A stretch of 64,000 nt of DNA from Bifidobacterium aquikefiri. GTDB taxonomy: Bacteria > Actinomycetota > Actinomycetes > Actinomycetales > Bifidobacteriaceae. A program made the position numbers and the translations under genes. Shown piece after piece: positions 1-64,000 of the stretch; positions within the stretch are counted from its first letter, which is position 1, and each line of letters begins with the position of its first letter. The notes beneath the pieces were generated by a model that ran no database searches, was not told the DNA's origin, and saw only the letters and a list, made by a program, of their open reading frames with translations. The stretch lies in the NCBI RefSeq assembly GCF_002259795.1, contig NZ_MWXA01000005.1:496001-560000 (forward strand). The letters run 5' to 3'.

Positions 1-1
1 G

Positions 2-3000
2 GGAATCTCCAGGAAACTATTTGATACCTGCGTACCAACAGTATTCAGTGAGCCACAGAGCGACACCGTCACCTATGAACTGCCTGTGCTGCCAATCTCC
101 ACAACCTTTGCGGTTGAATACCTTCCCGGTCAGTTCGATCAACGCGCGGAGTCCGCCAGCGAATGCATCCAGCTGATCAGTCAGGGCGAGCGACCAACAG
201 TTCGTCCGGCAACCATCTACGCTCTCGATGGCGATCTGACAGCCTCTGACATCGAAGCAGTAAAATCATATGTCATCAACCCGGTCGAGGCTCGTGAAGC
301 ATCGCTGGCGGAACGTGATTCCTTAGATCTGCATCTTGCTCAGCCATCGAAGGTCGAGATCCTCGCTGGATTCAGAGAGCTCGACGAGGCTGGTCTGCTC
401 GATATGATCGCCAATCGCGATCTGGCCATGGATGTGGACGATCTTGCGTTCTGCCAAGACTATTTCCGCGAGGAAAAGCGCGACCCGAGCATCACCGAGA
501 TCAAGGTTATCGATACCTATTGGTCCGACCATTGCCGTCATACGACATTCGGCACTGAGCTCAAGTCCGTCACCATCGACGATGCAACAGTACAGGCGGC
601 ATTCAAGCGTTATCAGTCGATGAGGCACGAACTTGGCCGCGACGAGAAGCCGCGCTGCCTGATGGATATGGCGACGATTGGTGCCAAATATCTCAAATCC
701 AAGGGAATCCTCAAGAATCTTGACGAATCCGAAGAAATCAATGCCTGCACTGTCAAGACCAAGGTCGATGTTGACGGTGAACAGCAGGATTGGCTCTTCC
801 TCTTCAAGAACGAAACTCACAATCATCCAACGGAAATAGAACCATTCGGTGGCGCGGCAACCTGCATCGGCGGAGCGATCCGTGACCCGCTTTCCGGTAG
901 AAGCTATGTGTATCAGGCGATGCGGCTCACCGGTGCCGCTGATCCGCGGACACCAGTGAGCCAAACGTTGCAGGGTAAGCTTCCCCAACGCAAGATCGTT
1001 ACGACCGCCGCTGAAGGATATTCGTCCTATGGCAACCAGATTGGACTGGCAACCGGTCAGGTCCACGAAATCTACCATCCAGGTTATGTCGCCAAGCGCA
1101 TGGAGGTCGGTGCCGTGGTGGGTGCCACTCCTGCGAACCATGTTCGCCGCGAAACCCCGACTCCTGGTGACAGCATCATTTTGCTCGGCGGTCGAACAGG
1201 ACGCGATGGCATAGGCGGGGCCACGGGCGCTTCCAAGTCTCAAAATGCCGAAAGCCTTGAGGATTGTGGCGCAGAGGTGCAGAAGGGAAACCCCATCGTT
1301 GAGCGCAAACTGCAACGGCTGTTCCGTCGAGGAGACGCGGCCAAACTGATCAAGCGTTGCAACGATTTCGGTGCCGGTGGTGTCTCCGTTGCCACCGGAG
1401 AGCTGGCTGACGGCTTGTTGATTAACCTCGATGCCGTCAAGAAGAAATATGAGGGATTAAATGGCACGGAACTCGCCATTTCCGAAAGCCAGGAACGTAT
1501 GGCCGTGGCCCTTGACTCCAATGACGTCGACGAATTCATGGGATATGTCCGTGAAGAGAATCTGGAGGCAACCGTCGTTGCACAGGTGACCGAAGAGAAG
1601 CGCCTTCGTATGGTGTGGAAAGGCGATACCATCGTTGATATCAGTCGCAAATTCCTCGCCTCAAACGGTGCGCCCAAACAGGCCGACGTGCACGTCGAAC
1701 ATCCATCGGAGTATCAGACTGCGTGGAATGGCAGGAATCTGGAGGAGCGTCTGCACGCACTTGTCACCGATCTGAATGTGTGCTCGAACAATGGTCTTTC
1801 CGAACGCTTTGACAGCACTATCGGTGCCTCGACTGTACTGATGCCTTTTGGTGGTCGCAGGCAGCTCACCACCAGTATGGCAATGGTTGCAAAATTCCCA
1901 GTAGCCGGCGAAACAACGACAGTCAGTGGCATGGCTTGGGGCTTTAACCCATATATCACCGAGAAGAATCAATACACCGGCGCATATCTGGCAGTGATTG
2001 AAAGCGTTGCAAAGCTGGTTGCGGCGGGATTCCACAAGCAAGACATGTATCTTTCGCTTCAGGAATATTTCGAGAAGCTCGGGAGTTCTCCCGAACGGTG
2101 GGGCAAACCATTCGCCAGCGTGTTGGGAGCGTTGAGCGCTCAGATCGATCTGGGGGTCGGAGCAATCGGCGGCAAGGATTCCATGAGCGGCAGCTTTGAA
2201 AAGCTTGATGTTCCTCCAACACTGATCAGCTTCGCCGTTGCAGTCGGTACACTCTCTCATATCATGTCCCCTGAATTCAAGAAGGCCGGAAGTCGACTGA
2301 TCCGCGTGACACCACGTTACCTGCCAGATAACATGACTCCCGAGATCAAGGGTCTGACCGATTCCATCGCCATCGTCGAGAAACTGATTGATGAAGGCAA
2401 GACCCTTGCAGTGTCAACCCCAGGATATGGCTGCACGGCGGCGATGCTCTTTGACATGACGCTTGGCAATCATATCGGTCTGCACTTGAATGACAATATT
2501 CAGTCGGATTCTCTCTTCCTGCCTGCATATGGCAGCTTCATCATCGAGCTTCCCGATGATACGGATATCCCTGAATCCACAGGCATGGCTGTTGTACAAG
2601 AGATTGGTGCAACCACCGAGGAATATCAGTTCGCTATGGATAATGAAAGCGTTGACCTTTCAAGACTTCAAGAAGATTGGGAACATCAGCTTGAAGGTGT
2701 TTTCCCATACCGCAGCAACAAATCAGCCGAGGAGCTTAAGGTCAAGGCGATCAGTTTCACCAATCCTGCTGCTCGTAATGATGCACATGCAGCTCGTTCG
2801 CGCTCCAAGGTTCAGCACACCGCCAATCCTCGCGTCATCATTCCGGTGTTTCCCGGAACCAATTGCGAGTTTGACACCATTCGAGCATTCGAACGAGCAG
2901 GAGCAAAAGCATCCACTCTGGTAATTCGCAATCTCACACCAAGCGATGTTATGCAAAGCACTCAGGCGCTTGAGGATGCCATACATAACAGTCAAATCAT

Positions 3001-3628
3001 AATGCTTCCCGGAGGCTTCTCGGGTGGCGATGAACCTGATGGATCGGCTAAGTTCATCGCGGACTTCTTCCGCTCCCCTGCCATCACCGAAGCCGTTCGT
3101 GATCTCCTCAACAACAGAGATGGCCTGATCCTCGGCATTTGCAATGGTTTCCAAGCATTGGTAAAACTCGGACTGGTGCCATATGGCGACATTGTGCCCA
3201 TGACGAAGGCAAGCCCAACCTTGACTTACAACGCCATTGGCCGTCATCAGAGCAAACTCATTCATACACGCATCAGTTCAACGCTGTCTCCTTGGCTGAG
3301 TCGCTCAGAGGTAGGAGATACTCATACCATTGCCATTTCCCATGGAGATGGACGCTTTGTTGCAGGCACTGACATGCTGCATCGTTTGGCTGGTAACGGT
3401 CAGATTGCAACACAGTATGTTGACGCCGTTGGTGTTCCTTCCATGGATCTGGACGTGAACCCAAACGGATCAGTCATGTCCATCGAGGGCATCACGAGTC
3501 CTGATGGTCGCATCCTCGGCAAGATGGCTCATACCGAGCGTTCAGGAAACGGTTTGTACCAGAACGTTCCCGGTGCAGACGTTCGTCAGCCTCTTATCGA
3601 GGGCGGAGTTGACTATTTCAGGGCATGA
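2..3628 (+). CDS. purL: Phosphoribosylformylglycinamidine synthase, large fused form (5' end cut by window)
   Basis: Converts FGAR, glutamine and ATP to FGAM, the fourth step of purine synthesis, in the cytoplasm. The reading frame is open from base 2, and residues such as CVPTVFSEPQSD upstream of the internal GTG at 86 match the family, so the true start lies left of the window. At least 1208 residues are visible, close to the roughly 1240 expected. The synthetase half carries NETHNHPTEIEPFGGAATC and GGKDSMSG. The C-terminal glutaminase domain begins near RVIIPVFPGTNCEFD, has its Cys nucleophile in LGICNGFQ and ends with the His of KMAHTERSG. This is the single-chain PurL type seen in gamma-proteobacteria and bifidobacteria rather than a PurSQL complex. 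purF follows after 215 bases. Confidence 0.96.
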   Translation, partial: GISRKLFDTCVPTVFSEPQSDTVTYELPVLPISTTFAVEYLPGQFDQRAESASECIQLISQGERPTVRPATIYALDGDLTASDIEAVKSYVINPVEAREASLAERDSLDLHLAQPSKVEILAGFRELDEAGLLDMIANRDLAMDVDDLAFCQDYFREEKRDPSITEIKVIDTYWSDHCRHTTFGTELKSVTIDDATVQAAFKRYQSMRHELGRDEKPRCLMDMATIGAKYLKSKGILKNLDESEEINACTVKTKVDVDGEQQDWLFLFKNETHNHPTEIEPFGGAATCIGGAIRDPLSGRSYVYQAMRLTGAADPRTPVSQTLQGKLPQRKIVTTAAEGYSSYGNQIGLATGQVHEIYHPGYVAKRMEVGAVVGATPANHVRRETPTPGDSIILLGGRTGRDGIGGATGASKSQNAESLEDCGAEVQKGNPIVERKLQRLFRRGDAAKLIKRCNDFGAGGVSVATGELADGLLINLDAVKKKYEGLNGTELAISESQERMAVALDSNDVDEFMGYVREENLEATVVAQVTEEKRLRMVWKGDTIVDISRKFLASNGAPKQADVHVEHPSEYQTAWNGRNLEERLHALVTDLNVCSNNGLSERFDSTIGASTVLMPFGGRRQLTTSMAMVAKFPVAGETTTVSGMAWGFNPYITEKNQYTGAYLAVIESVAKLVAAGFHKQDMYLSLQEYFEKLGSSPERWGKPFASVLGALSAQIDLGVGAIGGKDSMSGSFEKLDVPPTLISFAVAVGTLSHIMSPEFKKAGSRLIRVTPRYLPDNMTPEIKGLTDSIAIVEKLIDEGKTLAVSTPGYGCTAAMLFDMTLGNHIGLHLNDNIQSDSLFLPAYGSFIIELPDDTDIPESTGMAVVQEIGATTEEYQFAMDNESVDLSRLQEDWEHQLEGVFPYRSNKSAEELKVKAISFTNPAARNDAHAARSRSKVQHTANPRVIIPVFPGTNCEFDTIRAFERAGAKASTLVIRNLTPSDVMQSTQALEDAIHNSQIIMLPGGFSGGDEPDGSAKFIADFFRSPAITEAVRDLLNNRDGLILGICNGFQALVKLGLVPYGDIVPMTKASPTLTYNAIGRHQSKLIHTRISSTLSPWLSRSEVGDTHTIAISHGDGRFVAGTDMLHRLAGNGQIATQYVDAVGVPSMDLDVNPNGSVMSIEGITSPDGRILGKMAHTERSGNGLYQNVPGADVRQPLIEGGVDYFRA

Positions 3629-3843
3629 TCGATTGGGATTGCGAGTTTTGTTGCCTTTTTTCGGAACATGGCTTCAAAAATGGCGCAATTCCGTCGGAAA
3701 AACGAGTCCGTGGCGCGAGTTTTTCAAAAAAAGGCCACAGAAGTCATCGTCTCGAGTCCCAAAAGCTTGTAACACGCTGTTGGTATCGTTGGTAAGGAAG
3801 CAAATTCCTTCTATTCCCTCATTTTTTGGAAGGAGCTGGTGTC
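3629..3843 (+). other. purL-purF intergenic region with purF ribosome binding site
   Basis: No gene is visible in these 215 bases. The strong Shine-Dalgarno GGAAGGAG at 3828-3835 sets the purF start at ATG 3844 rather than the in-frame TTG at 3826. A small hairpin, AAGGAA-gcaaa-TTCCTT, lies at 3794-3810. Several T-runs are present (3650s, 3718-3727), but none follows a good stem, so I call no terminator. purF may have its own promoter here; no convincing -35/-10 pair was found. Confidence 0.5.
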
Positions 3844-5352
3844 ATGTCTGCTGAGCTTGAAGGCTTGCATGAAGAATGTGGTGTATTTGGTGTCTGGGGC
3901 CATCCAGATGCAGCTCGACTTACATATTTTGGTCTACACGCTCTGCAACACCGGGGTCAGGAAGGTGCAGGAATCGTATCGAATGACGATGGCAAGCTGG
4001 TCGGCCATCGAGGTCTTGGACTACTCACCCAGGTATTCTCGGATGAGGCTGAAATAACAAGACTCAAAGGTTCCAAGACCATAGGTCACGTGCGCTATGC
4101 AACTGCCGGTTCTGGCTCGATCGACAACATACAGCCATTTATCTTCCGCTTTCATGACGGTGATGTCGCTCTGTGCCACAACGGCAATCTCACCAACTGC
4201 ACAACATTGAAGCAGACCTTGGAGAGTGAAGGCGCAATCTTCCACTCCAACTCTGATACTGAGATTCTGATGCACCTCATCCGTCGTGCACCAGGCAAGA
4301 ACTTCATTGACCAGCTCAAGGTGGCATTGAATCAGGTTCATGGCGGTTTCGCCTACCTTCTGATGACGGAAAACAGCATAATCGGTGCCCTTGACCCCAA
4401 CGGGTTCCGTCCACTCTCGCTCGGTCGCATGAAGAATGGCGCTTACATACTGGCATCGGAAACCTGCGCACTCGATATCGTCGGCGCGGAACTCGTCCGC
4501 GACATCCGCCCCGGTGAAATCGTTATCGTTGACGATTCAGGCTATCACATTGAGAAATATACGGAAAACACCCAGCTTGCCATCTGCTCGATGGAATTCA
4601 TCTATTTTGCACGCCCAGATTCCAACATCTATGGCATCAACGTGCATTCTGCACGTAAGCGCATGGGCGCACGTCTGGCAGAGGAGGATCCGGTCGATGC
4701 CGACATGGTCATCGGCGTTCCCAACTCCTCGCTTTCAGCAGCATCCGGCTATGCAGAGAAGAGCGGCATCCCTAATGAGATGGGTCTGATCAAGAATCAG
4801 TATGTTGCACGTACCTTCATTCAGCCGACGCAGGAACTGCGCGAACAGGGTGTGCGCATGAAGCTCGCCGCAGTGCGCGGTGTCGTAGCGGGCAAACGCG
4901 TCATCGTGATTGACGACAGCATCGTTCGTGGCACAACATCACGTCGAATCGTGCAGCTGCTCAGAGAGGCAAGTGCCACCGAGGTTCATATGCGCATCGC
5001 CTCGCCACCACTCAAATACCCTTGCTATTACGGCATTGACATCCAACGCAGTTCGGAACTGATCGCCGCGAAGAAATCCGTTGAAGAGATCCGCGAATAT
5101 ATTGGTGCGGACTCACTCAAGTTCCTCAGCGTCAAAGGTCTTGTCGACTGCATTGGCATGCATGACCCGGCACCATACGGCGGTCTATGCGTGGCATATT
5201 TCAACGGTGACTATCCGACCAGACTCGATGACTATGAGGATGATTTTCTTGCTGCACTGACACCGGAAGATCGCAGACGCATCACACATTTCGCCAAGAG
5301 CAACAGCCACTATACAGATAATGAATTTGCGAGAAGCTATGCCACTGCATAG
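3844..5352 (+). CDS. purF: Amidophosphoribosyltransferase
   Basis: First committed step of purine synthesis: PRPP plus glutamine gives 5-phosphoribosylamine. The protein has 502 residues, the usual length. The ATG at 3844 has GGAAGGAG eight bases upstream. The N-terminal Ntn-type glutaminase follows a short propeptide [11 protein letters not shown], with the catalytic Cys12 in CGVFG, the HRGQEGAGI loop and CHNGNLTN. The phosphoribosyltransferase half carries the PRPP motif [14 protein letters not shown]. Cysteines toward the C-terminus are compatible with the Fe-S-containing Bacillus-type enzyme; this was not checked further. It lies between purL and purM. A 13-bp perfect hairpin overlaps its stop codon (5329-5360). 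Confidence 0.97.
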
Positions 5353-5360
5353 CTTCTCGC
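5329..5360 (+). terminator. 13-bp perfect hairpin across the purF stop codon
   Basis: GCGAGAAGCTATG (5329-5341) and its exact reverse complement (5348-5360) flank a 6-base loop, CCACTG. The TAG stop of purF is at 5350-5352, inside the right arm. No U-tract follows (GGCTATGG), so it is not a classical intrinsic terminator. It could be a U-less actinobacterial terminator, an mRNA 3'-end stabiliser or a partial terminator between purF and purM. Confidence 0.55.
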
Positions 5361-5460
5361 GGCTATGGCTGTAATCGAGCAATCCAGACACAATTGTTGC
5401 AGCAATAACAACATACAACTCAATCAATAGTTATTACCGAACCGATAGGAGACACACGTC

Positions 5461-6501
5461 ATGCCCACAGCATATGAGAATGCAGGGGTCAGCGTCGAAG
5501 CTGGATACGAAGTCGTTGAACGGATCCAACAACATGTTGCCCGCACAGCGCGCAAGGGCGCGGGTGGCATCGGCGGTTTTGGCGGAACCTTCGATCTTTC
5601 GGCTCTGGGATACAGCCAACCAGTGCTCGTTTCAGGCACCGATGGTGTTGGCACCAAGCTCATGGTTGCCAAGGCAGCGCACAAGCATGACAGCATAGGC
5701 ATCGATTGCGTTGCCATGTGCGTCAACGACATCGTTGCACAAGGCGCAGAACCCCTGTTCTTCCTTGACTACATCGCATGTGGCAAGAACGATCCAGAGC
5801 TTTTGGAACAGGTCGTCAAAGGTGTCGCAGACGGATGCATGCAGGCTGGAGCGGCACTTGTTGGTGGCGAAACCGCCGAAATGCCAGACATGTACGATGC
5901 CGACGAATACGATCTCGCTGGTTTTACGGTCGGTGTCGTCGAAAAGGACAAACTCATTGACGGAAGTGCGATCGAGCAGGGCGATGTCATCATCGGACTG
6001 CCGTCATCGGGCGTTCATTCCAATGGCTTCTCACTGATTCGCAAGGCATTGTTCAAGGATGGTGGCCTCGATGTCAATTCCAGGCTCGAAGAGCTCGGCG
6101 ACGAGACTCTTGGCGAGGAATTGCTCAAACCTACCAAGATCTATGCGAAGGCTCTCAAGCCACTGTTCGCAAGTGACGTTCTGCACGGTGTCGCACACAT
6201 CACGGGCGGATCATTCGTAGAAAAGGTGCCACGCATCATTCCCGAAGGTCTTGCAGCCGCGTTCGATATCGACAGCTGGGACGTTCCTCCTATCTTCAAA
6301 ATTCTTCAGCAATACGGACATGTCGATGATCTTGAAATGTATAACATCTTCAACATGGGTATCGGCATGGTGCTCATGGTTGCGCCAGGATCTGTGGCGG
6401 AAGTCGTCAGGCTGCTTGACGCAGAGAACGAACCACACTATATCGTCGGACGAATCGTCAAGGACAATGGAGCAAGAGTCGAATTGCGTCACGGCATCTG
6501 A
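5461..6501 (+). CDS. purM: Phosphoribosylformylglycinamidine cyclo-ligase (AIR synthetase)
   Basis: Closes FGAM to aminoimidazole ribonucleotide with ATP, the step after PurL. It has 346 residues, the normal family length. Recognisable stretches are the glycine-rich [23 protein letters not shown], the Mg/ATP-binding [29 protein letters not shown] and [18 protein letters not shown]; the C-terminal part contains [14 protein letters not shown]. The start ATG at 5461 follows GATAGGAGACACACGTC, a good Shine-Dalgarno. It lies 108 bases after purF and 141 before purD. A 16-bp perfect hairpin follows the gene. Confidence 0.97.
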
Positions 6502-6509
6502 TCGAATCA

Positions 6510-6557
6510 TGCCGTGGTGAGTGTCTGAATCTGATTGCTTGGACACTCACCACGGCA
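6510..6557 (+). terminator. 16-bp perfect hairpin between purM and purD
   Basis: TGCCGTGGTGAGTGTC (6510-6525) is exactly complementary to 6542-6557, with a 16-base loop. It starts eight bases after the purM stop. There is no T-run after the right arm. A purM transcript would form a very stable stem, but its role (U-less terminator, processing or stability) is inference. Confidence 0.6.
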
Positions 6558-6642
6558 CACGGCAGATGCAACGTATATTGGCCGACACGAACAGGCCGTT
6601 TCGATGCCATAACTGCGCGGAAATACCGCGGGAAGGAACATC

Positions 6643-7920
6643 ATGGGACAGAAAGTGTTGATTATCGGTTCGGGCGCACGCGAGCATGTGGTTGCCCAGA
6701 CGCTGCTCAAGGGCGAGAGCGTGGATGAAGTCGTGTGCGCTCCAGGCAACCCCGGAATGGAACGTGACGGCATTCGTACCACGCAGCTCTCCCCCAGCAA
6801 TCAAGCAGCACTCATCGAATTCGTCAATGACAATGATATCGACTGGGTGTTCATAGGGCCAGAGGTTCCTCTGATCGAAGGCATCGTCGACGATTTCGAA
6901 TCCGCCGGCATCAAGGCATTCGGACCGAACAAGGCAGCTGCACAGATCGAGGGTTCCAAAGATTATGCCAAGCAGCTGATGGCGCGTCACAGCATTCCCA
7001 CGGCACAATACGAGACATTCGATGATTTGGAACGCGCCAGCATGTATGTTGCGGAACACGGTACTCCAATCGTCATCAAGGCTGATGGCCTGGCTGCAGG
7101 CAAAGGCGTGACAGTCGCCACTACTGAGACGCAAGCGCAGGAAGCGTTGAAGGAAATCTTTCTGGACCATCGCTTTGGCGCTGCAGGCACCAAGGTCGTT
7201 GTCGAGGATTTCCTCGAAGGACAGGAATTCTCACTGATGAGCTTCGTGCGTGGCACCGAGTTCTGGCCGATGCCCATCTCTCAGGATCATAAACGTGCCT
7301 ATGATGGTGACAAGGGTCCAAACACCGGAGGTATGGGTGCCTATAGTCCCGTGCCGCAAATCAGCAAGGAAAGTGTCAGGACCGCCATCGATACGATCAT
7401 CAAACCGACAGTGGAGGCCATGGTCGATGAAGGTGTGCCGTTCCAAGGCATTCTCTATGCGGGATTGATCGACACGGCGCAGGGCCCCAAGGTCATTGAG
7501 TTCAATGCCCGATTCGGCGATCCCGAGACGGAAGTCGTGCTGCCAAGACTCACCTCGGATTTTGGTGATGCCATGTCTGCGCTTCTTCACGGCGACAAGC
7601 CCAGCTTCACTTGGGACAACGACTCGACGACCATTGGCGTGATACTCGCTTCAGATGGTTATCCTGAGGATGTAGTTACCGGTGCGCCCGTGCCGGATAT
7701 TGATGCTGACGAGAATACGCACGTATATTACGCAGGAGTCTCGGGCGATGCAGACGGCAAGGGCAAGCTCGTCGCTTCCTCCGGTCGCGTGCTTTTGGTC
7801 GAAACAACGGGCACAGATATCGCAGATGCGCAGAAGAACGTCTATGCCACGCTCGATGCCATCGATACGCCCGGTCTGTTCTATCGTCATGATATCGGCA
7901 GTAAGGCACTTGACGCATAG
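6643..7920 (+). CDS. purD: Phosphoribosylamine-glycine ligase (GAR synthetase)
   Basis: Second step of purine synthesis: ATP-dependent ligation of glycine to phosphoribosylamine made by PurF. It has 425 residues, typical for the family. The N-terminal Rossmann-like part starts VLIIGSGAREHVV, followed by APGNPG. The ATP-grasp region shows KADGLAAGKGVTVA, the conserved DHKRAYDGDKGPNTGGMGAYSP (shown in part) and EFNARFGDPETEVVLPRL. The start ATG at 6643 follows GGGAAGGAACATC. Purine genes end here; purE and purK lie about 9 kb further on, on the other strand. Confidence 0.97.
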   Translation: MGQKVLIIGSGAREHVVAQTLLKGESVDEVVCAPGNPGMERDGIRTTQLSPSNQAALIEFVNDNDIDWVFIGPEVPLIEGIVDDFESAGIKAFGPNKAAAQIEGSKDYAKQLMARHSIPTAQYETFDDLERASMYVAEHGTPIVIKADGLAAGKGVTVATTETQAQEALKEIFLDHRFGAAGTKVVVEDFLEGQEFSLMSFVRGTEFWPMPISQDHKRAYDGDKGPNTGGMGAYSPVPQISKESVRTAIDTIIKPTVEAMVDEGVPFQGILYAGLIDTAQGPKVIEFNARFGDPETEVVLPRLTSDFGDAMSALLHGDKPSFTWDNDSTTIGVILASDGYPEDVVTGAPVPDIDADENTHVYYAGVSGDADGKGKLVASSGRVLLVETTGTDIADAQKNVYATLDAIDTPGLFYRHDIGSKALDA

Positions 7921-7958
7921 TTTCACCTCTGCCGAAGGCACTCTGCCAGCATTGGTCA

Positions 7959-9041
7959 ATGGGTAGTACAATAACCGATGTGATTCAGGCAGGAACGCAA
8001 AAGACCAGGCACGGGTTTGATTTTCAGCACTTTTTGGTGGCTGTCCTTGCCATTGCCATGTTCATTCTGGCTGCTCCCCTGCTTGACTCTACTGGAATCC
8101 CCGTTTCTTCCATTCTCTCGGGAGCTATCGGTCTGCTGCTACAAGCTTTCCCTTTTCTGCTCATTGGCATTCTCGTGTCGTCCGGCATCGAGACTTTCAT
8201 CACCAAGGACTTCATCAATCAGCATTTTCCGCGTTCAGCAGCCGGTGGCATGTTCGTCGCTCTGTTCCTAGGCCTATGCACTCCTGTGTGTGACTGTGCG
8301 ACGGTTCCGGTCTTCGCCCGCATGATTCACAAGGGCATTCCGCTGCCGTCAGCGGTGGTGTTTCTCTGTGCTGCGCCAATCATCAATCCTGTGGTCATCT
8401 GGTCAACCTGGTTTGCATTTCCCGACAAGCCGTATATGACACTGCTGCGCTTTATCTTTGGCATCATCGTTTCGCTGATTATTGGGTTAAGCTTTGTGAT
8501 CTTGCCGCATACGCTTTCCGTTCTCAGGCCGCTGAACGGTGCACCTGCAGTTCGGATGCGTGGTATGGATATGCCTGCGTCATCACAATCACAAGAACGG
8601 GGCGAGAATTCCTCGGGCATAGGCGCACTGGAACGCCTGAAAGCCTTTATGCAGCATGCCTACCACGATATGTTCCAGATTGTTCCCTACATGCTGATGG
8701 GCATTATGCTCGCATCATGCATACAGGTCCTTGGCGGGTCAAATGTCCCAGGTTGGCTGCAGAACCGTGGATCGATCATTGCCATCTCCTTCATGATGGC
8801 GCTTGCGTTTGTAAGCTCTCTGTGCTCATCTTCCGATGCGGTTATCGCGCGGGGCTTTGGCACCATGTTTCCGGTTCCTGCTGTGCTGGGATTTCTGGTT
8901 TTCGGCCCCATACTTGATATCAAGAACTTATTGATGCTCAGGGCATTGTTCACCAAACGATTTGTGCTGCGTCTGACACTCACCACGATTGTCGTATGTT
9001 TCACCGCAATGGTGATTCTTGCAGGAATCATGAGGCTATAG
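7959..9041 (+). CDS. YraQ/ArsP-type (COG0701, DUF318) permease
   Basis: A 360-residue inner-membrane protein with about eight hydrophobic helices. The family signature is CTPVCDCATVPVFARM in the first half, with a second Cys/Ser-rich turn, SSLCSSSDAVIARGFGTMF, in the symmetric second half, as expected for this duplicated permease fold. Relatives transport diverse substrates, including organoarsenicals for ArsP, and the substrate here is unknown. The ATG at 7959 has no strong Shine-Dalgarno. It is followed after three bases by a TIGR03943-like partner, the usual pairing of the family, so the two probably form one complex. It follows purD by 38 bases and may be read through from it. Confidence 0.85.
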   Translation: MGSTITDVIQAGTQKTRHGFDFQHFLVAVLAIAMFILAAPLLDSTGIPVSSILSGAIGLLLQAFPFLLIGILVSSGIETFITKDFINQHFPRSAAGGMFVALFLGLCTPVCDCATVPVFARMIHKGIPLPSAVVFLCAAPIINPVVIWSTWFAFPDKPYMTLLRFIFGIIVSLIIGLSFVILPHTLSVLRPLNGAPAVRMRGMDMPASSQSQERGENSSGIGALERLKAFMQHAYHDMFQIVPYMLMGIMLASCIQVLGGSNVPGWLQNRGSIIAISFMMALAFVSSLCSSSDAVIARGFGTMFPVPAVLGFLVFGPILDIKNLLMLRALFTKRFVLRLTLTTIVVCFTAMVILAGIMRL

Positions 9042-9044
9042 ACC

Positions 9045-9785
9045 GTGAATACTCAACAATGTGACAAGGCCAACAGCATCGACATCATCCAAGGGGTGCT
9101 TTTCCTGCTGCTTGCCACAGCCATTGCTGGCTTCATTGCCACCGGCCGCTACATCAACTATGTCACTCCGAGAACCGTGCCTTATGCGGTCATTGCAGCC
9201 ATTGTATTCGTTGCATTCGCAGTCGCATCGTGCTGTGGCATCTTTCACTCGAATATGAAGGCACTGGAGAAAATCGTCATCGTATTGGTGATTCCGATAC
9301 TGCTGCTGGTTCTGCCCGTTCAATCAAGCTCGGCGAGTGGTGCAGGGCTCAATCGTGCCATAGCAATCAATGATGCTGCATCTGCCCGACTCAGCGGACT
9401 GAATGAGGCGAAGAAGACGATAACCATCAGCGATGACGAATTCGGTGCCTGGTATGACCGCATCGACCGAAATGCAAGCGAATATATGGGCTACACGATT
9501 ATCCTCAACGGCACGGTATCCAAGGATTCATCCGTGGGGAGGAATCAGTTCACGGCATCGCGCATGCTCATGACCTGTTGCGTTCTCGACATGACCGCGT
9601 TTGGTTTTGTGGTGAACGCAAAGGCTTCAACCATGCCGAAGGAAAATGCCTGGGTCACTGTCTCCGGCACACTGTCCAAGGGCACCATAGGTACATCCTC
9701 ACACCACTATCAGGGCTTGCTACTGAGCAATGCAACGATTATCACAACCAGCGAATCGGGAACGGGATATTTCTACCATCAATAG
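9045..9785 (+). CDS. TIGR03943/YcgQ-like permease-associated protein (DUF1980)
   Basis: A 246-residue protein with two or three N-terminal membrane helices (roughly residues 12-32, 40-60 and 72-90) and a soluble C-terminal half containing NASEYMGYTIILNGTV and ASRMLMTCCVLDMTAFGFVV. This CC-containing beta-rich domain is the hallmark of proteins encoded beside COG0701 permeases. The start is GTG at 9045, three bases after the permease stop, with AATCATGAGGC upstream as ribosome binding site. It probably acts with the permease at the membrane; the substrate is unknown. Some relatives in Firmicutes are thought to be zinc-responsive, which makes the Zur-like gene at 16520-16915 worth noting, but I see no operator here. 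Confidence 0.75.
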   Translation: MNTQQCDKANSIDIIQGVLFLLLATAIAGFIATGRYINYVTPRTVPYAVIAAIVFVAFAVASCCGIFHSNMKALEKIVIVLVIPILLLVLPVQSSSASGAGLNRAIAINDAASARLSGLNEAKKTITISDDEFGAWYDRIDRNASEYMGYTIILNGTVSKDSSVGRNQFTASRMLMTCCVLDMTAFGFVVNAKASTMPKENAWVTVSGTLSKGTIGTSSHHYQGLLLSNATIITTSESGTGYFYHQ

Positions 9786-9845
9786 AGCTTGACCATCGGA
9801 CTTGACCGTTGACGGGACAAGCGTGTAAAGAAGATGCACCAACCA

Positions 9846-12200
9846 TTACTTCCCGGAAGTGGTGTTGGCTGTCGACTTGGATTCGGATGGAGAAGCTGAG
9901 GGTGTCGTGGCTGCATTAGCTTGTTTCTTGGCAGCTGACTTTTCTTCAGCAAGCTTCTTGGCTGCGGCCTGCGCGGCATCGGACTTTGCCGTGGGTGTTG
10001 TCATGAAGTCAGTATCCTTGAGATAGTGCTTGCCGGCGGTGATGTCATATTGAATCAGCTTGTAATCACGTATGAGCTGCTTCGTCTTGGCGTCAAAGCT
10101 ACGAGCATCCATCGGATTGCCTGAACTATCAAGATATATGGTTTGACCCGCAGGAATACGATCCCAGCCTTGAATCTGATTCACGACCGGAGGCTCCATC
10201 GCAGAGATCTTGGAGTGCATGGCAGTAAGGAACGCGGTATACGGAGAAACCTTGGCATTCATGTATTCGGCGGATTGGGCACTGAAGAAATTCGGAGAGG
10301 TGTAGCTGCTATTGGGAATCTTATTGTTATAGGTCTTTGAAGCCCTGTTCGACCAGATAAAGTAATCGGTCTCATGCAACGCCACGGCGTTGCTGGAGTC
10401 GGCACCTGCCGTCGTGTAGATTCCTGGAAGATGATCGCCATAGAAGACGACGGTTACCGGTTTGCTCAACGTGTTCAGAGAGTCCAACAACTCTTGCGTC
10501 GATGAATCGGTGTAGCTCATACCCTTGGCATACGTGTCTATCGCCAGGGCCTCATCACTTCCCAAAGGCTGCGAACCCGAGGAAGCTGCAACCTGGAATT
10601 GATTGTTTGTATACCAATTGTTATATGGCATATGATTTTGCATCGTCACAATCTGCACGAACTGGTTGCTCTTCGTTGCCTGCATTTCTTCCAAAGCGCT
10701 CTTGTATGCGGATTCGTCACTCACATACGGACTGCTGTCAAGCTTGTTCTGATACTTGATGATGTCAGGCTTCTCAAGAGTGTAGAAATTCGAAAATCCA
10801 AACTTCTTGTACACCGTCGAACGAGAATACATCGAGGACTCATATGGGTGGAAGGCCACTGCATTCTTGGAACTCCAGTTCTGATTGACTGAAGGAGTCC
10901 ACGAAAGCGATGGAACGAGCTGCTGGTATGGGCTGGTCAGTGAAGAGTCGAAATTCGCCATGCTCAGGCCAGTCAATGCCTGGAATTCAAGGTTGGCAGT
11001 ACCGCCACCATAACCGCTGGAAAGCATTAGACCGCTGGTGGTCTTCTGTTTGATGGCTCGAATCTTCGGCATGGGATCCTGATTGATGCTCAATCCCGGA
11101 ACTCGAGTTGGATCGGAGAACGATTCGGAAAGAATATAGATGACGGAACTATCGTTCTCATAATTCTTGCGCGTTGCGTTGATGCTGCTAGCCTCGGCCT
11201 CATAACGCTTCGCGATGCGTTTCATGGTCGCTTGACTATAGCCGCTAGGCTCATCCATGACCTTGGGGTTCAACTGACGCAGGAAGGCGACCATGGTTCC
11301 GTTGCGCTGGGCATCGTAGACCGAATCCCACATCGAGGGGATGTCGCCCATGAACTTCGACGTTGTATTCGCCCAGGTGCCGACGGTTCCAACCGCAATC
11401 GAGAACAGGGTAAAGACCAATCCGGTCACAAGAATGCCGGCAACTCTGAAAGAGGCATTCAATGCCTTCCTCTGCCCATCGAAGATCCGCCCACGACGCA
11501 GATCCATATGGTTGATGAAGATGCAGAGGGCGACGAGCACAAGGAGTGCAATAACCGCCCAGAGAATGGTCCATTGCGATCCAGCGGGGAGGAAGGTCGC
11601 AACGGTTCCGGCATCTGAATGAAGAAAATCCATATCGGATGGAAGCACCGTCTCATAGCGAGAGATGACTTTCATGTGCTCAATGATTCCCATGACCGTG
11701 CAGATGATGATGAAGATTGGAGAAGCTATCCAGAATCGGTTGGTCAGAAACAGCAATATGCCATATATCAGTCCAAGAACGATCAGATTCAATACGAAGA
11801 CGAACCTCAAGTCGGTCCACATCGTTGAGATGAAGCCCCACAGACCAATCAGAGGACTCGAAAGAGCAACGCGTGAGCTCGAAATGGTTACTGCCCACTG
11901 CAAGATTGCAACGCCGACGATATCAATGATGAGGAAAAGAATCGCATATGTCCAGTTGGAGAATCGGGATGCTCCGAGTGAAATCTTTGGCCTTTGGCCA
12001 TCACTCTTCGATGGCTGGGTGGAAGAGTGCTGTGAGGCTGCTGCTGCATGTTCCGTGGAAGCAGACTTACGAGAGGCGTGCATGGATTTCGACTTCATTG
12101 TTTTCTCAGCGTTTGAATGCTCTGCGTTTGAATTCTCCGATACATCGGAATTCGCTTGGTTATCGGTATGAGCATGTCCCCATTCAAAAAACTTAGGCAT
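9846..12200 (-). CDS. LTA synthase family membrane sulfatase-fold protein
   Basis: A 784-residue membrane protein: a charged N-terminal segment, five or six transmembrane helices, then an extracellular alkaline-phosphatase/sulfatase-type domain. The domain shows VIYILSESFSDPTRVPG, the catalytic-Thr stretch SSGYGGGTANLEFQALTG and the metal-binding VVFYGDHLPGIY, the pattern of LtaS-type phosphoglycerol transferases. ATG 12200 follows GGGAG at a loose spacing; an upstream TTG at 12218 is less likely. The C-terminal tail of about 60 residues is rich in Ala, Lys and Ser/Thr. Its likely role is transfer of glycerol-phosphate or a related group to a lipid-anchored or wall polymer. It is divergent from the esterase and aminoacyl-PG genes, suggesting an envelope-charge cluster. 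Confidence 0.85.
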   Translation of the reverse strand: MPKFFEWGHAHTDNQANSDVSENSNAEHSNAEKTMKSKSMHASRKSASTEHAAAASQHSSTQPSKSDGQRPKISLGASRFSNWTYAILFLIIDIVGVAILQWAVTISSSRVALSSPLIGLWGFISTMWTDLRFVFVLNLIVLGLIYGILLFLTNRFWIASPIFIIICTVMGIIEHMKVISRYETVLPSDMDFLHSDAGTVATFLPAGSQWTILWAVIALLVLVALCIFINHMDLRRGRIFDGQRKALNASFRVAGILVTGLVFTLFSIAVGTVGTWANTTSKFMGDIPSMWDSVYDAQRNGTMVAFLRQLNPKVMDEPSGYSQATMKRIAKRYEAEASSINATRKNYENDSSVIYILSESFSDPTRVPGLSINQDPMPKIRAIKQKTTSGLMLSSGYGGGTANLEFQALTGLSMANFDSSLTSPYQQLVPSLSWTPSVNQNWSSKNAVAFHPYESSMYSRSTVYKKFGFSNFYTLEKPDIIKYQNKLDSSPYVSDESAYKSALEEMQATKSNQFVQIVTMQNHMPYNNWYTNNQFQVAASSGSQPLGSDEALAIDTYAKGMSYTDSSTQELLDSLNTLSKPVTVVFYGDHLPGIYTTAGADSSNAVALHETDYFIWSNRASKTYNNKIPNSSYTSPNFFSAQSAEYMNAKVSPYTAFLTAMHSKISAMEPPVVNQIQGWDRIPAGQTIYLDSSGNPMDARSFDAKTKQLIRDYKLIQYDITAGKHYLKDTDFMTTPTAKSDAAQAAAKKLAEEKSAAKKQANAATTPSASPSESKSTANTTSGK

Positions 12201-12373
12201 AATCGGTAATTCTCCCAAGCGTCCAAGACAACGAAACTTAAAGATTCCAGTGAATATGGCGGATGTGGTGGAAGTTTCGTCATTTCGCCCGCCAGTTTGA
12301 ACTTTTTTATTCGAAACCCAGTACTCTCTGTTGATTGGAGACTTGAGGTCTTAAGAGAAGGGGGAAGAATGCA

Positions 12374-13759
12374 ATGCTTCACGATATAGCGAAGATAAGG
12401 TTGTTGAGCGGCTGGTTCCCCAACACCGTGCTCTGGATAACCGTTGCAGGATTCGCAATCCTGTGCATCAGTCAGATTCTTTATTGTGGACGACGCCATG
12501 GCAGATTCACCGGTCTTCAGCGTCTACTCATGGAAATCGTTGCATCCGCAGCAAGCGCAGGCATCGGTTGGACTGCCACATGGTTGATCTCGGATGTATA
12601 TGTTCTCTTCGGTGTCAGTCTTGGTTGGGACGTGATTCGCAATGTGGCCGTCGGATTTGCGATTCTTGCCTTTGCCATTGCCTCTTGCGTACTTTCACGA
12701 AACTGGCGACGCACGCTCGCCTGCATACTCATTCCGATTGCCTTGCTGAACACTGCCATACGAGTCAATGCGGCATACGGAGAATACACCATCGTCGGCA
12801 GCGTGCTGGGCTTGCCAACATATTCAGAATTGCAGCTGTCAAGGGTGCATAAGGCAACCATGAGCATGGCGCAATGGGAAGCACTTGCCGCTGCAGGAAA
12901 GGCTCCACAGCATCGCGATACCGGAAGTGACAGTTCATTTGCGATTCCCGCAACCGTTTCTCACTTCCGTTCCCGCGAGGCAGACATCTATCTTCCGCCT
13001 GCAGCCCTTGCAGCCACTCCCCCTAGGTTGCCGGTCATGATCATGCTCGGCGGGCAGCCGGGAAGTCCTGACCGCATGTTCACCGCCAGCGGCATATCGC
13101 ATGTCATGAACGAATACGCGCAGTCACACGACGGGTTGGCACCGATTGTTGTATCTCCCGATCAGAACGGCTCCGCAGTGCACAATACCCTCTGCATCGA
13201 TTCACCGGTATATGGCAATGCGGCAACATTCCTGACCAAGGATGTGACCTCGTGGATCAAGAAGCATCTGCCGGTGGAAACCACGGCGAAGTATTGGACG
13301 ATTGGCGGGTTTTCGCAAGGCGGAACCTGCACGACGCAACTCGGGCCAAGAAACCCCAAGCTGTATGGTCATATGTTCCCGGTCGACGGCGAGATGCAGC
13401 CCACAAATGGCAGCGAGTCAAGCATGATTCGACGCTTCTATGGGGGGAGCAGGGCAGCATACGAAGCTCAGATTCCCGTCAACGCCATCACACAGCATGC
13501 ACCATCGACGCAGACAATGTTTACGGTGGCCGGAGAGCAGGATCCAGAATCGGTGAATAATATGAAAGTCATTGGTGCTGCAGCACAGAAGGCGGGCATG
13601 AAGGTTCAGGCGGTGATCACCAAGGGATCTGGCCACGACTGGCATACTGTGAAGAGCGCCTTGGTACCTGGCATCTATTGGATATCTGCACAGATGGGTC
13701 TTGGCACAGACACCAAACCGATCAGCGAATACCCGAATCTTGTCGATGTCAAGCTCTGA
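12374..13759 (+). CDS. Membrane-anchored alpha/beta-hydrolase, PF00756-type esterase
   Basis: 461 residues: about four N-terminal membrane helices (residues 15-130) followed by an alpha/beta-hydrolase domain. The nucleophile elbow is GGFSQGGTCTTQLG (GxSxG), a probable acid is the Asp of AGEQDPESV, and the His lies in GSGHDWHTV, the usual end motif of the putative-esterase family that includes esterase D and antigen 85. ATG 12374 follows AAGGGGGAAG. The gene is 104 bases upstream of an aminoacyl-phosphatidylglycerol synthase-like gene. In Enterococcus faecium an aminoacyl-PG hydrolase (AhyD) is encoded beside its synthase, so the same pairing is a reasonable hypothesis here. Substrate not proven. 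Confidence 0.8.
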   Translation: MLHDIAKIRLLSGWFPNTVLWITVAGFAILCISQILYCGRRHGRFTGLQRLLMEIVASAASAGIGWTATWLISDVYVLFGVSLGWDVIRNVAVGFAILAFAIASCVLSRNWRRTLACILIPIALLNTAIRVNAAYGEYTIVGSVLGLPTYSELQLSRVHKATMSMAQWEALAAAGKAPQHRDTGSDSSFAIPATVSHFRSREADIYLPPAALAATPPRLPVMIMLGGQPGSPDRMFTASGISHVMNEYAQSHDGLAPIVVSPDQNGSAVHNTLCIDSPVYGNAATFLTKDVTSWIKKHLPVETTAKYWTIGGFSQGGTCTTQLGPRNPKLYGHMFPVDGEMQPTNGSESSMIRRFYGGSRAAYEAQIPVNAITQHAPSTQTMFTVAGEQDPESVNNMKVIGAAAQKAGMKVQAVITKGSGHDWHTVKSALVPGIYWISAQMGLGTDTKPISEYPNLVDVKL

Positions 13760-13863
13760 TGAAAGCCTCTGAGACTATGGTGGAGAGCCAAGGGATAATG
13801 ATGTGCATCGGCATCGACTCACACCAGCATGTACGTTCGAATATACAAGGAAAGCAATAACTC

Positions 13864-16470
13864 ATGTCGCAAACCGAAAGACACATGCCTCAGCCCACAT
13901 CCGGAAACATCGGACAAGAGCCATCGGCAGAGCCACCAGAGGGATGGCAGGGACTGCTGAGCGATACACGTCAATGGCTGCACAACCATCAGCTCGCTGT
14001 GTGGGTCACGGGCAGTATTGCCCTAGTCAACACAGTGTTTTGGCTCTGGCGGCTGCTCTTCAGAATCCCGCAAAGCAGCCTGTATCTTTATACAACCTAT
14101 GACCAGCTCATCATGCACGGTGGCAGCATCGCCAATAATGCAGTGGCTCAGAATCCTCCAAGCCTTGCTGCCCAGATGATCGGTCTGATTGCCACGCTGT
14201 TTCTTTCCACAAGCGTGTTCCGGCTAATCCTCGATGTCATCATCATCTTTACCATATTCTCCATAGCAGAGCCTCGACTTGGCCGCACCCGCACTCTGCT
14301 TACCTGTCTGCTTTCTGGACTTTCAGGCGCGGTCATCGGTCTGTTCCTGTGCATCTTCATCAATTGGCTTGGAGGCATGTGGCAAAGTGCCGCTCATGCA
14401 CGGATGACCTTGAGTCCCTTGGTCATGACCATTGGTGCATTGATGACTGCCAGCGCATTCAGCAGTTTCATCTGGAGACGCAGAATCCGGCTTATCAGCT
14501 ATTCAGCCATTCTCATTGCACTGCTCTATACCGGAGATCCCGGCGACTACTGCCTGCTGACTGCAGCACTTGTCGGTCAATTCATTGGATACGTATGGCA
14601 CGGACCACAAGATAGCCGAGAGCATTGGGCTGCGAGCAGTGCACATGAACGTCGGAGTCTGCTTACATCAATATCGGTCGTTCTCTCTCTTGGCCCGATT
14701 GTGGCAACGATCTCACACGCGCATCACGGCGCTCTGAGCGCTCTGGGACTGCTCGCCGGCCCTGGAACCATTAATGATGCACGTCTGGTGGATTGTCTGA
14801 GAACTTCCTCGCAGAGCAGCTGCTATCAGGAATTCAATCTGTATCACATCTCGACTTCAGGAAGCATCGTCCGGGCCATTCTTCCGACCATCGTATTGCT
14901 CATCATCAGTTGGGGTCTGTATCGTGGCCGTCGCATCGCGGCATGGTCTGCAGCGGTCGTCAATGCCGGCATCGTCCTGCTTACCCTCCTGTACTATATG
15001 CTCTCAACGGTGCGGGGTAGCTCTGTCGCGTTTCAACCATACAGACACGGTCTCTTGCCCTCGATGTTGATGAGCGTTCTTCCACCGCTGGTTTTCGCCA
15101 TAGTGATTCTTTATAACATTCGACTGTTCAGCGTTCCTACCGAGCGCGGCGCCATCTGGAGAGGTCTATCTTCAATCGTCGCGACTGCGGTCATGCTGAG
15201 CATATTCTATGTCGGCTTTGGACTGTCCAATCCGCATTCGTTCACGCCTGTTGCCGACTTACCTTCATTGCTTTCGCAACTGCCTCAGACATTCATTCCG
15301 ATGGGATTCCTGAATACCTCGCAAGCGGTATTGCACACGGAAACCTTTGGAGCTGAAATCGTACGCCAGAGTATCGGCATCATATTCTGGCTGGTGCTCA
15401 TCATCGTGATGTCACGTTGGATGCGCACTTCAATCGCCGAAAATTCAGGCGCGCGAAAGGCAGCAAGCGCACTTGTCGAACTTGGCGGAGAATCGATGTC
15501 GTTCATGACCACCTGGGAAGGCAATAGTTATTGGTTTTCTCCGACTGGCCGATCAGCGATCGCCTATCGTGTCTCTCATGGCATTGCACTGACCACCACC
15601 GGACCTTTTGGCGACACCCACGAATATCTCGATGACCTTCAGGGCTTTACCCATTTCTGTTACGAACGTTCACTCTCCCCTGTGTTCTATAGCGTTCACG
15701 ATGCGACACGACAGGCACTGTTACGGCAAGGATGGTCATCAATTCAGGTGGGCAGCGAAATGGTCGTCGATCCTCGCATCTGGCAGACCAAGGGAAAGAA
15801 ATGGCAGGCAATACGAACTGCAATCAACAAGGCAAATCGCGAGGGAATCCGAGACATCTATGCAAGCTTCAATGACAGTCCACGCGACATTCAGTCCCAG
15901 ATCATTGATATCTCGGATCAATGGGCAAACCTGAAGTCCCTGCCAGAGATGAAGTTCACCTTGGGCGGTGTCGATGAGCTCAGAGATCACCGCGTCATGC
16001 TGTTGTACGCCATCGATGCCCACAACGTGGTTCAGGGTGTGACGAGCTGGTTGCCAACATGGAGAAATGGCCAGATTGTCGGATGGACGCTGGATTTCAT
16101 GCGCCATCGGATTGACAGTCCCAACGGCATCATGGAATTCCTGATTGCGCGCATGGCCGAGCGGCTGCAGGACGAAGGCATCGCTGAATTCATGAGCCTG
16201 TCTGCCGCTCCCCTGGCCGGCTCTCCTGTAGAGGACGGAGCAGATTCAGCTGCACTGCACCATGCACTGCAAATTGTTGCGGACATCATGGAGCCTTCGT
16301 ATGGGTTCAATTCATTGTTCCAGTTCAAAAAGCGATTCCAACCAGCTGAGGAACCGGTATACATCTGTTATCCAGATGTTTCACGACTTCTTCCTATGGG
16401 ATTGGCTGTCTTGGAAGCGTATTTGCCAGATCTGAAGCCAAGTCAGATCAGCAACATGCTTAATCACTAA
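13864..16470 (+). CDS. Aminoacyl-phosphatidylglycerol synthase-like protein (DUF2156) with rhomboid-like membrane region
   Basis: 868 residues. A soluble N-terminal stretch is followed by roughly 12 membrane helices and, from about residue 545, a GNAT-fold DUF2156 domain of the MprF/LysX C-terminal type: SFMTTWEGNSYWFSPTGRS, TTTGPFGDTHEY, VVDPRIWQTKGKKWQAIRTA, GWTLDFMRHRID and FNSLFQFKKRFQPAEEP. This domain moves an amino acid from aminoacyl-tRNA to phosphatidylglycerol, lowering surface charge. The first membrane block resembles a rhomboid fold (EPRLGRTRTL then GAVIGLF) but lacks the GxSG serine, so it would be a pseudo-rhomboid; this is inference. ATG 13864 was chosen; its ribosome site is weak (AAGGAAAGCAATAACTC). 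Confidence 0.8.
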   Translation: MSQTERHMPQPTSGNIGQEPSAEPPEGWQGLLSDTRQWLHNHQLAVWVTGSIALVNTVFWLWRLLFRIPQSSLYLYTTYDQLIMHGGSIANNAVAQNPPSLAAQMIGLIATLFLSTSVFRLILDVIIIFTIFSIAEPRLGRTRTLLTCLLSGLSGAVIGLFLCIFINWLGGMWQSAAHARMTLSPLVMTIGALMTASAFSSFIWRRRIRLISYSAILIALLYTGDPGDYCLLTAALVGQFIGYVWHGPQDSREHWAASSAHERRSLLTSISVVLSLGPIVATISHAHHGALSALGLLAGPGTINDARLVDCLRTSSQSSCYQEFNLYHISTSGSIVRAILPTIVLLIISWGLYRGRRIAAWSAAVVNAGIVLLTLLYYMLSTVRGSSVAFQPYRHGLLPSMLMSVLPPLVFAIVILYNIRLFSVPTERGAIWRGLSSIVATAVMLSIFYVGFGLSNPHSFTPVADLPSLLSQLPQTFIPMGFLNTSQAVLHTETFGAEIVRQSIGIIFWLVLIIVMSRWMRTSIAENSGARKAASALVELGGESMSFMTTWEGNSYWFSPTGRSAIAYRVSHGIALTTTGPFGDTHEYLDDLQGFTHFCYERSLSPVFYSVHDATRQALLRQGWSSIQVGSEMVVDPRIWQTKGKKWQAIRTAINKANREGIRDIYASFNDSPRDIQSQIIDISDQWANLKSLPEMKFTLGGVDELRDHRVMLLYAIDAHNVVQGVTSWLPTWRNGQIVGWTLDFMRHRIDSPNGIMEFLIARMAERLQDEGIAEFMSLSAAPLAGSPVEDGADSAALHHALQIVADIMEPSYGFNSLFQFKKRFQPAEEPVYICYPDVSRLLPMGLAVLEAYLPDLKPSQISNMLNH

Positions 16471-16519
16471 AATACGGGATATTGTGCCGCTGTTCATGGG
16501 TCTTTCAGATCATGACCTA

Positions 16520-16915
16520 TCACTGAGCCATTTGGCAGTCTTTGCACAGACCAAACAGCTCTAAGGTGTGAGAACTGACGGTGAACCCGTGCGCGGCCGC
16601 AGTCTTGCGGAGCCAGGTCTCGTCGGGAGGCTCGATTTCAACCGTTCTGCCACACTTGGTACAGACGAGATGATGATGATGAGTCCGATCATCGCACATT
16701 CTGAACATCTGGGAACCATTGAGCTGTATCGTGTCTGCCTGCCCCACCTGAGCAAGCATGTTGAGCTGGCGATAGACTGTTGCCAGGCCGATGGTCGAGC
16801 CCTCATCTTCCAGTTGACGATGCAATTCCTGAGCTGTTACGAAATCCCCTGAAGCATGCAAAGCCTTTCGCACTGCATCCTTCTGTTTCGTTTGCCGAAT
16901 CACATGCTCAGTCAT
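16520..16915 (-). CDS. zur: Fur-family metalloregulator, most like Zur (FurB)
   Basis: A 131-residue DNA-binding repressor. ATG 16915 was chosen because AAAAGGAGCGTC precedes it; upstream in-frame codons to 16981 are unlikely. The winged-helix half shows FVTAQELHRQLEDEG and IGLATVYRQLNMLAQVG. The metal-binding half shows THHHHLVCTKCGRTVEIE, FTVSSHTLELFG and a C-terminal CKDC, giving two CxxC pairs for structural zinc. The poly-His, VCxxCGRTVE and SHTLELFGLC blocks resemble actinobacterial Zur more than Fur or PerR, but metal specificity is inferred. It lies downstream of purE/purK on the same strand, 127 bases from the purK stop. Possible targets include the permease pair at 7959-9785. Confidence 0.8.
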   Translation of the reverse strand: MTEHVIRQTKQKDAVRKALHASGDFVTAQELHRQLEDEGSTIGLATVYRQLNMLAQVGQADTIQLNGSQMFRMCDDRTHHHHLVCTKCGRTVEIEPPDETWLRKTAAAHGFTVSSHTLELFGLCKDCQMAQ

Positions 16916-17041
16916 GACGCTCCTTTTAATAGGCTTTCCGCTCCAATGTAGCGCACCTGCGAGGCAGGAAGCAATGGACATGCCTGAGGCGTATTGCAGG
17001 CAGCGCCATCACTTGCCTGCAAGAGAACACCATCACACGTC

Positions 17042-18214
17042 TCAATCCTCCAGATCTGACCAGCAGCCTGTGGCTTCGAGTTCGGATACTGCACTCGCCG
17101 TATCTGAAGTGAGCACAGTGACATGACCCATCTTTCGATTGTGCTTGATCTCGGCCTTGCCGTAATCATGCAGATTCCATTCGGGATGAGCACCTATCAT
17201 TGCACGCGTGGGTGCGACATGCTGACCAAGGACATTCGCCATGACAGCCGGGCTGAGCAGCTCCGGCTTGGGAAGCGGCCATCCGGCAATTCCGCGAATA
17301 TGGGCATCGAACTGACTGATCGAACACGCCTCGATCGTGTAATGGCCGGAATTGTGTGGACGTGGGGCAAGCTCGTTCACGATAACCTTGTTGTCCTTGG
17401 TGATGAAGAGTTCAATGGCAAGTGTGCCCGCCAGCTCGAATCCATTGGCAAGTCGCAAGGCAAGGGCTTCTGTCTCCTGGGCAACTTCGTCATCAACGGT
17501 TGCCGGAGCAATGGTCAGATGCAGAATATTGTGGCGATGCTCGTTGCGAACGATGGGGAAAGTAACGAAATCCTTGCCATTACCCGAAATCAGAATGGAA
17601 GCTTCAAACGCGAAATCCACGAATCCTTCAAGAATCGATGGTGGGAAGATACCTGTATCCTGCTCACGCTTGCGAACGATATCAAGATCGTCATCACTAT
17701 GCAGAACCAGTTGACCGTGACCGTCATATCCACCTCGACGAGTCTTCAAGACGGCTGGATAACCGAGATCGTTGATTGCCCGCACCAATTGATCGAAATC
17801 ATCAACCTGTCTCCACGGCGCTGTCTGCGTGCCATGATCATTGATGAACTGCTTCTCGAAGACCCTATCCTGCGTTACACGAAGCAGGTCAGTCCCCTGT
17901 GGAACTGCAGTCTTTCCGCGAACCTCGTCGAGTGCATCCGCATCGACATTCTCAAATTCGTAGGTGAGCACATCACTGCGTTCAGCAAGTTCATGAATTG
18001 CCTTCCTGTCGTCATATTCGGCGACGATCTGGAAATCGCTGACCTGCGCAGTTGGACAATCTGGAGTCGGATCGAGAACTCCAATACGAAAGCCATGATA
18101 TTTGGCGGCGAGCGCCATCATTCGACCCAGCTGGCCTCCGCCAACTATGCCAATCGTGGCTCCAGGCTGCAGCATGGTGATACTACCGCTGGTTTCTTCA
18201 CTTAAGCTCGGCAT
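17042..18214 (-). CDS. purK: N5-carboxyaminoimidazole ribonucleotide synthase (PurK)
   Basis: ATP- and bicarbonate-dependent carboxylation of AIR, feeding PurE. It has 390 residues. ATG 18214 was chosen because GAGGAGTCAA lies just upstream; it overlaps the end of purE by 17 bases, so the two are translationally coupled. An internal ATG at 18175 (MLQPGATIG) is an alternative without a ribosome site. Visible ATP-grasp elements are [41 protein letters not shown] and [18 protein letters not shown]. The residues near the end are typical of the family. Confidence 0.95.
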
Positions 18215-18731
18215 TTGACTCCTCGACCTTCTCCTTGAGCTCTTCACGGAATGCTGCAAGCGCATCCGCCAACGTTGAATCGCTCGTCGATAGGATGCTC
18301 ACTGCAAGAATTCCTGCATTCGTTGCTCCAGATTTTCCGATTGCAGTAGTCGCCACAGGTATGCCACCGGGCATCTGCACTATGGAAAGCAAGGAATCCC
18401 AACCGCTGAGCGCATGCGATTGCACGGGAACCCCGATTACTGGCAGTGTGGTCTGTGCTGCAACCATGCCAGGCAAGTGGGCAGCGCCACCAGCACCGGC
18501 AATAATGACCTTGAGCCCGTTGTCGCGTGCATTATGCGCAAAATCAGCCATCAGTTCCGGCGTACGATGTGCTGAAATGACTTTTTTCATGTATGGAATA
18601 TGAAAATCATCAAGAATCTGGCATGAGTGTTTCATGGTTTCCCAGTCGCTTGATGACCCCATGACAACTGCAACCACTGGCTGATCAGCAGAAGGGTGTG
18701 ATTCATGTTCATTTCGATGCAATAACGACAT
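18198..18731 (-). CDS. purE: N5-CAIR mutase (PurE)
   Basis: Moves the carboxyl group of N5-CAIR to give CAIR in purine synthesis. It has 177 residues counting from ATG 18731, preceded by CGAGGTCAA; ATGs at 18761 and 18782 are in frame, but 18731 gives a length nearer the usual 160-170. The core shows [19 protein letters not shown], the conserved [23 protein letters not shown] and [19 protein letters not shown] (shortened family motif). It is read with purK by overlap. The Zur-like gene follows on the same strand. Confidence 0.95.
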
Positions 18732-18818
18732 TTGACCTCGCAATCCGAACGATGTGACCATGACTACTCTACGCACGAGCAAAGAAAAGCATGTGAACTA
18801 CGCCGAACGCAAGGAAGC

Positions 18819-20648
18819 CTAAGCTTTTTCATGGGCGTACAACGATGATCCAGGCAATGCCCAAAGCTGATATCCAAAGGTATTCGCCCCTGAAATCGCC
18901 TCCACATCGCTACCAGTCTTCGCCTTGTAGTCGGTGCAGCTTATGAGCAGTGGTGCCTTTGATTCTTCTGGATGCTCGGTCAGTTCAAGACCTCGAGATT
19001 GAAGCCAGAATGAGAATGCATTCAATGCCCAGCCCTGACTGCCCTGATGTGGTGTACAGGAAATATCGAAGGCGACCTTCATGGTGCCATATCTATCCTC
19101 GATAGTGTCGATGGACTGCACGATATTCGGCTTGCCGCCATCTTTCAATTGGAAATTTCGCACCATGGGAAGCGATGTCAGACTTCCAAGGATACACGCG
19201 GCGACGAGTACGGCGCTGAAGATGAACGCTGCCGAAGACTTAACCCCGTTGTGCCGGACCAGCATGTACAACGCTGTCATCATCAAGAAAGCGACGGTTG
19301 GCGCTGAGGCATGAAGCCAGAATCGGTTCAGGTTCGTCCATGTGGGCATCAGCCAATTCCACGTATCATAGTGCTGATAGACCGAAGGCAGCCATCCAGG
19401 CGACATGCTCTGTGGATATGGCAGGCTTGATCCCCACGAAAGGATGCCCGGAACATGGGCAGGAGTGACAATGCCCCATGTAAGCGCCCGTGGTGCAACC
19501 CATAGTACGGTTGCACCGATGATTATCAGATTGATGAATGCTGCCCAGACAAAGCTCAACTCGTGCAGACCCTTCATGATAGATGCCAGTCCTGCCACGA
19601 TGAGCAACATGGTGAACGGGTCGCTGTAGCGACCGTAGATGGCAGGATCCAAACGTCCTCTGCCTGAAGTTGTAAACAGTCCTGCGGAATTCGCCCATGC
19701 CAGAACAGAAAATGAAAAGGCTCCAACGCCCACAGCCAGCATCCACAGATGGGCATCGACCCGTTTCGAGGACTTCCAGTCTCGAGACACCTTCTGTGTC
19801 AGCACAACGACACCCAGTACGACGATGCCCAAACTTGCAACGATCTGATACCACGCCTGTCCGAGGAAGGTTCGCAGGATGATGCTGGCTCCCGAAAAGA
19901 CATTGCCCGCAATGCTGTATCCCTGCGTGAATTGAAATTCCAAGAGATGCTGGTTCAAGAGAATGGATCCCACGAAAGTCAGCGTTCCCAATCCTGCAGT
20001 CATCGAAACGGAAAGCAGAGCCAGCCTTCCTTGCTTCCTCAGGAGCAGCACAAGCCAGACAATCGTTATAGGGAGAACAACTATAGCTCGAGCATGGGTG
20101 AGAATCAGGGTCGATGTGAGCAGACTCAGCTGGACTGCCCTCCGAAGCGACACGCCTTCTGCAAGTCGATAGGCCGCAAGCGCAGTGCACACAATCATGA
20201 GGCAAAGGAACTTCTCACTCATGGCATATCCCGCCTGCACCGTACGAGAGGGCATGCACATGATGATGCCGGCCACTGCAGCAGATTTGGCACGGTCAAG
20301 CGAAAATCGTTCGACAAGTAGCGTCAACGGCCACACTGTCACAACACCGACGACGACTCCAAGTGCAATTGCCAGATGATACATGGTCTGCGGATCTGAT
20401 GTAATCCACCACAGGGGAGCCATGATGATGGCCCATCCGGGAAAGTATCCTGACCCGGCAAGCGGAAGATGCATACCTGTGCCTGAAAAGTATTTTGCAT
20501 ATTGCAACAGTGTGATTTCATCGAAAGGAAATGATGGGGTCTTGGCGCTCATGGCGAAGCTCGTCTGAAGGCCTGCACTGGCTAAGACGGAGACTGCCGC
20601 AATGCATATCCAGCAATATGATGTCCAACTATGAGATTTCGAAGGCAC
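18819..20648 (-). CDS. Large polytopic membrane protein, GT-C glycosyltransferase-like
   Basis: 609 residues with about 11-12 predicted membrane helices and a soluble C-terminal domain of about 110 residues. The first extracytoplasmic loop after helix 1 has PFDEITLLQYAKYFSG, an acidic pair followed by YFPGWAIIMAPLWW, a pattern common in GT-C enzymes that use polyprenyl-phosphate sugars (PMT/ArnT type). No exact family could be assigned. ATG 20648 is used; I see no strong ribosome binding site. It is on the same strand as the tRNA-Arg gene and purE but separated from both. The C-terminal domain includes ISCTPHQGSQGWALNAF and ends near YAHEKA. A role in wall or exopolysaccharide glycosylation is inference. 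Confidence 0.6.
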   Translation of the reverse strand: MPSKSHSWTSYCWICIAAVSVLASAGLQTSFAMSAKTPSFPFDEITLLQYAKYFSGTGMHLPLAGSGYFPGWAIIMAPLWWITSDPQTMYHLAIALGVVVGVVTVWPLTLLVERFSLDRAKSAAVAGIIMCMPSRTVQAGYAMSEKFLCLMIVCTALAAYRLAEGVSLRRAVQLSLLTSTLILTHARAIVVLPITIVWLVLLLRKQGRLALLSVSMTAGLGTLTFVGSILLNQHLLEFQFTQGYSIAGNVFSGASIILRTFLGQAWYQIVASLGIVVLGVVVLTQKVSRDWKSSKRVDAHLWMLAVGVGAFSFSVLAWANSAGLFTTSGRGRLDPAIYGRYSDPFTMLLIVAGLASIMKGLHELSFVWAAFINLIIIGATVLWVAPRALTWGIVTPAHVPGILSWGSSLPYPQSMSPGWLPSVYQHYDTWNWLMPTWTNLNRFWLHASAPTVAFLMMTALYMLVRHNGVKSSAAFIFSAVLVAACILGSLTSLPMVRNFQLKDGGKPNIVQSIDTIEDRYGTMKVAFDISCTPHQGSQGWALNAFSFWLQSRGLELTEHPEESKAPLLISCTDYKAKTGSDVEAISGANTFGYQLWALPGSSLYAHEKA

Positions 20649-20688
20649 TGTTGCAGTGTATCGCGTGCGAATTGGTTTTCGCTGACAT

Positions 20689-20713
20689 GAATTCCAGAGT
20701 TTATCTGGAATTC
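20689..20713 (-). terminator. 10-bp perfect hairpin downstream of tRNA-Arg
   Basis: GAATTCCAGA and TCTGGAATTC flank a 5-base loop (GTTTA on the plus strand). It lies 26 bases after the tRNA 3' end and upstream of the membrane-protein gene on the same strand. No T-run follows, so it would be a U-less terminator or processing signal for the tRNA transcript. Confidence 0.5.
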
Positions 20714-20738
20714 AGCAAGCAGAAAGAAACATCAGGAA

Positions 20739-20815
20739 TGGTGACCCCGGTCGGGTTCGAACCGACGACCTTGAGATTAGAAGTCACACGCTCTATCCAA
20801 CTGAGCTACGGGGCC
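20739..20815 (-). tRNA. tRNA-Arg (anticodon TCT)
   Basis: The reverse strand folds as a cloverleaf: acceptor GGCCCCG pairs with CGGGGTC with one G-U, D-arm GCTC/GAGC, anticodon loop CTTCTAA with anticodon TCT, T-arm GTCGG-TTCGAAC-CCGAC, discriminator A and an encoded CCA. It reads AGA codons. The anticodon stem TGTGA/TCTCA has a central T-T mismatch, which is unusual but the rest is canonical. It stands alone between dnaG and the GT-C-like gene. Confidence 0.93.
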
Positions 20816-20916
20816 AAACCAGAATCATTGTAGCCACACCCACGGATACATAGTGCTTTTCGGTCGAACATCGGGAAATGTCGACTTCCAAGACGGACGA
20901 TATGAGCTGAAATTGT

Positions 20917-22980
20917 CTATCCTACGGTATTGCCGAAAATCTGAGCCTGGAGATCTTTTCTTGCGGTTTCCATCGTCGTGATGTTTCCCAGAAGCTTGAA
21001 TTTTTCCTCGCCGTCAGGCAAGCGGTTCATGCGTGCCTTCGCATATGCGATGCGTCGCATGAAACCCATATCAAGAAGCCTCACCAACAGCTCTGAAGCA
21101 TATTGACTTTCCGTATCCGTCGCTGGCCGCAATTGCACTGCGGCAGCATTATGTTCTGGCTGTTCGTCATCACTGCGATCGGATGCATTCGCATTGTCAG
21201 GTTGCGGCAACGGCAGAGGCATCACGGCAAGCTCATTGATTACCGGTTCGAGTGCCGGACCTGCACCCTTGATCAGATTATGCATCCACAGTCCCTGCGG
21301 CATATCGTCTGCAGGCAGTCCGCCAACGGTTTCGAATACCTGGAACAATGAGCGAAATACAGGTGTGACAAAGCTTGACTCCGACAGCTGTTGCGCCATC
21401 TCGACGTTTACGGCACGGGGTATCTGAATCAGCACGCCCATGAATTGCTGTTCACAGATAAACACAGCGTCGTCGATCCGAAAATACCCCTGGCTGACGG
21501 CATCCTGGCGCTGAACGGCCATACGCTCTGACAATTCGGCATTCGCAGAAGCCAATGGCCCGCGGTCCGGCTCATGATGATGACGAGGCTCACGCACCGC
21601 ATAGGCATCTTCATCACGCACATGCGCCCTTCGACGCGCAGCCAGGGTTTCACGAGACATGAGTGCGCTTTCTACGCCGATTCTTCGTGCCGCCTTGCGA
21701 GCATACATATCTACCAGAGAACGATCTCGAATCTGCGCGATAATTGGTGCAACGGCCTTCAACGCTCCCATTTGACCGGTCGTGTATTCCGTGTCGAAGG
21801 CGTCAATGGCAGTATCGATCACGAAGTCATACAGTGGCTGAGGCTTTTCTACCAATGCGCGTACCGCCGCATCGCCCCGCTGAATGCGCAAGTCGCATGG
21901 ATCCAGATTGTCGTCGGCAACTGCCACGAAGGTCTGCGTCAGGAACGAACCATCAAGCCCAAAGGCGTGCAGAGCCGCCTTTTGACCCGCTGCATCGCCA
22001 TCAAAGGTGAAGATTACTCGCGATCCTTTCACAGGACCAATGAGCTGAATACCCCCGAGAGAATCATCGGCAATCAAACGGCGAACGATCTTTGCATGCT
22101 CCAGCCCGAATGCCGTGCCGCAGGTGGCAACAGCGGTATCGATGCCGGCAAGATGACATGCCATCACATCGGTATATCCCTCGACGATCACCACCTGACG
22201 TTTCTTGACAATAGCGGATTTCGCCAGATCGATGCCATACAACACTTGATTTTTTCGGTAGAGCTGCGTATCAGGGGTATTGATATATTTCGCCTGAATC
22301 GCGTCATCATCAAAGAGCATGCGTGCACCGAAGCCAAGCACTCTCCCTGTGGAGTCACGAATTGGCCACGTTGCACGGCCACGGAAATAGTCATAGATTC
22401 CGCGCTGACCTTGCCGCGCCAAACCCGCATCCAGCATCTCTTTCTGCGTAAATCCCTTGGATGCCAGATGGCGCACAAGGTTATCCCATCCGCGCGGAGC
22501 GAAACCGCATCCGAATCGCTCGGAATCGACTTGCGAAAAATTCCGGCCGCCCAACAGTTTTCTCGCTGCAAGTGCATCGTCGGTCATGATTTGCGAAACG
22601 AAAAACCGCTGCGCCTCCTCGTTTGCCTCCAAGAGTCTCGAACGAGTTGAACCTTGCGGCTTCTGCGGTCCTTCTGAATCGTAATGCAGTTCGATATGAT
22701 ATTTATCGGCCAAGATGCCGACTGCCTCACCAAAACCGACGTTTTCATGCTCCTCAACGTATCCAAAGACATCACCACCGCGCCCGCAACCAAAGCAATG
22801 CCATACGCCCATCGAAGGCCGTACCGAAAAACTTGGTGTCTTTTCATCATGGAAAGGGCACAGTCCCATAAAGGTGCCCGCTCCGGAAGCCTTTAGCGTC
22901 ACATCTGCAGACACGATGTCATATAGATCGGCACAAGCCCGCACCTTTTCAATATCCTCTTTAACGATCATCCCTGCCAT
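20917..22980 (-). CDS. dnaG: DNA primase
   Basis: Synthesises RNA primers at the replication fork. It has 687 residues, slightly long. The N-terminal CHC2 zinc finger shows CPFHDEKTPSFSV and WHCFGCGRGGDVFGYV. The RNA-polymerase core follows, with the Toprim motif VVIVEGYTDVMACHLAGI, ATCGTAFG and FTFDGDAAGQKAALHAF. The C-terminal 250 residues form a helicase-interacting region with a charged low-complexity linker around DEQPEHNAAA. ATG 22980 is preceded by AAGGTGAGGTGCT. In actinobacteria dnaG commonly follows dgt; here about 1.1 kb holding a fic remnant and a toxin-antitoxin pair separates them. tRNA-Arg lies downstream. Confidence 0.96.
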   Translation of the reverse strand: MAGMIVKEDIEKVRACADLYDIVSADVTLKASGAGTFMGLCPFHDEKTPSFSVRPSMGVWHCFGCGRGGDVFGYVEEHENVGFGEAVGILADKYHIELHYDSEGPQKPQGSTRSRLLEANEEAQRFFVSQIMTDDALAARKLLGGRNFSQVDSERFGCGFAPRGWDNLVRHLASKGFTQKEMLDAGLARQGQRGIYDYFRGRATWPIRDSTGRVLGFGARMLFDDDAIQAKYINTPDTQLYRKNQVLYGIDLAKSAIVKKRQVVIVEGYTDVMACHLAGIDTAVATCGTAFGLEHAKIVRRLIADDSLGGIQLIGPVKGSRVIFTFDGDAAGQKAALHAFGLDGSFLTQTFVAVADDNLDPCDLRIQRGDAAVRALVEKPQPLYDFVIDTAIDAFDTEYTTGQMGALKAVAPIIAQIRDRSLVDMYARKAARRIGVESALMSRETLAARRRAHVRDEDAYAVREPRHHHEPDRGPLASANAELSERMAVQRQDAVSQGYFRIDDAVFICEQQFMGVLIQIPRAVNVEMAQQLSESSFVTPVFRSLFQVFETVGGLPADDMPQGLWMHNLIKGAGPALEPVINELAVMPLPLPQPDNANASDRSDDEQPEHNAAAVQLRPATDTESQYASELLVRLLDMGFMRRIAYAKARMNRLPDGEEKFKLLGNITTMETARKDLQAQIFGNTVG

Positions 22981-23110
22981 AGCACCTCACCTTAGCCGAA
23001 GATTGGGATAGCACGCGTCCATAGGCTAGACATGCATGCGTAACGAGCGCCCATAGAATCTCAAAAGCTGCGTGGATTATTCGTCTTTCCATAGGTGTCA
23101 CCGTATTCTC

Positions 23111-23230
23111 GTGGGCAAGGAACGATGCACGGTCGTTCTCGGCGTCAGCCAACTCCTGTTCACTGTGGGCATGGACTGCGTTCCGCAGCACCTTCGTGCC
23201 GGGGATCAGATACGGGTCACTACCGCTCAT
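23111..23230 (-). pseudogene. 5' remnant of a Fic/Doc-family gene
   Basis: From ATG 23230 the translation begins MSGSDPYLIPGTKVLRN and continues to ELADAENDRASFLA. This matches the N-terminal start of bacterial Fic cell-filamentation proteins (DPYxYPGTxVLRNKxGI followed by an acidic/Ala-rich helix). After about 40 residues the resemblance stops. The frame stays open to 22961, running into the dnaG start, but no HPFxxGNGR AMPylation motif exists anywhere nearby. It is therefore a truncated, inactive toxin gene. It is on the minus strand between dgt and dnaG, with a 21-codon reading frame overlapping its start by ATGA. Confidence 0.6.
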
Positions 23231-23292
23231 AAGCCACTGTTCATGGAATACCGCTGGTTCAAACGATCAAGCAGGCCCTGAAGCGAAGCCAT
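23227..23292 (-). CDS. 21-residue reading frame coupled to the fic remnant
   Basis: ATG 23292 to TGA gives MASLQGLLDRLNQRYSMNSG plus Leu. Its TGA overlaps the ATG of the Fic remnant (ATGA), the layout of an antitoxin-toxin operon in which a small partner precedes Fic. It is too short for the usual Fic antitoxin of about 60 residues, so it may itself be a remnant or a leader peptide. No strong Shine-Dalgarno was seen. Confidence 0.35.
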   Translation of the reverse strand: MASLQGLLDRLNQRYSMNSGL

Positions 23293-23394
23293 GCGGATAT
23301 TCGCTTCGCAAGAACTGTTCTACGGCACCTGCCGGTGCACGAATGCATTGGCGCACGTATGTATTCGCGCACAGATCACATGAGTGTGTCTGAG
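23293..23394. other. Spacer between the fic remnant and yafQ
   Basis: About 100 bases with no gene. Together with the fic remnant this makes up most of the 414-base stretch between dnaG and the toxin-antitoxin pair. It holds short GTGCACGAA / GCGCACGTA-like repeats, but nothing I can name. Confidence 0.4.
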
Positions 23395-23679
23395 TCAGAA
23401 CAAGTCGTCATAGCTTCCAGTGGTGATGACCACCAGAGTCAGAGTGTCATGCTCAATCTTGTAGATCAGAAGCCAGTCAGCTTGTATATGAAGTTCCCTG
23501 AAACCAGCAAGCTCTCCTTTGAGCGCATGGTCGCGGTACTTGGTAGAGAGCAATTGAATGTCCTGTTTGGATATGGTTTCAACTGCCGCAACAAATTGCT
23601 CCATATCGTAGTGCTTTCGTTTAAGCTTCTTGATTCTTCGCAAACAATTTGGCATATACCGAATACTAAGCATTGGCAA
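23395..23679 (-). CDS. YafQ-family (RelE/ParE superfamily) mRNA interferase toxin
   Basis: A 94-residue type II toxin, ribosome-dependent mRNA endonuclease by family. A basic N-terminal part with CLRRIKKLKRKHYD is followed by the family core HALKGELAGFRELHI, DWLLIYKIEHDTLTLVV and the end TGSYDDLF; the Arg/His/Asp positions fit YafQ. Its start overlaps the end of the RelB/DinJ-like antitoxin by 14 bases, so they are co-translated. The pair appears intact, although it sits beside a decayed fic gene, and this suggests a small acquired island between dgt and dnaG. Confidence 0.88.
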   Translation of the reverse strand: MPMLSIRYMPNCLRRIKKLKRKHYDMEQFVAAVETISKQDIQLLSTKYRDHALKGELAGFRELHIQADWLLIYKIEHDTLTLVVITTGSYDDLF

Positions 23680-23917
23680 TAATCTCCCTCAGCTCGTCAA
23701 TGTCTCGTACAGGTATGCTCTCCTCGCTTGCAGCATCAAGAACAGAACGCTCGAACCGAGTCAGCCCAGGCTGGAAAGGCAAACGATGTTCACTGATGGT
23801 TTGACGCAGGAACATATTGATCGCAGTGCTCATGTCCATTCCCATCGACTTGAACAGTTTCTGAGCTTCACGCTTCGTCTCCTCGTCGGTACGAATCGCA
23901 ATCGTCGTAGTACTCAT
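23666..23917 (-). CDS. RelB/DinJ-family antitoxin
   Basis: An 83-residue ribbon-helix-helix antitoxin: MSTTTIAIRTDEETKREAQ is the DNA-binding strand and helix, MSTAINMFLRQTI the second helix, and the C-terminal half binds the toxin. ATG 23917 is preceded by AAGGAGGTGAGGAAGT, a very strong ribosome site. It precedes the YafQ-like toxin in the same transcript. The upstream palindrome at 23951-23967 is the likely autoregulatory operator. Confidence 0.9.
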   Translation of the reverse strand: MSTTTIAIRTDEETKREAQKLFKSMGMDMSTAINMFLRQTISEHRLPFQPGLTRFERSVLDAASEESIPVRDIDELREIIANA

Positions 23918-23950
23918 ACTTCCTCACCTCCTTCTCTACTCATCATAGAA

Positions 23951-23967
23951 ATACAATGCTATTGTAT
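23951..23967. promoter_or_regulatory. Palindromic operator of the dinJ-yafQ-like operon
   Basis: ATACAAT-GCT-ATTGTAT is a perfect 7-bp inverted repeat 34 bases upstream of the antitoxin ATG. A further half-site, ATACAAT, occurs at 24002-24008, and the region between is AT-rich (TTATATATAA), compatible with a minus-strand promoter. RelB/DinJ antitoxins bind such palindromes over their own promoters; binding here is inferred. Confidence 0.65.
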
Positions 23968-24104
23968 AGCTTATATATAAATACAACTTCCATAATGAGC
24001 ATACAATAGATTGCAGATTTCTTAACGCATTTCAGCACCGTCCCCTTCAACGAGCACAACACTCTACCGGCAGCGAAAGTTCGAACAACGGGCAGCGCAT
24101 TGTC

Positions 24105-25412
24105 TCAGTCGCACAAAATAGAGTGCAGGGCCAGCGCCGACCCGTCGGTCAGGCTGGCAACCTGATCAATGGCGACACGCAGCCGTTCATCATCGTTTGT
24201 GGCTTCGTTCCAGTCTTGCAAAAATACGGTCTCCAATGCCTCTGATGGTCTTGGTGAGTCGCGCATCATCACGTCGACCAGGTCAGTCACGATGCGCAGC
24301 TGTTCGGCATGAAATGGCTCGTGTTCACGCGGAGCCATGACAAAGTATACTGATATTCCTTTCAGGGCAACGATTTCGTATGCCGTATCCTCGGGAACGA
24401 CCACGGATGCCGAATACCTTGTCAGGTTCGCATCACCATAGCGTTCTCGGGTCGCGTTTTCCACCGATCCGGCGAACCTCCCGATCAGAGCGCTGGTGAT
24501 GTTCTTCAACTGAGCAAGCGACTGCCTCGAACCATTGAAATGAGCTGGGAACAGTCGTTCCGAACGCAGCCGTTGCAGAGCGTTGACGAGCTCGTCTGGA
24601 TTCCACTTCCGCCCATACCAGTCCCGTGTCATGACGACTATGTCATCTACGATCCGCGAATCCGCCAAACTGACAGGGTTGAAGTATGCGGAAACAATCG
24701 CATCTTCAACATCATGCACACTGTATGCGATATCGTCGGCAAGATCCATGACCTGGCACTCCATCGGGCACGCGTTCACAGGTGCACCCTGCTTCAGCCA
24801 GCGGAACACATCCACATCGTCGGGGTATACGCAGAATTTCTTGCTACGCTCCCCTTTGGGATGTTGAGCAGCTTCGGCCAGAGTCCAAGGATACTTGACC
24901 GTCGCATCCAATGCTGCGCGCGTGAGATTCACGCCCGCACTTCGCCCGTCCGGATGGAATATCTTCGGTTCGAGGCGTGTCAGCAGTCTCAACGTCTGTG
25001 CATTGCCTTCAAAGCCACCGATGGACTGAGCAACCTCGGCAAGCGCATGTTCGCCATTATGCCCAAATGGAGGATGTCCCAAATCATGAGCGAGGCAGGC
25101 GCAATCAACGACATCGGGATCGCAGCCCAACAATCCGCCAATCTGTCTGCCGATCTGCGCGACCTCCAAGGTGTGTGTCAACCGGGTTCGGGCAAAATCA
25201 TCCGTTCCTGCAACAAGAATTTGCGTCTTCGCACCAAGTCTGCGCAATGCCGATGAGTGGACAAGCCGCGCGCGATCTCTTTCAAATGCCGTTCTGCTCC
25301 GAGATTTCGGAGGCTCGGGAGCCCATCGTTCCTCATCGTGGGCAACATACCCCTCGGCGATCAGAACGTCTTCACCCGACGAATGTACCTGGGTTCTCAC
25401 ATTCTCATGCAT
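24105..25412 (-). CDS. dgt: Deoxyguanosinetriphosphate triphosphohydrolase-like protein
   Basis: An HD-domain dNTPase that cleaves dGTP or other dNTPs to nucleoside and tripolyphosphate. It has 435 residues from ATG 25412, which follows AGGAGTGGCG; the ATG at 25427 has no ribosome site. The metal-binding motif is CACLAHDLGHPPFGHNGE, preceded by RTRLTHTLEVAQIGRQI and followed by VMDLADDIAYSVHDVEDA. The start region RSRTAFERDRARLVHSSALRRL is typical. Normally next to dnaG in actinobacteria, it is separated here by the toxin-antitoxin island. Confidence 0.93.
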   Translation of the reverse strand: MHENVRTQVHSSGEDVLIAEGYVAHDEERWAPEPPKSRSRTAFERDRARLVHSSALRRLGAKTQILVAGTDDFARTRLTHTLEVAQIGRQIGGLLGCDPDVVDCACLAHDLGHPPFGHNGEHALAEVAQSIGGFEGNAQTLRLLTRLEPKIFHPDGRSAGVNLTRAALDATVKYPWTLAEAAQHPKGERSKKFCVYPDDVDVFRWLKQGAPVNACPMECQVMDLADDIAYSVHDVEDAIVSAYFNPVSLADSRIVDDIVVMTRDWYGRKWNPDELVNALQRLRSERLFPAHFNGSRQSLAQLKNITSALIGRFAGSVENATRERYGDANLTRYSASVVVPEDTAYEIVALKGISVYFVMAPREHEPFHAEQLRIVTDLVDVMMRDSPRPSEALETVFLQDWNEATNDDERLRVAIDQVASLTDGSALALHSILCD

Positions 25413-25532
25413 CGCCACTCCTGACATACTTGTGTACGGTCACAATCTGACATCACATCTATAGGAAATATTACGCGATGCTGGCTGATTGGAGCTTTGT
25501 GCCCATCCCATCCACGCCCTGGGAACGACAAA

Positions 25533-25570
25533 GACCCCATAAACTCGTGGAATCACAAGTTTATGAGGTC
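25533..25570 (-). terminator. 17-bp hairpin downstream of ohr
   Basis: Arms 25533-25549 and 25554-25570 pair over 17 positions with two G-U wobbles (CATAAACT core) and a 4-base loop. It lies 41 bases after the ohr stop and before dgt on the same strand. The following minus-strand bases are TTTGTCGTT, only a weak T-run. It is a likely terminator of ohr. Confidence 0.6.
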
Positions 25571-25610
25571 CCCAACCTTTGTTTCGCATACAGCCGTGAA
25601 GATTCACCGA

Positions 25611-26069
25611 TTAGTCAAGCGAATCCACAACCACGATCTCAGTCGGGACGTTTCCTGCCGTTGCCTTGGAATATGGGCACAGCTCCTGAGTGCGATTCAC
25701 AAGTTTTTCGGCAGTTTCCCTGTCGATGCCAGGCAGATAGACTTCCATCTTTGCCTTGATGCCGAAGGATTCACCTTCATCGCCGATCGAGACATGAGAG
25801 CGCAACTTGCACTGTGCCAGCTTGCTCCCCGCGATGCGCATCTCCTTGCCGGCAAGGCCAAGAGCTCCCTGGAAGCATGCTCCCCAGCCGATGGCGAACA
25901 GCTGCTCGGGATTGGTTCCTTCTCCCTTGCCGCCCATGGCCACAGGTGTATCGAGCTTCAAATCCAGATCAGGCTCTGTGCTGATTCCTCGTCCGTTTCG
26001 ACCTCCCGTCACATTTGCCACAGCGGTGTATGCAATGCTCTTCGGTTCATTTCCTTTGTATTGTGTCAT
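25611..26069 (-). CDS. ohr: Organic hydroperoxide resistance protein (Ohr/OsmC family)
   Basis: A 152-residue thiol peroxidase that reduces organic hydroperoxides in the cytoplasm. The two catalytic cysteines are in IGWGACFQGAL and LCPYSKAT, the Ohr spacing. Other family marks are VTGGRNGRG and a conserved EQLFA helix. The start is ATG 26069; the ribosome site is weak. It is transcribed alone, ending at the hairpin 25533-25570. No adjacent OhrR regulator is visible. Confidence 0.92.
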   Translation of the reverse strand: MTQYKGNEPKSIAYTAVANVTGGRNGRGISTEPDLDLKLDTPVAMGGKGEGTNPEQLFAIGWGACFQGALGLAGKEMRIAGSKLAQCKLRSHVSIGDEGESFGIKAKMEVYLPGIDRETAEKLVNRTQELCPYSKATAGNVPTEIVVVDSLD

Positions 26070-26151
26070 GACTCTATATCATCACAACCCGAGTCAGATA
26101 TCTTGCGATTCAGCTACGAGAGTTCACCGATCATCATGACCGAAACTGGGA

Positions 26152-27519
26152 CTAAAGTAGTGATTTCGGGTCAAGAATACTGATGTCACGCTCCGACAAT
26201 GTCTTTGTTGCATGCAGATACAATCTTGGGATTCTGCTTCGTAGACAGGTGAAAATTTCGTAACTGATTGTGTCTGCCGCCTGTGCCCAGTCGTCTGCAG
26301 TGGGCTCATTGAACGCCGCTCCCCTGCCCGGCCCAAACACGGTCACCGTATCACCCTCGTGAACATTCAGCTCATCAGCTTTTCCATGCAGATCCAGCAC
26401 GCACTGATCCATGCACACACGTCCAGAGATGCGAACGATTCGTGGACCATCATCGGTCATGATGCGAACCGGTCCACCAAGATGCGTGGTGTGCAGAGCT
26501 CCCTCCTCATCGAATCCAGATGCCGAACGGTGTATCCCATCGGCATATCCGACGGGCAAAATCGCCGAACTCGTTTCGGATTCGGTTTTGTATGTCTTGC
26601 CATATGAAATGCTGTGACCCTGTTCGAGATCCTTGACGGTCGAGAGTTGAGCCTGCAACGTCATTGCGGGCGTAAGCTCGAAATCCCGTGGAGTGCCCAT
26701 CGAGGGGTCAGGTTCGTATCCATAGAGTGCGATGCCTGGACGAACCAGTTCGAAGTGAATTTCAGGTCTGCTCAATGTTGCTGCAGTATTGGCGAGATGA
26801 CGGATTTGAGGCTCAAGTCCAGCTCGTTTCATGCGCAAGGTGAATTCATTGAAAGTCGCAATCTGTCGCTCTGTCGATTGAACAAATGCAGGTATCTTGG
26901 GCATGTCTGCAACGGCAAGATGGCTCCATTGCGCAACGATCTGCAACGCTCCCTCACTGGAATATTGCTTGAGCTTCGCCAATGCCTGATCGAAAATCTG
27001 TGGCGTAAAGCCGTTTCGACCGAACCCTGTGTCAACCTTGACGTGCACACGAGCCGGCTGTCCGACTGCTCTGGCTGCCTTCGCCAATGCATCGATTCCA
27101 GCCAGCGAACCTACTGAAATATCGATGTCATTGCCAATCAGCTCTTCGAATGGAGCTTCAAGACCGCTATACATCCATGTCAGAATGTGGCAGCGATTGG
27201 GTCCAATGCCTGCCTTTCTGAGCAGGAGTGCCTCTCGCGGCTGAGCCGTACCGAGCCATGTGGCACCACCCGCGAGCGCGGCGAGAGCGGCAGGAATCAG
27301 ACCGTGCCCATACGCATCTGCCTTGACCACTCCCATAACGGCTGTTTTCGAATGCACTCCTCCACATATGTCAACCACATGCTTCATGTTGCTCGCCAAT
27401 GCAGCCAAATCCACGATTGCCTGCGCTGGATACTCACGACGCGCATTATCATAATTGGCTGTACCTGATGTGGACGAAAAATCCCATTGTGGGGAAGCAC
27501 TCAATGTCATGGCCACCAT
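26152..27519 (-). CDS. alr: Alanine racemase
   Basis: PLP enzyme interconverting L- and D-alanine for peptidoglycan. It has 455 residues, longer than the usual 370-400 because of an N-terminal extension of about 30 residues and some inserts. The PLP lysine is K66 in GVVKADAYGHG. Other motifs are KVDTGFGRNGF, RPGIALYGYEP, SISYGKTYKTE, LPVGYADGIHRSAS and GRVCMDQCVLDL. ATG 27519 lies inside a palindrome (27517-27534); ATG 27510 is an alternative. A GNAT acetyltransferase gene ends 30 bases upstream on the same strand. Confidence 0.95.
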   Translation of the reverse strand: MVAMTLSASPQWDFSSTSGTANYDNARREYPAQAIVDLAALASNMKHVVDICGGVHSKTAVMGVVKADAYGHGLIPAALAALAGGATWLGTAQPREALLLRKAGIGPNRCHILTWMYSGLEAPFEELIGNDIDISVGSLAGIDALAKAARAVGQPARVHVKVDTGFGRNGFTPQIFDQALAKLKQYSSEGALQIVAQWSHLAVADMPKIPAFVQSTERQIATFNEFTLRMKRAGLEPQIRHLANTAATLSRPEIHFELVRPGIALYGYEPDPSMGTPRDFELTPAMTLQAQLSTVKDLEQGHSISYGKTYKTESETSSAILPVGYADGIHRSASGFDEEGALHTTHLGGPVRIMTDDGPRIVRISGRVCMDQCVLDLHGKADELNVHEGDTVTVFGPGRGAAFNEPTADDWAQAADTISYEIFTCLRSRIPRLYLHATKTLSERDISILDPKSLL

Positions 27520-27534
27520 TGTGACCCCACAATG
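27517..27534. promoter_or_regulatory. Palindrome overlapping the alr start codon
   Basis: CATTGTG-ACCC-CACAATG is a perfect 7-bp inverted repeat covering the alr ATG. A further copy of the half-site, CATTGTGGGG, occurs at 27485-27494, 23 bases into alr. It may be an operator or an mRNA hairpin that masks the start. The half-site resembles the outer core of the inverted repeats at 40124-40232 and 56769-56873. Confidence 0.4.
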
Positions 27535-27548
27535 AGACGAATGTGTAT

Positions 27549-28085
27549 CTAGATATGCCGCTGATACGCGATTCTTTCGCGACCGCCCACCTCGCGCGGA
27601 GGCAAGGTAATGATGCCACAGCGAGTAAAACCTGCGGATGTGAGAATATGCTGCATTGCAGCATTTCTTTCGTGCGTGTCAGCACGAACATTGCGGTATT
27701 GGTGAACCGCCCAGTCAAGCATGTCTTTACCGGTCTTCCTCGCCAGTCCAGACGATGCCACTCGATGCATTGCCACATAGTCATCATCATTCAACCATGC
27801 GCCATCAATGTGCGCATATGTCGAATCCGGCCCCTGACAGGCAGCGAAAACTCCAAGAATTCGCTCGGAACCATCATGTGGGCTCTGATCGACAAGCAGC
27901 ATCGAACGATGCAACTCGATATCGTGCAGCACATCCGCGTCGAGAGGATAGACATCCCCCCATTGCGAAGGGTTGCCATTGCGTTTCATCACAGCTCTTG
28001 CATGGGCGTATATGCCCAGAATCGCTGTATAATCTGCCTTCGCGGCGTGACGAACATGACGGTTGTGCCGTACTTCCTGCTGCAC
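27549..28085 (-). CDS. GNAT-family N-acetyltransferase
   Basis: A 178-residue protein with the Gcn5-related layout: an N-terminal RHAAKADYTAILGIYAHARAVM segment (typical of the family, shortened here), a central strand with LLVDQS and ILGVFAA, a weak acetyl-CoA loop around GLARKTGKDMLDWAVHQ, and the end strand NAAMQHILTSAGFTRCGII. The substrate is unknown. It lies between luxS and alr on the same strand, 35 bases after luxS, so the genes may be co-transcribed. ATG 28085 is assumed. Confidence 0.8.
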   Translation of the reverse strand: MQQEVRHNRHVRHAAKADYTAILGIYAHARAVMKRNGNPSQWGDVYPLDADVLHDIELHRSMLLVDQSPHDGSERILGVFAACQGPDSTYAHIDGAWLNDDDYVAMHRVASSGLARKTGKDMLDWAVHQYRNVRADTHERNAAMQHILTSAGFTRCGIITLPPREVGGRERIAYQRHI

Positions 28086-28120
28086 GATAAAGGACTCCTA
28101 AAATTGTTGCGTTAAGAAAA

Positions 28121-28603
28121 TCAGACGAGCTTGCGCACATATGGGTCGGAACTGATGCCGGCATCAACAATGTCCCTTGACCACTGTTTTGCCGAGAACA
28201 GGCTGTGATCGCGATAGTTGCCGCAGCTGGTAATCTCGGTACCCGGAACGTCATCCCAGGTTGCCTCGTCGGCGATGAATGTCAACGATTCCTTGAGCGC
28301 CTTCGCAACGTCTTCAGTGCTGTGTCTGCCCCAGGTCAGCAGATGGAAACCGGTACGGCATCCGAACGGCGAGCAATCGATGTATCCAGGAATGCGCTCA
28401 CGAAGCAGCACCGCAATCGTGTGTTCAATCGTGTGCAGACCAGCGGTTGGAATCGCGTTTTCGTTCGGCTGCACGAGACGCAGGTCATAATTGGAAATCA
28501 CATCGCCGTTCGGCCCCTGCTCCTCGTCAATCAGACGAACGTATGGTGCCTTTACCTTGGTATGGTCGAGTTGGAAACTTTCTACAACCGGCTTGTCACT
28601 CAT
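28121..28603 (-). CDS. luxS: S-ribosylhomocysteine lyase, autoinducer-2 synthase
   Basis: Cleaves S-ribosylhomocysteine to homocysteine and DPD, the precursor of AI-2. It has 160 residues, the standard length. The metal site is H57 and H61 in [13 protein letters not shown] with C127 in EITSCGNY, and the catalytic C82 lies in [16 protein letters not shown] 28603 follows GAAGGGAAGC. The homocysteine it releases can be used by the cbs-metB genes 4 kb upstream on the same strand. No SAM or SAH riboswitch was recognised in the 188 bases before it. Confidence 0.96.
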
Positions 28604-28791
28604 GATGCTTCCCTTCTACGATTTGAAATACTCTATGAAATCTTAACGCGTGTAGAGACAGCGATTCGAAAAGTACCCGGGCTGGAACGCTACGCGTGAA
28701 CATGTCATACACGCTCGATTCGATTACCGGCAGCGTCTGTGCCCTTGAAAGTGCTAACTTCGCCTTGTTCGAAGTGGAGCATCCGCACAAT

Positions 28792-30768
28792 TCACTGCCG
28801 GCAGCACTCTGCAATAGCATCGATGAACTGTTTGCCGTAGCTCTGCCACTTGTGCTCGCCAACGCCATTGACCTCCAGCATGGAGTCCTTATCCGTTGGA
28901 CGACGTCGAACCATGTCTCGCAAGCTTCGGTCGGAGAACACGATATATGGGGGCTTGCCCATCTCATCTGCGATTCGTTTGCGCACTCCTCGAAGACATT
29001 GGAACAGCCTTTCATCCATGGGATCATCGCTTGTGTCATGCTGTTCGTCTCGCATGGTTCCGGCAAGATCTGCGTGTGGGTTTCCCGTTTTTCCGCTGCG
29101 TGTGCGATGCTTGATTTCATAATGAAAATCAGGCGCTGCCAATCTCGCCGCCCTGGTTCCAAAGATGATGATTGGCATTCGACCCGGAGTGACCGCCAGC
29201 AGGTCATCCACCGTCATCTGATTCAGTACATCGCGCACAGCAGCTTCTGAACATTCACGAAGTGCGCCAAATTGAGGTATATTGTTCAATCCATATTGAA
29301 GAACCTGCTGTGATTGCGATCCTCTGAGGATGCGCACGACCATAGTCATGCCATATCTCTGGTTGATGGCGCTGACACATCTGCCAATGGCGAGTGCAAC
29401 CGTGGTGACATCGTCAGAGACGATGGTGCTCATACAGTTCGAACAGTGGCCGCAGGATTCCACGAGCCGCGACGCTGTCGACTGTTCGCGGGGTATGTCT
29501 GTGTGCATAGCTTCGACGCTGGATGGGTCCGAACTTGCCCGACGAGACGAAATGACTCCAGAATTGTCATTCCTCTGACCAAAATACTGCAGAATGTAGC
29601 GATGCAGACAGTTCACGGTCCGGCAATATCCAATCATGGATTGAAGCAAGCGATTCCGGGTCTGTTGTACCTGCTGCTCCTCCTCAGGAGTCATTCGATC
29701 GTTTGATCCAGCGGATTCAAGAAAACGTCTGCGAAGAACGATGTCGGACTCATTCCAAAGCAGGGTGCATCTCGAATCCTCTCCATCCCGGCCTGCTCGA
29801 CCTGCCTCCTGATAGTATGCTTCGATACTCTCCGGCATATTGTGATGGATCACATATCGAACGTTCGATTTATCGATTCCCATGCCAAATGCATTGGTTG
29901 CGACCACAACCTGCGCATCATCATTGACAAATGCGCGTTGAGCCTCTCGTCTCTCCTCATGGCTTAGGCCAGCGTGATAACAGGCGGCCCTCAATCCATG
30001 AGACTGCAATGCATTGGCAATCGCATCGGTCTCCTTGCGCGTGGCACAGTAGATGATGCCTGACTCGTCGGTATGCTCGACAACATAACGCAAGATCCAG
30101 GCCTCCTTCTCGGACTTCGTCATGCGTTGAACATCAAGAAAAAGATTCGGCCGATCAAAACCGGTAACAGTGAGCAGCGGATCGTGCAGATGCAGGATCC
30201 GCACTATATCTTCCTGTACCTTTTCCGTTGCTGTCGCAGTAAACGCAGCAACAACCGGACGATGTGGCAAAGTGGCGATGAATGTGCCGATATCGAGATA
30301 CGCCGGTCGAAAATCCTGGCCCCACTGCGATATGCAATGCGCCTCATCCACAGCAACGGCGGATATCTGCAAACGTTTGCACGCAGCGATGAAGAAAGGT
30401 TCTGTAAGGCGTTCCGGCGCGACATACAGCAAATGATAAGCGTTGCTGTATGCCTTGCTCAGGACTTCGCGCTGCTCGTCCACTGTCTGTGTGGAATTGA
30501 GAAATGCCGCTGCGATTCCAACATCATCCAATACATCGACCTGATCGCGCATCAGTGAGAGCAGGGGCGAAACAACAATCGTAATGCCTGGGAGCAACAC
30601 CGACGGAATCTGATAGCATACAGACTTACCTGCGCCAGTCGGCATCACCGCCAATGAATCTCTGCCATGTACGATGGCAGAAACCACTCCTGCCTGACCT
30701 TTTCTGAACGAATCGTACCCGAAATAACGATGGAGAGCAGACTGCGCCTGTGCCTCATCAGTAACCAT
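28792..30768 (-). CDS. recQ: ATP-dependent DNA helicase RecQ
   Basis: 3'-5' DNA helicase of recombination and repair. It has 658 residues from ATG 30768 (MVTDEAQAQSALHRYFGYD), chosen because that is where homology to RecQ begins; the frame is open further upstream, and the ribosome site is weak. Motifs: Walker A PTGAGKSVCYQIP, DEAH in AVDEAHCISQWG, AFTATAT, GIIYCATRK, ATNAFGMGIDK and QEAGRAGRDGE. A zinc-binding region (VESCGHCSNC) and a C-terminal HRDC domain follow. It lies 76 bases after metB on the same strand. Confidence 0.95.
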   Translation of the reverse strand: MVTDEAQAQSALHRYFGYDSFRKGQAGVVSAIVHGRDSLAVMPTGAGKSVCYQIPSVLLPGITIVVSPLLSLMRDQVDVLDDVGIAAAFLNSTQTVDEQREVLSKAYSNAYHLLYVAPERLTEPFFIAACKRLQISAVAVDEAHCISQWGQDFRPAYLDIGTFIATLPHRPVVAAFTATATEKVQEDIVRILHLHDPLLTVTGFDRPNLFLDVQRMTKSEKEAWILRYVVEHTDESGIIYCATRKETDAIANALQSHGLRAACYHAGLSHEERREAQRAFVNDDAQVVVATNAFGMGIDKSNVRYVIHHNMPESIEAYYQEAGRAGRDGEDSRCTLLWNESDIVLRRRFLESAGSNDRMTPEEEQQVQQTRNRLLQSMIGYCRTVNCLHRYILQYFGQRNDNSGVISSRRASSDPSSVEAMHTDIPREQSTASRLVESCGHCSNCMSTIVSDDVTTVALAIGRCVSAINQRYGMTMVVRILRGSQSQQVLQYGLNNIPQFGALRECSEAAVRDVLNQMTVDDLLAVTPGRMPIIIFGTRAARLAAPDFHYEIKHRTRSGKTGNPHADLAGTMRDEQHDTSDDPMDERLFQCLRGVRKRIADEMGKPPYIVFSDRSLRDMVRRRPTDKDSMLEVNGVGEHKWQSYGKQFIDAIAECCRQ

Positions 30769-30844
30769 GCAAACCACTGTAAGACCACACCGGGTCATCC
30801 TTGCATGGATGGTGAACCCATAGGAGCCGAGCCATCGATCCGAG

Positions 30845-32011
30845 CTATAGCGAAGCCAGAGCCTGATCAATGTCTGCGGTCAGATCCTCGATAGATTCGA
30901 TGCCCACGGAAAGACGAACGAGATTGTCGGGAACCTGCAAGGCTGTCCCGGACACGGAAGCATGGGTCATTGCAGCGGGATGTTCAATCAGAGATTCAAC
31001 GCCACCAAGAGATTCCGCAAGTGTAAATATGGTGGTGCGTGCAACAAAGGTCTTGGCCGCTTCCATACCATCCTTAAGCTGAATCGAGAACACCCCGCCG
31101 AAGCCCCCCTGCATCTGACGGGCAGCGATGTCATGTCCAGGATGAGATTCAAGACCGGGATACAGCACTCGTTCGATCTTGTCATTGCCTTCCAGATGCC
31201 GCGCAAGAGACAACGCATTCGCGCTATGCCGCCTGACACGAATATCGAGGGTCTTCAGACCACGGGTTGTCAACCACGAATCAAATGGAGAGGGAACGGC
31301 GCCCGCTGCATTCTGCAAAAACGTCACCTTTTCGTATACTTCTGGGTCATTCAGCAATATTGCACCCCCGACCACGTCGGAATGGCCACCGATGTATTTG
31401 GTCGTCGAATACACCACTGCGTCTGCACCATCCTCAAGAGGATGCTGCAAAACCGGCGAGGCAAAGGTATTGTCGACCACGATTTTCGCACCGAACTCGT
31501 GAGCAAGTGAGGCGGTCGCCCAGATGTCCGTAATACGGAGCAGGGGATTCGAAGGCGTCTCCACCCATACCACGTCAACATGGCGCTCCGAGAGCTTGGC
31601 TCGAACGGCATTGAGATCGGTAACATCGACAACATCCACATGGATACCCCAGGGAACGAACACCTTGCTCAGCAAGCGGTACGTTCCACCATAGACATCG
31701 TCACCGAGAAGGATTGAATCTCCAGGTTTCAAGGTTGACCGGAGCAAGACATCAATCGCTGCCAGTCCCGATGACAAGGCGACTGCGTAACGCGCGCCTT
31801 CAACTGCAGCCAGCTGCGTGTCGAAAACATCTCTCGTGGGATTTACCGAACGGCTGTAGTCGTATCCACCCCGCAATGCCCCAACACCGTCCTGTTTGAA
31901 TGTGGAAGTCATGTATATCGGTGGAACCACTGCCCCAGTGGCCGCATCAGCTTCCTGTCCTGCGTGGATTGCTCGAGTTGCCAAGCTTGTTTCTGCAAAA
32001 TTCTCTGTCAT
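30845..32011 (-). CDS. metB: Cystathionine gamma-synthase / lyase-type PLP enzyme
   Basis: 388 residues; PLP-dependent trans-sulfuration enzyme. ATG 32011 has AAGGA seven bases upstream, although the frame is open to 32218. Motifs: ATRAIHAGQEAD, YDYSRSVNPTRDVFD, ALSSGLAAID, the PLP Lys in VVYSTTKYIGGHSDVVGG, and SLGGVESLIEHPAAMTHAS. It may make cystathionine from an activated homoserine and cysteine, or split it as a gamma-lyase; sequence alone does not separate the two. With cbs upstream on the same strand, a reverse trans-sulfuration role (homocysteine to cysteine) is attractive. Four 9-10-bp-spaced GTGATTR repeats lie just upstream. Confidence 0.92.
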   Translation of the reverse strand: MTENFAETSLATRAIHAGQEADAATGAVVPPIYMTSTFKQDGVGALRGGYDYSRSVNPTRDVFDTQLAAVEGARYAVALSSGLAAIDVLLRSTLKPGDSILLGDDVYGGTYRLLSKVFVPWGIHVDVVDVTDLNAVRAKLSERHVDVVWVETPSNPLLRITDIWATASLAHEFGAKIVVDNTFASPVLQHPLEDGADAVVYSTTKYIGGHSDVVGGAILLNDPEVYEKVTFLQNAAGAVPSPFDSWLTTRGLKTLDIRVRRHSANALSLARHLEGNDKIERVLYPGLESHPGHDIAARQMQGGFGGVFSIQLKDGMEAAKTFVARTTIFTLAESLGGVESLIEHPAAMTHASVSGTALQVPDNLVRLSVGIESIEDLTADIDQALASL

Positions 32012-32032
32012 GGTCGTATCCTTACGTTGAAA

Positions 32033-32068
32033 GTGATTGCTGTGATTATCGGTGATTGTCTGTGATTG
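32033..32068. repeat. Four direct GTGATTR repeats, 9-10 bp apart, upstream of metB
   Basis: GTGATTG or GTGATTA begins at 32033, 32042, 32052 and 32062 on the plus strand. The array sits 22-57 bases upstream of the metB ATG, in the 137-base gap after cbs. Spacing near one helical turn places all copies on one face of the DNA, as for a cooperatively bound regulator. No regulator is known. Confidence 0.6.
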
Positions 32069-32148
32069 AACTACATTGTCTGTGGCACGTCTGTGACTGA
32101 CATGTTCCGTTTGGCGCGCATCCACCAGCTGCGCCGTTTCTTCAATGG

Positions 32149-33156
32149 TTATTGCCGAACCATACGAGCTGGTGACGTTCTCTCCACTACTGCTCCAAAT
32201 CCATGGGACTGCATCCATGAGTCAGAGAAAATCTTCGAGAGATATCCACGTCCCGAGTCAGGGAGAAGAACGACCATCAATGCATGTTCGTCAAGGTCGT
32301 GCATCTTTGCGGACTTGACGGCTGCCGCAACTGCCATGCCCGACGACCCTCCAACAAGAAGCCCTTCTTCGCGCGCCAATCTGCGCGTCATCTCGAAGGC
32401 CTCCGCATCGCTCACCTGAACGACTTCATCGACCACCGACGGATCATAGGTTTTCGGATAGAAATCCTCGCCCACCCCTTCAATGAAATATTGATGAACA
32501 TCTGCAGGATTGGAATATATCGAACCTTCCGGATCTGCGCCAATGACCTGGACTGTGCCCTGGGATGCATCCTTGAGGAAACGTCCCGTGCCGGAGATCG
32601 TGCCGCCGGTGCCTATTCCTGCAACAAAATGAGTGATCGTTCGGTCCGTGTCTTCCCAGATCTCTGGCCCAGTCGTATGGTAATGGCTCTCGGGCCCGTT
32701 CATGTTCTGATACTGATTTGGCTTGTATGCTCCGGGAATCTCTGCCGCCAGTCTGTCAGAAACAGAATAATACGAGCGCGGATCGCTTGGTTCAACTTCA
32801 GTAGGGGTCACCACCACCTGCGCTCCATACGCCTGAAGCACCGCTCGCTTATCTTCAGATACCTTGTCTGGAACCACAAAAATCATTCGATATCCATGCA
32901 GCTGCGCCACCAAGGCCAAGCCAACACCAGTATTGCCACTGGTGGGTTCGACTATCGTGCCTCCAGGCAGAAGCTTCCCCTCCTCCTCTGCCTTCGAGAT
33001 GATGCGCTCAGCGATGCGGTCTTTTGACGAACCTCCGGGATTGAAGTATTCGACCTTGACTGCGATCTGAGCACGGAGACCATCGGTTACGTGGTGAAGT
33101 CTCACCAACGGTGTGCCCCCAATAAGTTCTGTAATATTGTTTGCAATATCCATCAT
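32149..33156 (-). CDS. cbs: Cystathionine beta-synthase (catalytic core only)
   Basis: PLP enzyme joining serine and homocysteine to cystathionine. It has 335 residues. Motifs: ELIGGTPLVRL, PLP Lys in FNPGGSSKDRIA, VEPTSGNTGVGLALVA and IGTGGTISGTGRFLK. The signatures IGADPEGSIYSNPAD, FIEGVGEDFYPKTYD and TRRLAREEGLLVGGSSGMAV separate it from CysK and match actinobacterial CBS. It lacks the two C-terminal CBS regulatory domains of the 460-residue forms. Two ATGs lie in tandem (33156, 33153) immediately after CGAGGA, an unusually close ribosome site. It stands upstream of metB, from which it is separated by a 137-base repeat-bearing gap. Confidence 0.9.
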   Translation of the reverse strand: MMDIANNITELIGGTPLVRLHHVTDGLRAQIAVKVEYFNPGGSSKDRIAERIISKAEEEGKLLPGGTIVEPTSGNTGVGLALVAQLHGYRMIFVVPDKVSEDKRAVLQAYGAQVVVTPTEVEPSDPRSYYSVSDRLAAEIPGAYKPNQYQNMNGPESHYHTTGPEIWEDTDRTITHFVAGIGTGGTISGTGRFLKDASQGTVQVIGADPEGSIYSNPADVHQYFIEGVGEDFYPKTYDPSVVDEVVQVSDAEAFEMTRRLAREEGLLVGGSSGMAVAAAVKSAKMHDLDEHALMVVLLPDSGRGYLSKIFSDSWMQSHGFGAVVERTSPARMVRQ

Positions 33157-33698
33157 TCCTCGTTATCTTCAGATTTCTTACTATCTGCATGTATTGTGTC
33201 CAATGGCTTTACATCGCATTCATCATGTGCCGAGCATCAATGCCTCGGCAGTCGCCGTGCGAGCAATCACAAACGATAACGAGATTCACCATATTCATCA
33301 CACAGAAAAAATATACATCATGCAAGTATTCTTGAGCCAAATCGAAAAGCTCAATCGCCAGACAATGTGAATGTGTGCAACCGTGTCATTACACCGTGCA
33401 ACTACACCGTGTAGCTACAGTTCCAGCAATTCGTTCCAGCTATTCGATGTAAGAATTCACTCAGATGCAAGAATGTGTTCAATCTCAAGTTATGCGTCGT
33501 CAACCGCCCGCGCTGGGCGTCGGTTAGCGACAACAACATGAAAGAAACATCATGCTCATTAATGTACCACAACATATCAGCCAGGCGTGTCTCACGCCAA
33601 GAATCTTGCTCTCGCAGCATATGCAGCCCAGTGGCTGCACAACGTCGCCATCAACCGCGCAACCGCAGAGGCCTCTGCCCTGCAGTGCGGTGAACGGG
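33157..33698. other. 542-base stretch without a recognisable gene
   Basis: Between cbs and the end of the peptide importer. It contains short repeats (two TACACCGTG copies near 33394 and 33406, with CTACAC-C-GTGTAG) and a 14-bp palindrome GCAGAGGCCTCTGC at 33665-33678. Open frames here are short, lack ribosome sites and match nothing I know. It should hold the cbs promoter at its left end, on the minus strand. Confidence 0.5.
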
Positions 33699-34574
33699 TC
33701 AGAGCGATGCCGCCTTCAAGAGTTCCATGGTGTATGGATGCTGTGGATGGTTCAGCAATTCGGCGCATGACCCCTGCTCAAGAACACGACCTTGCCTGAG
33801 CACCACTATGCGGTCGGCGATATGCTGCACCATGCCAATGTCATGCGAGACGAAAATCATACTCAGCGATGCTCCCTGAATCGTCCGAACTTCCTGCAAG
33901 GTGTGAAGAATCTGCACACGGGCGGTCACATCGACCGCACTCATGGGCTCATCGGCAAGAAGTATCTCCGGTTCATCGATAATGGCTCGTGCTATCGCCA
34001 CGCGCTGGGCCTGACCGCCAGAAAGATCGATCGGATAGCGATCGATCACGACCCGTCCATCCAAACCTACGGTATCGAGAATTTTCAGTGAACGAGCCTC
34101 CACTGAAGACGGGTCCAGACCACGACCAAAACGCAGCGACACAGCTTCTTTCAACGATTGACGTACCGTCCACCGCGGATCCAGTGAGGAATATGGATTC
34201 TGGAAAATCATCGAAGACTCGCGCCGGAGCCTTTTCCACTCTGTCGAATGCATCGGTGCCTGCTTGCCCCTGTACCGCAGCGAGCCGGCAGTCGGCGCGA
34301 GCAGACCAAGCAAAATGCGTGTGGCGGTGGTTTTTCCTGAACCTGATTCGCCTATGATTGCAAGGCATTCACCGGACTTAAGGGAAAGCGACACATCGTC
34401 GAGAGCGAGCCGTTGCCCCTGATATCTCTTGGCAGATGCGTGAATCACGTTGTCCAGCAGTCTCCGGGACATTCCTCGAGCATGATAGTTCTTGCTCACA
34501 TGGTTCATTTCCAGAACGGGCTGGCGTGTAGGAATCTCATCATCCGACTGCGCTCCATGCTGCCTCTCAGTCAT
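33699..34574 (-). CDS. Peptide ABC importer ATP-binding protein, DppF/OppF type
   Basis: 291 residues from ATG 34574, preceded by AAGGAGACAACA and overlapping the previous gene by 8 bases (ATGACTGA). Walker A is IIGESGSGKTTATRILL, the signature LSGGQAQRVAIARAI and Walker B LLADEPMSAVDVTARVQ, with His switch VSHDIGMVQHIAD. The N-terminal helix insert (RGMSRRLLDNVIHASAKRY) is odd. The last gene of the five-gene importer 39067-33699; it energises uptake of oligopeptides or another solute of the Opp/Dpp/nickel family. Confidence 0.9.
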   Translation of the reverse strand: MTERQHGAQSDDEIPTRQPVLEMNHVSKNYHARGMSRRLLDNVIHASAKRYQGQRLALDDVSLSLKSGECLAIIGESGSGKTTATRILLGLLAPTAGSLRYRGKQAPMHSTEWKRLRRESSMIFQNPYSSLDPRWTVRQSLKEAVSLRFGRGLDPSSVEARSLKILDTVGLDGRVVIDRYPIDLSGGQAQRVAIARAIIDEPEILLADEPMSAVDVTARVQILHTLQEVRTIQGASLSMIFVSHDIGMVQHIADRIVVLRQGRVLEQGSCAELLNHPQHPYTMELLKAASL

Positions 34575-35415
34575 TGTTGTCTCCTTCTTGAGAGAGGGAA
34601 GCATGAGCATTGTCGAATTTGAGCTCCTCAGCCGACTGCGCTAGTCGTCTCGTCACCGGGCTGCTGGGCTTCGCCAGCACATTCGAGGTATTGCCATGCT
34701 CTATGATGCGTCCGTGATCCATCACATAGCAACTACTCGTCACATGCGCCAAGACACCGAAATCATGGGTAATGAAGAGTAGAGAGGCACCGGCCTGATC
34801 AACCAGATCAACAAGCAGGTCGAGAATATGCAATTGCGTGATGGAGTCCAGTGCCGTGGTAGGCTCGTCCGCGATGATGAGACGAGGAGAGGTGACGAGC
34901 GCTGTGGCTATCGCAACGCGCTGCTGTTGCCCTCCAGAGAGCTGGTGCGGATATGCATCGAGCATGCTCGAAGGCAACCCGACCCTGTTCAGCATGGCTT
35001 CAACCCGTCGTAATCTTTCGTCTGCCGGAAGATTGTAATGCAGCCGCAAAGGCAAAGCAATCTGTCTGCCGACCTTCATCACAGGGTTCAATGTAGAAGC
35101 AGGATTTTGGAAGATCATGCCGACTGTACGTCCACGCATTTCAGCCAGCTCACGATCCGAAGCGCCCACGAGCTCCTTGTTGAAAAGCCGGATGGAGCCC
35201 GCCGCCTGAGCATGTGCCGGCAGCAGAGAGAGAATTGAACGGGACAACATCGATTTTCCCGAACCCGAGGCTCCTATCAATCCAACGCGTGCCCGTGTCC
35301 CAATGTCCAGTGAAACTTGGGAGAGTATGGAGTGGCCCGCAATCGTAACATCAAGATCCCTGATTGTCAGCGCCTTGGCGAGGGAGCCACTGTGCGCATT
35401 CAGCGACGTGCTCAT
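34567..35415 (-). CDS. Peptide ABC importer ATP-binding protein, DppD/OppD type
   Basis: 282 residues, shorter than the usual 320-330: the C-terminal oligopeptide-type extension with its Cys cluster is absent. Walker [18 protein letters not shown], signature [15 protein letters not shown], Walker [18 protein letters not shown], switch [11 protein letters not shown]. The start ATG overlaps the permease stop by ATGA, and the end overlaps the next ATPase gene. It forms the nucleotide-binding pair with the 33699-34574 product. Confidence 0.9.
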
Positions 35416-36407
35416 TGGCCACTCCCCTTCGTTGTGACACGGTTCAGTTGATCATTGCGTGCTTGACCACTGCTCACCTGACCACTGCGCACCTGACCAC
35501 TGCGCTCCTGACCACTGTTGAATTGGGCATTGCGCAATTGGACGTTGCTCAGTGGATCTGCGCAATCACGCAGAGTATCTCCACAGAGATTCAAGGAAAG
35601 CACAATGCAGGTGATAATCAGCCCTGGCCATAGCACGGTCAACGGATATATATTGATGAAGGACACGGAAGTCGCCAGACTATGTCCCCATGATGGCACA
35701 CCGCTCTGCACGCCAATACCCAGATAGGTAAGTCCCGATTCCGCGAGGACCACGGTTCCAGCTGAAATGGAAAGCTGCACCGTAAGTACCGGCATGATGT
35801 TGGGCACTATGTGTCTGAGAAAGACGCCCGACGCACGAGCACCGTTCGACAAGGCGGATTCAACATAGCCGGATCGCGCAATCAGCAAGGCTTGAGGCCG
35901 GGCAATACGCGCCAGATTAAGGCCGTATCCAAAACCGCACGCAGCGATGATAACAGCGACGCTCGGGCCAAACGGAACTGCAAGTATCAAGGCAATCAAG
36001 ACCGTCGGCAGGGAGATCAATGCATCGATGACGACCACTGATATCTGCGCAAATATCGTTGCCCGCGCAAGCATCGCAGCCAGAAGAAGCAGACCAAAAA
36101 TTGCCGTTACGGCCACGGTAAGCACGCAGATCAGCAAGTTGGTTCGCGAACCTGCCATCAACCAGCTCAGGACATCGGCACCTGTGCCGTCGGTTCCAAG
36201 AAGATGACGCATCGATGGTTTCTGCCAGACGTGATATCCATCTGTCCACCAGAGCGACCATGGTGTCCAGAACACGGAAACCAGCGAGACGAGAATCCAC
36301 ACTCCCAGAACGAGCAGGGAAAACCTTCCTTCAGCTCGATGCCACATGGACCGCAGCACGATGCCCGTGGCTCTGAATGCGTATCTGCGTGAATTCATCG
36401 CGATCAT
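35412..36407 (-). CDS. Peptide ABC importer permease, DppC/OppC type
   Basis: 331 residues; ATG 36407 shares one base with the stop of the upstream permease (TAATG), with GGAGGTGTGTA before it. About six helices, the early LLGTDGTGADVLSWLMAGSR and the EAA-type loop around IARPQALLIARSGYVESAL, which contacts the ATPases. It then has AESGLTYLGIGVQSGVPSWG. The C-terminal tail carries seven 5-residue repeats (x-x-Q-x-x: NVQLR, NAQFN, SGQER, SGQVR, SGQVS, SGQAR, NDQLN) encoded by a 15-bp minisatellite, absent from normal DppC. Cytoplasmic end; function unknown. Confidence 0.92.
   Translation of the reverse strand: MIAMNSRRYAFRATGIVLRSMWHRAEGRFSLLVLGVWILVSLVSVFWTPWSLWWTDGYHVWQKPSMRHLLGTDGTGADVLSWLMAGSRTNLLICVLTVAVTAIFGLLLLAAMLARATIFAQISVVVIDALISLPTVLIALILAVPFGPSVAVIIAACGFGYGLNLARIARPQALLIARSGYVESALSNGARASGVFLRHIVPNIMPVLTVQLSISAGTVVLAESGLTYLGIGVQSGVPSWGHSLATSVSFINIYPLTVLWPGLIITCIVLSLNLCGDTLRDCADPLSNVQLRNAQFNSGQERSGQVRSGQVSSGQARNDQLNRVTTKGSGQ
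35442..35546 (-). repeat. 15-bp minisatellite in the DppC-type permease tail
   Basis: Seven 15-base units in frame; the best conserved read TGACCACTGCGCACC on the plus strand, with outer units diverged. They encode Gln-centred pentapeptides at the C-terminus. Slippage would change repeat number without breaking the frame. Confidence 0.85.
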
Positions 36408-37399
36408 TACACACCTCCAGCCGATGACAACAGAGCTGCGTTCTTCAAGCGAGGATCCAGGATTCGATGCAACACATCGACAACGAACCCAATGCATAGG
36501 AAGAACGCGGCAAGCACAAAGAGTTCGCTCTGCACCGTCAGAAGGTCGCGATTGCCAATATCAGTGACCAGCATCGAGCCGATACCAGGCAAGCCGAAGA
36601 GGTTCTCAATCACCATGACTCCGGTTATCATTTCTGCGAAGGTCAGTCCAATGACGGAAACCAGCTGGGGAGTCACTACGCGCAGACCAATTCGCAGCAC
36701 AGCCTGGACTCGCGTCATCCCACAAGCCATACCCATGTTGACGAATTCAGACGCAAGCATCTCCTGCAATGCAGAACGCGTATAGCGCAGAATGCTGGAG
36801 CCCACAATGATGCCGACTGTCAGTGCGGGAAGAACCAAGGAGACAAGGGCGGACCCCGGCTGTTTCCAGCCATTATCCGGAAAACCCTGGGACGGGAATA
36901 TGTTGATCAATCCCGAGCCCTTCGAAAACAACAGGATGAACAGCATCGCACCCCACAGGGCTGGTATCGCGCCACCGACAAGCGCAAGCAGATGCAGGCC
37001 ATGCCGAACCTTTGCATGAGATGCAAGGATAGACGCGCAGCCGAGCGGTATGCCGAACAGACACGATAGCAGCAGGCCAAGCAGAATCAGGGGAAAGGTT
37101 ATCTGCACGCGTGAAAGTATCTGCACGCCAACGTCACGGCCGGTCAGGACGGAAACACCGAGGTTTCCGTGGATGATGTCACCAGCCCAATCGAGATACT
37201 GCTGCGGATATGAGCGGTTCAGCCCGAGTTCCTGGCGCAATCTGGCAATGCGATCCGGCGTGGCGTTCAACCCTGCCATAACCGATGCAACATTGCCTGG
37301 CAAAACTCGCAAGGCAAGGAAAATCAGCACTGACATACCGAACAGGGCAGCCAGAAGGAGAGCAGAACGCCGAACCAGAAATCTCATAGTCTCAAGCAA
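36407..37399 (-). CDS. Peptide ABC importer permease, DppB/OppB type
   Basis: 330 residues from TTG 37399 (AGGG upstream) or 326 from ATG 37387; the choice is open. Six helices; N-terminal LLLAALFGMSVLIFLALRVLPG is typical. The region LGLNRSYPQQYLDWAGDIIHGNLGVSVLTG (shortened family block) and the EAA-type loop TRSALQEMLASEFVNMGMACG are present, then VIENLFGLPGIGSML. It lies three bases after the binding protein and is coupled to the DppC-like gene. Confidence 0.93.
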   Translation of the reverse strand: MLETMRFLVRRSALLLAALFGMSVLIFLALRVLPGNVASVMAGLNATPDRIARLRQELGLNRSYPQQYLDWAGDIIHGNLGVSVLTGRDVGVQILSRVQITFPLILLGLLLSCLFGIPLGCASILASHAKVRHGLHLLALVGGAIPALWGAMLFILLFSKGSGLINIFPSQGFPDNGWKQPGSALVSLVLPALTVGIIVGSSILRYTRSALQEMLASEFVNMGMACGMTRVQAVLRIGLRVVTPQLVSVIGLTFAEMITGVMVIENLFGLPGIGSMLVTDIGNRDLLTVQSELFVLAAFFLCIGFVVDVLHRILDPRLKNAALLSSAGGV

Positions 37400-37402
37400 T
37401 CC

Positions 37403-39067
37403 CTATGCCCTGTATTGAACGTTCCACAACGGAAGCTGGAACTGATTCAGGTTGAGAGGGAAACCGGTGACGCCCTTGCGATATGCGGTCGTCACTCGAT
37501 AGTTGAAAAGCCAGTCGGCAGGGGCATCTTCTGATACCAGCCGTGCAGCCTTCCTCAGATACGACTCGTATTCGCTATTGGTCGTGGACGAAACTGCCTT
37601 GGCATAGAGATCCTGAACCTGCTTGTTGTCGTAGTTGAAGTAATAGTCAGGATTTGCCCAGGTATAGAAATCATGGCTTTCATTGTGATCCACCAAGGAG
37701 AGATCATAGTTCTTGTTGGTATATACATCCTGAAGCCAGGCCGAGAATTCCACGACCTTGACGTTGAGTTCAATGCCAACGGTCTTGAGCTGTGAACGGA
37801 GTTGGTCCCCTATTTCAGTGCCATAGATATTCGCATATTCAAGGTCGAGCTTGAGCGGCTTTGATGCATTGTAACCGGCCTCAGAGAGCAATTTCTTGGC
37901 TTTGGCCTGGTCAAAGGGGTAGAGCTTCGTCAGATTCTCGTAACCGGGGTCAAGCGCAGGAATCGGTCCACCCAGCATTGCGTCCGCTCCACCTCGTGAA
38001 GAGATCAGTGCCTTGTTGTCAATGGCATAGCGAATCGCCTCTCGAACGCGTTTGTCCGAAGTCTTCGATCCTGCTCCATTGAATGCAAGAACGAACTTAT
38101 CCGTATCATCACCGGCCTTGACGACAAAATTGCCGTCCTTGGAAACAGATGATGAAAGATTCTCCGTAATCGGTGCAAGAACCTGCACATTGTTGCTCTT
38201 CAGCGCGTTGATTGCAGCATTGTCATCGGTGAGATACCTCAGTACGACCGTTTGCGTTTTTGCCTTATGACTTCCCCAATAGTGAGGATTGGCCTTCAAT
38301 GTGAGGGATTCGTTCTGCTTGAAGCTCTGCACCAGATACGGTCCCGAACCTACCGCCTGTGTCTTGGCATCGTATTGTGCATCTTCATCCAGGACAAGAC
38401 CGGCACGACCTGTGAGATTCCACAGCAATGTCGCATCAGGAGCCTTGAGTTTCACAACGACGGTGGTTGCCCCGTCAGCACTCACGCTCTCCACGTTGGC
38501 CAGGGCCTGTGCGTTGACATAGTCATTGCTGATCAGGGAATTCAATGACCACGCGACATCCTTGGAATCCAGGGCGTCGCCATTCGAGAATCGCTCGCCC
38601 GCGTTGAGTGTGAAGGTATAAGTCTTGGCATCCTTGGAAACCGTCCACGACTTTGCCAGTGCCGGAACAACGGCATTGTCAGCATCGCGCGCCACCAAAC
38701 CCTCGTAGACGTTTCCGATCAATACCTGGTCAAGTGCGGCACCTGTCTCATTCCTGATGTCAAGGTTCGTTGGGGCAAGCTTGAGCCCAATCGATATGGA
38801 ATGTGACGTCGCCGCCACACTGCCCGTGGAATTCCTATGCCGATATGCGAATACGCCGCCGACGATAATCGCCACAGCTGCAATCGCCGCCACGATCCAT
38901 ATCCATGGCGGAACTCTTCTATGACGCTTCTGATACGAATTCAGCGAATCATCGGTCGATCCTGCAGTACCCGTCGATTGTTCTGCAACATGCTGATCAT
39001 CATGGACAAGTCCTGTAGTTCCAGTCGTGGTGCTCCTGGCATCCCCGCTGTTTAAATTTTCAGCCAT
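37403..39067 (-). CDS. Family 5 solute-binding protein with N-terminal membrane anchor
   Basis: 554 residues from ATG 39067 (GAGAGAACATA upstream). A hydrophilic segment of about 60 residues rich in Ser, Thr and Asp and ending QKRHRRVP leads into one membrane helix PPWIWIVAAIAAVAIIVGG; there is no lipobox Cys, so it is probably a type II anchored receptor rather than a lipoprotein. The SBP_bac_5 domain follows: TNLDIRNETGAALDQVLIGNVYEGL (shortened), SWTVSKDAKTYTFTLNAG, FSNGDALDSKDVAWSL and RVREAIRYAIDNKALI. It is the receptor of the importer 33699-37399; the ligand is probably a peptide. Confidence 0.9.
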   Translation of the reverse strand: MAENLNSGDARSTTTGTTGLVHDDQHVAEQSTGTAGSTDDSLNSYQKRHRRVPPWIWIVAAIAAVAIIVGGVFAYRHRNSTGSVAATSHSISIGLKLAPTNLDIRNETGAALDQVLIGNVYEGLVARDADNAVVPALAKSWTVSKDAKTYTFTLNAGERFSNGDALDSKDVAWSLNSLISNDYVNAQALANVESVSADGATTVVVKLKAPDATLLWNLTGRAGLVLDEDAQYDAKTQAVGSGPYLVQSFKQNESLTLKANPHYWGSHKAKTQTVVLRYLTDDNAAINALKSNNVQVLAPITENLSSSVSKDGNFVVKAGDDTDKFVLAFNGAGSKTSDKRVREAIRYAIDNKALISSRGGADAMLGGPIPALDPGYENLTKLYPFDQAKAKKLLSEAGYNASKPLKLDLEYANIYGTEIGDQLRSQLKTVGIELNVKVVEFSAWLQDVYTNKNYDLSLVDHNESHDFYTWANPDYYFNYDNKQVQDLYAKAVSSTTNSEYESYLRKAARLVSEDAPADWLFNYRVTTAYRKGVTGFPLNLNQFQLPLWNVQYRA

Positions 39068-39353
39068 TATGTTCTCTCTGTCATTGCTGTTCTGATATTG
39101 AGTTATCTGTCTTGCATCCCATCGCCTCAGCACACGGTTGCTCCTCGCATCCGTCAACATGAGCGGTGTGACGATGATTGGCCGCCTCTCACAAGGTCGA
39201 CCATCATCATTCAATGATACCCGCCCTCAAAGCGCTCACACAATCGAAGATATGAACCAAGGGATATACACTGGTTCTATAAGTCTCAGCGCGCTATTCC
39301 AACTTGCAATACCGCGACATGGTTACGCGCATCATACCATCGAAGGGTCTGCT
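39068..39353. other. Divergent promoter region of the peptide importer and coaX
   Basis: 286 bases between divergent starts. The coaX frame is open to 39138 on the plus strand, but CGAAGGGTCTGCT before ATG 39354 and the DIGNT motif place the start at 39354. No operator or terminator stood out. Confidence 0.45.
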
Positions 39354-40124
39354 ATGCTCATCGCCGTTGATATAGGAAATACCGACATTGTGCTCGGCTT
39401 TCTGGAAGGCACCAAGATCATTGCTTCGTATCGCATGACCACTCTGCTCAGCCATACATCTGATGAATATGGGCTCATGCTCAGCGAGTTCCTTCAGATG
39501 AGCAACTATGCAGATTCAGACGTAGATGACGTCATCATCTCTTCAGTCGTGCCCAATGTGATGCACTCATTCCGCGCAGCCATAATCAAGTTCTTTGGTG
39601 TCGATCCGATCGTTGTCGGACCTGGCATCAAAACGGGAATCAACATCCGACTCGACGATCCGCGCTCTCTGGGTGCCGACTGCCTCTGTGACTGCGTGGG
39701 GGCGTTCGGTCTGTATGGCGGTCCGCTTCTGGTGCTGGATTTTGGCACTGCGACAACATATAACTATGTGGATGCCAAAGGCACGATCACGGCGGGCTTG
39801 ATAACCGTTGGCATTCGAAGCGGTGCTGCTGCACTTTCAAACAAGACTGCGCAACTCCCCGAAGTCGAAATCACCAGACCAAAATCGGTTTTCGCAACCG
39901 ATACAAAAACGGCCATGCAGGCAGGATTGTTCTATAACTTCCTCGGTGGAGTAGAGCGCACAATAGTGCAATTCCAAAGGGAAGTTGGCGAGAGCTTCAA
40001 AGTCGTCGCAACCGGTGGTTTCGGACGCATCATCGAGGGAGAGACGGACTCCATCGATGTCTACGATCCCAATCTGATTTTCAAGGGCATGCGCATGATC
40101 TATGACAAAAATATCAGTCGCTAA
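39354..40124 (+). CDS. coaX: Type III pantothenate kinase
   Basis: Phosphorylates pantothenate, the first step of coenzyme A synthesis. It has 256 residues, the normal length. It begins MLIAVDIGNTDIVLGF (phosphate-1 motif DxGNT) and has VLDFGTATTYNYVD. The pantothenate region reads LGADCLCDCVGAF where most homologues have GADR, and AGLITVGI where GGxIxPG is usual. The catalytic Asp is kept, but the Arg is replaced by Cys. It may be a divergent but active enzyme, or altered in metal or substrate use. Its stop TAA touches the long inverted repeat at 40124-40232. Confidence 0.88.
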   Translation: MLIAVDIGNTDIVLGFLEGTKIIASYRMTTLLSHTSDEYGLMLSEFLQMSNYADSDVDDVIISSVVPNVMHSFRAAIIKFFGVDPIVVGPGIKTGINIRLDDPRSLGADCLCDCVGAFGLYGGPLLVLDFGTATTYNYVDAKGTITAGLITVGIRSGAAALSNKTAQLPEVEITRPKSVFATDTKTAMQAGLFYNFLGGVERTIVQFQREVGESFKVVATGGFGRIIEGETDSIDVYDPNLIFKGMRMIYDKNISR

Positions 40125-40232
40125 ATGCTCATTGTGAACTGCTCACAGTATAGTGGCCTCTTTTTCGCTCGATTCCACTCTAAAATCAACGATGGCAAGA
40201 GTTTATACCGTGAGCAGTTCACAATGAGCATT
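40124..40232. repeat. Long inverted repeat between convergent coaX and sugar-binding-protein genes
   Basis: Bases 40124-40146 pair exactly with 40210-40232 (23 bp). With one mismatch the stem continues through 40152/40204 to 29 positions. The loop of about 51 bases has GGCCTCTTTTTCGC. The outer part contains TCATTGTGAACT, also the outer part of the inverted repeat at 56769-56873. It lies between the end of coaX (plus strand) and the end of a minus-strand gene, the place for a bidirectional terminator; the length and perfection exceed what termination needs. Confidence 0.85.
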
Positions 40233-40285
40233 GTTCATAGATTATTGGCATAGATTATTGGGATAAGCTTTCCAGCAATCTGCCA

Positions 40286-41629
40286 TTATTTGACCGTATA
40301 GCCTTGACTTTCGGCATATTTGGTGAGGTTTTTCTGCCATGCCGCGATGCCCTGACTTAAGGTAATCGACTTGTCGGTATAGGCGGCGCCTGCATCATCA
40401 GCGAAGATGCCACGTGCGTAGACTTCGAACGGCAGGAACTTGTAGCCAGTGATCACGTCTGTAGCCGCCTTCGCGAGAACCTTGTTATATTCCTGTCCAC
40501 CGAAGTACTCATTGGCTTTGCCGTTGGAATCAGTCAAGGACGTTGCATCCAGGAAGTCAGATGACTTGAGGGTGTCGTTGTCTGCAGGGAATGCGCCGGC
40601 ATCGACACGCGTCTTGATACCCGTCGCGCTATGGGCAACATAATCAAGGAACTTGTATGCAGCCTTGACCTTGGCATCATCGCTGGACTTGATGATGGCG
40701 AGTGATGAACCGCCATTCTCCGAATTCTCGGTACCGCCAGCCTCCCAGGTTGGCATTTGTGCTACGCGCCACTTTCCGGATCCGTCGGGAGCTCCGGAAA
40801 GAAGGTTGTATGGCATCCAGGCACCAGTAAGCAGCGAGGCGATCGAGCCATCGTTCAATCCCTTGTTCCAGTCATCCGACCAGCCTGGGGTCTTGGTATC
40901 GATCAGATCTTCATTAATCATCTTCTGCCAGAATGCGGTCCACTTCTTGACTCCTGAATCAGTGGTGAGGCCGATGGTAACGGTCTTGCCGTCCTTGCTC
41001 GTTGCAAATGGGGTGGCCCCAGCCTGCCATGTCATGGAATCGAAGAACCCTGCATCGCCGGTGTCTGACGTAATGTATGAACCGGTTGCACGAATCTTCT
41101 TTGCAGCCTCGTAGAATTCATCCCACGTTGTTGGCACCTGGGTGACACCAGCCTTATCGAAGACCTCCTTGTTGTAGAACAACGCCATGGGGCCGGAATC
41201 GATAGGCAATGCATAGACACCACCGTTGATGTTCACCGAACTCCAGGTACCTGGCGTATAGAAGCTCTTGTAGGACGAGGCTCCCAGACTGGAGAGATTC
41301 TGAAGATTATCGCGTATGACATATTCAGGCAGAGCGTAATATTCGATCTGTGCAATATCCGGCGCACCCTTGCCAGCCGACATCGCATTGTTCAACGCCG
41401 TATATTCATCTTTGTTGGTTCCAGCGTTGGTCACCTTGACCTTGATGTTCGGATTGGCCTTTTCGAATCCGGCAACAGTGCGAGGCACCGTCGAATCCCA
41501 TGACCACACGACTATCGAAGTTGTGGCACTGCCCGAATCGCTCGATGAGCTACTCGAACCACAGGCCACCAACGGTGCCAACATAATAACAGCACCAACT
41601 AGAGCAACTGCTCGTTTTGTGAACTTCAT
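40286..41629 (-). CDS. Sugar ABC-importer binding lipoprotein (SBP family 1)
   Basis: 447 residues. The signal peptide MKFTKRAVALVGAVIMLAP ends at the lipobox LVAC, then a Ser-rich linker. The mature part has the family features IVVWSWDSTVPRTVAGFEKAN, VTNAGTNKDEYTALNNAMS and PDIAQIEYYALPEYV. It captures an oligosaccharide outside the membrane. It is downstream of the GH42 gene on the same strand but separated by 198 bases holding a palindromic operator, so it has its own promoter. ATG 41629 follows AAGGAGAATGAACG. No ATPase gene is nearby; a shared MsmK-type ATPase encoded elsewhere is likely. Confidence 0.93.
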   Translation of the reverse strand: MKFTKRAVALVGAVIMLAPLVACGSSSSSSDSGSATTSIVVWSWDSTVPRTVAGFEKANPNIKVKVTNAGTNKDEYTALNNAMSAGKGAPDIAQIEYYALPEYVIRDNLQNLSSLGASSYKSFYTPGTWSSVNINGGVYALPIDSGPMALFYNKEVFDKAGVTQVPTTWDEFYEAAKKIRATGSYITSDTGDAGFFDSMTWQAGATPFATSKDGKTVTIGLTTDSGVKKWTAFWQKMINEDLIDTKTPGWSDDWNKGLNDGSIASLLTGAWMPYNLLSGAPDGSGKWRVAQMPTWEAGGTENSENGGSSLAIIKSSDDAKVKAAYKFLDYVAHSATGIKTRVDAGAFPADNDTLKSSDFLDATSLTDSNGKANEYFGGQEYNKVLAKAATDVITGYKFLPFEVYARGIFADDAGAAYTDKSITLSQGIAAWQKNLTKYAESQGYTVK

Positions 41630-41763
41630 CGTTCATTCTCCTTATTGATATTTGGCCCGGCAGATCGGTTGTATCATGCAACTTTTCAAATCGAGCCTCT
41701 CACCCTTCTTTACTTATAAAAACGTTGGAATATCAAGTATGTTTACGATATCATTTTCAATGA

Positions 41764-41777
41764 TGTTTGCGCAAACA
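41764..41777. promoter_or_regulatory. LacI-type operator upstream of the sugar-binding lipoprotein
   Basis: TGTTTGCGCAAACA is a perfect 14-bp palindrome with the central CG of LacI-family operators. A related half-site, TGTTTACGATAT, is at 41740-41751. A similar site occurs in the divergent region before the permeases (46029-46042). Confidence 0.75.
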
Positions 41778-41827
41778 AAAGATGGTTTCGTTGACGGGTG
41801 AAGCCACGTTCTCCCCTGTCGGACGCG

Positions 41828-45017
<3,190 letters not shown>

Positions 45018-45021
<4 letters not shown>

Positions 45022-45950
45022 TTCATCTGCTCCCTCATGCTACGAAGTTGCACGACGTAGGCGATACTCATCGTGATGATTGCCATGACGATGGCGAGCG
45101 CAGCCGCATAATTGGATTGATTGCCCGAGAAACTGAGATTATAGGCATACATATTCGGTGTGTAATAGGTGGTTACAGAGTTTCCTGGAACCATGTTCTG
45201 CAAAATGCTTGGCTCATTGAAAAGCTGGAAGCTGCCTATGATGCTGAAAATCACCGTTATGGCCAGTGATCCTCGCAACTCGGGCAATTTGATTCTGCGC
45301 ACGATCTGCCATTCAGAAGCACCATCAATGGACGCGGCTTCGTACAGCGAATGCGGAATCGTGGAAAGGCTGGAATAGAAGATCAGCATGTTGTACCCGG
45401 TAAATTCCCATGTGACAATATTGCCGATAGCCGCTAGCAGGACGGAAGGCGCGAGAACATTGAGATCACTGCCGAACACATTGTTGATGGAGCCGACAAG
45501 TCCATATTTTGCACCATACACAAAGCCCCAAATCAGCGTGGAAACCACTGCAGGTACTGCATACGGCAGGAATGTGGAAATTCGGAAGAAACGCGAACCA
45601 TGAAGCTTCATGCTGTCAAGTGCAAGGGCCATGGCAGCGGCAAGGAAAAGCATGATCGGCACCTGGACGACGGTGAACAGCGCAACACGTCGAACACTAT
45701 CCCAGAATTGTGCGTCCTGCATCAGTCGGATGTAGTTTGCCAACCCCACAAATACAGTTCCACCGACCATGCGCTTCTGATAGAACGAAATCCAGATTGC
45801 ATAGACAATCGGGACGATGAACACGAAAATGAAAACGAGTGCAAAGGGAAGCATGAATTTCCATCCACGCCAATCCCAGCTTCTCCCGCCTCTTTTCATC
45901 TTTTGCAGGGAGCCTGTCTCCCTGACAGTCGGAATTCCAGGTACCGCCAT
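45018..45950 (-). CDS. Sugar ABC-importer permease, MalF type
   Basis: 310 residues with six helices; the first is FMLPFALVFIFVFIVPIVYAI. The EAA loop is SLYEAASIDGASEWQIVRRI. It is the first gene of the operon with the second permease and GH42. ATG 45950 is preceded by AAGGGTGACTTC. The operator at 46029-46042 lies 79 bases upstream. Confidence 0.93.
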
Positions 45951-46028
45951 GAAGTCACCCTTTTCTTGCTTGAAATTCGCTCACGACCTTGTCTTCCATG
46001 ACAATGCACGATGAGAAACCTCGAAAAA

Positions 46029-46042
46029 TGTTTACGCAACCA
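46029..46042. promoter_or_regulatory. LacI-type operator between the permease operon and lacI
   Basis: TGTTTACGCAACCA matches the perfect palindrome at 41764-41777 at 12 of 14 positions. It stands between divergent starts (permease 45950 minus, regulator 46131 plus), so it could control both. Confidence 0.6.
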
Positions 46043-46130
46043 TTATAGCATTGGATGCGGTGATAGATCGTTGTGCTGAAAAATCAACCCGTTCGATACA
46101 AAAGTAGAGAAAGTGAGGTATACAAGAGCA

Positions 46131-47147
46131 ATGGCAGGAAAACACGCCCGATGGGCATCTATGCAAGACGTTGCGAAGGAAGCAGGAGTTTCACCGCAAA
46201 CAGTGTCAAGGGTTTCCAATGGCAGTGAAGCCGTGAAGCCCGATACCAGAGACCGAGTCCAGCAGGCAATGCAAAAACTCGGATACCGCCCGAATTTTGC
46301 TGGCAGAGCATTGAAACATGGCCGTTTCAAGAACGTTGGTGTTGCGATGTTCAATATGAACACCTATGGCAACATGAGTCTGCTTCAAGGCATCACCGAT
46401 TGCGCCGTTTCACACGGATATGCCACCACCGTACTCACGATGGACCCTCATGAAGGGCACCCGTTGCAACACGCCGTTGAACAGATGAAGAATCTGCCAG
46501 TTGATGGCGTCATTCTCGTACTTGAACAACGTGTCAGCGATTTTGCAGGTTTCATTCCTCCTAAGGATTTGCCGGTCATCCTGATCACCGAAGGACCAGC
46601 GGATCACTGCCCTACCATCGATGACGACCAATATGGCTGCGCCTCGACGGCAACGGATTATTTGCTGAGCAAGGGGCACAAGACGGTGTATCACATAGCC
46701 GGACCTCAGCATTCCCAGGCCGCGGTAAGCCGCCAGCGAGGATGGAAGGACGCTCTTCTGCAGCAGGGCAAATCGGTTCCTGACGTCATCCAGGGCGATT
46801 GGAATGCCGATAGCGGCTTCGAGGCAGGGCGCAGATTGGCACAGGATCCGCAATGCACCGCAATCTTTGCATCCAACGATCAAATGGCTTATGGCGCAAT
46901 GCAGGGGATAATCAATGCGGGCAAGCGTGTCCCAGAGGACATCAGCATCGTGGGCGTTGACGATTCACTACGCGGCCTCGTGCCCAATCTGACATTGTCG
47001 ACTATGAGACTGCACTTCTCGGAGATCGCCACAACGGCATTCTCCATGGTCTTGCAGGCATGCGAGGGCAACTCGCCCGAGGTGGGTGTGAAAAAAGTCA
47101 TTGCAGCTGAATTGGTCGAGCGCGCTTCAGTCAGGGATGTGAACTGA
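46131..47147 (+). CDS. LacI-family transcriptional regulator
   Basis: 338 residues from ATG 46131; a GTG at 46113 is in frame but has a poor site. The N-terminal HTH is SMQDVAKEAGVSPQTVSRVSN with hinge helix NFAGRALKHGR. The periplasmic-binding-like domain shows VDGVILVLEQRVSDFAG, CASTATDYLLSKGHKTVYHIAG (shortened), FASNDQMAYGAMQGI and the end DISIVGVDDS. Divergent from the beta-galactoside operon, it very likely represses it and the separate lipoprotein gene through the two palindromes described. The inducer is unknown. Confidence 0.93.
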   Translation: MAGKHARWASMQDVAKEAGVSPQTVSRVSNGSEAVKPDTRDRVQQAMQKLGYRPNFAGRALKHGRFKNVGVAMFNMNTYGNMSLLQGITDCAVSHGYATTVLTMDPHEGHPLQHAVEQMKNLPVDGVILVLEQRVSDFAGFIPPKDLPVILITEGPADHCPTIDDDQYGCASTATDYLLSKGHKTVYHIAGPQHSQAAVSRQRGWKDALLQQGKSVPDVIQGDWNADSGFEAGRRLAQDPQCTAIFASNDQMAYGAMQGIINAGKRVPEDISIVGVDDSLRGLVPNLTLSTMRLHFSEIATTAFSMVLQACEGNSPEVGVKKVIAAELVERASVRDVN

Positions 47148-47279
47148 AAGCCCAGATCAGCAGAGAGCAAGTCAGAAGCTAGCACGATGCCTGACGTTGA
47201 TGAAGAACCCCGTCATGGATCGCGATCAACAGCCAGATTCACGTGCAGCTCGAATCGACATCTATGACATATCCAGCAT

Positions 47280-48140
47280 TCATGCGTTATCGTCTCCTGT
47301 TACTGGCAGGGGCATCTCAAGGGGAATCTGCGACTCGAATCGCCGTAACTCTGCATTGATCGGATCCACGAATTCGAGAGTTCGAGCAACCAGCTGCAGG
47401 GGGTGGGCAAAATCATCAAGACTTGTAGACGCCTTATCTGCCTCGGTTGACTGTGTCGTTCTCATACGAATCTTAGGATAAAGATCGTCACCAACGATTG
47501 GCAGTCCAATCGAATTCATATGCACTCGAAGCTGGTGCGTCTTGCCGGATCGAGGTTGCAGTGAATACACTCGCCAGAGAGATGCTGGAACGTGTCTTCC
47601 CTGAGCTGCAAGTACGCGGTCATTCGCCTCGAGCACTGCACGTTGATCGTGCGATAGCGAGATGATTGTTGAACTGTTGGCCTCGCCGACAGATTCGAAT
47701 GCCTGCAGGGTGCCGCGAAGCTTGATGATCCTCGATTCACGCAGAATCGGGAATACGGCTGGAGGATTCAAGGATCTCGTTGCCCCACATCGTGGCTGCC
47801 TGACAATGGCAGCTGGTGCAATGCATTCATACCTTTTGCTGACCTGACGATTTTGGAACAGCATCTGGTATGCCCCACGAAGGCTTGGATCACGCACAAA
47901 AAGCACCACCCCAGCCGTCGCCCTGTCAAGTCGATGTGCAGGAGTTATCAGATCATCCTGAAACTGTTCGCGCAGGCGCATCAAGGCAGTGGATCTATAC
48001 CACATGCCTCGTGGCGTTGTCGGCAGAAAATGCGGTTTATCCACGACGATAATCGCATCATCGGCATAGAGAATCCTGATGGGGAACGGTATCGCGGGTT
48101 CGCGCGTGACCCAACGATGCCGGTGTTCATGAGTTTGCAT
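47280..48140 (-). CDS. RluA-family RNA pseudouridine synthase
   Basis: 286 residues. The domain starts IRILYADDAIIVVDKPHFLPT; the catalytic Asp is in ITPAHRLDRATAGVVLF, and RYECIAPA, SGKTHQLRVHMNSIGLPIVGDDLYP (shortened) complete the core. It modifies uridines in rRNA or tRNA; the target cannot be assigned. No N-terminal S4 domain is present. It lies 36 bases downstream of glmS on the same strand. The ribosome site at ATG 48140 is weak. Confidence 0.9.
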   Translation of the reverse strand: MQTHEHRHRWVTREPAIPFPIRILYADDAIIVVDKPHFLPTTPRGMWYRSTALMRLREQFQDDLITPAHRLDRATAGVVLFVRDPSLRGAYQMLFQNRQVSKRYECIAPAAIVRQPRCGATRSLNPPAVFPILRESRIIKLRGTLQAFESVGEANSSTIISLSHDQRAVLEANDRVLAAQGRHVPASLWRVYSLQPRSGKTHQLRVHMNSIGLPIVGDDLYPKIRMRTTQSTEADKASTSLDDFAHPLQLVARTLEFVDPINAELRRFESQIPLEMPLPVTGDDNA

Positions 48141-48176
48141 ATGCTCGCACTGTTGTATTGGTGTCTACGATACCGG

Positions 48177-50066
48177 TCACTCTACTGTCACGGATTTAGC
48201 AAGATTTCGAGGCTTATCCACGTCGTTCTTCTTCAACACCGACATATCCATGGCAAAGAGCTGCAATGGGACGACATCAACGAGTGGACTCAGCAAGGTT
48301 GGGCACTGCGGACGCCAGAAAGTCACGTCAGCATAATTGGCAACCGATTCGTCGCCTTCCTCGGCCACCGCGATGGTGAATGCTCCTCGCGCCTTGACCT
48401 CTTCAATCGAAGAGAGCATCTTACTGTGAAGCACGGCACGACCGCGGGGACTGGGGATGATGCACACCACCGGTTCACCGGCATCGACAAGGGCAATGGG
48501 ACCGTGCTTCAACTCCCCCGCTGCAAAGCCTTCACTGAAGGTATAGGCAATCTCCTTGAGCTTCAACGCGCCCTCAAGCGCAACCGGATAGCCGACATGG
48601 CGGCCGAGGAAGATAAAGGAATGTGCATTCAGCATCTGTTTCGCGGTCTTGGCTATGGTGTCTGCCTGGGTGTCGAGCACCCACTGAATCTTCTCTGGCA
48701 TGGCCTTCAGATCGGTGACGATGTGGCGGATTTCGTCGCGGAACATCGTGCCCTTGACCTGTGCAAGATAGAGTCCCAAGAGATAGGCCGCGACAATCTG
48801 CGCCACGAAGGCCTTGGTGGAGGCAACAGCAATCTCGGGGCCGGCATGCGTATAGAGCACCGCATCGGATTCGCGGGGAATCGTTGACCCTTGCGTATTG
48901 CATATTGCCAGCACGCGCGACCCTTGCTCCCGTGCGTGACGCAAGGCCATCAGCGTATCCATGGTTTCACCGGACTGGGAAATTGCCACGACGAGGGTTC
49001 TCGGAGTCAGAATCGGGTCTCGGTAACGGAATTCGTGTGCAAGTTCAACCTCGACTGGAATTCTGACCCAATGCTCGATTGCATATTTGGCGACAAGACC
49101 CGCATATGAAGCGGTTCCGCAGGCCACGACAATGATTTTGTCGACCTGTCGAAAGACATCCTCATCAATATGCACTTCATCAAGATTGAGCGTGCCCTTG
49201 GCATCGAAACGTCCGAGCAAGGTTTCTGAAACAGCTGCGGGATCCTCATGGATTTCCTTGTCCATATAGGAATCCCATCCGCCCTTTTCCGCAGCGGATG
49301 CGTCCCAGTCAACCGTGAACCGCTTCGGGTTGGATACGACATTACCCTCAAAGTCGGTAACGATGACCTTGTCTGCACTGATGCAGACAGCCTGATCCTG
49401 ACCGAGTTCCATCGCGTGCTTGGTATAGGCAACAAAGGCTGCAACATCTGAGCCGAGATAATTTTCACCTTCGCCGAGACCGACGACGAGCGGAGAATCA
49501 TGACGGGCACCAACGACGATATCCGGCTGACGACTATCGACGGCCAGCAAGGTAAATGCACCGGTCAACATGCGCGCGACGCGGCGCATCGCCTCAAACA
49601 GGTCGGGAGCGCCTTGCTTCTCAACAATCTCATTGGCGATTTTGCCCAGCAGCTTGGCTGCCACTTCGGTATCGGTACTGGAAGCGAAGGTGTATCCTTC
49701 GGCCTCAAGGTTGAATTTCAGTTCGGAAGCGTTTTCGATGATGCCATTGTGAATCACGGCAATCTTGCCATCCTGACTCATATGCGGGTGTGCGTTCACA
49801 TCGCTGGGCACACCGTTGGTTGCCCAACGCGTGTGTCCGATGGCAACCGTGGCATCGGGCATCGGCTTCTTTTCCAAGTCTTCGACAAGCTTGTTCAAAC
49901 GGCCTGCCTTTTTGCGCCACGCAATCTTATCCATGCCAGGAGCCGCCAAGGCAACACCAGCAGAGTCGTACCCTCTATATTCAAGTCGTTTCAATCCTTG
50001 CATACACACCTCAAGGGGTTTGCCGCAAGCAGTTTTATTTCCCGCAAATCCAACGATTCCGCACAT
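48177..50066 (-). CDS. glmS: Glucosamine-fructose-6-phosphate aminotransferase
   Basis: Makes glucosamine-6-phosphate from fructose-6-phosphate and glutamine for wall synthesis. It has 629 residues from ATG 50066, because the catalytic Cys must follow the initiator Met: MCGIVGFAGNK. Glutaminase motifs LEYRGYDSAGVAL, GHTRWATNG and HNGIIENASEL; two SIS domains (ACGTASYAGLVAKY, ISQSGETMDTL) and the conserved end LAKSVTVE. No glmS ribozyme was recognised upstream. The NagB gene 8 kb away runs the opposite reaction. Confidence 0.97.
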   Translation of the reverse strand: MCGIVGFAGNKTACGKPLEVCMQGLKRLEYRGYDSAGVALAAPGMDKIAWRKKAGRLNKLVEDLEKKPMPDATVAIGHTRWATNGVPSDVNAHPHMSQDGKIAVIHNGIIENASELKFNLEAEGYTFASSTDTEVAAKLLGKIANEIVEKQGAPDLFEAMRRVARMLTGAFTLLAVDSRQPDIVVGARHDSPLVVGLGEGENYLGSDVAAFVAYTKHAMELGQDQAVCISADKVIVTDFEGNVVSNPKRFTVDWDASAAEKGGWDSYMDKEIHEDPAAVSETLLGRFDAKGTLNLDEVHIDEDVFRQVDKIIVVACGTASYAGLVAKYAIEHWVRIPVEVELAHEFRYRDPILTPRTLVVAISQSGETMDTLMALRHAREQGSRVLAICNTQGSTIPRESDAVLYTHAGPEIAVASTKAFVAQIVAAYLLGLYLAQVKGTMFRDEIRHIVTDLKAMPEKIQWVLDTQADTIAKTAKQMLNAHSFIFLGRHVGYPVALEGALKLKEIAYTFSEGFAAGELKHGPIALVDAGEPVVCIIPSPRGRAVLHSKMLSSIEEVKARGAFTIAVAEEGDESVANYADVTFWRPQCPTLLSPLVDVVPLQLFAMDMSVLKKNDVDKPRNLAKSVTVE

Positions 50067-50179
50067 GTCACCCAAGTCTATGCCACGTCTGTAAACACGC
50101 CCACGCCGCACCCACACCTCTTCTGAACCTCTACAGTCATTCTTGGCTTGGGCGTCTCACTCTCGTGAGATCAAGCCCT

Positions 50180-50539
50180 TCAGGCAGACAATGCCGTTCT
50201 GTGATGATGTTCAAGGTATTCAGCCACTGCCTTGCGCACCAAGGCAGACGTATTAATATGCTCTTCTCTTGCTCCAGCCGCAGCCCAATCATCTAGCTCC
50301 TGTGTCGTTCTGATTCGCCAAGTTTTCTTTGTCGTCTGGTGCTCGTCCTCACGGGGCCTTCCCTGGAATACTGCAAGCAAATCTTCATCGCTTATGGCTG
50401 CCGCCTGTTCGCCTCTATATGCCTGAGAGCCTTTGATGGGTTCAAGCTTGCCTTCTTCCGCCATCTGCGAGAGCCGATCACTCCAAAGCTTTATGTGCTG
50501 CTGTTCATGCGCAGAGCGAGATAAATGAACATCTTTCAT
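50180..50539 (-). CDS. Ribbon-helix-helix antitoxin, BrnA-like
   Basis: 119 residues from ATG 50539, preceded by GGAGGTAACGCG. The C-terminal half has WRIRTTQELDDWAAAG and TSALVRKAVAEYLEHH, an RHH-type DNA-binding segment common to actinobacterial antitoxins. The N-terminal half is variable and charged. It follows the small toxin-like gene by 32 bases; the toxin-first order resembles brnT-brnA. It is probably a toxin neutraliser and autorepressor. Confidence 0.65.
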   Translation of the reverse strand: MKDVHLSRSAHEQQHIKLWSDRLSQMAEEGKLEPIKGSQAYRGEQAAAISDEDLLAVFQGRPREDEHQTTKKTWRIRTTQELDDWAAAGAREEHINTSALVRKAVAEYLEHHHRTALSA

Positions 50540-50571
50540 CGCGTTACCTCCATTGAGAATCACTCGTATTG

Positions 50572-50832
50572 TTAATAGATAAGTCGCTGCCACTTACTGC
50601 TGAGCGTCATGGCATGGAAGGCATGTAATGTTCCGTCCTTCCACTTCGCAACCCCAACTTCAAGATAATCATGTTCAAGAGCACCTGCCCTAGGATGACC
50701 GACAAACATAAACGTGGCCTGATTATCAACCCCTCGTATGCCTTGGCGACCGATATGATGCATGACTGCATGAGTTATCTCAGCATCAGTGCATCCATGC
50801 TTTCGCGCGGAATCCTCGATTTCCAAAAACAT
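50572..50832 (-). CDS. BrnT-like small toxin of a type II pair
   Basis: 86 residues: an N-terminal helix EDSARKHGCTDAEITHAVMHH, strands FMFVGHPRAGALEHDYLEVGV, then DGTLHAFHAMTLSSKWQRLI. The pattern (RKHGxxDxEIxHA ... HAM-x-xxxK) matches small actinobacterial BrnT/DUF4258-type toxins with a RelE-like fold. It precedes the RHH protein. No Shine-Dalgarno precedes ATG 50832 (ATTATTTTTAG), so the mRNA may be leaderless. An imperfect inverted repeat (TTAGTACTA / TAATACCA) lies just upstream. Confidence 0.6.
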   Translation of the reverse strand: MFLEIEDSARKHGCTDAEITHAVMHHIGRQGIRGVDNQATFMFVGHPRAGALEHDYLEVGVAKWKDGTLHAFHAMTLSSKWQRLIY

Positions 50833-50926
50833 CTAAAAATAATACCACAAATTAGTACTACAGACCTCTTAACTTGTGTTCTTTTGAGATACTTTGGAGC
50901 ACCGAGCTGGGTGTGTGGGACGAACG

Positions 50927-51592
50927 CTAGCGTTGATGGCAACGTAGCCAGAGAATGGCGAGCTGGGTGCGGTTGTTCAGGTTGAGCTTGGCGAGGATGT
51001 CGCTGATCCGGTTGCGCACCGTGCCTTCACTCAAATAGAGTTGCCGAGCAATGTCGTGGTTATCGAGACCTTCTGCAATGAGAGCGCTGATGCGTTGCTC
51101 GCGGTTGGTGAGATTCTTAAACGGATTGGCGCACCGATCGGATTCCCTGTTCACCGCATGTCTGCCGGCGTTCTGTGTTGCATCACCATTACCTATCGAA
51201 AGATGTGAGAGGGCCTCGGAACCGAGAACTATTTCGCCGGAAAGCACCGTCTGCACGGCGGGAATGATTGCGGCAACATCCTGCTTAATCAGGTAACCAC
51301 GTCCACCGATTGCGAGCGCTTGCTCAATGTATTCCCTGTCTGCAAAGGTAGTCAGGAATAGGATTTTCGCAAGGCTGTCGCTGCCAAGTATGGATGTTGC
51401 GGCTTCCAAGCCACTCGTGTGCGGCATCTGCACATCCATCAGCAGCACATCGGGGCGCGCTTGAGCATAGCATGTGACTGCCTCCGTCCCATCGTTTGCT
51501 ATCCATACTATGTCAGCATGGGCAACCTGCGTCAGAATGGTGGATATGGACGAGCAGACGATTGGATCATCGTCGGCAATGGCTACTTTCAT
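50927..51592 (-). CDS. NarL/LuxR-type response regulator
   Basis: 221 residues. Receiver domain with acidic pocket ADDDP, phospho-acceptor D53 in DVLLMDVQMPHTSG, the Thr of FLTTFAD and the Lys of GRGYLIKQD. A C-terminal LuxR HTH contains LTNREQRISALIAEGLDNHD and EGTVRNRISDILAKL. ATG 51592 overlaps the kinase stop by ATGA. It probably controls the divergent ABC exporter genes. Confidence 0.93.
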   Translation of the reverse strand: MKVAIADDDPIVCSSISTILTQVAHADIVWIANDGTEAVTCYAQARPDVLLMDVQMPHTSGLEAATSILGSDSLAKILFLTTFADREYIEQALAIGGRGYLIKQDVAAIIPAVQTVLSGEIVLGSEALSHLSIGNGDATQNAGRHAVNRESDRCANPFKNLTNREQRISALIAEGLDNHDIARQLYLSEGTVRNRISDILAKLNLNNRTQLAILWLRCHQR

Positions 51593-52953
51593 TGCACTCC
51601 CCTCCTGCGCCTTTCCACGAGTTCGATGCCGCTTGACTGCTCAGCAACCGCTGACTGTGCGTGAACCTGCTCTGCATGATCCTGCCCAGCATGCTCAGCA
51701 TGGTCAGCACTGCCATACTGCTTCCAAGGTTCTTTCGGCAACGATACGAAGACTCTCCAACCTTGCGCATTGGGACCACATAGCGCACTGCCGCCGAATT
51801 CCTGGGCTCGCGCCTCTATATCCGCAATCCCCATGCCCCGCATATCACCCCACCGCGTATGAGCATGCACTGCTAAATATGCAGCGTCACTTGGGTTGTG
51901 CGCTCCATTATCCTGTATCACAAGCTGCCACAGCGCAGGCATATCTCGAAGAACGATACCGACCTGCGTTGCCGAACTATGGCGAACCGCATTGTTCAAT
52001 GATTCGCGAATGGTCATCGCCAGACAACGCGTGATTGGAGCTGGTGCCTGCCTGACTTCGTTTTCCAAGGTTACCCTGGGACTTTGCGCCAGCCCTTGCA
52101 AGGTCCTGGACGCAGATTCGATCTGCAGTGCCACATCATTGCCCTCATCATCCAAATCGTGCACGGTGCTTCTCACCGCGTTCATGGCTTCGGTGAAGGT
52201 CGCCTCGACATCTCCAAAGCTCCTGGCGTTCTGCGTATCTGCGGCGAGCATCGATATCACTTGGGATGTATGTGCCTGCATGATGCCTCTGGTCAGCATA
52301 TGGCCGACTCCGTCGTGAATCTCACGGGCAATTCTGGTCCGCTCGGCAAGCGTGGCATCGTGCATTGCGCTTCTGCGCTCATCCTCCGCAACCAGAGCAT
52401 CATGGTGCATACGCCTTCTTAAATCTCGCCTTTCGTCGTTGGCAAGGAGGATCCGCCTTCTCAGATTCGCAACAAGACTCGATGCCATGCCGGAGCAGAA
52501 GCTCAATGCGACCAGGCAAAGACCTCCAAGTCGAAGAGCAAGCGAATCATCGCCATGCACATGCTGAGAGCCAAGCAGCATGAAGGTAGATGTGATGATG
52601 CAGATAATCAAGAGATATTCGAACCATAGAGTCCGAAGCGTGAAGGTGGACGCATGCCGCTTCATCGAGACCCGCCCCTCCACGCCTATGCGTGTCATCA
52701 CGGCAGAGGCGATGTCAAAGGCGAATAATGGCACAAATGCATACAGCTGAGGCAATCCAATGGCCATCATTGCGAGCACTGCCGAGGAAGCGGCGGCAAA
52801 TCTGCTTGGAGCAAGCCCTTCATACAGTGCTGCGGAAGCTATGGAAGCACACAGAGCAAAGACCGAAGCAGCCGAGAGAGAACCACCATGCAAGAGCAAC
52901 CCAAATGATACGCATAGTACCCACAACACAAGTTTGAAAGCTCCGCGTACCAT
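51589..52953 (-). CDS. Sensor histidine kinase, HisKA_3 type
   Basis: 454 residues from ATG 52953 (GGGAGGAGTC upstream). Five to six N-terminal helices form a membrane sensor with no large outer loop, as in kinases of antimicrobial-peptide response. The phospho-acceptor His is in TRIAREIHDGVGHMLTRG, and the ATPase part has SLNNAVRHSSATQ and RGMGIADIEARA. A short C-terminal His/Ala/Glu-rich tail follows (HAEHAGQDHAEQ). Partner of the overlapping regulator gene. Confidence 0.92.
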   Translation of the reverse strand: MVRGAFKLVLWVLCVSFGLLLHGGSLSAASVFALCASIASAALYEGLAPSRFAAASSAVLAMMAIGLPQLYAFVPLFAFDIASAVMTRIGVEGRVSMKRHASTFTLRTLWFEYLLIICIITSTFMLLGSQHVHGDDSLALRLGGLCLVALSFCSGMASSLVANLRRRILLANDERRDLRRRMHHDALVAEDERRSAMHDATLAERTRIAREIHDGVGHMLTRGIMQAHTSQVISMLAADTQNARSFGDVEATFTEAMNAVRSTVHDLDDEGNDVALQIESASRTLQGLAQSPRVTLENEVRQAPAPITRCLAMTIRESLNNAVRHSSATQVGIVLRDMPALWQLVIQDNGAHNPSDAAYLAVHAHTRWGDMRGMGIADIEARAQEFGGSALCGPNAQGWRVFVSLPKEPWKQYGSADHAEHAGQDHAEQVHAQSAVAEQSSGIELVERRRRGVQ

Positions 52954-53082
52954 GACTCCTCCCTCCCATTCATGACCTACAGTAAAGGTTACGCTGCGTT
53001 CCTCTTCAGAGATGACAAATGTCATGCCACGTGATGACGCCTATCACTGTTCGTGAGGCTCTATCTGTGCGACGATTCGAGT

Positions 53083-54096
53083 ATGGACACACATATGAGC
53101 ACACAGGCGAACACACATGTGAACACAGACGAGAACACAGGCGAGAAAACACGCACCGCACACGATGCGATTTTCGTCGACAACCTTGTCAAGCATTATG
53201 GCACGATGCTCGCGCTTGACCATTTCAACCTCCACGTTCACCAAGGCGAAATATTCGGGCTGCTTGGGCCGAATGGTTCCGGCAAGACCACGGCAATCAA
53301 CTGCATTCTTGCACTGCTCAGCCATGAATCCGGCACAGTCAGCGTGTTTGGCAGGCCAATGACCCCAACATCGTACGACCTCAAACGAAAAATCGGCATG
53401 GTTCCTCAGAATGTCGCCGTTTTCAACGAACTCACCGTGAGAGAGAACATCGACTTTTTCTGCTCGCTCTACATTCCAAAAAATAGGGATCGCAAAGCTC
53501 TCGTCGACGATGCCATCGCGTTCGTCGGGTTAGAGGAATTTAGCCATTACCGCCCGGCCAAGCTCTCTGGAGGCTTGCTCAGAAGACTCAACATCGCATG
53601 CGGCATCGTGCACAAGCCAGAGCTGATTCTCTTTGACGAACCGACCGTTGCCGTTGACCCGCAAAGCCGCAACGCAATCCTCGAAGGCATTCAACACTTG
53701 CGTGACGAAGGTGCAACGATTCTCTATACCAGCCATTACATGGAAGAGGTCGAACAGATCTGCACAAGAATCATGATCATGGATCATGGCCGACAGATTG
53801 CCCAAGGCACCGCCAACCAGCTCAAAGACATGATCGACATGGGCGAGCGCATCACGGTTGATACGCTCGACCTTGATGCGCAGACTCTGCACACCATGCA
53901 AGCGCTGCCCTTCGTGGCACAGGCTGACTTCAATGGCAAGGAACTCAAGATCGCTTGCAGACATGGCAATCGTAACCTGGCCGACATTCTCGATATTCTC
54001 CACGCATCTGGCACTAACTTTGGCCACTTAAGTTCGCAGCCGCCGACCTTGAACGACGTGTTCCTGGAATTGACCGGCAAGGCATTACGGGACTGA
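53083..54096 (+). CDS. ABC exporter ATP-binding protein (CcmA type)
   Basis: 337 residues from ATG 53083; GTG 53053 and ATG 53095 are alternatives, none with a clear ribosome site. The first 30 residues are an Asn/Thr/His repeat tract (QANTHVNTDENTGEKT) coded by 12-bp-like repeats, before the ATPase begins at IFVDNLVKHYGT. Walker A GPNGSGKTTAINCIL, signature LSGGLLRRLNI (Leu in place of Gln), Walker B LILFDEPTVAVDPQ. Drives the two membrane proteins encoded next; probably drug or bacteriocin export. Divergent from the two-component system. Confidence 0.88.
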   Translation: MDTHMSTQANTHVNTDENTGEKTRTAHDAIFVDNLVKHYGTMLALDHFNLHVHQGEIFGLLGPNGSGKTTAINCILALLSHESGTVSVFGRPMTPTSYDLKRKIGMVPQNVAVFNELTVRENIDFFCSLYIPKNRDRKALVDDAIAFVGLEEFSHYRPAKLSGGLLRRLNIACGIVHKPELILFDEPTVAVDPQSRNAILEGIQHLRDEGATILYTSHYMEEVEQICTRIMIMDHGRQIAQGTANQLKDMIDMGERITVDTLDLDAQTLHTMQALPFVAQADFNGKELKIACRHGNRNLADILDILHASGTNFGHLSSQPPTLNDVFLELTGKALRD

Positions 54097-54126
54097 GCGC
54101 GAGAGACAAGGAGGAAGCAAACCATC

Positions 54127-55389
54127 ATGTGGACCACATTCTTGACCACCATTAAGGTGAATCTTCGCGAGAAAAGCAACCTGCTCTGGCTGTTCATATT
54201 CCCCATTCTCATGGCGAGTCTGTTCTGGGGCATGTTCAGCGGACTGACGAACAGGCAGATCCAGGCCCAGAATTTCGCCGTTGTGCATGACTCGAACTGG
54301 AGCACCGTTGCAGGTGCAGATTCGCTGGTCAATGCGCTCGCGGGAAAGAATACCAACGGCACGAAGTTGATACGTCCAACAACGGTTTCGTCCGTTTCTG
54401 CCGCAAAAAAGCGCGTGCAGGCCGGGCACGATAGCGGTTATCTCTTTGTGAATGACGTAGGAAGCTTCGGCATTGCCATCTCCGACGACCTATACAACGA
54501 ATTCACCAATAACATGTCATCGTCAACTGCGAGCATTACCGTGAGCTCCTTGAGAAGCATCATCACTCAGTTCAATCACAGCCAGACGACCCTCAAGACT
54601 CTGGCTGCATCTCATCCGACAGCGAGCACGCAGGGGCAGACGCAGACACGGCAGCAGGCACAACTACAGATTCAGGCACAGCTTGAACGTTATATTGCAG
54701 CGAGTACGGCGAGCGCAAAGCTGAGCTATACACGCAACCGCTCGCTCACTAACTTCGCGCCAGATCAGTTTGCACGGTATTATTATGCGCTGCTTGGCAT
54801 GGTTTCGATGATGTCGATGAGCTTTGCCATCACCTCCATATCCACTGCACAAGCGAATCTGTCGGCAGTGGGAGCGCGTCGCTCGATTGCACCGCTGCCA
54901 AAATGGCGACAATTCAGTGCCATTTTGCTCGCCAGCTGGTTGACCTCGTTCCTGAGCCTCGTGGTGTCGTTCTGCTACATCCGATTCGTGTGCAATATTG
55001 CGGTCGGAGGTCGAGAGCCGCTCGCCATTCTCGCCTTGCTGATTGCAAGCTTCACCGCAACTGCCTTCGGACTGCTGATTGGTGCAATTCCCAGACTCTC
55101 ACGCGGTGCGAAGACCGGTATCAGCACTGCCATTGCGTGTTTTGGAGCGCTGTTTGCAGGACTGTATGGATCGTTTGCCATGAGCTTGAGCGATTCGATA
55201 AGTCGCAATATTCCGACATTTGATCTGTTCAACCCGGTAAAGCAGGTTTCGAACCTGTTCTATGACCTGCTCTATTACGACAGTCTGCAGCCATTCATGA
55301 CCACCGTAGGAATTCTGCTGATCACCGGAGCCATCTGCATGACATTGGCAATCAGTCTGATGAGGAGACGCAGCTATGCAAACCTTTAA
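54127..55389 (+). CDS. ABC-2 exporter permease
   Basis: 420 residues. One N-terminal helix (LLWLFIFPILMASLFWGMF), an outer domain of about 190 residues with a Gln-rich stretch QGQTQTRQQAQLQIQ, then five C-terminal helices, the ABC-2 type layout. ATG 54127 follows AAGGAGGAAGCAAACCATC. It ends 14 bases inside the next permease gene. Presumed heterodimer with that product. Confidence 0.85.
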   Translation: MWTTFLTTIKVNLREKSNLLWLFIFPILMASLFWGMFSGLTNRQIQAQNFAVVHDSNWSTVAGADSLVNALAGKNTNGTKLIRPTTVSSVSAAKKRVQAGHDSGYLFVNDVGSFGIAISDDLYNEFTNNMSSSTASITVSSLRSIITQFNHSQTTLKTLAASHPTASTQGQTQTRQQAQLQIQAQLERYIAASTASAKLSYTRNRSLTNFAPDQFARYYYALLGMVSMMSMSFAITSISTAQANLSAVGARRSIAPLPKWRQFSAILLASWLTSFLSLVVSFCYIRFVCNIAVGGREPLAILALLIASFTATAFGLLIGAIPRLSRGAKTGISTAIACFGALFAGLYGSFAMSLSDSISRNIPTFDLFNPVKQVSNLFYDLLYYDSLQPFMTTVGILLITGAICMTLAISLMRRRSYANL

Positions 55390-56752
55390 AACAGCACTTC
55401 GTATTCTCTGGGCGCACAAGCTGTACATGCTCATTTATCTAATCAGTTTCGGCGCACTGATGCTGTCTCTGGGAATTTCCAGCATCATTGCGGCGGGCAA
55501 TGATACGAACGCCTTATCAAGTCAGACTTCTGGCATCAGTTCGTCATCTGCTCATCATGCCGATTCCAAATTGCCAGAAGCCAATATTGCAATCATCAAC
55601 CGCGATTCAGGCAATCTCGCGCAAGGACTGCGCGATTATCTTGGTTCAAGCGCCACCATGGTGAAGCTTCAAGACACACCGCAACGCCTGCAGGATGCGA
55701 TTGCACGCAATGACGTTGACCTGATTGTAATTATTCCGCACGGCTATGCTGAGCGTTTCGAAAAGGCCGCAATCTCATCAAGCACTGAACCATCAAGCAA
55801 TGGTTCGGCAGACAACGCTTCGTCACAGAGTTCGAATGCAACCATGCCGCTTGCCGATACCACGGTGAGCTACCTTTCCAGTGAGGGATCATTGGCAAAA
55901 ATCGATGTGAATGGCTATTTTTCAGAACTCAGAACCGTTCTGGCTTCAGGTGTGCAGCCCGACCTGCCAAGCGCCGTGCGCTATGTTGTACAGCAATCGA
56001 AGGGCTCCAATCTCTCCCCTACCGTTCAGGTATTGAAAGATGCCGCAGACACGGGCAAATCAATAGCCAACAGCTTTGGCCTGACCATCAAGCTCTCGAT
56101 CTATCCCATTTTCATGGCGATGACCGTATGCATCTCCCTATTAATCGGAGTGTTCAATGCGCCTGAGACGAGACGCCGTCTATCCGCCTCCTCCGTTCGG
56201 TCATATGCACTGAGCGCGCAACAGTTGCTTGGTGGCGTGAGCTTCGGCCTCGTTTGCTGGGCACTGTATTATTCGATCGTATTGCTGGCAATCATGCCGT
56301 TCAACCATGCCTTCTCTGCAATCAGCATGCCTGCGATAGCCATGGTAGCCCTCTCCCAACTGGCTTGTACCCTGGTTTCGATGGCCTTTGGCTTCATGAT
56401 CGGACAATTCAGAACGTCGACCGTCGTGTCCAATGCAGTCGCAACATCATTTGGATTGATTCTGATGTTCACTTCGGGTGCCGCATTTGATCCGTCTGTC
56501 ATGCCTCAGGCCATGGTAACTCTCGGAAAGCTCCTGCCGGGGTGGTGGTTCACTGCTTCCATTAACAATGCTCTTGGCATGACGACTTTCCAGACTCCCA
56601 GTCCAAGCGCGTTCGGATGGTTGCAAAGCATAGGCCTGGTAGCGCTGTTTGGTTGCGTCTTCGTGTGCATAGGGCTTGCGGGAGGCAGATATCGCAGTAC
56701 TCACACAGAATTCGGCATGGCCAATCGCATCACCGAACTCACCGAGCAATAA
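55376..56752 (+). CDS. ABC-2 exporter permease, second subunit
   Basis: 458 residues with the same plan as its neighbour: helix LYMLIYLISFGALMLSLGI, a Ser/Asn-rich outer domain of about 200 residues, then helices such as IYPIFMAMTVCISLLIGVF. The ATG lies within the preceding gene (14-base overlap), so they are co-translated. It ends 16 bases before the 32-bp inverted repeat. Confidence 0.85.
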   Translation: MQTFKTALRILWAHKLYMLIYLISFGALMLSLGISSIIAAGNDTNALSSQTSGISSSSAHHADSKLPEANIAIINRDSGNLAQGLRDYLGSSATMVKLQDTPQRLQDAIARNDVDLIVIIPHGYAERFEKAAISSSTEPSSNGSADNASSQSSNATMPLADTTVSYLSSEGSLAKIDVNGYFSELRTVLASGVQPDLPSAVRYVVQQSKGSNLSPTVQVLKDAADTGKSIANSFGLTIKLSIYPIFMAMTVCISLLIGVFNAPETRRRLSASSVRSYALSAQQLLGGVSFGLVCWALYYSIVLLAIMPFNHAFSAISMPAIAMVALSQLACTLVSMAFGFMIGQFRTSTVVSNAVATSFGLILMFTSGAAFDPSVMPQAMVTLGKLLPGWWFTASINNALGMTTFQTPSPSAFGWLQSIGLVALFGCVFVCIGLAGGRYRSTHTEFGMANRITELTEQ

Positions 56753-56768
56753 AAAAGCCTCTCGCAAA

Positions 56769-56873
56769 CGTTCATTGTGAACTTAGCGAAGTATCAACGC
56801 GAATATTGGGCAATCTGACGTAATGAAACAGCCCTTTTTCAGCGTTGATACTTCGCTAAGTTCACAATGAACG
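56769..56873. repeat. 32-bp perfect inverted repeat between convergent exporter and nagA genes
   Basis: Bases 56769-56800 are exactly complementary to 56842-56873, with a 41-base loop containing GCCCTTTTTC. The outer portion reads CGTTCATTGTGAACT and shares TCATTGTGAACT with the arms at 40124-40232; the inner portions differ. It lies between the exporter stop (56752, plus) and the nagA stop (56889, minus). It could act as a bidirectional terminator, a small structured RNA or a MITE-like element. No target-site duplication was seen. Confidence 0.88.
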
Positions 56874-56888
56874 AATTCGACTCCGATT

Positions 56889-58151
56889 TCAGACCAACTG
56901 TCGGCCTTCGCACCAGACTGACTGCGCCTTCCAGGACTGTTCGGCGTGAATAATGCAATCCGCAGCGTATCCCGGTGCAAGAAAGCCGAGTGGATAGTTC
57001 GTGATCGTATTGGGACGCTCGATTCCCAGCGCATGTGCCGGGCCTTCGGTCGCAGCTGCGACGACATCCACGGCGGACAAGCCCAGTTCCTCCACTCCTC
57101 TGCGCACGGATTCCTCCATGGTCAGCGTGGAGCCTGCTATGGCACCATTCGAAACAAGTCGAGCATGACCTTCCTCAACGTTGACATCAAGCTTTCCCAG
57201 GGTGTACGCACCATCGGGGCATCCTGTCGCCGCCATGGAATCGGTGATGAGCGCTATGCGTCTGCCGAAGAGTGCGAACGCAAGCTTGACCACAGGGTTC
57301 TGCACATGAAATCCGTCGTTGATCAGTTCGACCTGAACGCGAGGATCTTCCAGAATCGCAGGAATCGGCCCCGGCTTGCGGTGATGGATGCCGTTCATGG
57401 CATTGAACACATGGGTGAGAATTCTGGCTCCTGCATCGACTCCTCGCCGCGTGGTCTCGTAGTCGGCATCGCAATGGCCGATGGCAGGTACGACACCTGC
57501 CTGACTGAATCGACGTATCGCTTCGATGCCATGCGGCAGCTCCGGTGCAATCGTGATCTGACGAATGCACCCATTGCCGGCCTCCAGCAAACGATCGACA
57601 TACTGTGGCTCAGGATCCCGCAGACATGCAGGGTCGTGCGCACCCTTGCGTGATAATGCAAGGAATGGCCCCTCGAGATGAGCGCCAAGGCAATCAGGAC
57701 GTGCAGCACAGACCTTGGCAACCGTACGCAGATTGTTGCACATCACATCCAGTGGATTCGTTATCAGACTGAGCACCTGCCGCGTGGTGCCATGAACGGC
57801 ATGGCCGACACGTGCCATTGCAATGCCTTCACTGCCATCATCGAATGAGCGTTCCCATGCGCCGTGGGAATGAATGTCGATGTACCCCGGTGTGAGAATG
57901 GCGCCCTGGGCATCGGTTGACGACTGCACTGCATCCGAGTGCGCACAGACAGCAGCCCATGCGCGGTTATAATCATCATCTCTGGTTCCTGTTGCAACAA
58001 TCTCTCCGTGTGCTGAAACCAGCCAAAAATGGTGCTCGATGCCACGAGCATCAATTTTTGTGGCATTTCGGATTGCAAAGGTCTGTGCCGCTCCTGTGAC
58101 CGCCTTCTGCACCGCAAGGCTCTGCTCTTCCTTCGATTCGTTGCCATTCAT
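56889..58151 (-). CDS. nagA: N-acetylglucosamine-6-phosphate deacetylase
   Basis: Removes acetate from GlcNAc-6-P. It has 420 residues from ATG 58151, with GGGTGAG upstream. Metal site TPGYIDIHSHGAWE, then LGAHLEGPFLA, IGHCDAD, HVFNAMNGIHHRKPG, LINDGFHVQNP and the catalytic Asp in LITDSMAATG. It forms an operon with nagB and the ROK genes on the same strand, for amino-sugar use. Confidence 0.96.
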   Translation of the reverse strand: MNGNESKEEQSLAVQKAVTGAAQTFAIRNATKIDARGIEHHFWLVSAHGEIVATGTRDDDYNRAWAAVCAHSDAVQSSTDAQGAILTPGYIDIHSHGAWERSFDDGSEGIAMARVGHAVHGTTRQVLSLITNPLDVMCNNLRTVAKVCAARPDCLGAHLEGPFLALSRKGAHDPACLRDPEPQYVDRLLEAGNGCIRQITIAPELPHGIEAIRRFSQAGVVPAIGHCDADYETTRRGVDAGARILTHVFNAMNGIHHRKPGPIPAILEDPRVQVELINDGFHVQNPVVKLAFALFGRRIALITDSMAATGCPDGAYTLGKLDVNVEEGHARLVSNGAIAGSTLTMEESVRRGVEELGLSAVDVVAAATEGPAHALGIERPNTITNYPLGFLAPGYAADCIIHAEQSWKAQSVWCEGRQLV

Positions 58152-58238
58152 GTACCGCTCACCCTCTCCTCTGGCAGGCATCGTTACTCGCAATCCTGCC
58201 TCGTTTCGATCGTTCCGGGGAATTTCTTCCAGCCAGGA

Positions 58239-59027
58239 TCAGATGCCCTGCCATGCTGGCTTGTGTTCGAATGAGTACTTGTAGTAGTCCTTGTTGCGCA
58301 GGCGCGAGGCAGCTGCTTCATCCACGATCACGGTTGCATGTCGATGCAGCTGAAGCGCTGAAGCAGGGCAGAACGATGAAATGCCACCTTCTACTGTTTC
58401 GGCAATCGCCTCAGCCTTTCCAGAGCCGAAGGCGAGCAGAATCAAATGGCGAGCCTTGAGAATCGTACCGATACCCTGAGTGATGCAGTGCGTCGGAACC
58501 TGATTGATATCGTCGTCAAAGAATCGGGCATTATCAATGCGTGTCTGCTCGGTCAAGGTCTTGATGCGCGTTCCCGATGCGAGCGAAGAACCCGGCTCAT
58601 TGAAGCCGATATGTCCATCCGTGCCGATGCCCAGAATCTGGATATCAACGCCCCCTGCGTCTTCAATCGCCTGATCGTATGCGTGTCCAGCCTCGCTGAT
58701 GGTTGAAAGATTACCGTTGGGCACATGAATCTTCTCTGGATCCAATCCCAGGGGTTCGACAACCGTGCGATTGATGGTGCTCTGGTACGATTGCGGATGC
58801 TTCGGATCCAGACCCGCATATTCATCAAGTGCAAAGCCGCGCACCTGCGATACATCAATCGAATCATTCTTGACGAGTGCGCTGAGCTGGCGATATGCGG
58901 CGAGCGGACTTGAGCCCGTGGCAAGACCAAGCACACAATCCGGCTTGCTTTCAATCAGCCGAGCAACGCGCTGGGCATAGATGCTCCCCGCCTCGTCTTG
59001 ATTCTTTACGATGATGACTTCTGTCAT
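58239..59027 (-). CDS. nagB: Glucosamine-6-phosphate deaminase
   Basis: Converts GlcN-6-P to fructose-6-P and ammonia. It has 262 residues. Motifs: LGLATGSSPLAAYRQL, the catalytic FALDEYAGLDPKHPQSY and LGIGTDGHIGFNEPGS. ATG 59027 follows AGAAGGGGTAATT. It is 28 bases downstream of the ROK kinase gene. Confidence 0.97.
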   Translation of the reverse strand: MTEVIIVKNQDEAGSIYAQRVARLIESKPDCVLGLATGSSPLAAYRQLSALVKNDSIDVSQVRGFALDEYAGLDPKHPQSYQSTINRTVVEPLGLDPEKIHVPNGNLSTISEAGHAYDQAIEDAGGVDIQILGIGTDGHIGFNEPGSSLASGTRIKTLTEQTRIDNARFFDDDINQVPTHCITQGIGTILKARHLILLAFGSGKAEAIAETVEGGISSFCPASALQLHRHATVIVDEAAASRLRNKDYYKYSFEHKPAWQGI

Positions 59028-59054
59028 AATTACCCCTTCTGTTGTGGTTTTCGA

Positions 59055-60116
59055 TCATGATGAGATTCTGTGTCGGTCAGCTGCAATGGTTGCCGCTCCG
59101 ATGGCCCCAATCGGTAGGCTTACCGGGGCGAGCATCAACCGTTGAGGAAGTCTGAGACCAGAGATGAAGGCACTTGATTGAGCACGTATGCGCAGATCAG
59201 CAGTGATGGCATCAAGCAAAGGCTGCCCTGACCTTGCCAATCCACCACCGATGACGATCACTTGTGGATCGATGCTCATTGCGATGATCATCACTGCCAT
59301 GCTCATACCTTGAATGACGGTGTTAAGAATCGTTCGGGCAGATTGGTCGCCTCGTTGCACAGCGCTCAGCAAGGCCGGCAACGCATAGCCGTGCCTCGTT
59401 GGCCAGAGCTTCGCCACCCCTGATCCCGATGCAACGGTCTCCAAGCATCCCCGTTGGCCGCATGCACAGGGATATCCATGAACTTCAACTGGAATATGGC
59501 CAATTTCGCCGGCAACTCCCGTTGAGCCATGGTCGATATGACCATGATCGACGATGCCACATGCCAGACCTGTGCCGAGATTGAGAAAGGCCATCTTCAT
59601 CTCGTTCTTCATCTCGTTCTTTATTTCGCCACGCGGATTGCACTTGCCAAGCATGGTCCAAGCACCAAGCGCTGCAGCATTGACATCATTTTCAATACGA
59701 ATCGGCACGCCGGGAATGAATTGGGCAATTCTCGATTCGAGATTGAAATGCGAAATTCCTAAATTGACGGCATTGACAACCTCTCCCGTTTCCACATCCA
59801 CCGTACCTGGAATCCCAATGCCAATACCGACGAGAGCCAATCCAAGCTCTGAACCGAGAACGCGAAGCCCGTCAATCATCATGGCCGTCTGTTTGGCGAC
59901 GGCGTCATCACCCTGGGCGCTATCACTTCTTCGAGTTGTGATGACACCACCCGCCTCATCAATCAGAACACCTTCTATTGTCGTTCCGCCAACATCGATG
60001 CCTATGAAAGCATCGCGATGTTTGACAGTGGTCAAACGCTGCCCATTCGCATTGCATTGGAGACCATTCATGCCGTGCTGAAGACACGGCTTCTCTTCCC
60101 TTACCTTTGCTGTCAT
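59055..60116 (-). CDS. ROK-family sugar kinase (glucose or N-acetylglucosamine)
   Basis: 353 residues from ATG 60116 (AGGGAAGCGACA upstream). The ATP loop is FIGIDVGGTTIEG; GIPGTVD, ENDVNAAALG and LNLGTGLACGIV follow, and the ROK zinc signature GYPCACGQRGCLETVASG is complete. The insert NEMKNEMK just before LNLGTG comes from a 12-bp tandem duplication. The N-terminus has about 30 extra residues. By context it probably acts on GlcNAc or glucose. Confidence 0.88.
   Translation of the reverse strand: MTAKVREEKPCLQHGMNGLQCNANGQRLTTVKHRDAFIGIDVGGTTIEGVLIDEAGGVITTRRSDSAQGDDAVAKQTAMMIDGLRVLGSELGLALVGIGIGIPGTVDVETGEVVNAVNLGISHFNLESRIAQFIPGVPIRIENDVNAAALGAWTMLGKCNPRGEIKNEMKNEMKMAFLNLGTGLACGIVDHGHIDHGSTGVAGEIGHIPVEVHGYPCACGQRGCLETVASGSGVAKLWPTRHGYALPALLSAVQRGDQSARTILNTVIQGMSMAVMIIAMSIDPQVIVIGGGLARSGQPLLDAITADLRIRAQSSAFISGLRLPQRLMLAPVSLPIGAIGAATIAADRHRISS
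59596..59619 (-). repeat. 12-bp tandem duplication inside the ROK kinase
   Basis: TTCATCTCGTTC occurs twice exactly (59596-59607, 59608-59619), with a degenerate third copy. In frame, it adds KNEM units before the nucleotide-binding LGTG motif. Confidence 0.8.
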
Positions 60117-60139
60117 TGTCGCTTCCCTCACCATTGCTT

Positions 60140-61225
60140 TCATAGCACGGCCAGAACGTTGCGAAGCACCAATCCCGCAGCTCCACGCATTGCGGCATCC
60201 TCCCCTAACGTCGATACCTGAACGTGCACCGCCTGCATAAACCGCGAGCGTGTCAGCACATCTATGGTTGATTGCGCGGCATCCACCATGGTCTGATTGG
60301 CCAATCGAGGCACACCTGCAATCACGACATGCGTGATGTTCGTCAACGCTACCGGCATGGCCAATGCCCTGCCCAGCTCATGGCCGGCCTGAGCAAGAAT
60401 CTGGTCTCTTCCATCCGGATTGTTTGTTATGGCTTCGTCCAGGACTGGTGCCGAGACCATGGTTTCCAAGCAGCCGATTTTTCCGCAAACGCAGGGACAT
60501 GTTCCGTCAGACATGACCACATGTCCGATTTCGCCTGCCATAAAGCCTTTTCCACGCACAACATCATTGTCAATGAGCAAGCCCGCACCCACGCCATGTG
60601 CGATCTGTACCAGTATCATGTCGCTGAAACCAGCCCCGAAATGCCCTTCAGCGAAGACGGCGGCGTCCGCGTCATTCGTGACCACCACAGGACAATCAGC
60701 GAGCACGCCCAACTGCTTGACAAGATTCATATTGACCCAGCCCAGTTTTGGAGCCTCAAGAATCAGACCTTCGGCATTCACCGTGCCTGGGGTCGCAACG
60801 GCAATGCCGATAACGCAAGCATCGCACATTTTCAGCAAGCTCCTGCACAGCTTGATGACTTCGGACGCATCAAGCTTCTCGTCATGCGGCAGTTCTATCT
60901 CAACGCGGTGCATGACCTTGCCGGCAAGATCAACGACGACTCCCCTCAAACGAGCAACATTCGAAAGATCCATCGAGACGATTGCGCCGGATGCTGCATT
61001 GAAATGGATCAGCTGCGATGGTTTCCCGGGGCCATGCGGTGTTCTATATGCCCCTTCACTCAGCAGACCTTCCTTGAGCAGCTCCGATACGACATCCGAG
61101 GTCGAGACCTTGGACATGCCTGTGAGCTTCGCCAGCTCCGACCGTGAGTACGAATCGTCAGGATAGAGCGCTCTCATAATGACGGTTCTGTTTTGCAGCC
61201 GTATATCCGCCGGTGACGCACTCAT
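60140..61225 (-). CDS. ROK-family transcriptional regulator (NagC type)
   Basis: 361 residues from ATG 61225 (MSASPADIRLQN), the homologous beginning, though it lacks a ribosome site; a TTG at 61294 after GGGGGGCAGT and a frame open to 61369 are alternatives. Winged HTH: SRSELAKLTGMSKVSTSDVVSE, then sugar-kinase fold with ATPGTVNAEG, NDADAAVFAEGHFG and zinc motif CPCVCGKIGCLETM. Likely senses an amino sugar and controls the nag cluster. The kinase follows 23 bases later. Confidence 0.88.
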   Translation of the reverse strand: MSASPADIRLQNRTVIMRALYPDDSYSRSELAKLTGMSKVSTSDVVSELLKEGLLSEGAYRTPHGPGKPSQLIHFNAASGAIVSMDLSNVARLRGVVVDLAGKVMHRVEIELPHDEKLDASEVIKLCRSLLKMCDACVIGIAVATPGTVNAEGLILEAPKLGWVNMNLVKQLGVLADCPVVVTNDADAAVFAEGHFGAGFSDMILVQIAHGVGAGLLIDNDVVRGKGFMAGEIGHVVMSDGTCPCVCGKIGCLETMVSAPVLDEAITNNPDGRDQILAQAGHELGRALAMPVALTNITHVVIAGVPRLANQTMVDAAQSTIDVLTRSRFMQAVHVQVSTLGEDAAMRGAAGLVLRNVLAVL

Positions 61226-61699
61226 CAGGAGCCGCGACTTACCCGCACGGTGAATGTTTGGGCTACCAGGCCGGTTAGGGAACTTCAGTGTCAAACTGCC
61301 CCCCCATTCTTGCAGAATTACACGATATCTTTTCGTGAATTCACTTGAATAACTCAATATAGTTAACAATACTCACTTAATAGCATTCTTGTGAGATTAT
61401 TGCCACAAAATACCCAGTAAAGAGCGAACAATGAACCGTTGAACGCAATATCAAAGCAAATTTCTGGCTAAAACTCCTCACAGGTACCCAATTTGTTTAC
61501 TTCCCTTATGTATTACAATCGTCACGCATTAGACGTGCGCACCCTCTTGGTGTACTATTTGCATTAGTACAGTTAGTAAGCATATTTCGTGGGCTTCCTG
61601 CTTGGGCAATGTAGCGCAGCGGCATATGCACAACAGACCGCGAGGCGCAGCGCCGCACTTAATATCGGGAGGTATCTTGTCATACCGTCGGAGCATCGC
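61226..61699. other. Divergent regulatory region between ROK regulator and GntR regulator
   Basis: 474 bases. It contains a 10-bp palindrome GTGAATTCAC at 61335-61344 on the ROK side, an AT-rich tract of repeated ACTCA/TTAA words around 61350-61385, and the 7-7-7 inverted repeat at 61551-61571. The GntR side also has CGGGAGG before a mini-frame of 8 codons (TTG 61677 to TGA 61703). Confidence 0.5.
61551..61571. promoter_or_regulatory. Inverted repeat operator of the GntR/ABC operon
   Basis: TGTACTA-TTTGCAT-TAGTACA, perfect 7-bp arms, 129 bases upstream of the regulator start. YtrA-type GntR proteins usually bind such repeats at their own operon promoters; the match here is inferred. Confidence 0.6.
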
Positions 61700-62170
61700 A
61701 TGATTGAAATCGATCTCAAAAGCCGCAAGTCGATCTATGAGCAGGTTGTTCGTGGCATCAAGGAGCAGATTCTCTCAGGAATCATCGCACCGGAGAGCAA
61801 GCTCCCCTCAGTTCGTGAATTGTCTAAGGAGCTGACGGTCAATCCCAATACCGTGCAGAAAGCATTCAGACACCTCGAATCGCAGGGCTACATCTACAGC
61901 GTTTCTGGAGTGGGAAGCTTCGCCCACTCTCCGCAGGACATTCAACCAGACGAGAGAATGATTGCCCAGTCCATGGCACAGATTCGCGATGATATTCGAG
62001 ACTTGCGCATGATCATCCCCGATAGTCATCGGTTTGAGACCACCATCACCTCACTCTTGTCCGAGCTTCGCGAATCTCACCTGCAGGGATCTCACCGCAG
62101 CGAATCCCCGATCAGCGAAAGTAACCATGCGGCTCAGCCCCACACCAATACAAGTAAGGAATCCCAATGA
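61700..62170 (+). CDS. GntR-family (YtrA subfamily) regulator
   Basis: 156 residues from ATG 61700 (CGGAGCATCGC upstream). The wHTH is SIYEQVVRGIKEQILSG, LPSVRELSKELTVNPNTVQKAF (shortened) and GYIYSVSGVGSF. The C-terminal part has a short helical segment and a Ser/His-rich tail of about 30 residues beyond the usual 125-residue YtrA length. Its stop overlaps the ABC start (ATGA), typical of YtrA operons that control their own transporter. Confidence 0.9.
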   Translation: MIEIDLKSRKSIYEQVVRGIKEQILSGIIAPESKLPSVRELSKELTVNPNTVQKAFRHLESQGYIYSVSGVGSFAHSPQDIQPDERMIAQSMAQIRDDIRDLRMIIPDSHRFETTITSLLSELRESHLQGSHRSESPISESNHAAQPHTNTSKESQ

Positions 62171-63072
62171 TTGAGCTTCGATCAATTACCAAGGCATTTG
62201 ATGCTCATACTGCCGTATCGGATATCAGCATTTCCGTGCCGACAGGTTCCATATATGGCCTGGTGGGAACCAACGGTTCTGGCAAAACTACATTGCTCAA
62301 GATGCTTGCCGGAGTCTTGACCCAGGATAGCGGCACCATCGCCTATGACGGGCATCCAGTGTATGAGAATGCGGAAGTGAAGAGGCAGATTGCCTTCATT
62401 CCTGATGACCTGACATATTTCAATAGATTCACACTGCACAGTGCCGGCACCTTGACCGCCGGCATCTATGCGCAATCATGGAGTCAGGAGCTCTTCGAGA
62501 CCGCAATGCATCAATTCCATCTCGACCCGCACATGCAATTCTCGAAGATGTCCAAAGGTATGCGCAAGCAGGGCGTCTTCTGTCTGGTATTCGCGCGTCA
62601 GCCTCGATATATGCTTCTTGACGAACCCATTGATGGTCTTGATCCCATCGTCCGCAAGAGCATTTGGGAACTTATCGTCGATGCCACAGCCGATAGGTCA
62701 ATGACCGCCGTGATATCGTCGCATAATCTGCGCGAGCTCGAAGGTTACTGCGATCACGTCTGTGCGATCAAGGCAGGCAAGGTGGCCATCGAGCAGGACA
62801 TCGAAGATCTGAAATCAGACATACACAAGCTACAGATCAGTTTCGGCCCTCAACGTCAGCCGTCGGCTGCAATGCTCGAGCCACTGCATATACTCCACGA
62901 ATATGATCGCGGCTCCATCAACTATCTGATCGTTCGCAACAGCGATGAGGAGCTTGACCGCTTCGTGAACCGCACCCATCCGGTTATCTTCGATGAGATT
63001 CCACTGACTTTGGAAGAGATTTTCATGTATGAATTGAGAGAAGACAGCAATGACTACACCAGCAAGCACTGA
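62167..63072 (+). CDS. ABC transporter ATP-binding protein (YtrB-like)
   Basis: 301 residues. Walker A GTNGSGKTTLLKMLAG, signature MSKGMRKQGVF, Walker B YMLLDEPIDGLDPI and switch SSHNLRELEGYC. A C-terminal 80-residue region follows. Co-translated with the regulator and overlapping the next permease by 23 bases. Probably an envelope-stress or antibiotic-type exporter; substrate unknown. Confidence 0.9.
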   Translation: MIELRSITKAFDAHTAVSDISISVPTGSIYGLVGTNGSGKTTLLKMLAGVLTQDSGTIAYDGHPVYENAEVKRQIAFIPDDLTYFNRFTLHSAGTLTAGIYAQSWSQELFETAMHQFHLDPHMQFSKMSKGMRKQGVFCLVFARQPRYMLLDEPIDGLDPIVRKSIWELIVDATADRSMTAVISSHNLRELEGYCDHVCAIKAGKVAIEQDIEDLKSDIHKLQISFGPQRQPSAAMLEPLHILHEYDRGSINYLIVRNSDEELDRFVNRTHPVIFDEIPLTLEEIFMYELREDSNDYTSKH

Positions 63073-64000
63073 AACCTCCCCTACAACCGAGCAGGCTGCC
63101 AGTCGTCATGTTGCCCGCGGCAGAGGCACCGTCAATGCATCACGACAGTTCATATCAGCACCCCTACTGTGGCATGAGATCAAACGTCTGTGGGCACTTT
63201 CGCTCCTCGGCATTGCCGTATTGCTCATTTCCGGACCGATCGTCGTGCTGCTCACGCCGGAAGCGGGCAATGCCCAGCCCAGCATTCTTCGCATAACCAT
63301 TCAGGATGGCAATCCAGGATTCCTTGCGTATCAGATTCTCTCTCCGATGGTGTATGCCTTGGCGTTATTCACCTATCTGAATTCATCCGGGAGAGTGTCA
63401 ATCATGCATTCAATGCCGCTGACACGCGGAACCATCTTCCGAACGAACATTGTTTGCGGTGTGATCCTGCTCTATGTTCCCCATATCGTCGCCACCTTCT
63501 CGCTGCTGCCATTCATGCGCTTCTTCTTCAAGGGATTCATGAATTCCGGCCAGCTGAACCTTGACGGCCAGGGAGTCAACAATGCCAGCATGCTCCTTGC
63601 ACCCAACGATGCGGATTTACTCCGATGGTTTATCATCACCTCGATCATCATGCTCTTTATCTTTGCCACATCGGTTCTTGGCTCGATGCTGACCGGCAAT
63701 CTTGGCATTGGCATACTCATGATTGCCTTCATCAATGTGATAGTTCCCGTTGTATATACGCTGACCTTGCTGATTCTGAGTCTCTTCCTGTATGGTTTTA
63801 CCTTCGAATCCCTCAATGGCGCCGCATGGATGCACCCCTTGCTTGATCTGGCCATGAATGGCGACCGCATTTCACTCGCGCATATCATCACATTCATCGC
63901 AATCAGCGCCGCCTTGCTCACGATCGCCATGGTGCTGTATCGCCGCATGAAGTCGGAGCATGCAGGCAATAATGTAATGTTCGGGGGTGCTCAGACGATC
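63050..64000 (+). CDS. ABC transporter permease, 3' end cut by window
   Basis: ATG 63050 lies within the ATPase gene and the frame is open to base 64000 (317 codons). A basic start (SRHVARGRGTVNASRQF) precedes LLWHEIKRLWALSLLGIAVLL and then at least five helices, e.g. FIITSIIMLFIFATSVLGSML and VIVPVVYTLTLLILSLFLYG. Resembles YtrC/D-type membrane subunits. The C-terminus is outside the window. Confidence 0.85.
   Translation, partial: MTTPASTETSPTTEQAASRHVARGRGTVNASRQFISAPLLWHEIKRLWALSLLGIAVLLISGPIVVLLTPEAGNAQPSILRITIQDGNPGFLAYQILSPMVYALALFTYLNSSGRVSIMHSMPLTRGTIFRTNIVCGVILLYVPHIVATFSLLPFMRFFFKGFMNSGQLNLDGQGVNNASMLLAPNDADLLRWFIITSIIMLFIFATSVLGSMLTGNLGIGILMIAFINVIVPVVYTLTLLILSLFLYGFTFESLNGAAWMHPLLDLAMNGDRISLAHIITFIAISAALLTIAMVLYRRMKSEHAGNNVMFGGAQTI

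Follow-up and report, generated by a model that had tools for sequence, protein, structure and literature searches.

What are the long inverted repeats that stand behind genes in Bifidobacterium aquikefiri, and what keeps their ends constant while their interiors differ? The question arises from two repeats in a window of 64,000 nucleotides (the whole stretch of DNA analysed). The initial annotation had taken them for members of a family with a fixed outer core and a variable paired inner part, perhaps bidirectional terminators, structured RNAs or MITE-like units. The inverted repeat at 40124-40232 is real, with arms of 29 nt that are 97% complementary; the second repeat has arms of 50 nt at 84% complementarity and an orthologous copy in a second species of the genus (G005, locus L055). 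The core TCATTGTGAACT that the two were said to share occurs exactly four times in the window, always within these two pairs, and the gene neighbours confirm that both repeats lie between convergent gene ends. The relevant features are listed below, with gene names (coaX; MBP for the solute-binding protein; nagA; ABC transporter permease) that we presume to fit the products.

39354..40124, plus strand: type III pantothenate kinase-like gene, coaX; start chosen inside the listed open reading frame, stop 4 bp ahead of the element 1 core
40129..40227, no strand: element 1, core to core, 99 bp, with an exact core pair
40129..40150, plus strand: element 1 left arm, with core TCATTGTGAACT at 40129-40140, variable bases at 40141-40147, then GTA
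40151..40205, no strand: element 1 inner segment, a phased alternation of A/T and G/C whose sequence is unshared with most elements
40206..40227, minus strand: element 1 right arm, the left arm in inverted copy
40228..40376, no strand: element 1 outer flank, phased with a score of 0.101 (family-average extent), which enters MBP at its 3' end
40286..41629, minus strand: extracellular solute-binding protein-like gene (MBP), convergent with coaX and flanking element 1
55376..56752, plus strand: ABC transporter permease-like gene, convergent, flanking element 2
56772..56870, no strand: element 2, core to core, 99 bp, of the same family as element 1
56889..58193, minus strand: nagA-like gene, flanking element 2, with a phased 3' end (0.066)

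A dispersed family with near-invariant arms

In the genome that holds the window (G000; 2.41 Mb in 18 contigs), a scan for TCATTGTGAACT and its complement 60-90 bases apart returned 38 exact inverted pairs and a reversed-pattern control returned none. Five further pairs with mismatches at the fixed length of 99 bring the count to at least 43 copies. A family with a fixed outer core therefore exists, and its paired cores are neither at chance frequency nor confined to the two elements of the window. G005 has 32 exact pairs; the other 25 of 27 genomes from the genus lack exact pairs. A core-pair scan of a wider contig collection, from which the own or near genomes may be absent, also gave 0, and the patterns of this family (F1) and of two others described below (F2 and F3) were not found in the nagB-region loci L093-L126. 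Search lengths were limited to 84-114 for F1, 94-122 for F2 and 98-128 for F3, so that other length classes could be missed. The F1 collection comprises 77 copies, 43 from G000 and 34 from G005; all of them enter the length classes, the anatomy profile and the T-run count, and the near-identical paralogs L046, L068, L056 and the first L058 copy are left out of the counts of arm symmetry, phasing, flanks, position and shifts and, where 99 bp long, of the sequence model used below. In G005, near-identical 110-bp repeats stand directly behind tRNA-Gly genes (L046 1908-1981, L068 2130-2203, and L042); two of these genes were called by ARAGORN and L042 shows a tRNA-like 3' end only.

Each F1 copy consists of two inverted arms of ~22 bp around a variable inner part. 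Numbered from the first core base, arm positions 1-12 are near-invariant, positions 13-19 are variable and the GTA at 20-22 is again near-invariant. The core-to-core length is 99 in 51 copies, 100 in 5, 109 in 3, 110 in 16 and 111 in 2 (n = 77), and no copy measures 101-108; the length classes lie one helical turn apart. At two orthologous G000/G005 loci (L003/L044 and L038/L062) the length differs by 11 or 10 bp.

A third species, G016, carries the family with another core. It was found by a sequence model, for which at most 33 candidates were scored per genome so that counts are floors, and then by a pattern of the inner half-motif. This pattern gives 43 pairs in G016, 31 in G005 and 29 in G000 and is absent from the remaining 116 of 119 relatives; its reversed control gives one pair in G049 and 0 elsewhere among the 119. 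The G016 copies have the outer core CAAGTTTTTGGCACTT in place of GTTCATTGTGAACTT and retain the ACTT-NNNN-AAGTA spacing. Of 41 copies, a set without the L238 copy, which was read directly, 38 are 100 bp long, two 110 and one 99; symmetry and flank counts were made without L239 and L240, and flank scores with length-100 copies only. The G016 copies look clustered, as judged by eye. Around other genes, at L232, L239, L225 and L221, repeats are often 0.6-2 kb apart, and several of these copies are recent and, apart from the repeat itself, have little in common.

The paired inner arms noted at the outset are true of elements 1 and 2, where for instance the element 1 bases at 40141-40147 tend to match the opposite arm, but elsewhere pairing is only a tendency. 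At positions 13-19 the arms match in 183 of 301 cells in G000 (145 expected) and in 165 of 210 in G005 (122 expected). Outside the core, at -5 to 0, G000 has 104 matches in 258 cells where 98 are expected and G005 has 86 in 180 where 75 are expected, a small excess; at 23-30 the excess has a z of 1.3 in G000 and 3.0 in G005. Across 24 orthologous pairs, changes on both sides account for 21 of 168 cells at positions 13-19, compared with 12.6 expected, and 11 of these are paired in both species. Single arm changes leave 38 cells mismatched in G000 and paired in G005, and 7 the opposite way. The match excess together with the changes on both sides implies either a constraint on the arms to pair, stronger in G005, or a copying process that maintains their likeness.

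In the same 24 orthologous pairs the inner part is inverted relative to the flanks in 6, collinear in 15 and ambiguous in 3. This would suit micro-invertible elements of a tyrosine recombinase, with the arms as core sites with a variable overlap, as would the confinement of symmetry in G000 and G005 to positions 13-19 between near-invariant motifs and the presence of a further F1 copy in G000, outside the set of 43 (L073 2473-2568), at ~0.4 kb from a XerC/XerD-like gene. However, template switching in hairpins also yields inversion, and in G016 the arm symmetry runs from about -8 to 18, a range that agrees with pairing. Among 16 integrase-family matches in G000 and G005, that gene is the only one with an exact core within ~1.5 kb; the other 15 loci are without exact TTGTGAACT, and in G005 no exact core lies near the orthologous gene (L074). 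We rejected the tyrosine recombinase as the acting enzyme, and elements of this kind are very improbable. Separately, a tyrosine integrase of ~450 aa (L078 and L079 in G005, L080 in G000) is 92-94% identical, with a fragment in G000 (L084) at 84-87%; set against the 81-83% identity of the XerC/XerD-like genes, the integrase looks recently shared.

Helical phasing of the inner part and of flanking genes

Inner sequence is unrelated between most copies. Its A/T content oscillates between ~0.95 and ~0.2 with a best period of 10.55 bp, and phasing lies above the 95% level of the copies' own shuffles in 49 of 49 non-redundant 99-bp copies and 14 of 14 copies of 110 bp. The A/T stretches are A-tract-like: A and T can almost stand in for each other and TA steps are rare, which is expected of bending and not of base reading. 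The CTTTTTC run recorded in both loops is indeed present, at 32-37 of both elements, but it is not a conserved motif, since it belongs to a phased A/T tract in which A and T are about equally common. The inner segment between the arms is held by DNA phasing, not by arm pairing, and the term "variable paired inner part" thus describes arm positions 13-19 but not the longer segment between the arms. A wedge model gave, for 50 elements, a ratio of end-to-end distance to contour of 0.86 compared with 0.93 for shuffled sequences; because this extra curvature is modest, we do not claim intrinsic curvature alone. As RNA the inner parts are weakly structured (mean z -0.86 for 29 folds). An Rfam covariance-model scan of the window returned tRNA alone at gathering score and no match for the repeats, and with nothing strong from either the scan or the folds the suggested structured RNAs were rejected. 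In G016 the inner rhythm has a best period of 10.75, and an outer rhythm is present in the same phase.

This outer rhythm, measured over 146 flanks, has an amplitude of 0.081, 0.053 and 0.022 in successive 50-bp steps and then falls to background. It extends ~100-150 bp beyond the repeat into neighbouring genes, and the phased region measures ~380 bp. From 10 to 110 bp out, none of 2000 random shifts reaches it in G000, G005 or G016 taken separately; from 110 to 160 bp it is weaker and is reached by 1, 0 and 12 of 2000 shifts, respectively, the G000 and G005 flanks being non-independent at orthologous loci. In coding flanks nearest the repeat, its strength at third codon positions (0.208) is roughly double that at first and second positions (0.093 and 0.126). 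Mean flank scores are 0.067 and 0.069 (SE 0.005) beside repeats common to both species, and 0.049 (SE 0.006) and 0.039 (SE 0.014) beside private repeats.

Three flanking genes were testable across species, with the G000 spacing from the stop codon applied to all. The MBP flank scores 0.101 in G000 and 0.078 in G016; 12 relatives without the repeat have a mean of -0.015, and none of them equals or exceeds the G000 score. For nagA the scores are 0.066 in G000 and 0.090 in G005, and 30 relatives have a mean of -0.008, with one of them at or above 0.066. The coaX flank has no phasing in any species compared (0.010 in G000). As far as a comparison of present-day genomes can, this shows acquisition of the outer phasing with or after the repeat in two of the three genes tested. 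A local mutation bias as the origin of the outer rhythm is not favoured over selection for bendability, which is the simpler explanation because it accounts for the gain of A/T on one face and of G/C on the other.

A Vsr/DUF559-like nuclease gene beside the repeats

A three-species flank comparison placed one nuclease gene between two repeats ~1 kb apart in G000, G005 and G016. The locus is common to G000 and G005; in G016 only the gene itself matched, and the nuclease therefore apparently sits at a different locus. Its product has 275-284 aa, and the C-terminal part resembles MTES_1575/DUF559 nucleases, below the Pfam cut-off, as are the Pfam matches in most copies. In the available part of PMC3710099, the MTES_1575 domain is a Vsr-family REase. 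PADLOC returned a "homing endonuclease" match for the G016 nuclease (E 6e-6), and a viral collection held 19 weak relatives, matching in the nuclease domain only. The best PDB match of the C-terminal domain is 3r3p, "Mobile intron protein" (E 0.014), which we take to be I-Bth0305I. E169, D202, H220 and D229 form an E-D-H-D set invariant in 12 homologs and are presumably the residues of the EDxHD motif; L274, whose translation holds a stop, was left out of alignment A3. The likeness to EDxHD/Vsr-like homing endonucleases consists of this domain match, weak by sequence, and of the four residues. The difference is that the present nuclease is encoded by a free-standing gene, not seen in an intron or intein, and that palindromic repeats with dispersed solo copies flank it.

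Close homologs (E < 1e-80) are confined, within the set of 27 genus genomes, to G000 (2), G005 (2), G016 (2) and G024 (1); there is one more, weak, homolog in G005 and one weak match in G023. The F1-type pattern is found in three of the four genomes with a close homolog and in 0 of the 23 others (Fisher p 0.0014). In eight of eight repeat-bearing genomes a Vsr/DUF559-like nuclease gene adjoins copies, with repeats on both sides in G000, G005, G016, G063 and G071 and on one side, as found, in G024, G041 and G062. In the top-scoring genomes the best loci all have inverted repeats with a span of 85-150 bp within 500 bp of the homolog (12 of 12), as do 5 of 7 further nuclease copies, compared with a control rate of 12 in 477,754 bp; this test was made without L261, and L287 is outside its set. 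Distant DUF559-like homologs have repeats beside only 2 of 17. The further G041 copies L283 and L284 have no repeats within 500 bp, and next to L287, the weak homolog in G005, stands only a hairpin of 44 bp. We also observed CTCTACCTGCACATCTGA in inverted repeats beside weak nuclease homologs, at L265 2135-2271 (G023) and L287 2380-2423 (G005). At L019 3025-3049 in G000 the nuclease gene enters the neighbouring repeat, whose arm gives the last codons and the stop. In G063, which belongs to another genus, L282 3407-3517 is a solo repeat with the same core as the pair flanking the nuclease L277, and its inner part is a near-perfect hairpin.

Other nuclease copies, and homologs in other genera, adjoin inverted repeats with cores of their own. 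From the cores read beside further copies two additional dispersed families were predicted, and pattern searches in the genomes with the nuclease found both. F2, with the core GAGTTTTG..GC read beside second nuclease copies, numbers 33 in G000, 58 in G005 and 45 in G016, with 5 in G041, 1 in G063 and 0 in five other genomes searched. F3, with the core beside the G024 nuclease, numbers 37 in G024, 3 in G071 and 1 in G062, and 0 in G000, G005 and G016. Reversed controls gave 0 throughout both searches. Length classes one turn apart recur in these families: 101-104 and 113-114 for F2 in G000 (33 copies), 102-104, 112 and 122 for F2 in G005 (42 listed of 58), and 102-103, 112-114 and 124-125 for F3 in G024 (37 copies). 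In 20 copies of each, F2 and F3 show inner rhythms with best periods of 10.9-11.05 and 11.05-11.45, that of G024 being the weaker. Their outer rhythm reaches to about 100 bp, the next step (100-150 bp) not exceeding shuffles. On these comparative grounds the association between repeat and nuclease is well supported.

Terminators, mobile elements and a proposed DNA-bending complex

The 73 non-redundant copies comprise 33 in convergent, 37 in tandem and 2 in divergent positions and 1 unclassified. Compared with the intergenic bases of the window, whose 49 genes were predicted by a custom script, convergent sites are enriched (p 6e-10) and divergent sites depleted (p 2e-6); the convergent setting of the first two elements is a preference of the family but not exclusive to it, at 33 of 72 classified copies. 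Copies lie just behind stop codons, and those between tandem genes are closer to the upstream stop in 34 of 37. At the coaX-MBP site a repeat of the G016 type is present in G016, whereas in G023 and G024 the site is occupied by a plain hairpin that lacks a T-run; in G015 a hairpin follows MBP. Terminators of the hairpin kind that lack a T-run are called I-shaped. The copies behind stops and the relatives' hairpins at this gene end indicate that the repeats occupy terminator positions, and at the one gene end open to comparison the repeat takes the place of a terminator-like hairpin seen in relatives. The same neighbour was not found next to coaX in G005, and there is therefore no clean empty site for element 1.

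These positions, together with the covariation of the arms, agree with host-evolved bidirectional terminators, in which the long hairpin of the arm transcript would end both convergent transcripts. Nevertheless, a T-run of the kind that marks an intrinsic terminator (at least 6 T in 8, within 20 bp outside the repeat) occurs at only 7 of 154 ends, the inner part folds weakly as RNA, and neither the flank phasing nor the helical length classes have a role in an RNA hairpin. The presence of repeats beside one nuclease clade would also be left unexplained. The repeats resemble I-shaped terminators in position, and differ from them in double-stranded DNA phasing, length classes and the nuclease link. 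We consider an origin purely as host terminators unlikely; what remains of the bidirectional terminators first proposed is the position behind stops and the match to relatives' plain hairpins, but helical phasing into genes goes unexplained by them.

Phasing is what would be expected of chromosome-organising sites, used genome-wide by a nucleoid or topology protein (gyrase-like wrapping or a loop clamp), with the nuclease secondary. The period is near the DNA helical repeat, the A/T stretches are A-tract-like with few TA steps, ~380 bp are phased and the sites lie behind genes; supercoils collect between convergent gene pairs. Such a general function fits poorly with a family restricted to one lineage (the F1-type pattern is in 3 of 119 relatives), with the different core alongside each nuclease lineage and with the apparent clustering of copies in G016, and it seems to us rather improbable.

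The comparison with mobile elements is similarly divided. Like MITEs, the repeats are short, with inverted ends and no coding capacity of their own, and the description as MITE-like units comes close for the dispersed copies and for those that flank an enzyme gene, although no transposase with these ends was found among the tyrosine recombinases (G000, G005) and Y1_Tnp genes searched. Inner sequence is not common to most copies, no case of insertion was resolved that shows both an empty site and a target duplication, and near-identical copies carry 5-18 bp of extra flank, unlike precise transposition. In the available portions of PMC3116915 and PMC3733652, the REPIN/RAYT system has many inverted doublets close behind genes, some of which flank an enzyme gene, and its several repeat groups each adjoin a separate enzyme gene; REPIN-like dispersal is tied to RAYT transposases. 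As far as those portions go, the bifidobacterial repeats are alike in being dispersed extragenic inverted doublets of which the same repeats flank an enzyme gene. They differ in their enzyme, a Vsr/DUF559-like nuclease in place of a HUH tyrosine transposase (or of a DDE transposase), and in that the inner part is kept by a helical phasing that spreads into flanking genes. A search for the RAYT-type Y1_Tnp domain found none in G000, G005, G016, G024, G041, G052, G063 and G071 and one in G069, which contradicts a RAYT-driven REPIN in eight of nine genomes searched; for this reason and because of the different enzyme, the family is not filed as REPIN. An ordinary MITE or a RAYT-driven REPIN is, in our estimate, highly unlikely. 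We found no paper in the open-licence PMC literature that joins DUF559, Vsr-like homing endonucleases or bacterial phased A-tracts with inverted repeats, and the available parts of that literature on Bifidobacterium repeats and on EDxHD hold nothing on these repeats.

On balance, we think it probable, with some reserve, that the repeats are non-autonomous and are kept or spread by the Vsr/DUF559-like nuclease, whose complex bends or wraps DNA, and that they also replace terminators. In such a mechanism the nuclease, perhaps with a nucleoid protein, would bind both arms, and the phased DNA would bend or wrap so that the arms meet. The complex could then copy or maintain the repeats by nicking and repair, and at the gene ends so occupied the arm hairpin may act as a bidirectional terminator. 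A bolder form of the nuclease reading, which we put forward only tentatively, is that a nucleosome-like particle seeded by the nuclease-bound inverted arms wraps ~380 bp at some 75-95 sites per genome. Selection for wrapping would then have rewritten synonymous, and even non-synonymous, neighbouring bases in a 10.55-bp rhythm, and the identity of a repeat would be inherited as DNA shape and not as sequence.

Since the enzyme flanked by these repeats is a Vsr/DUF559-like nuclease, a second kind of enzyme may keep bacterial repeat populations. The helical rhythm would be the footprint, legible from sequence alone, of a DNA-bending complex on adjacent coding DNA. If it reflects selection for wrapping, these flanks would offer a direct test case of how codon choice is limited by a protein-DNA assembly; a mutational imprint would instead represent a new kind of local mutation bias.
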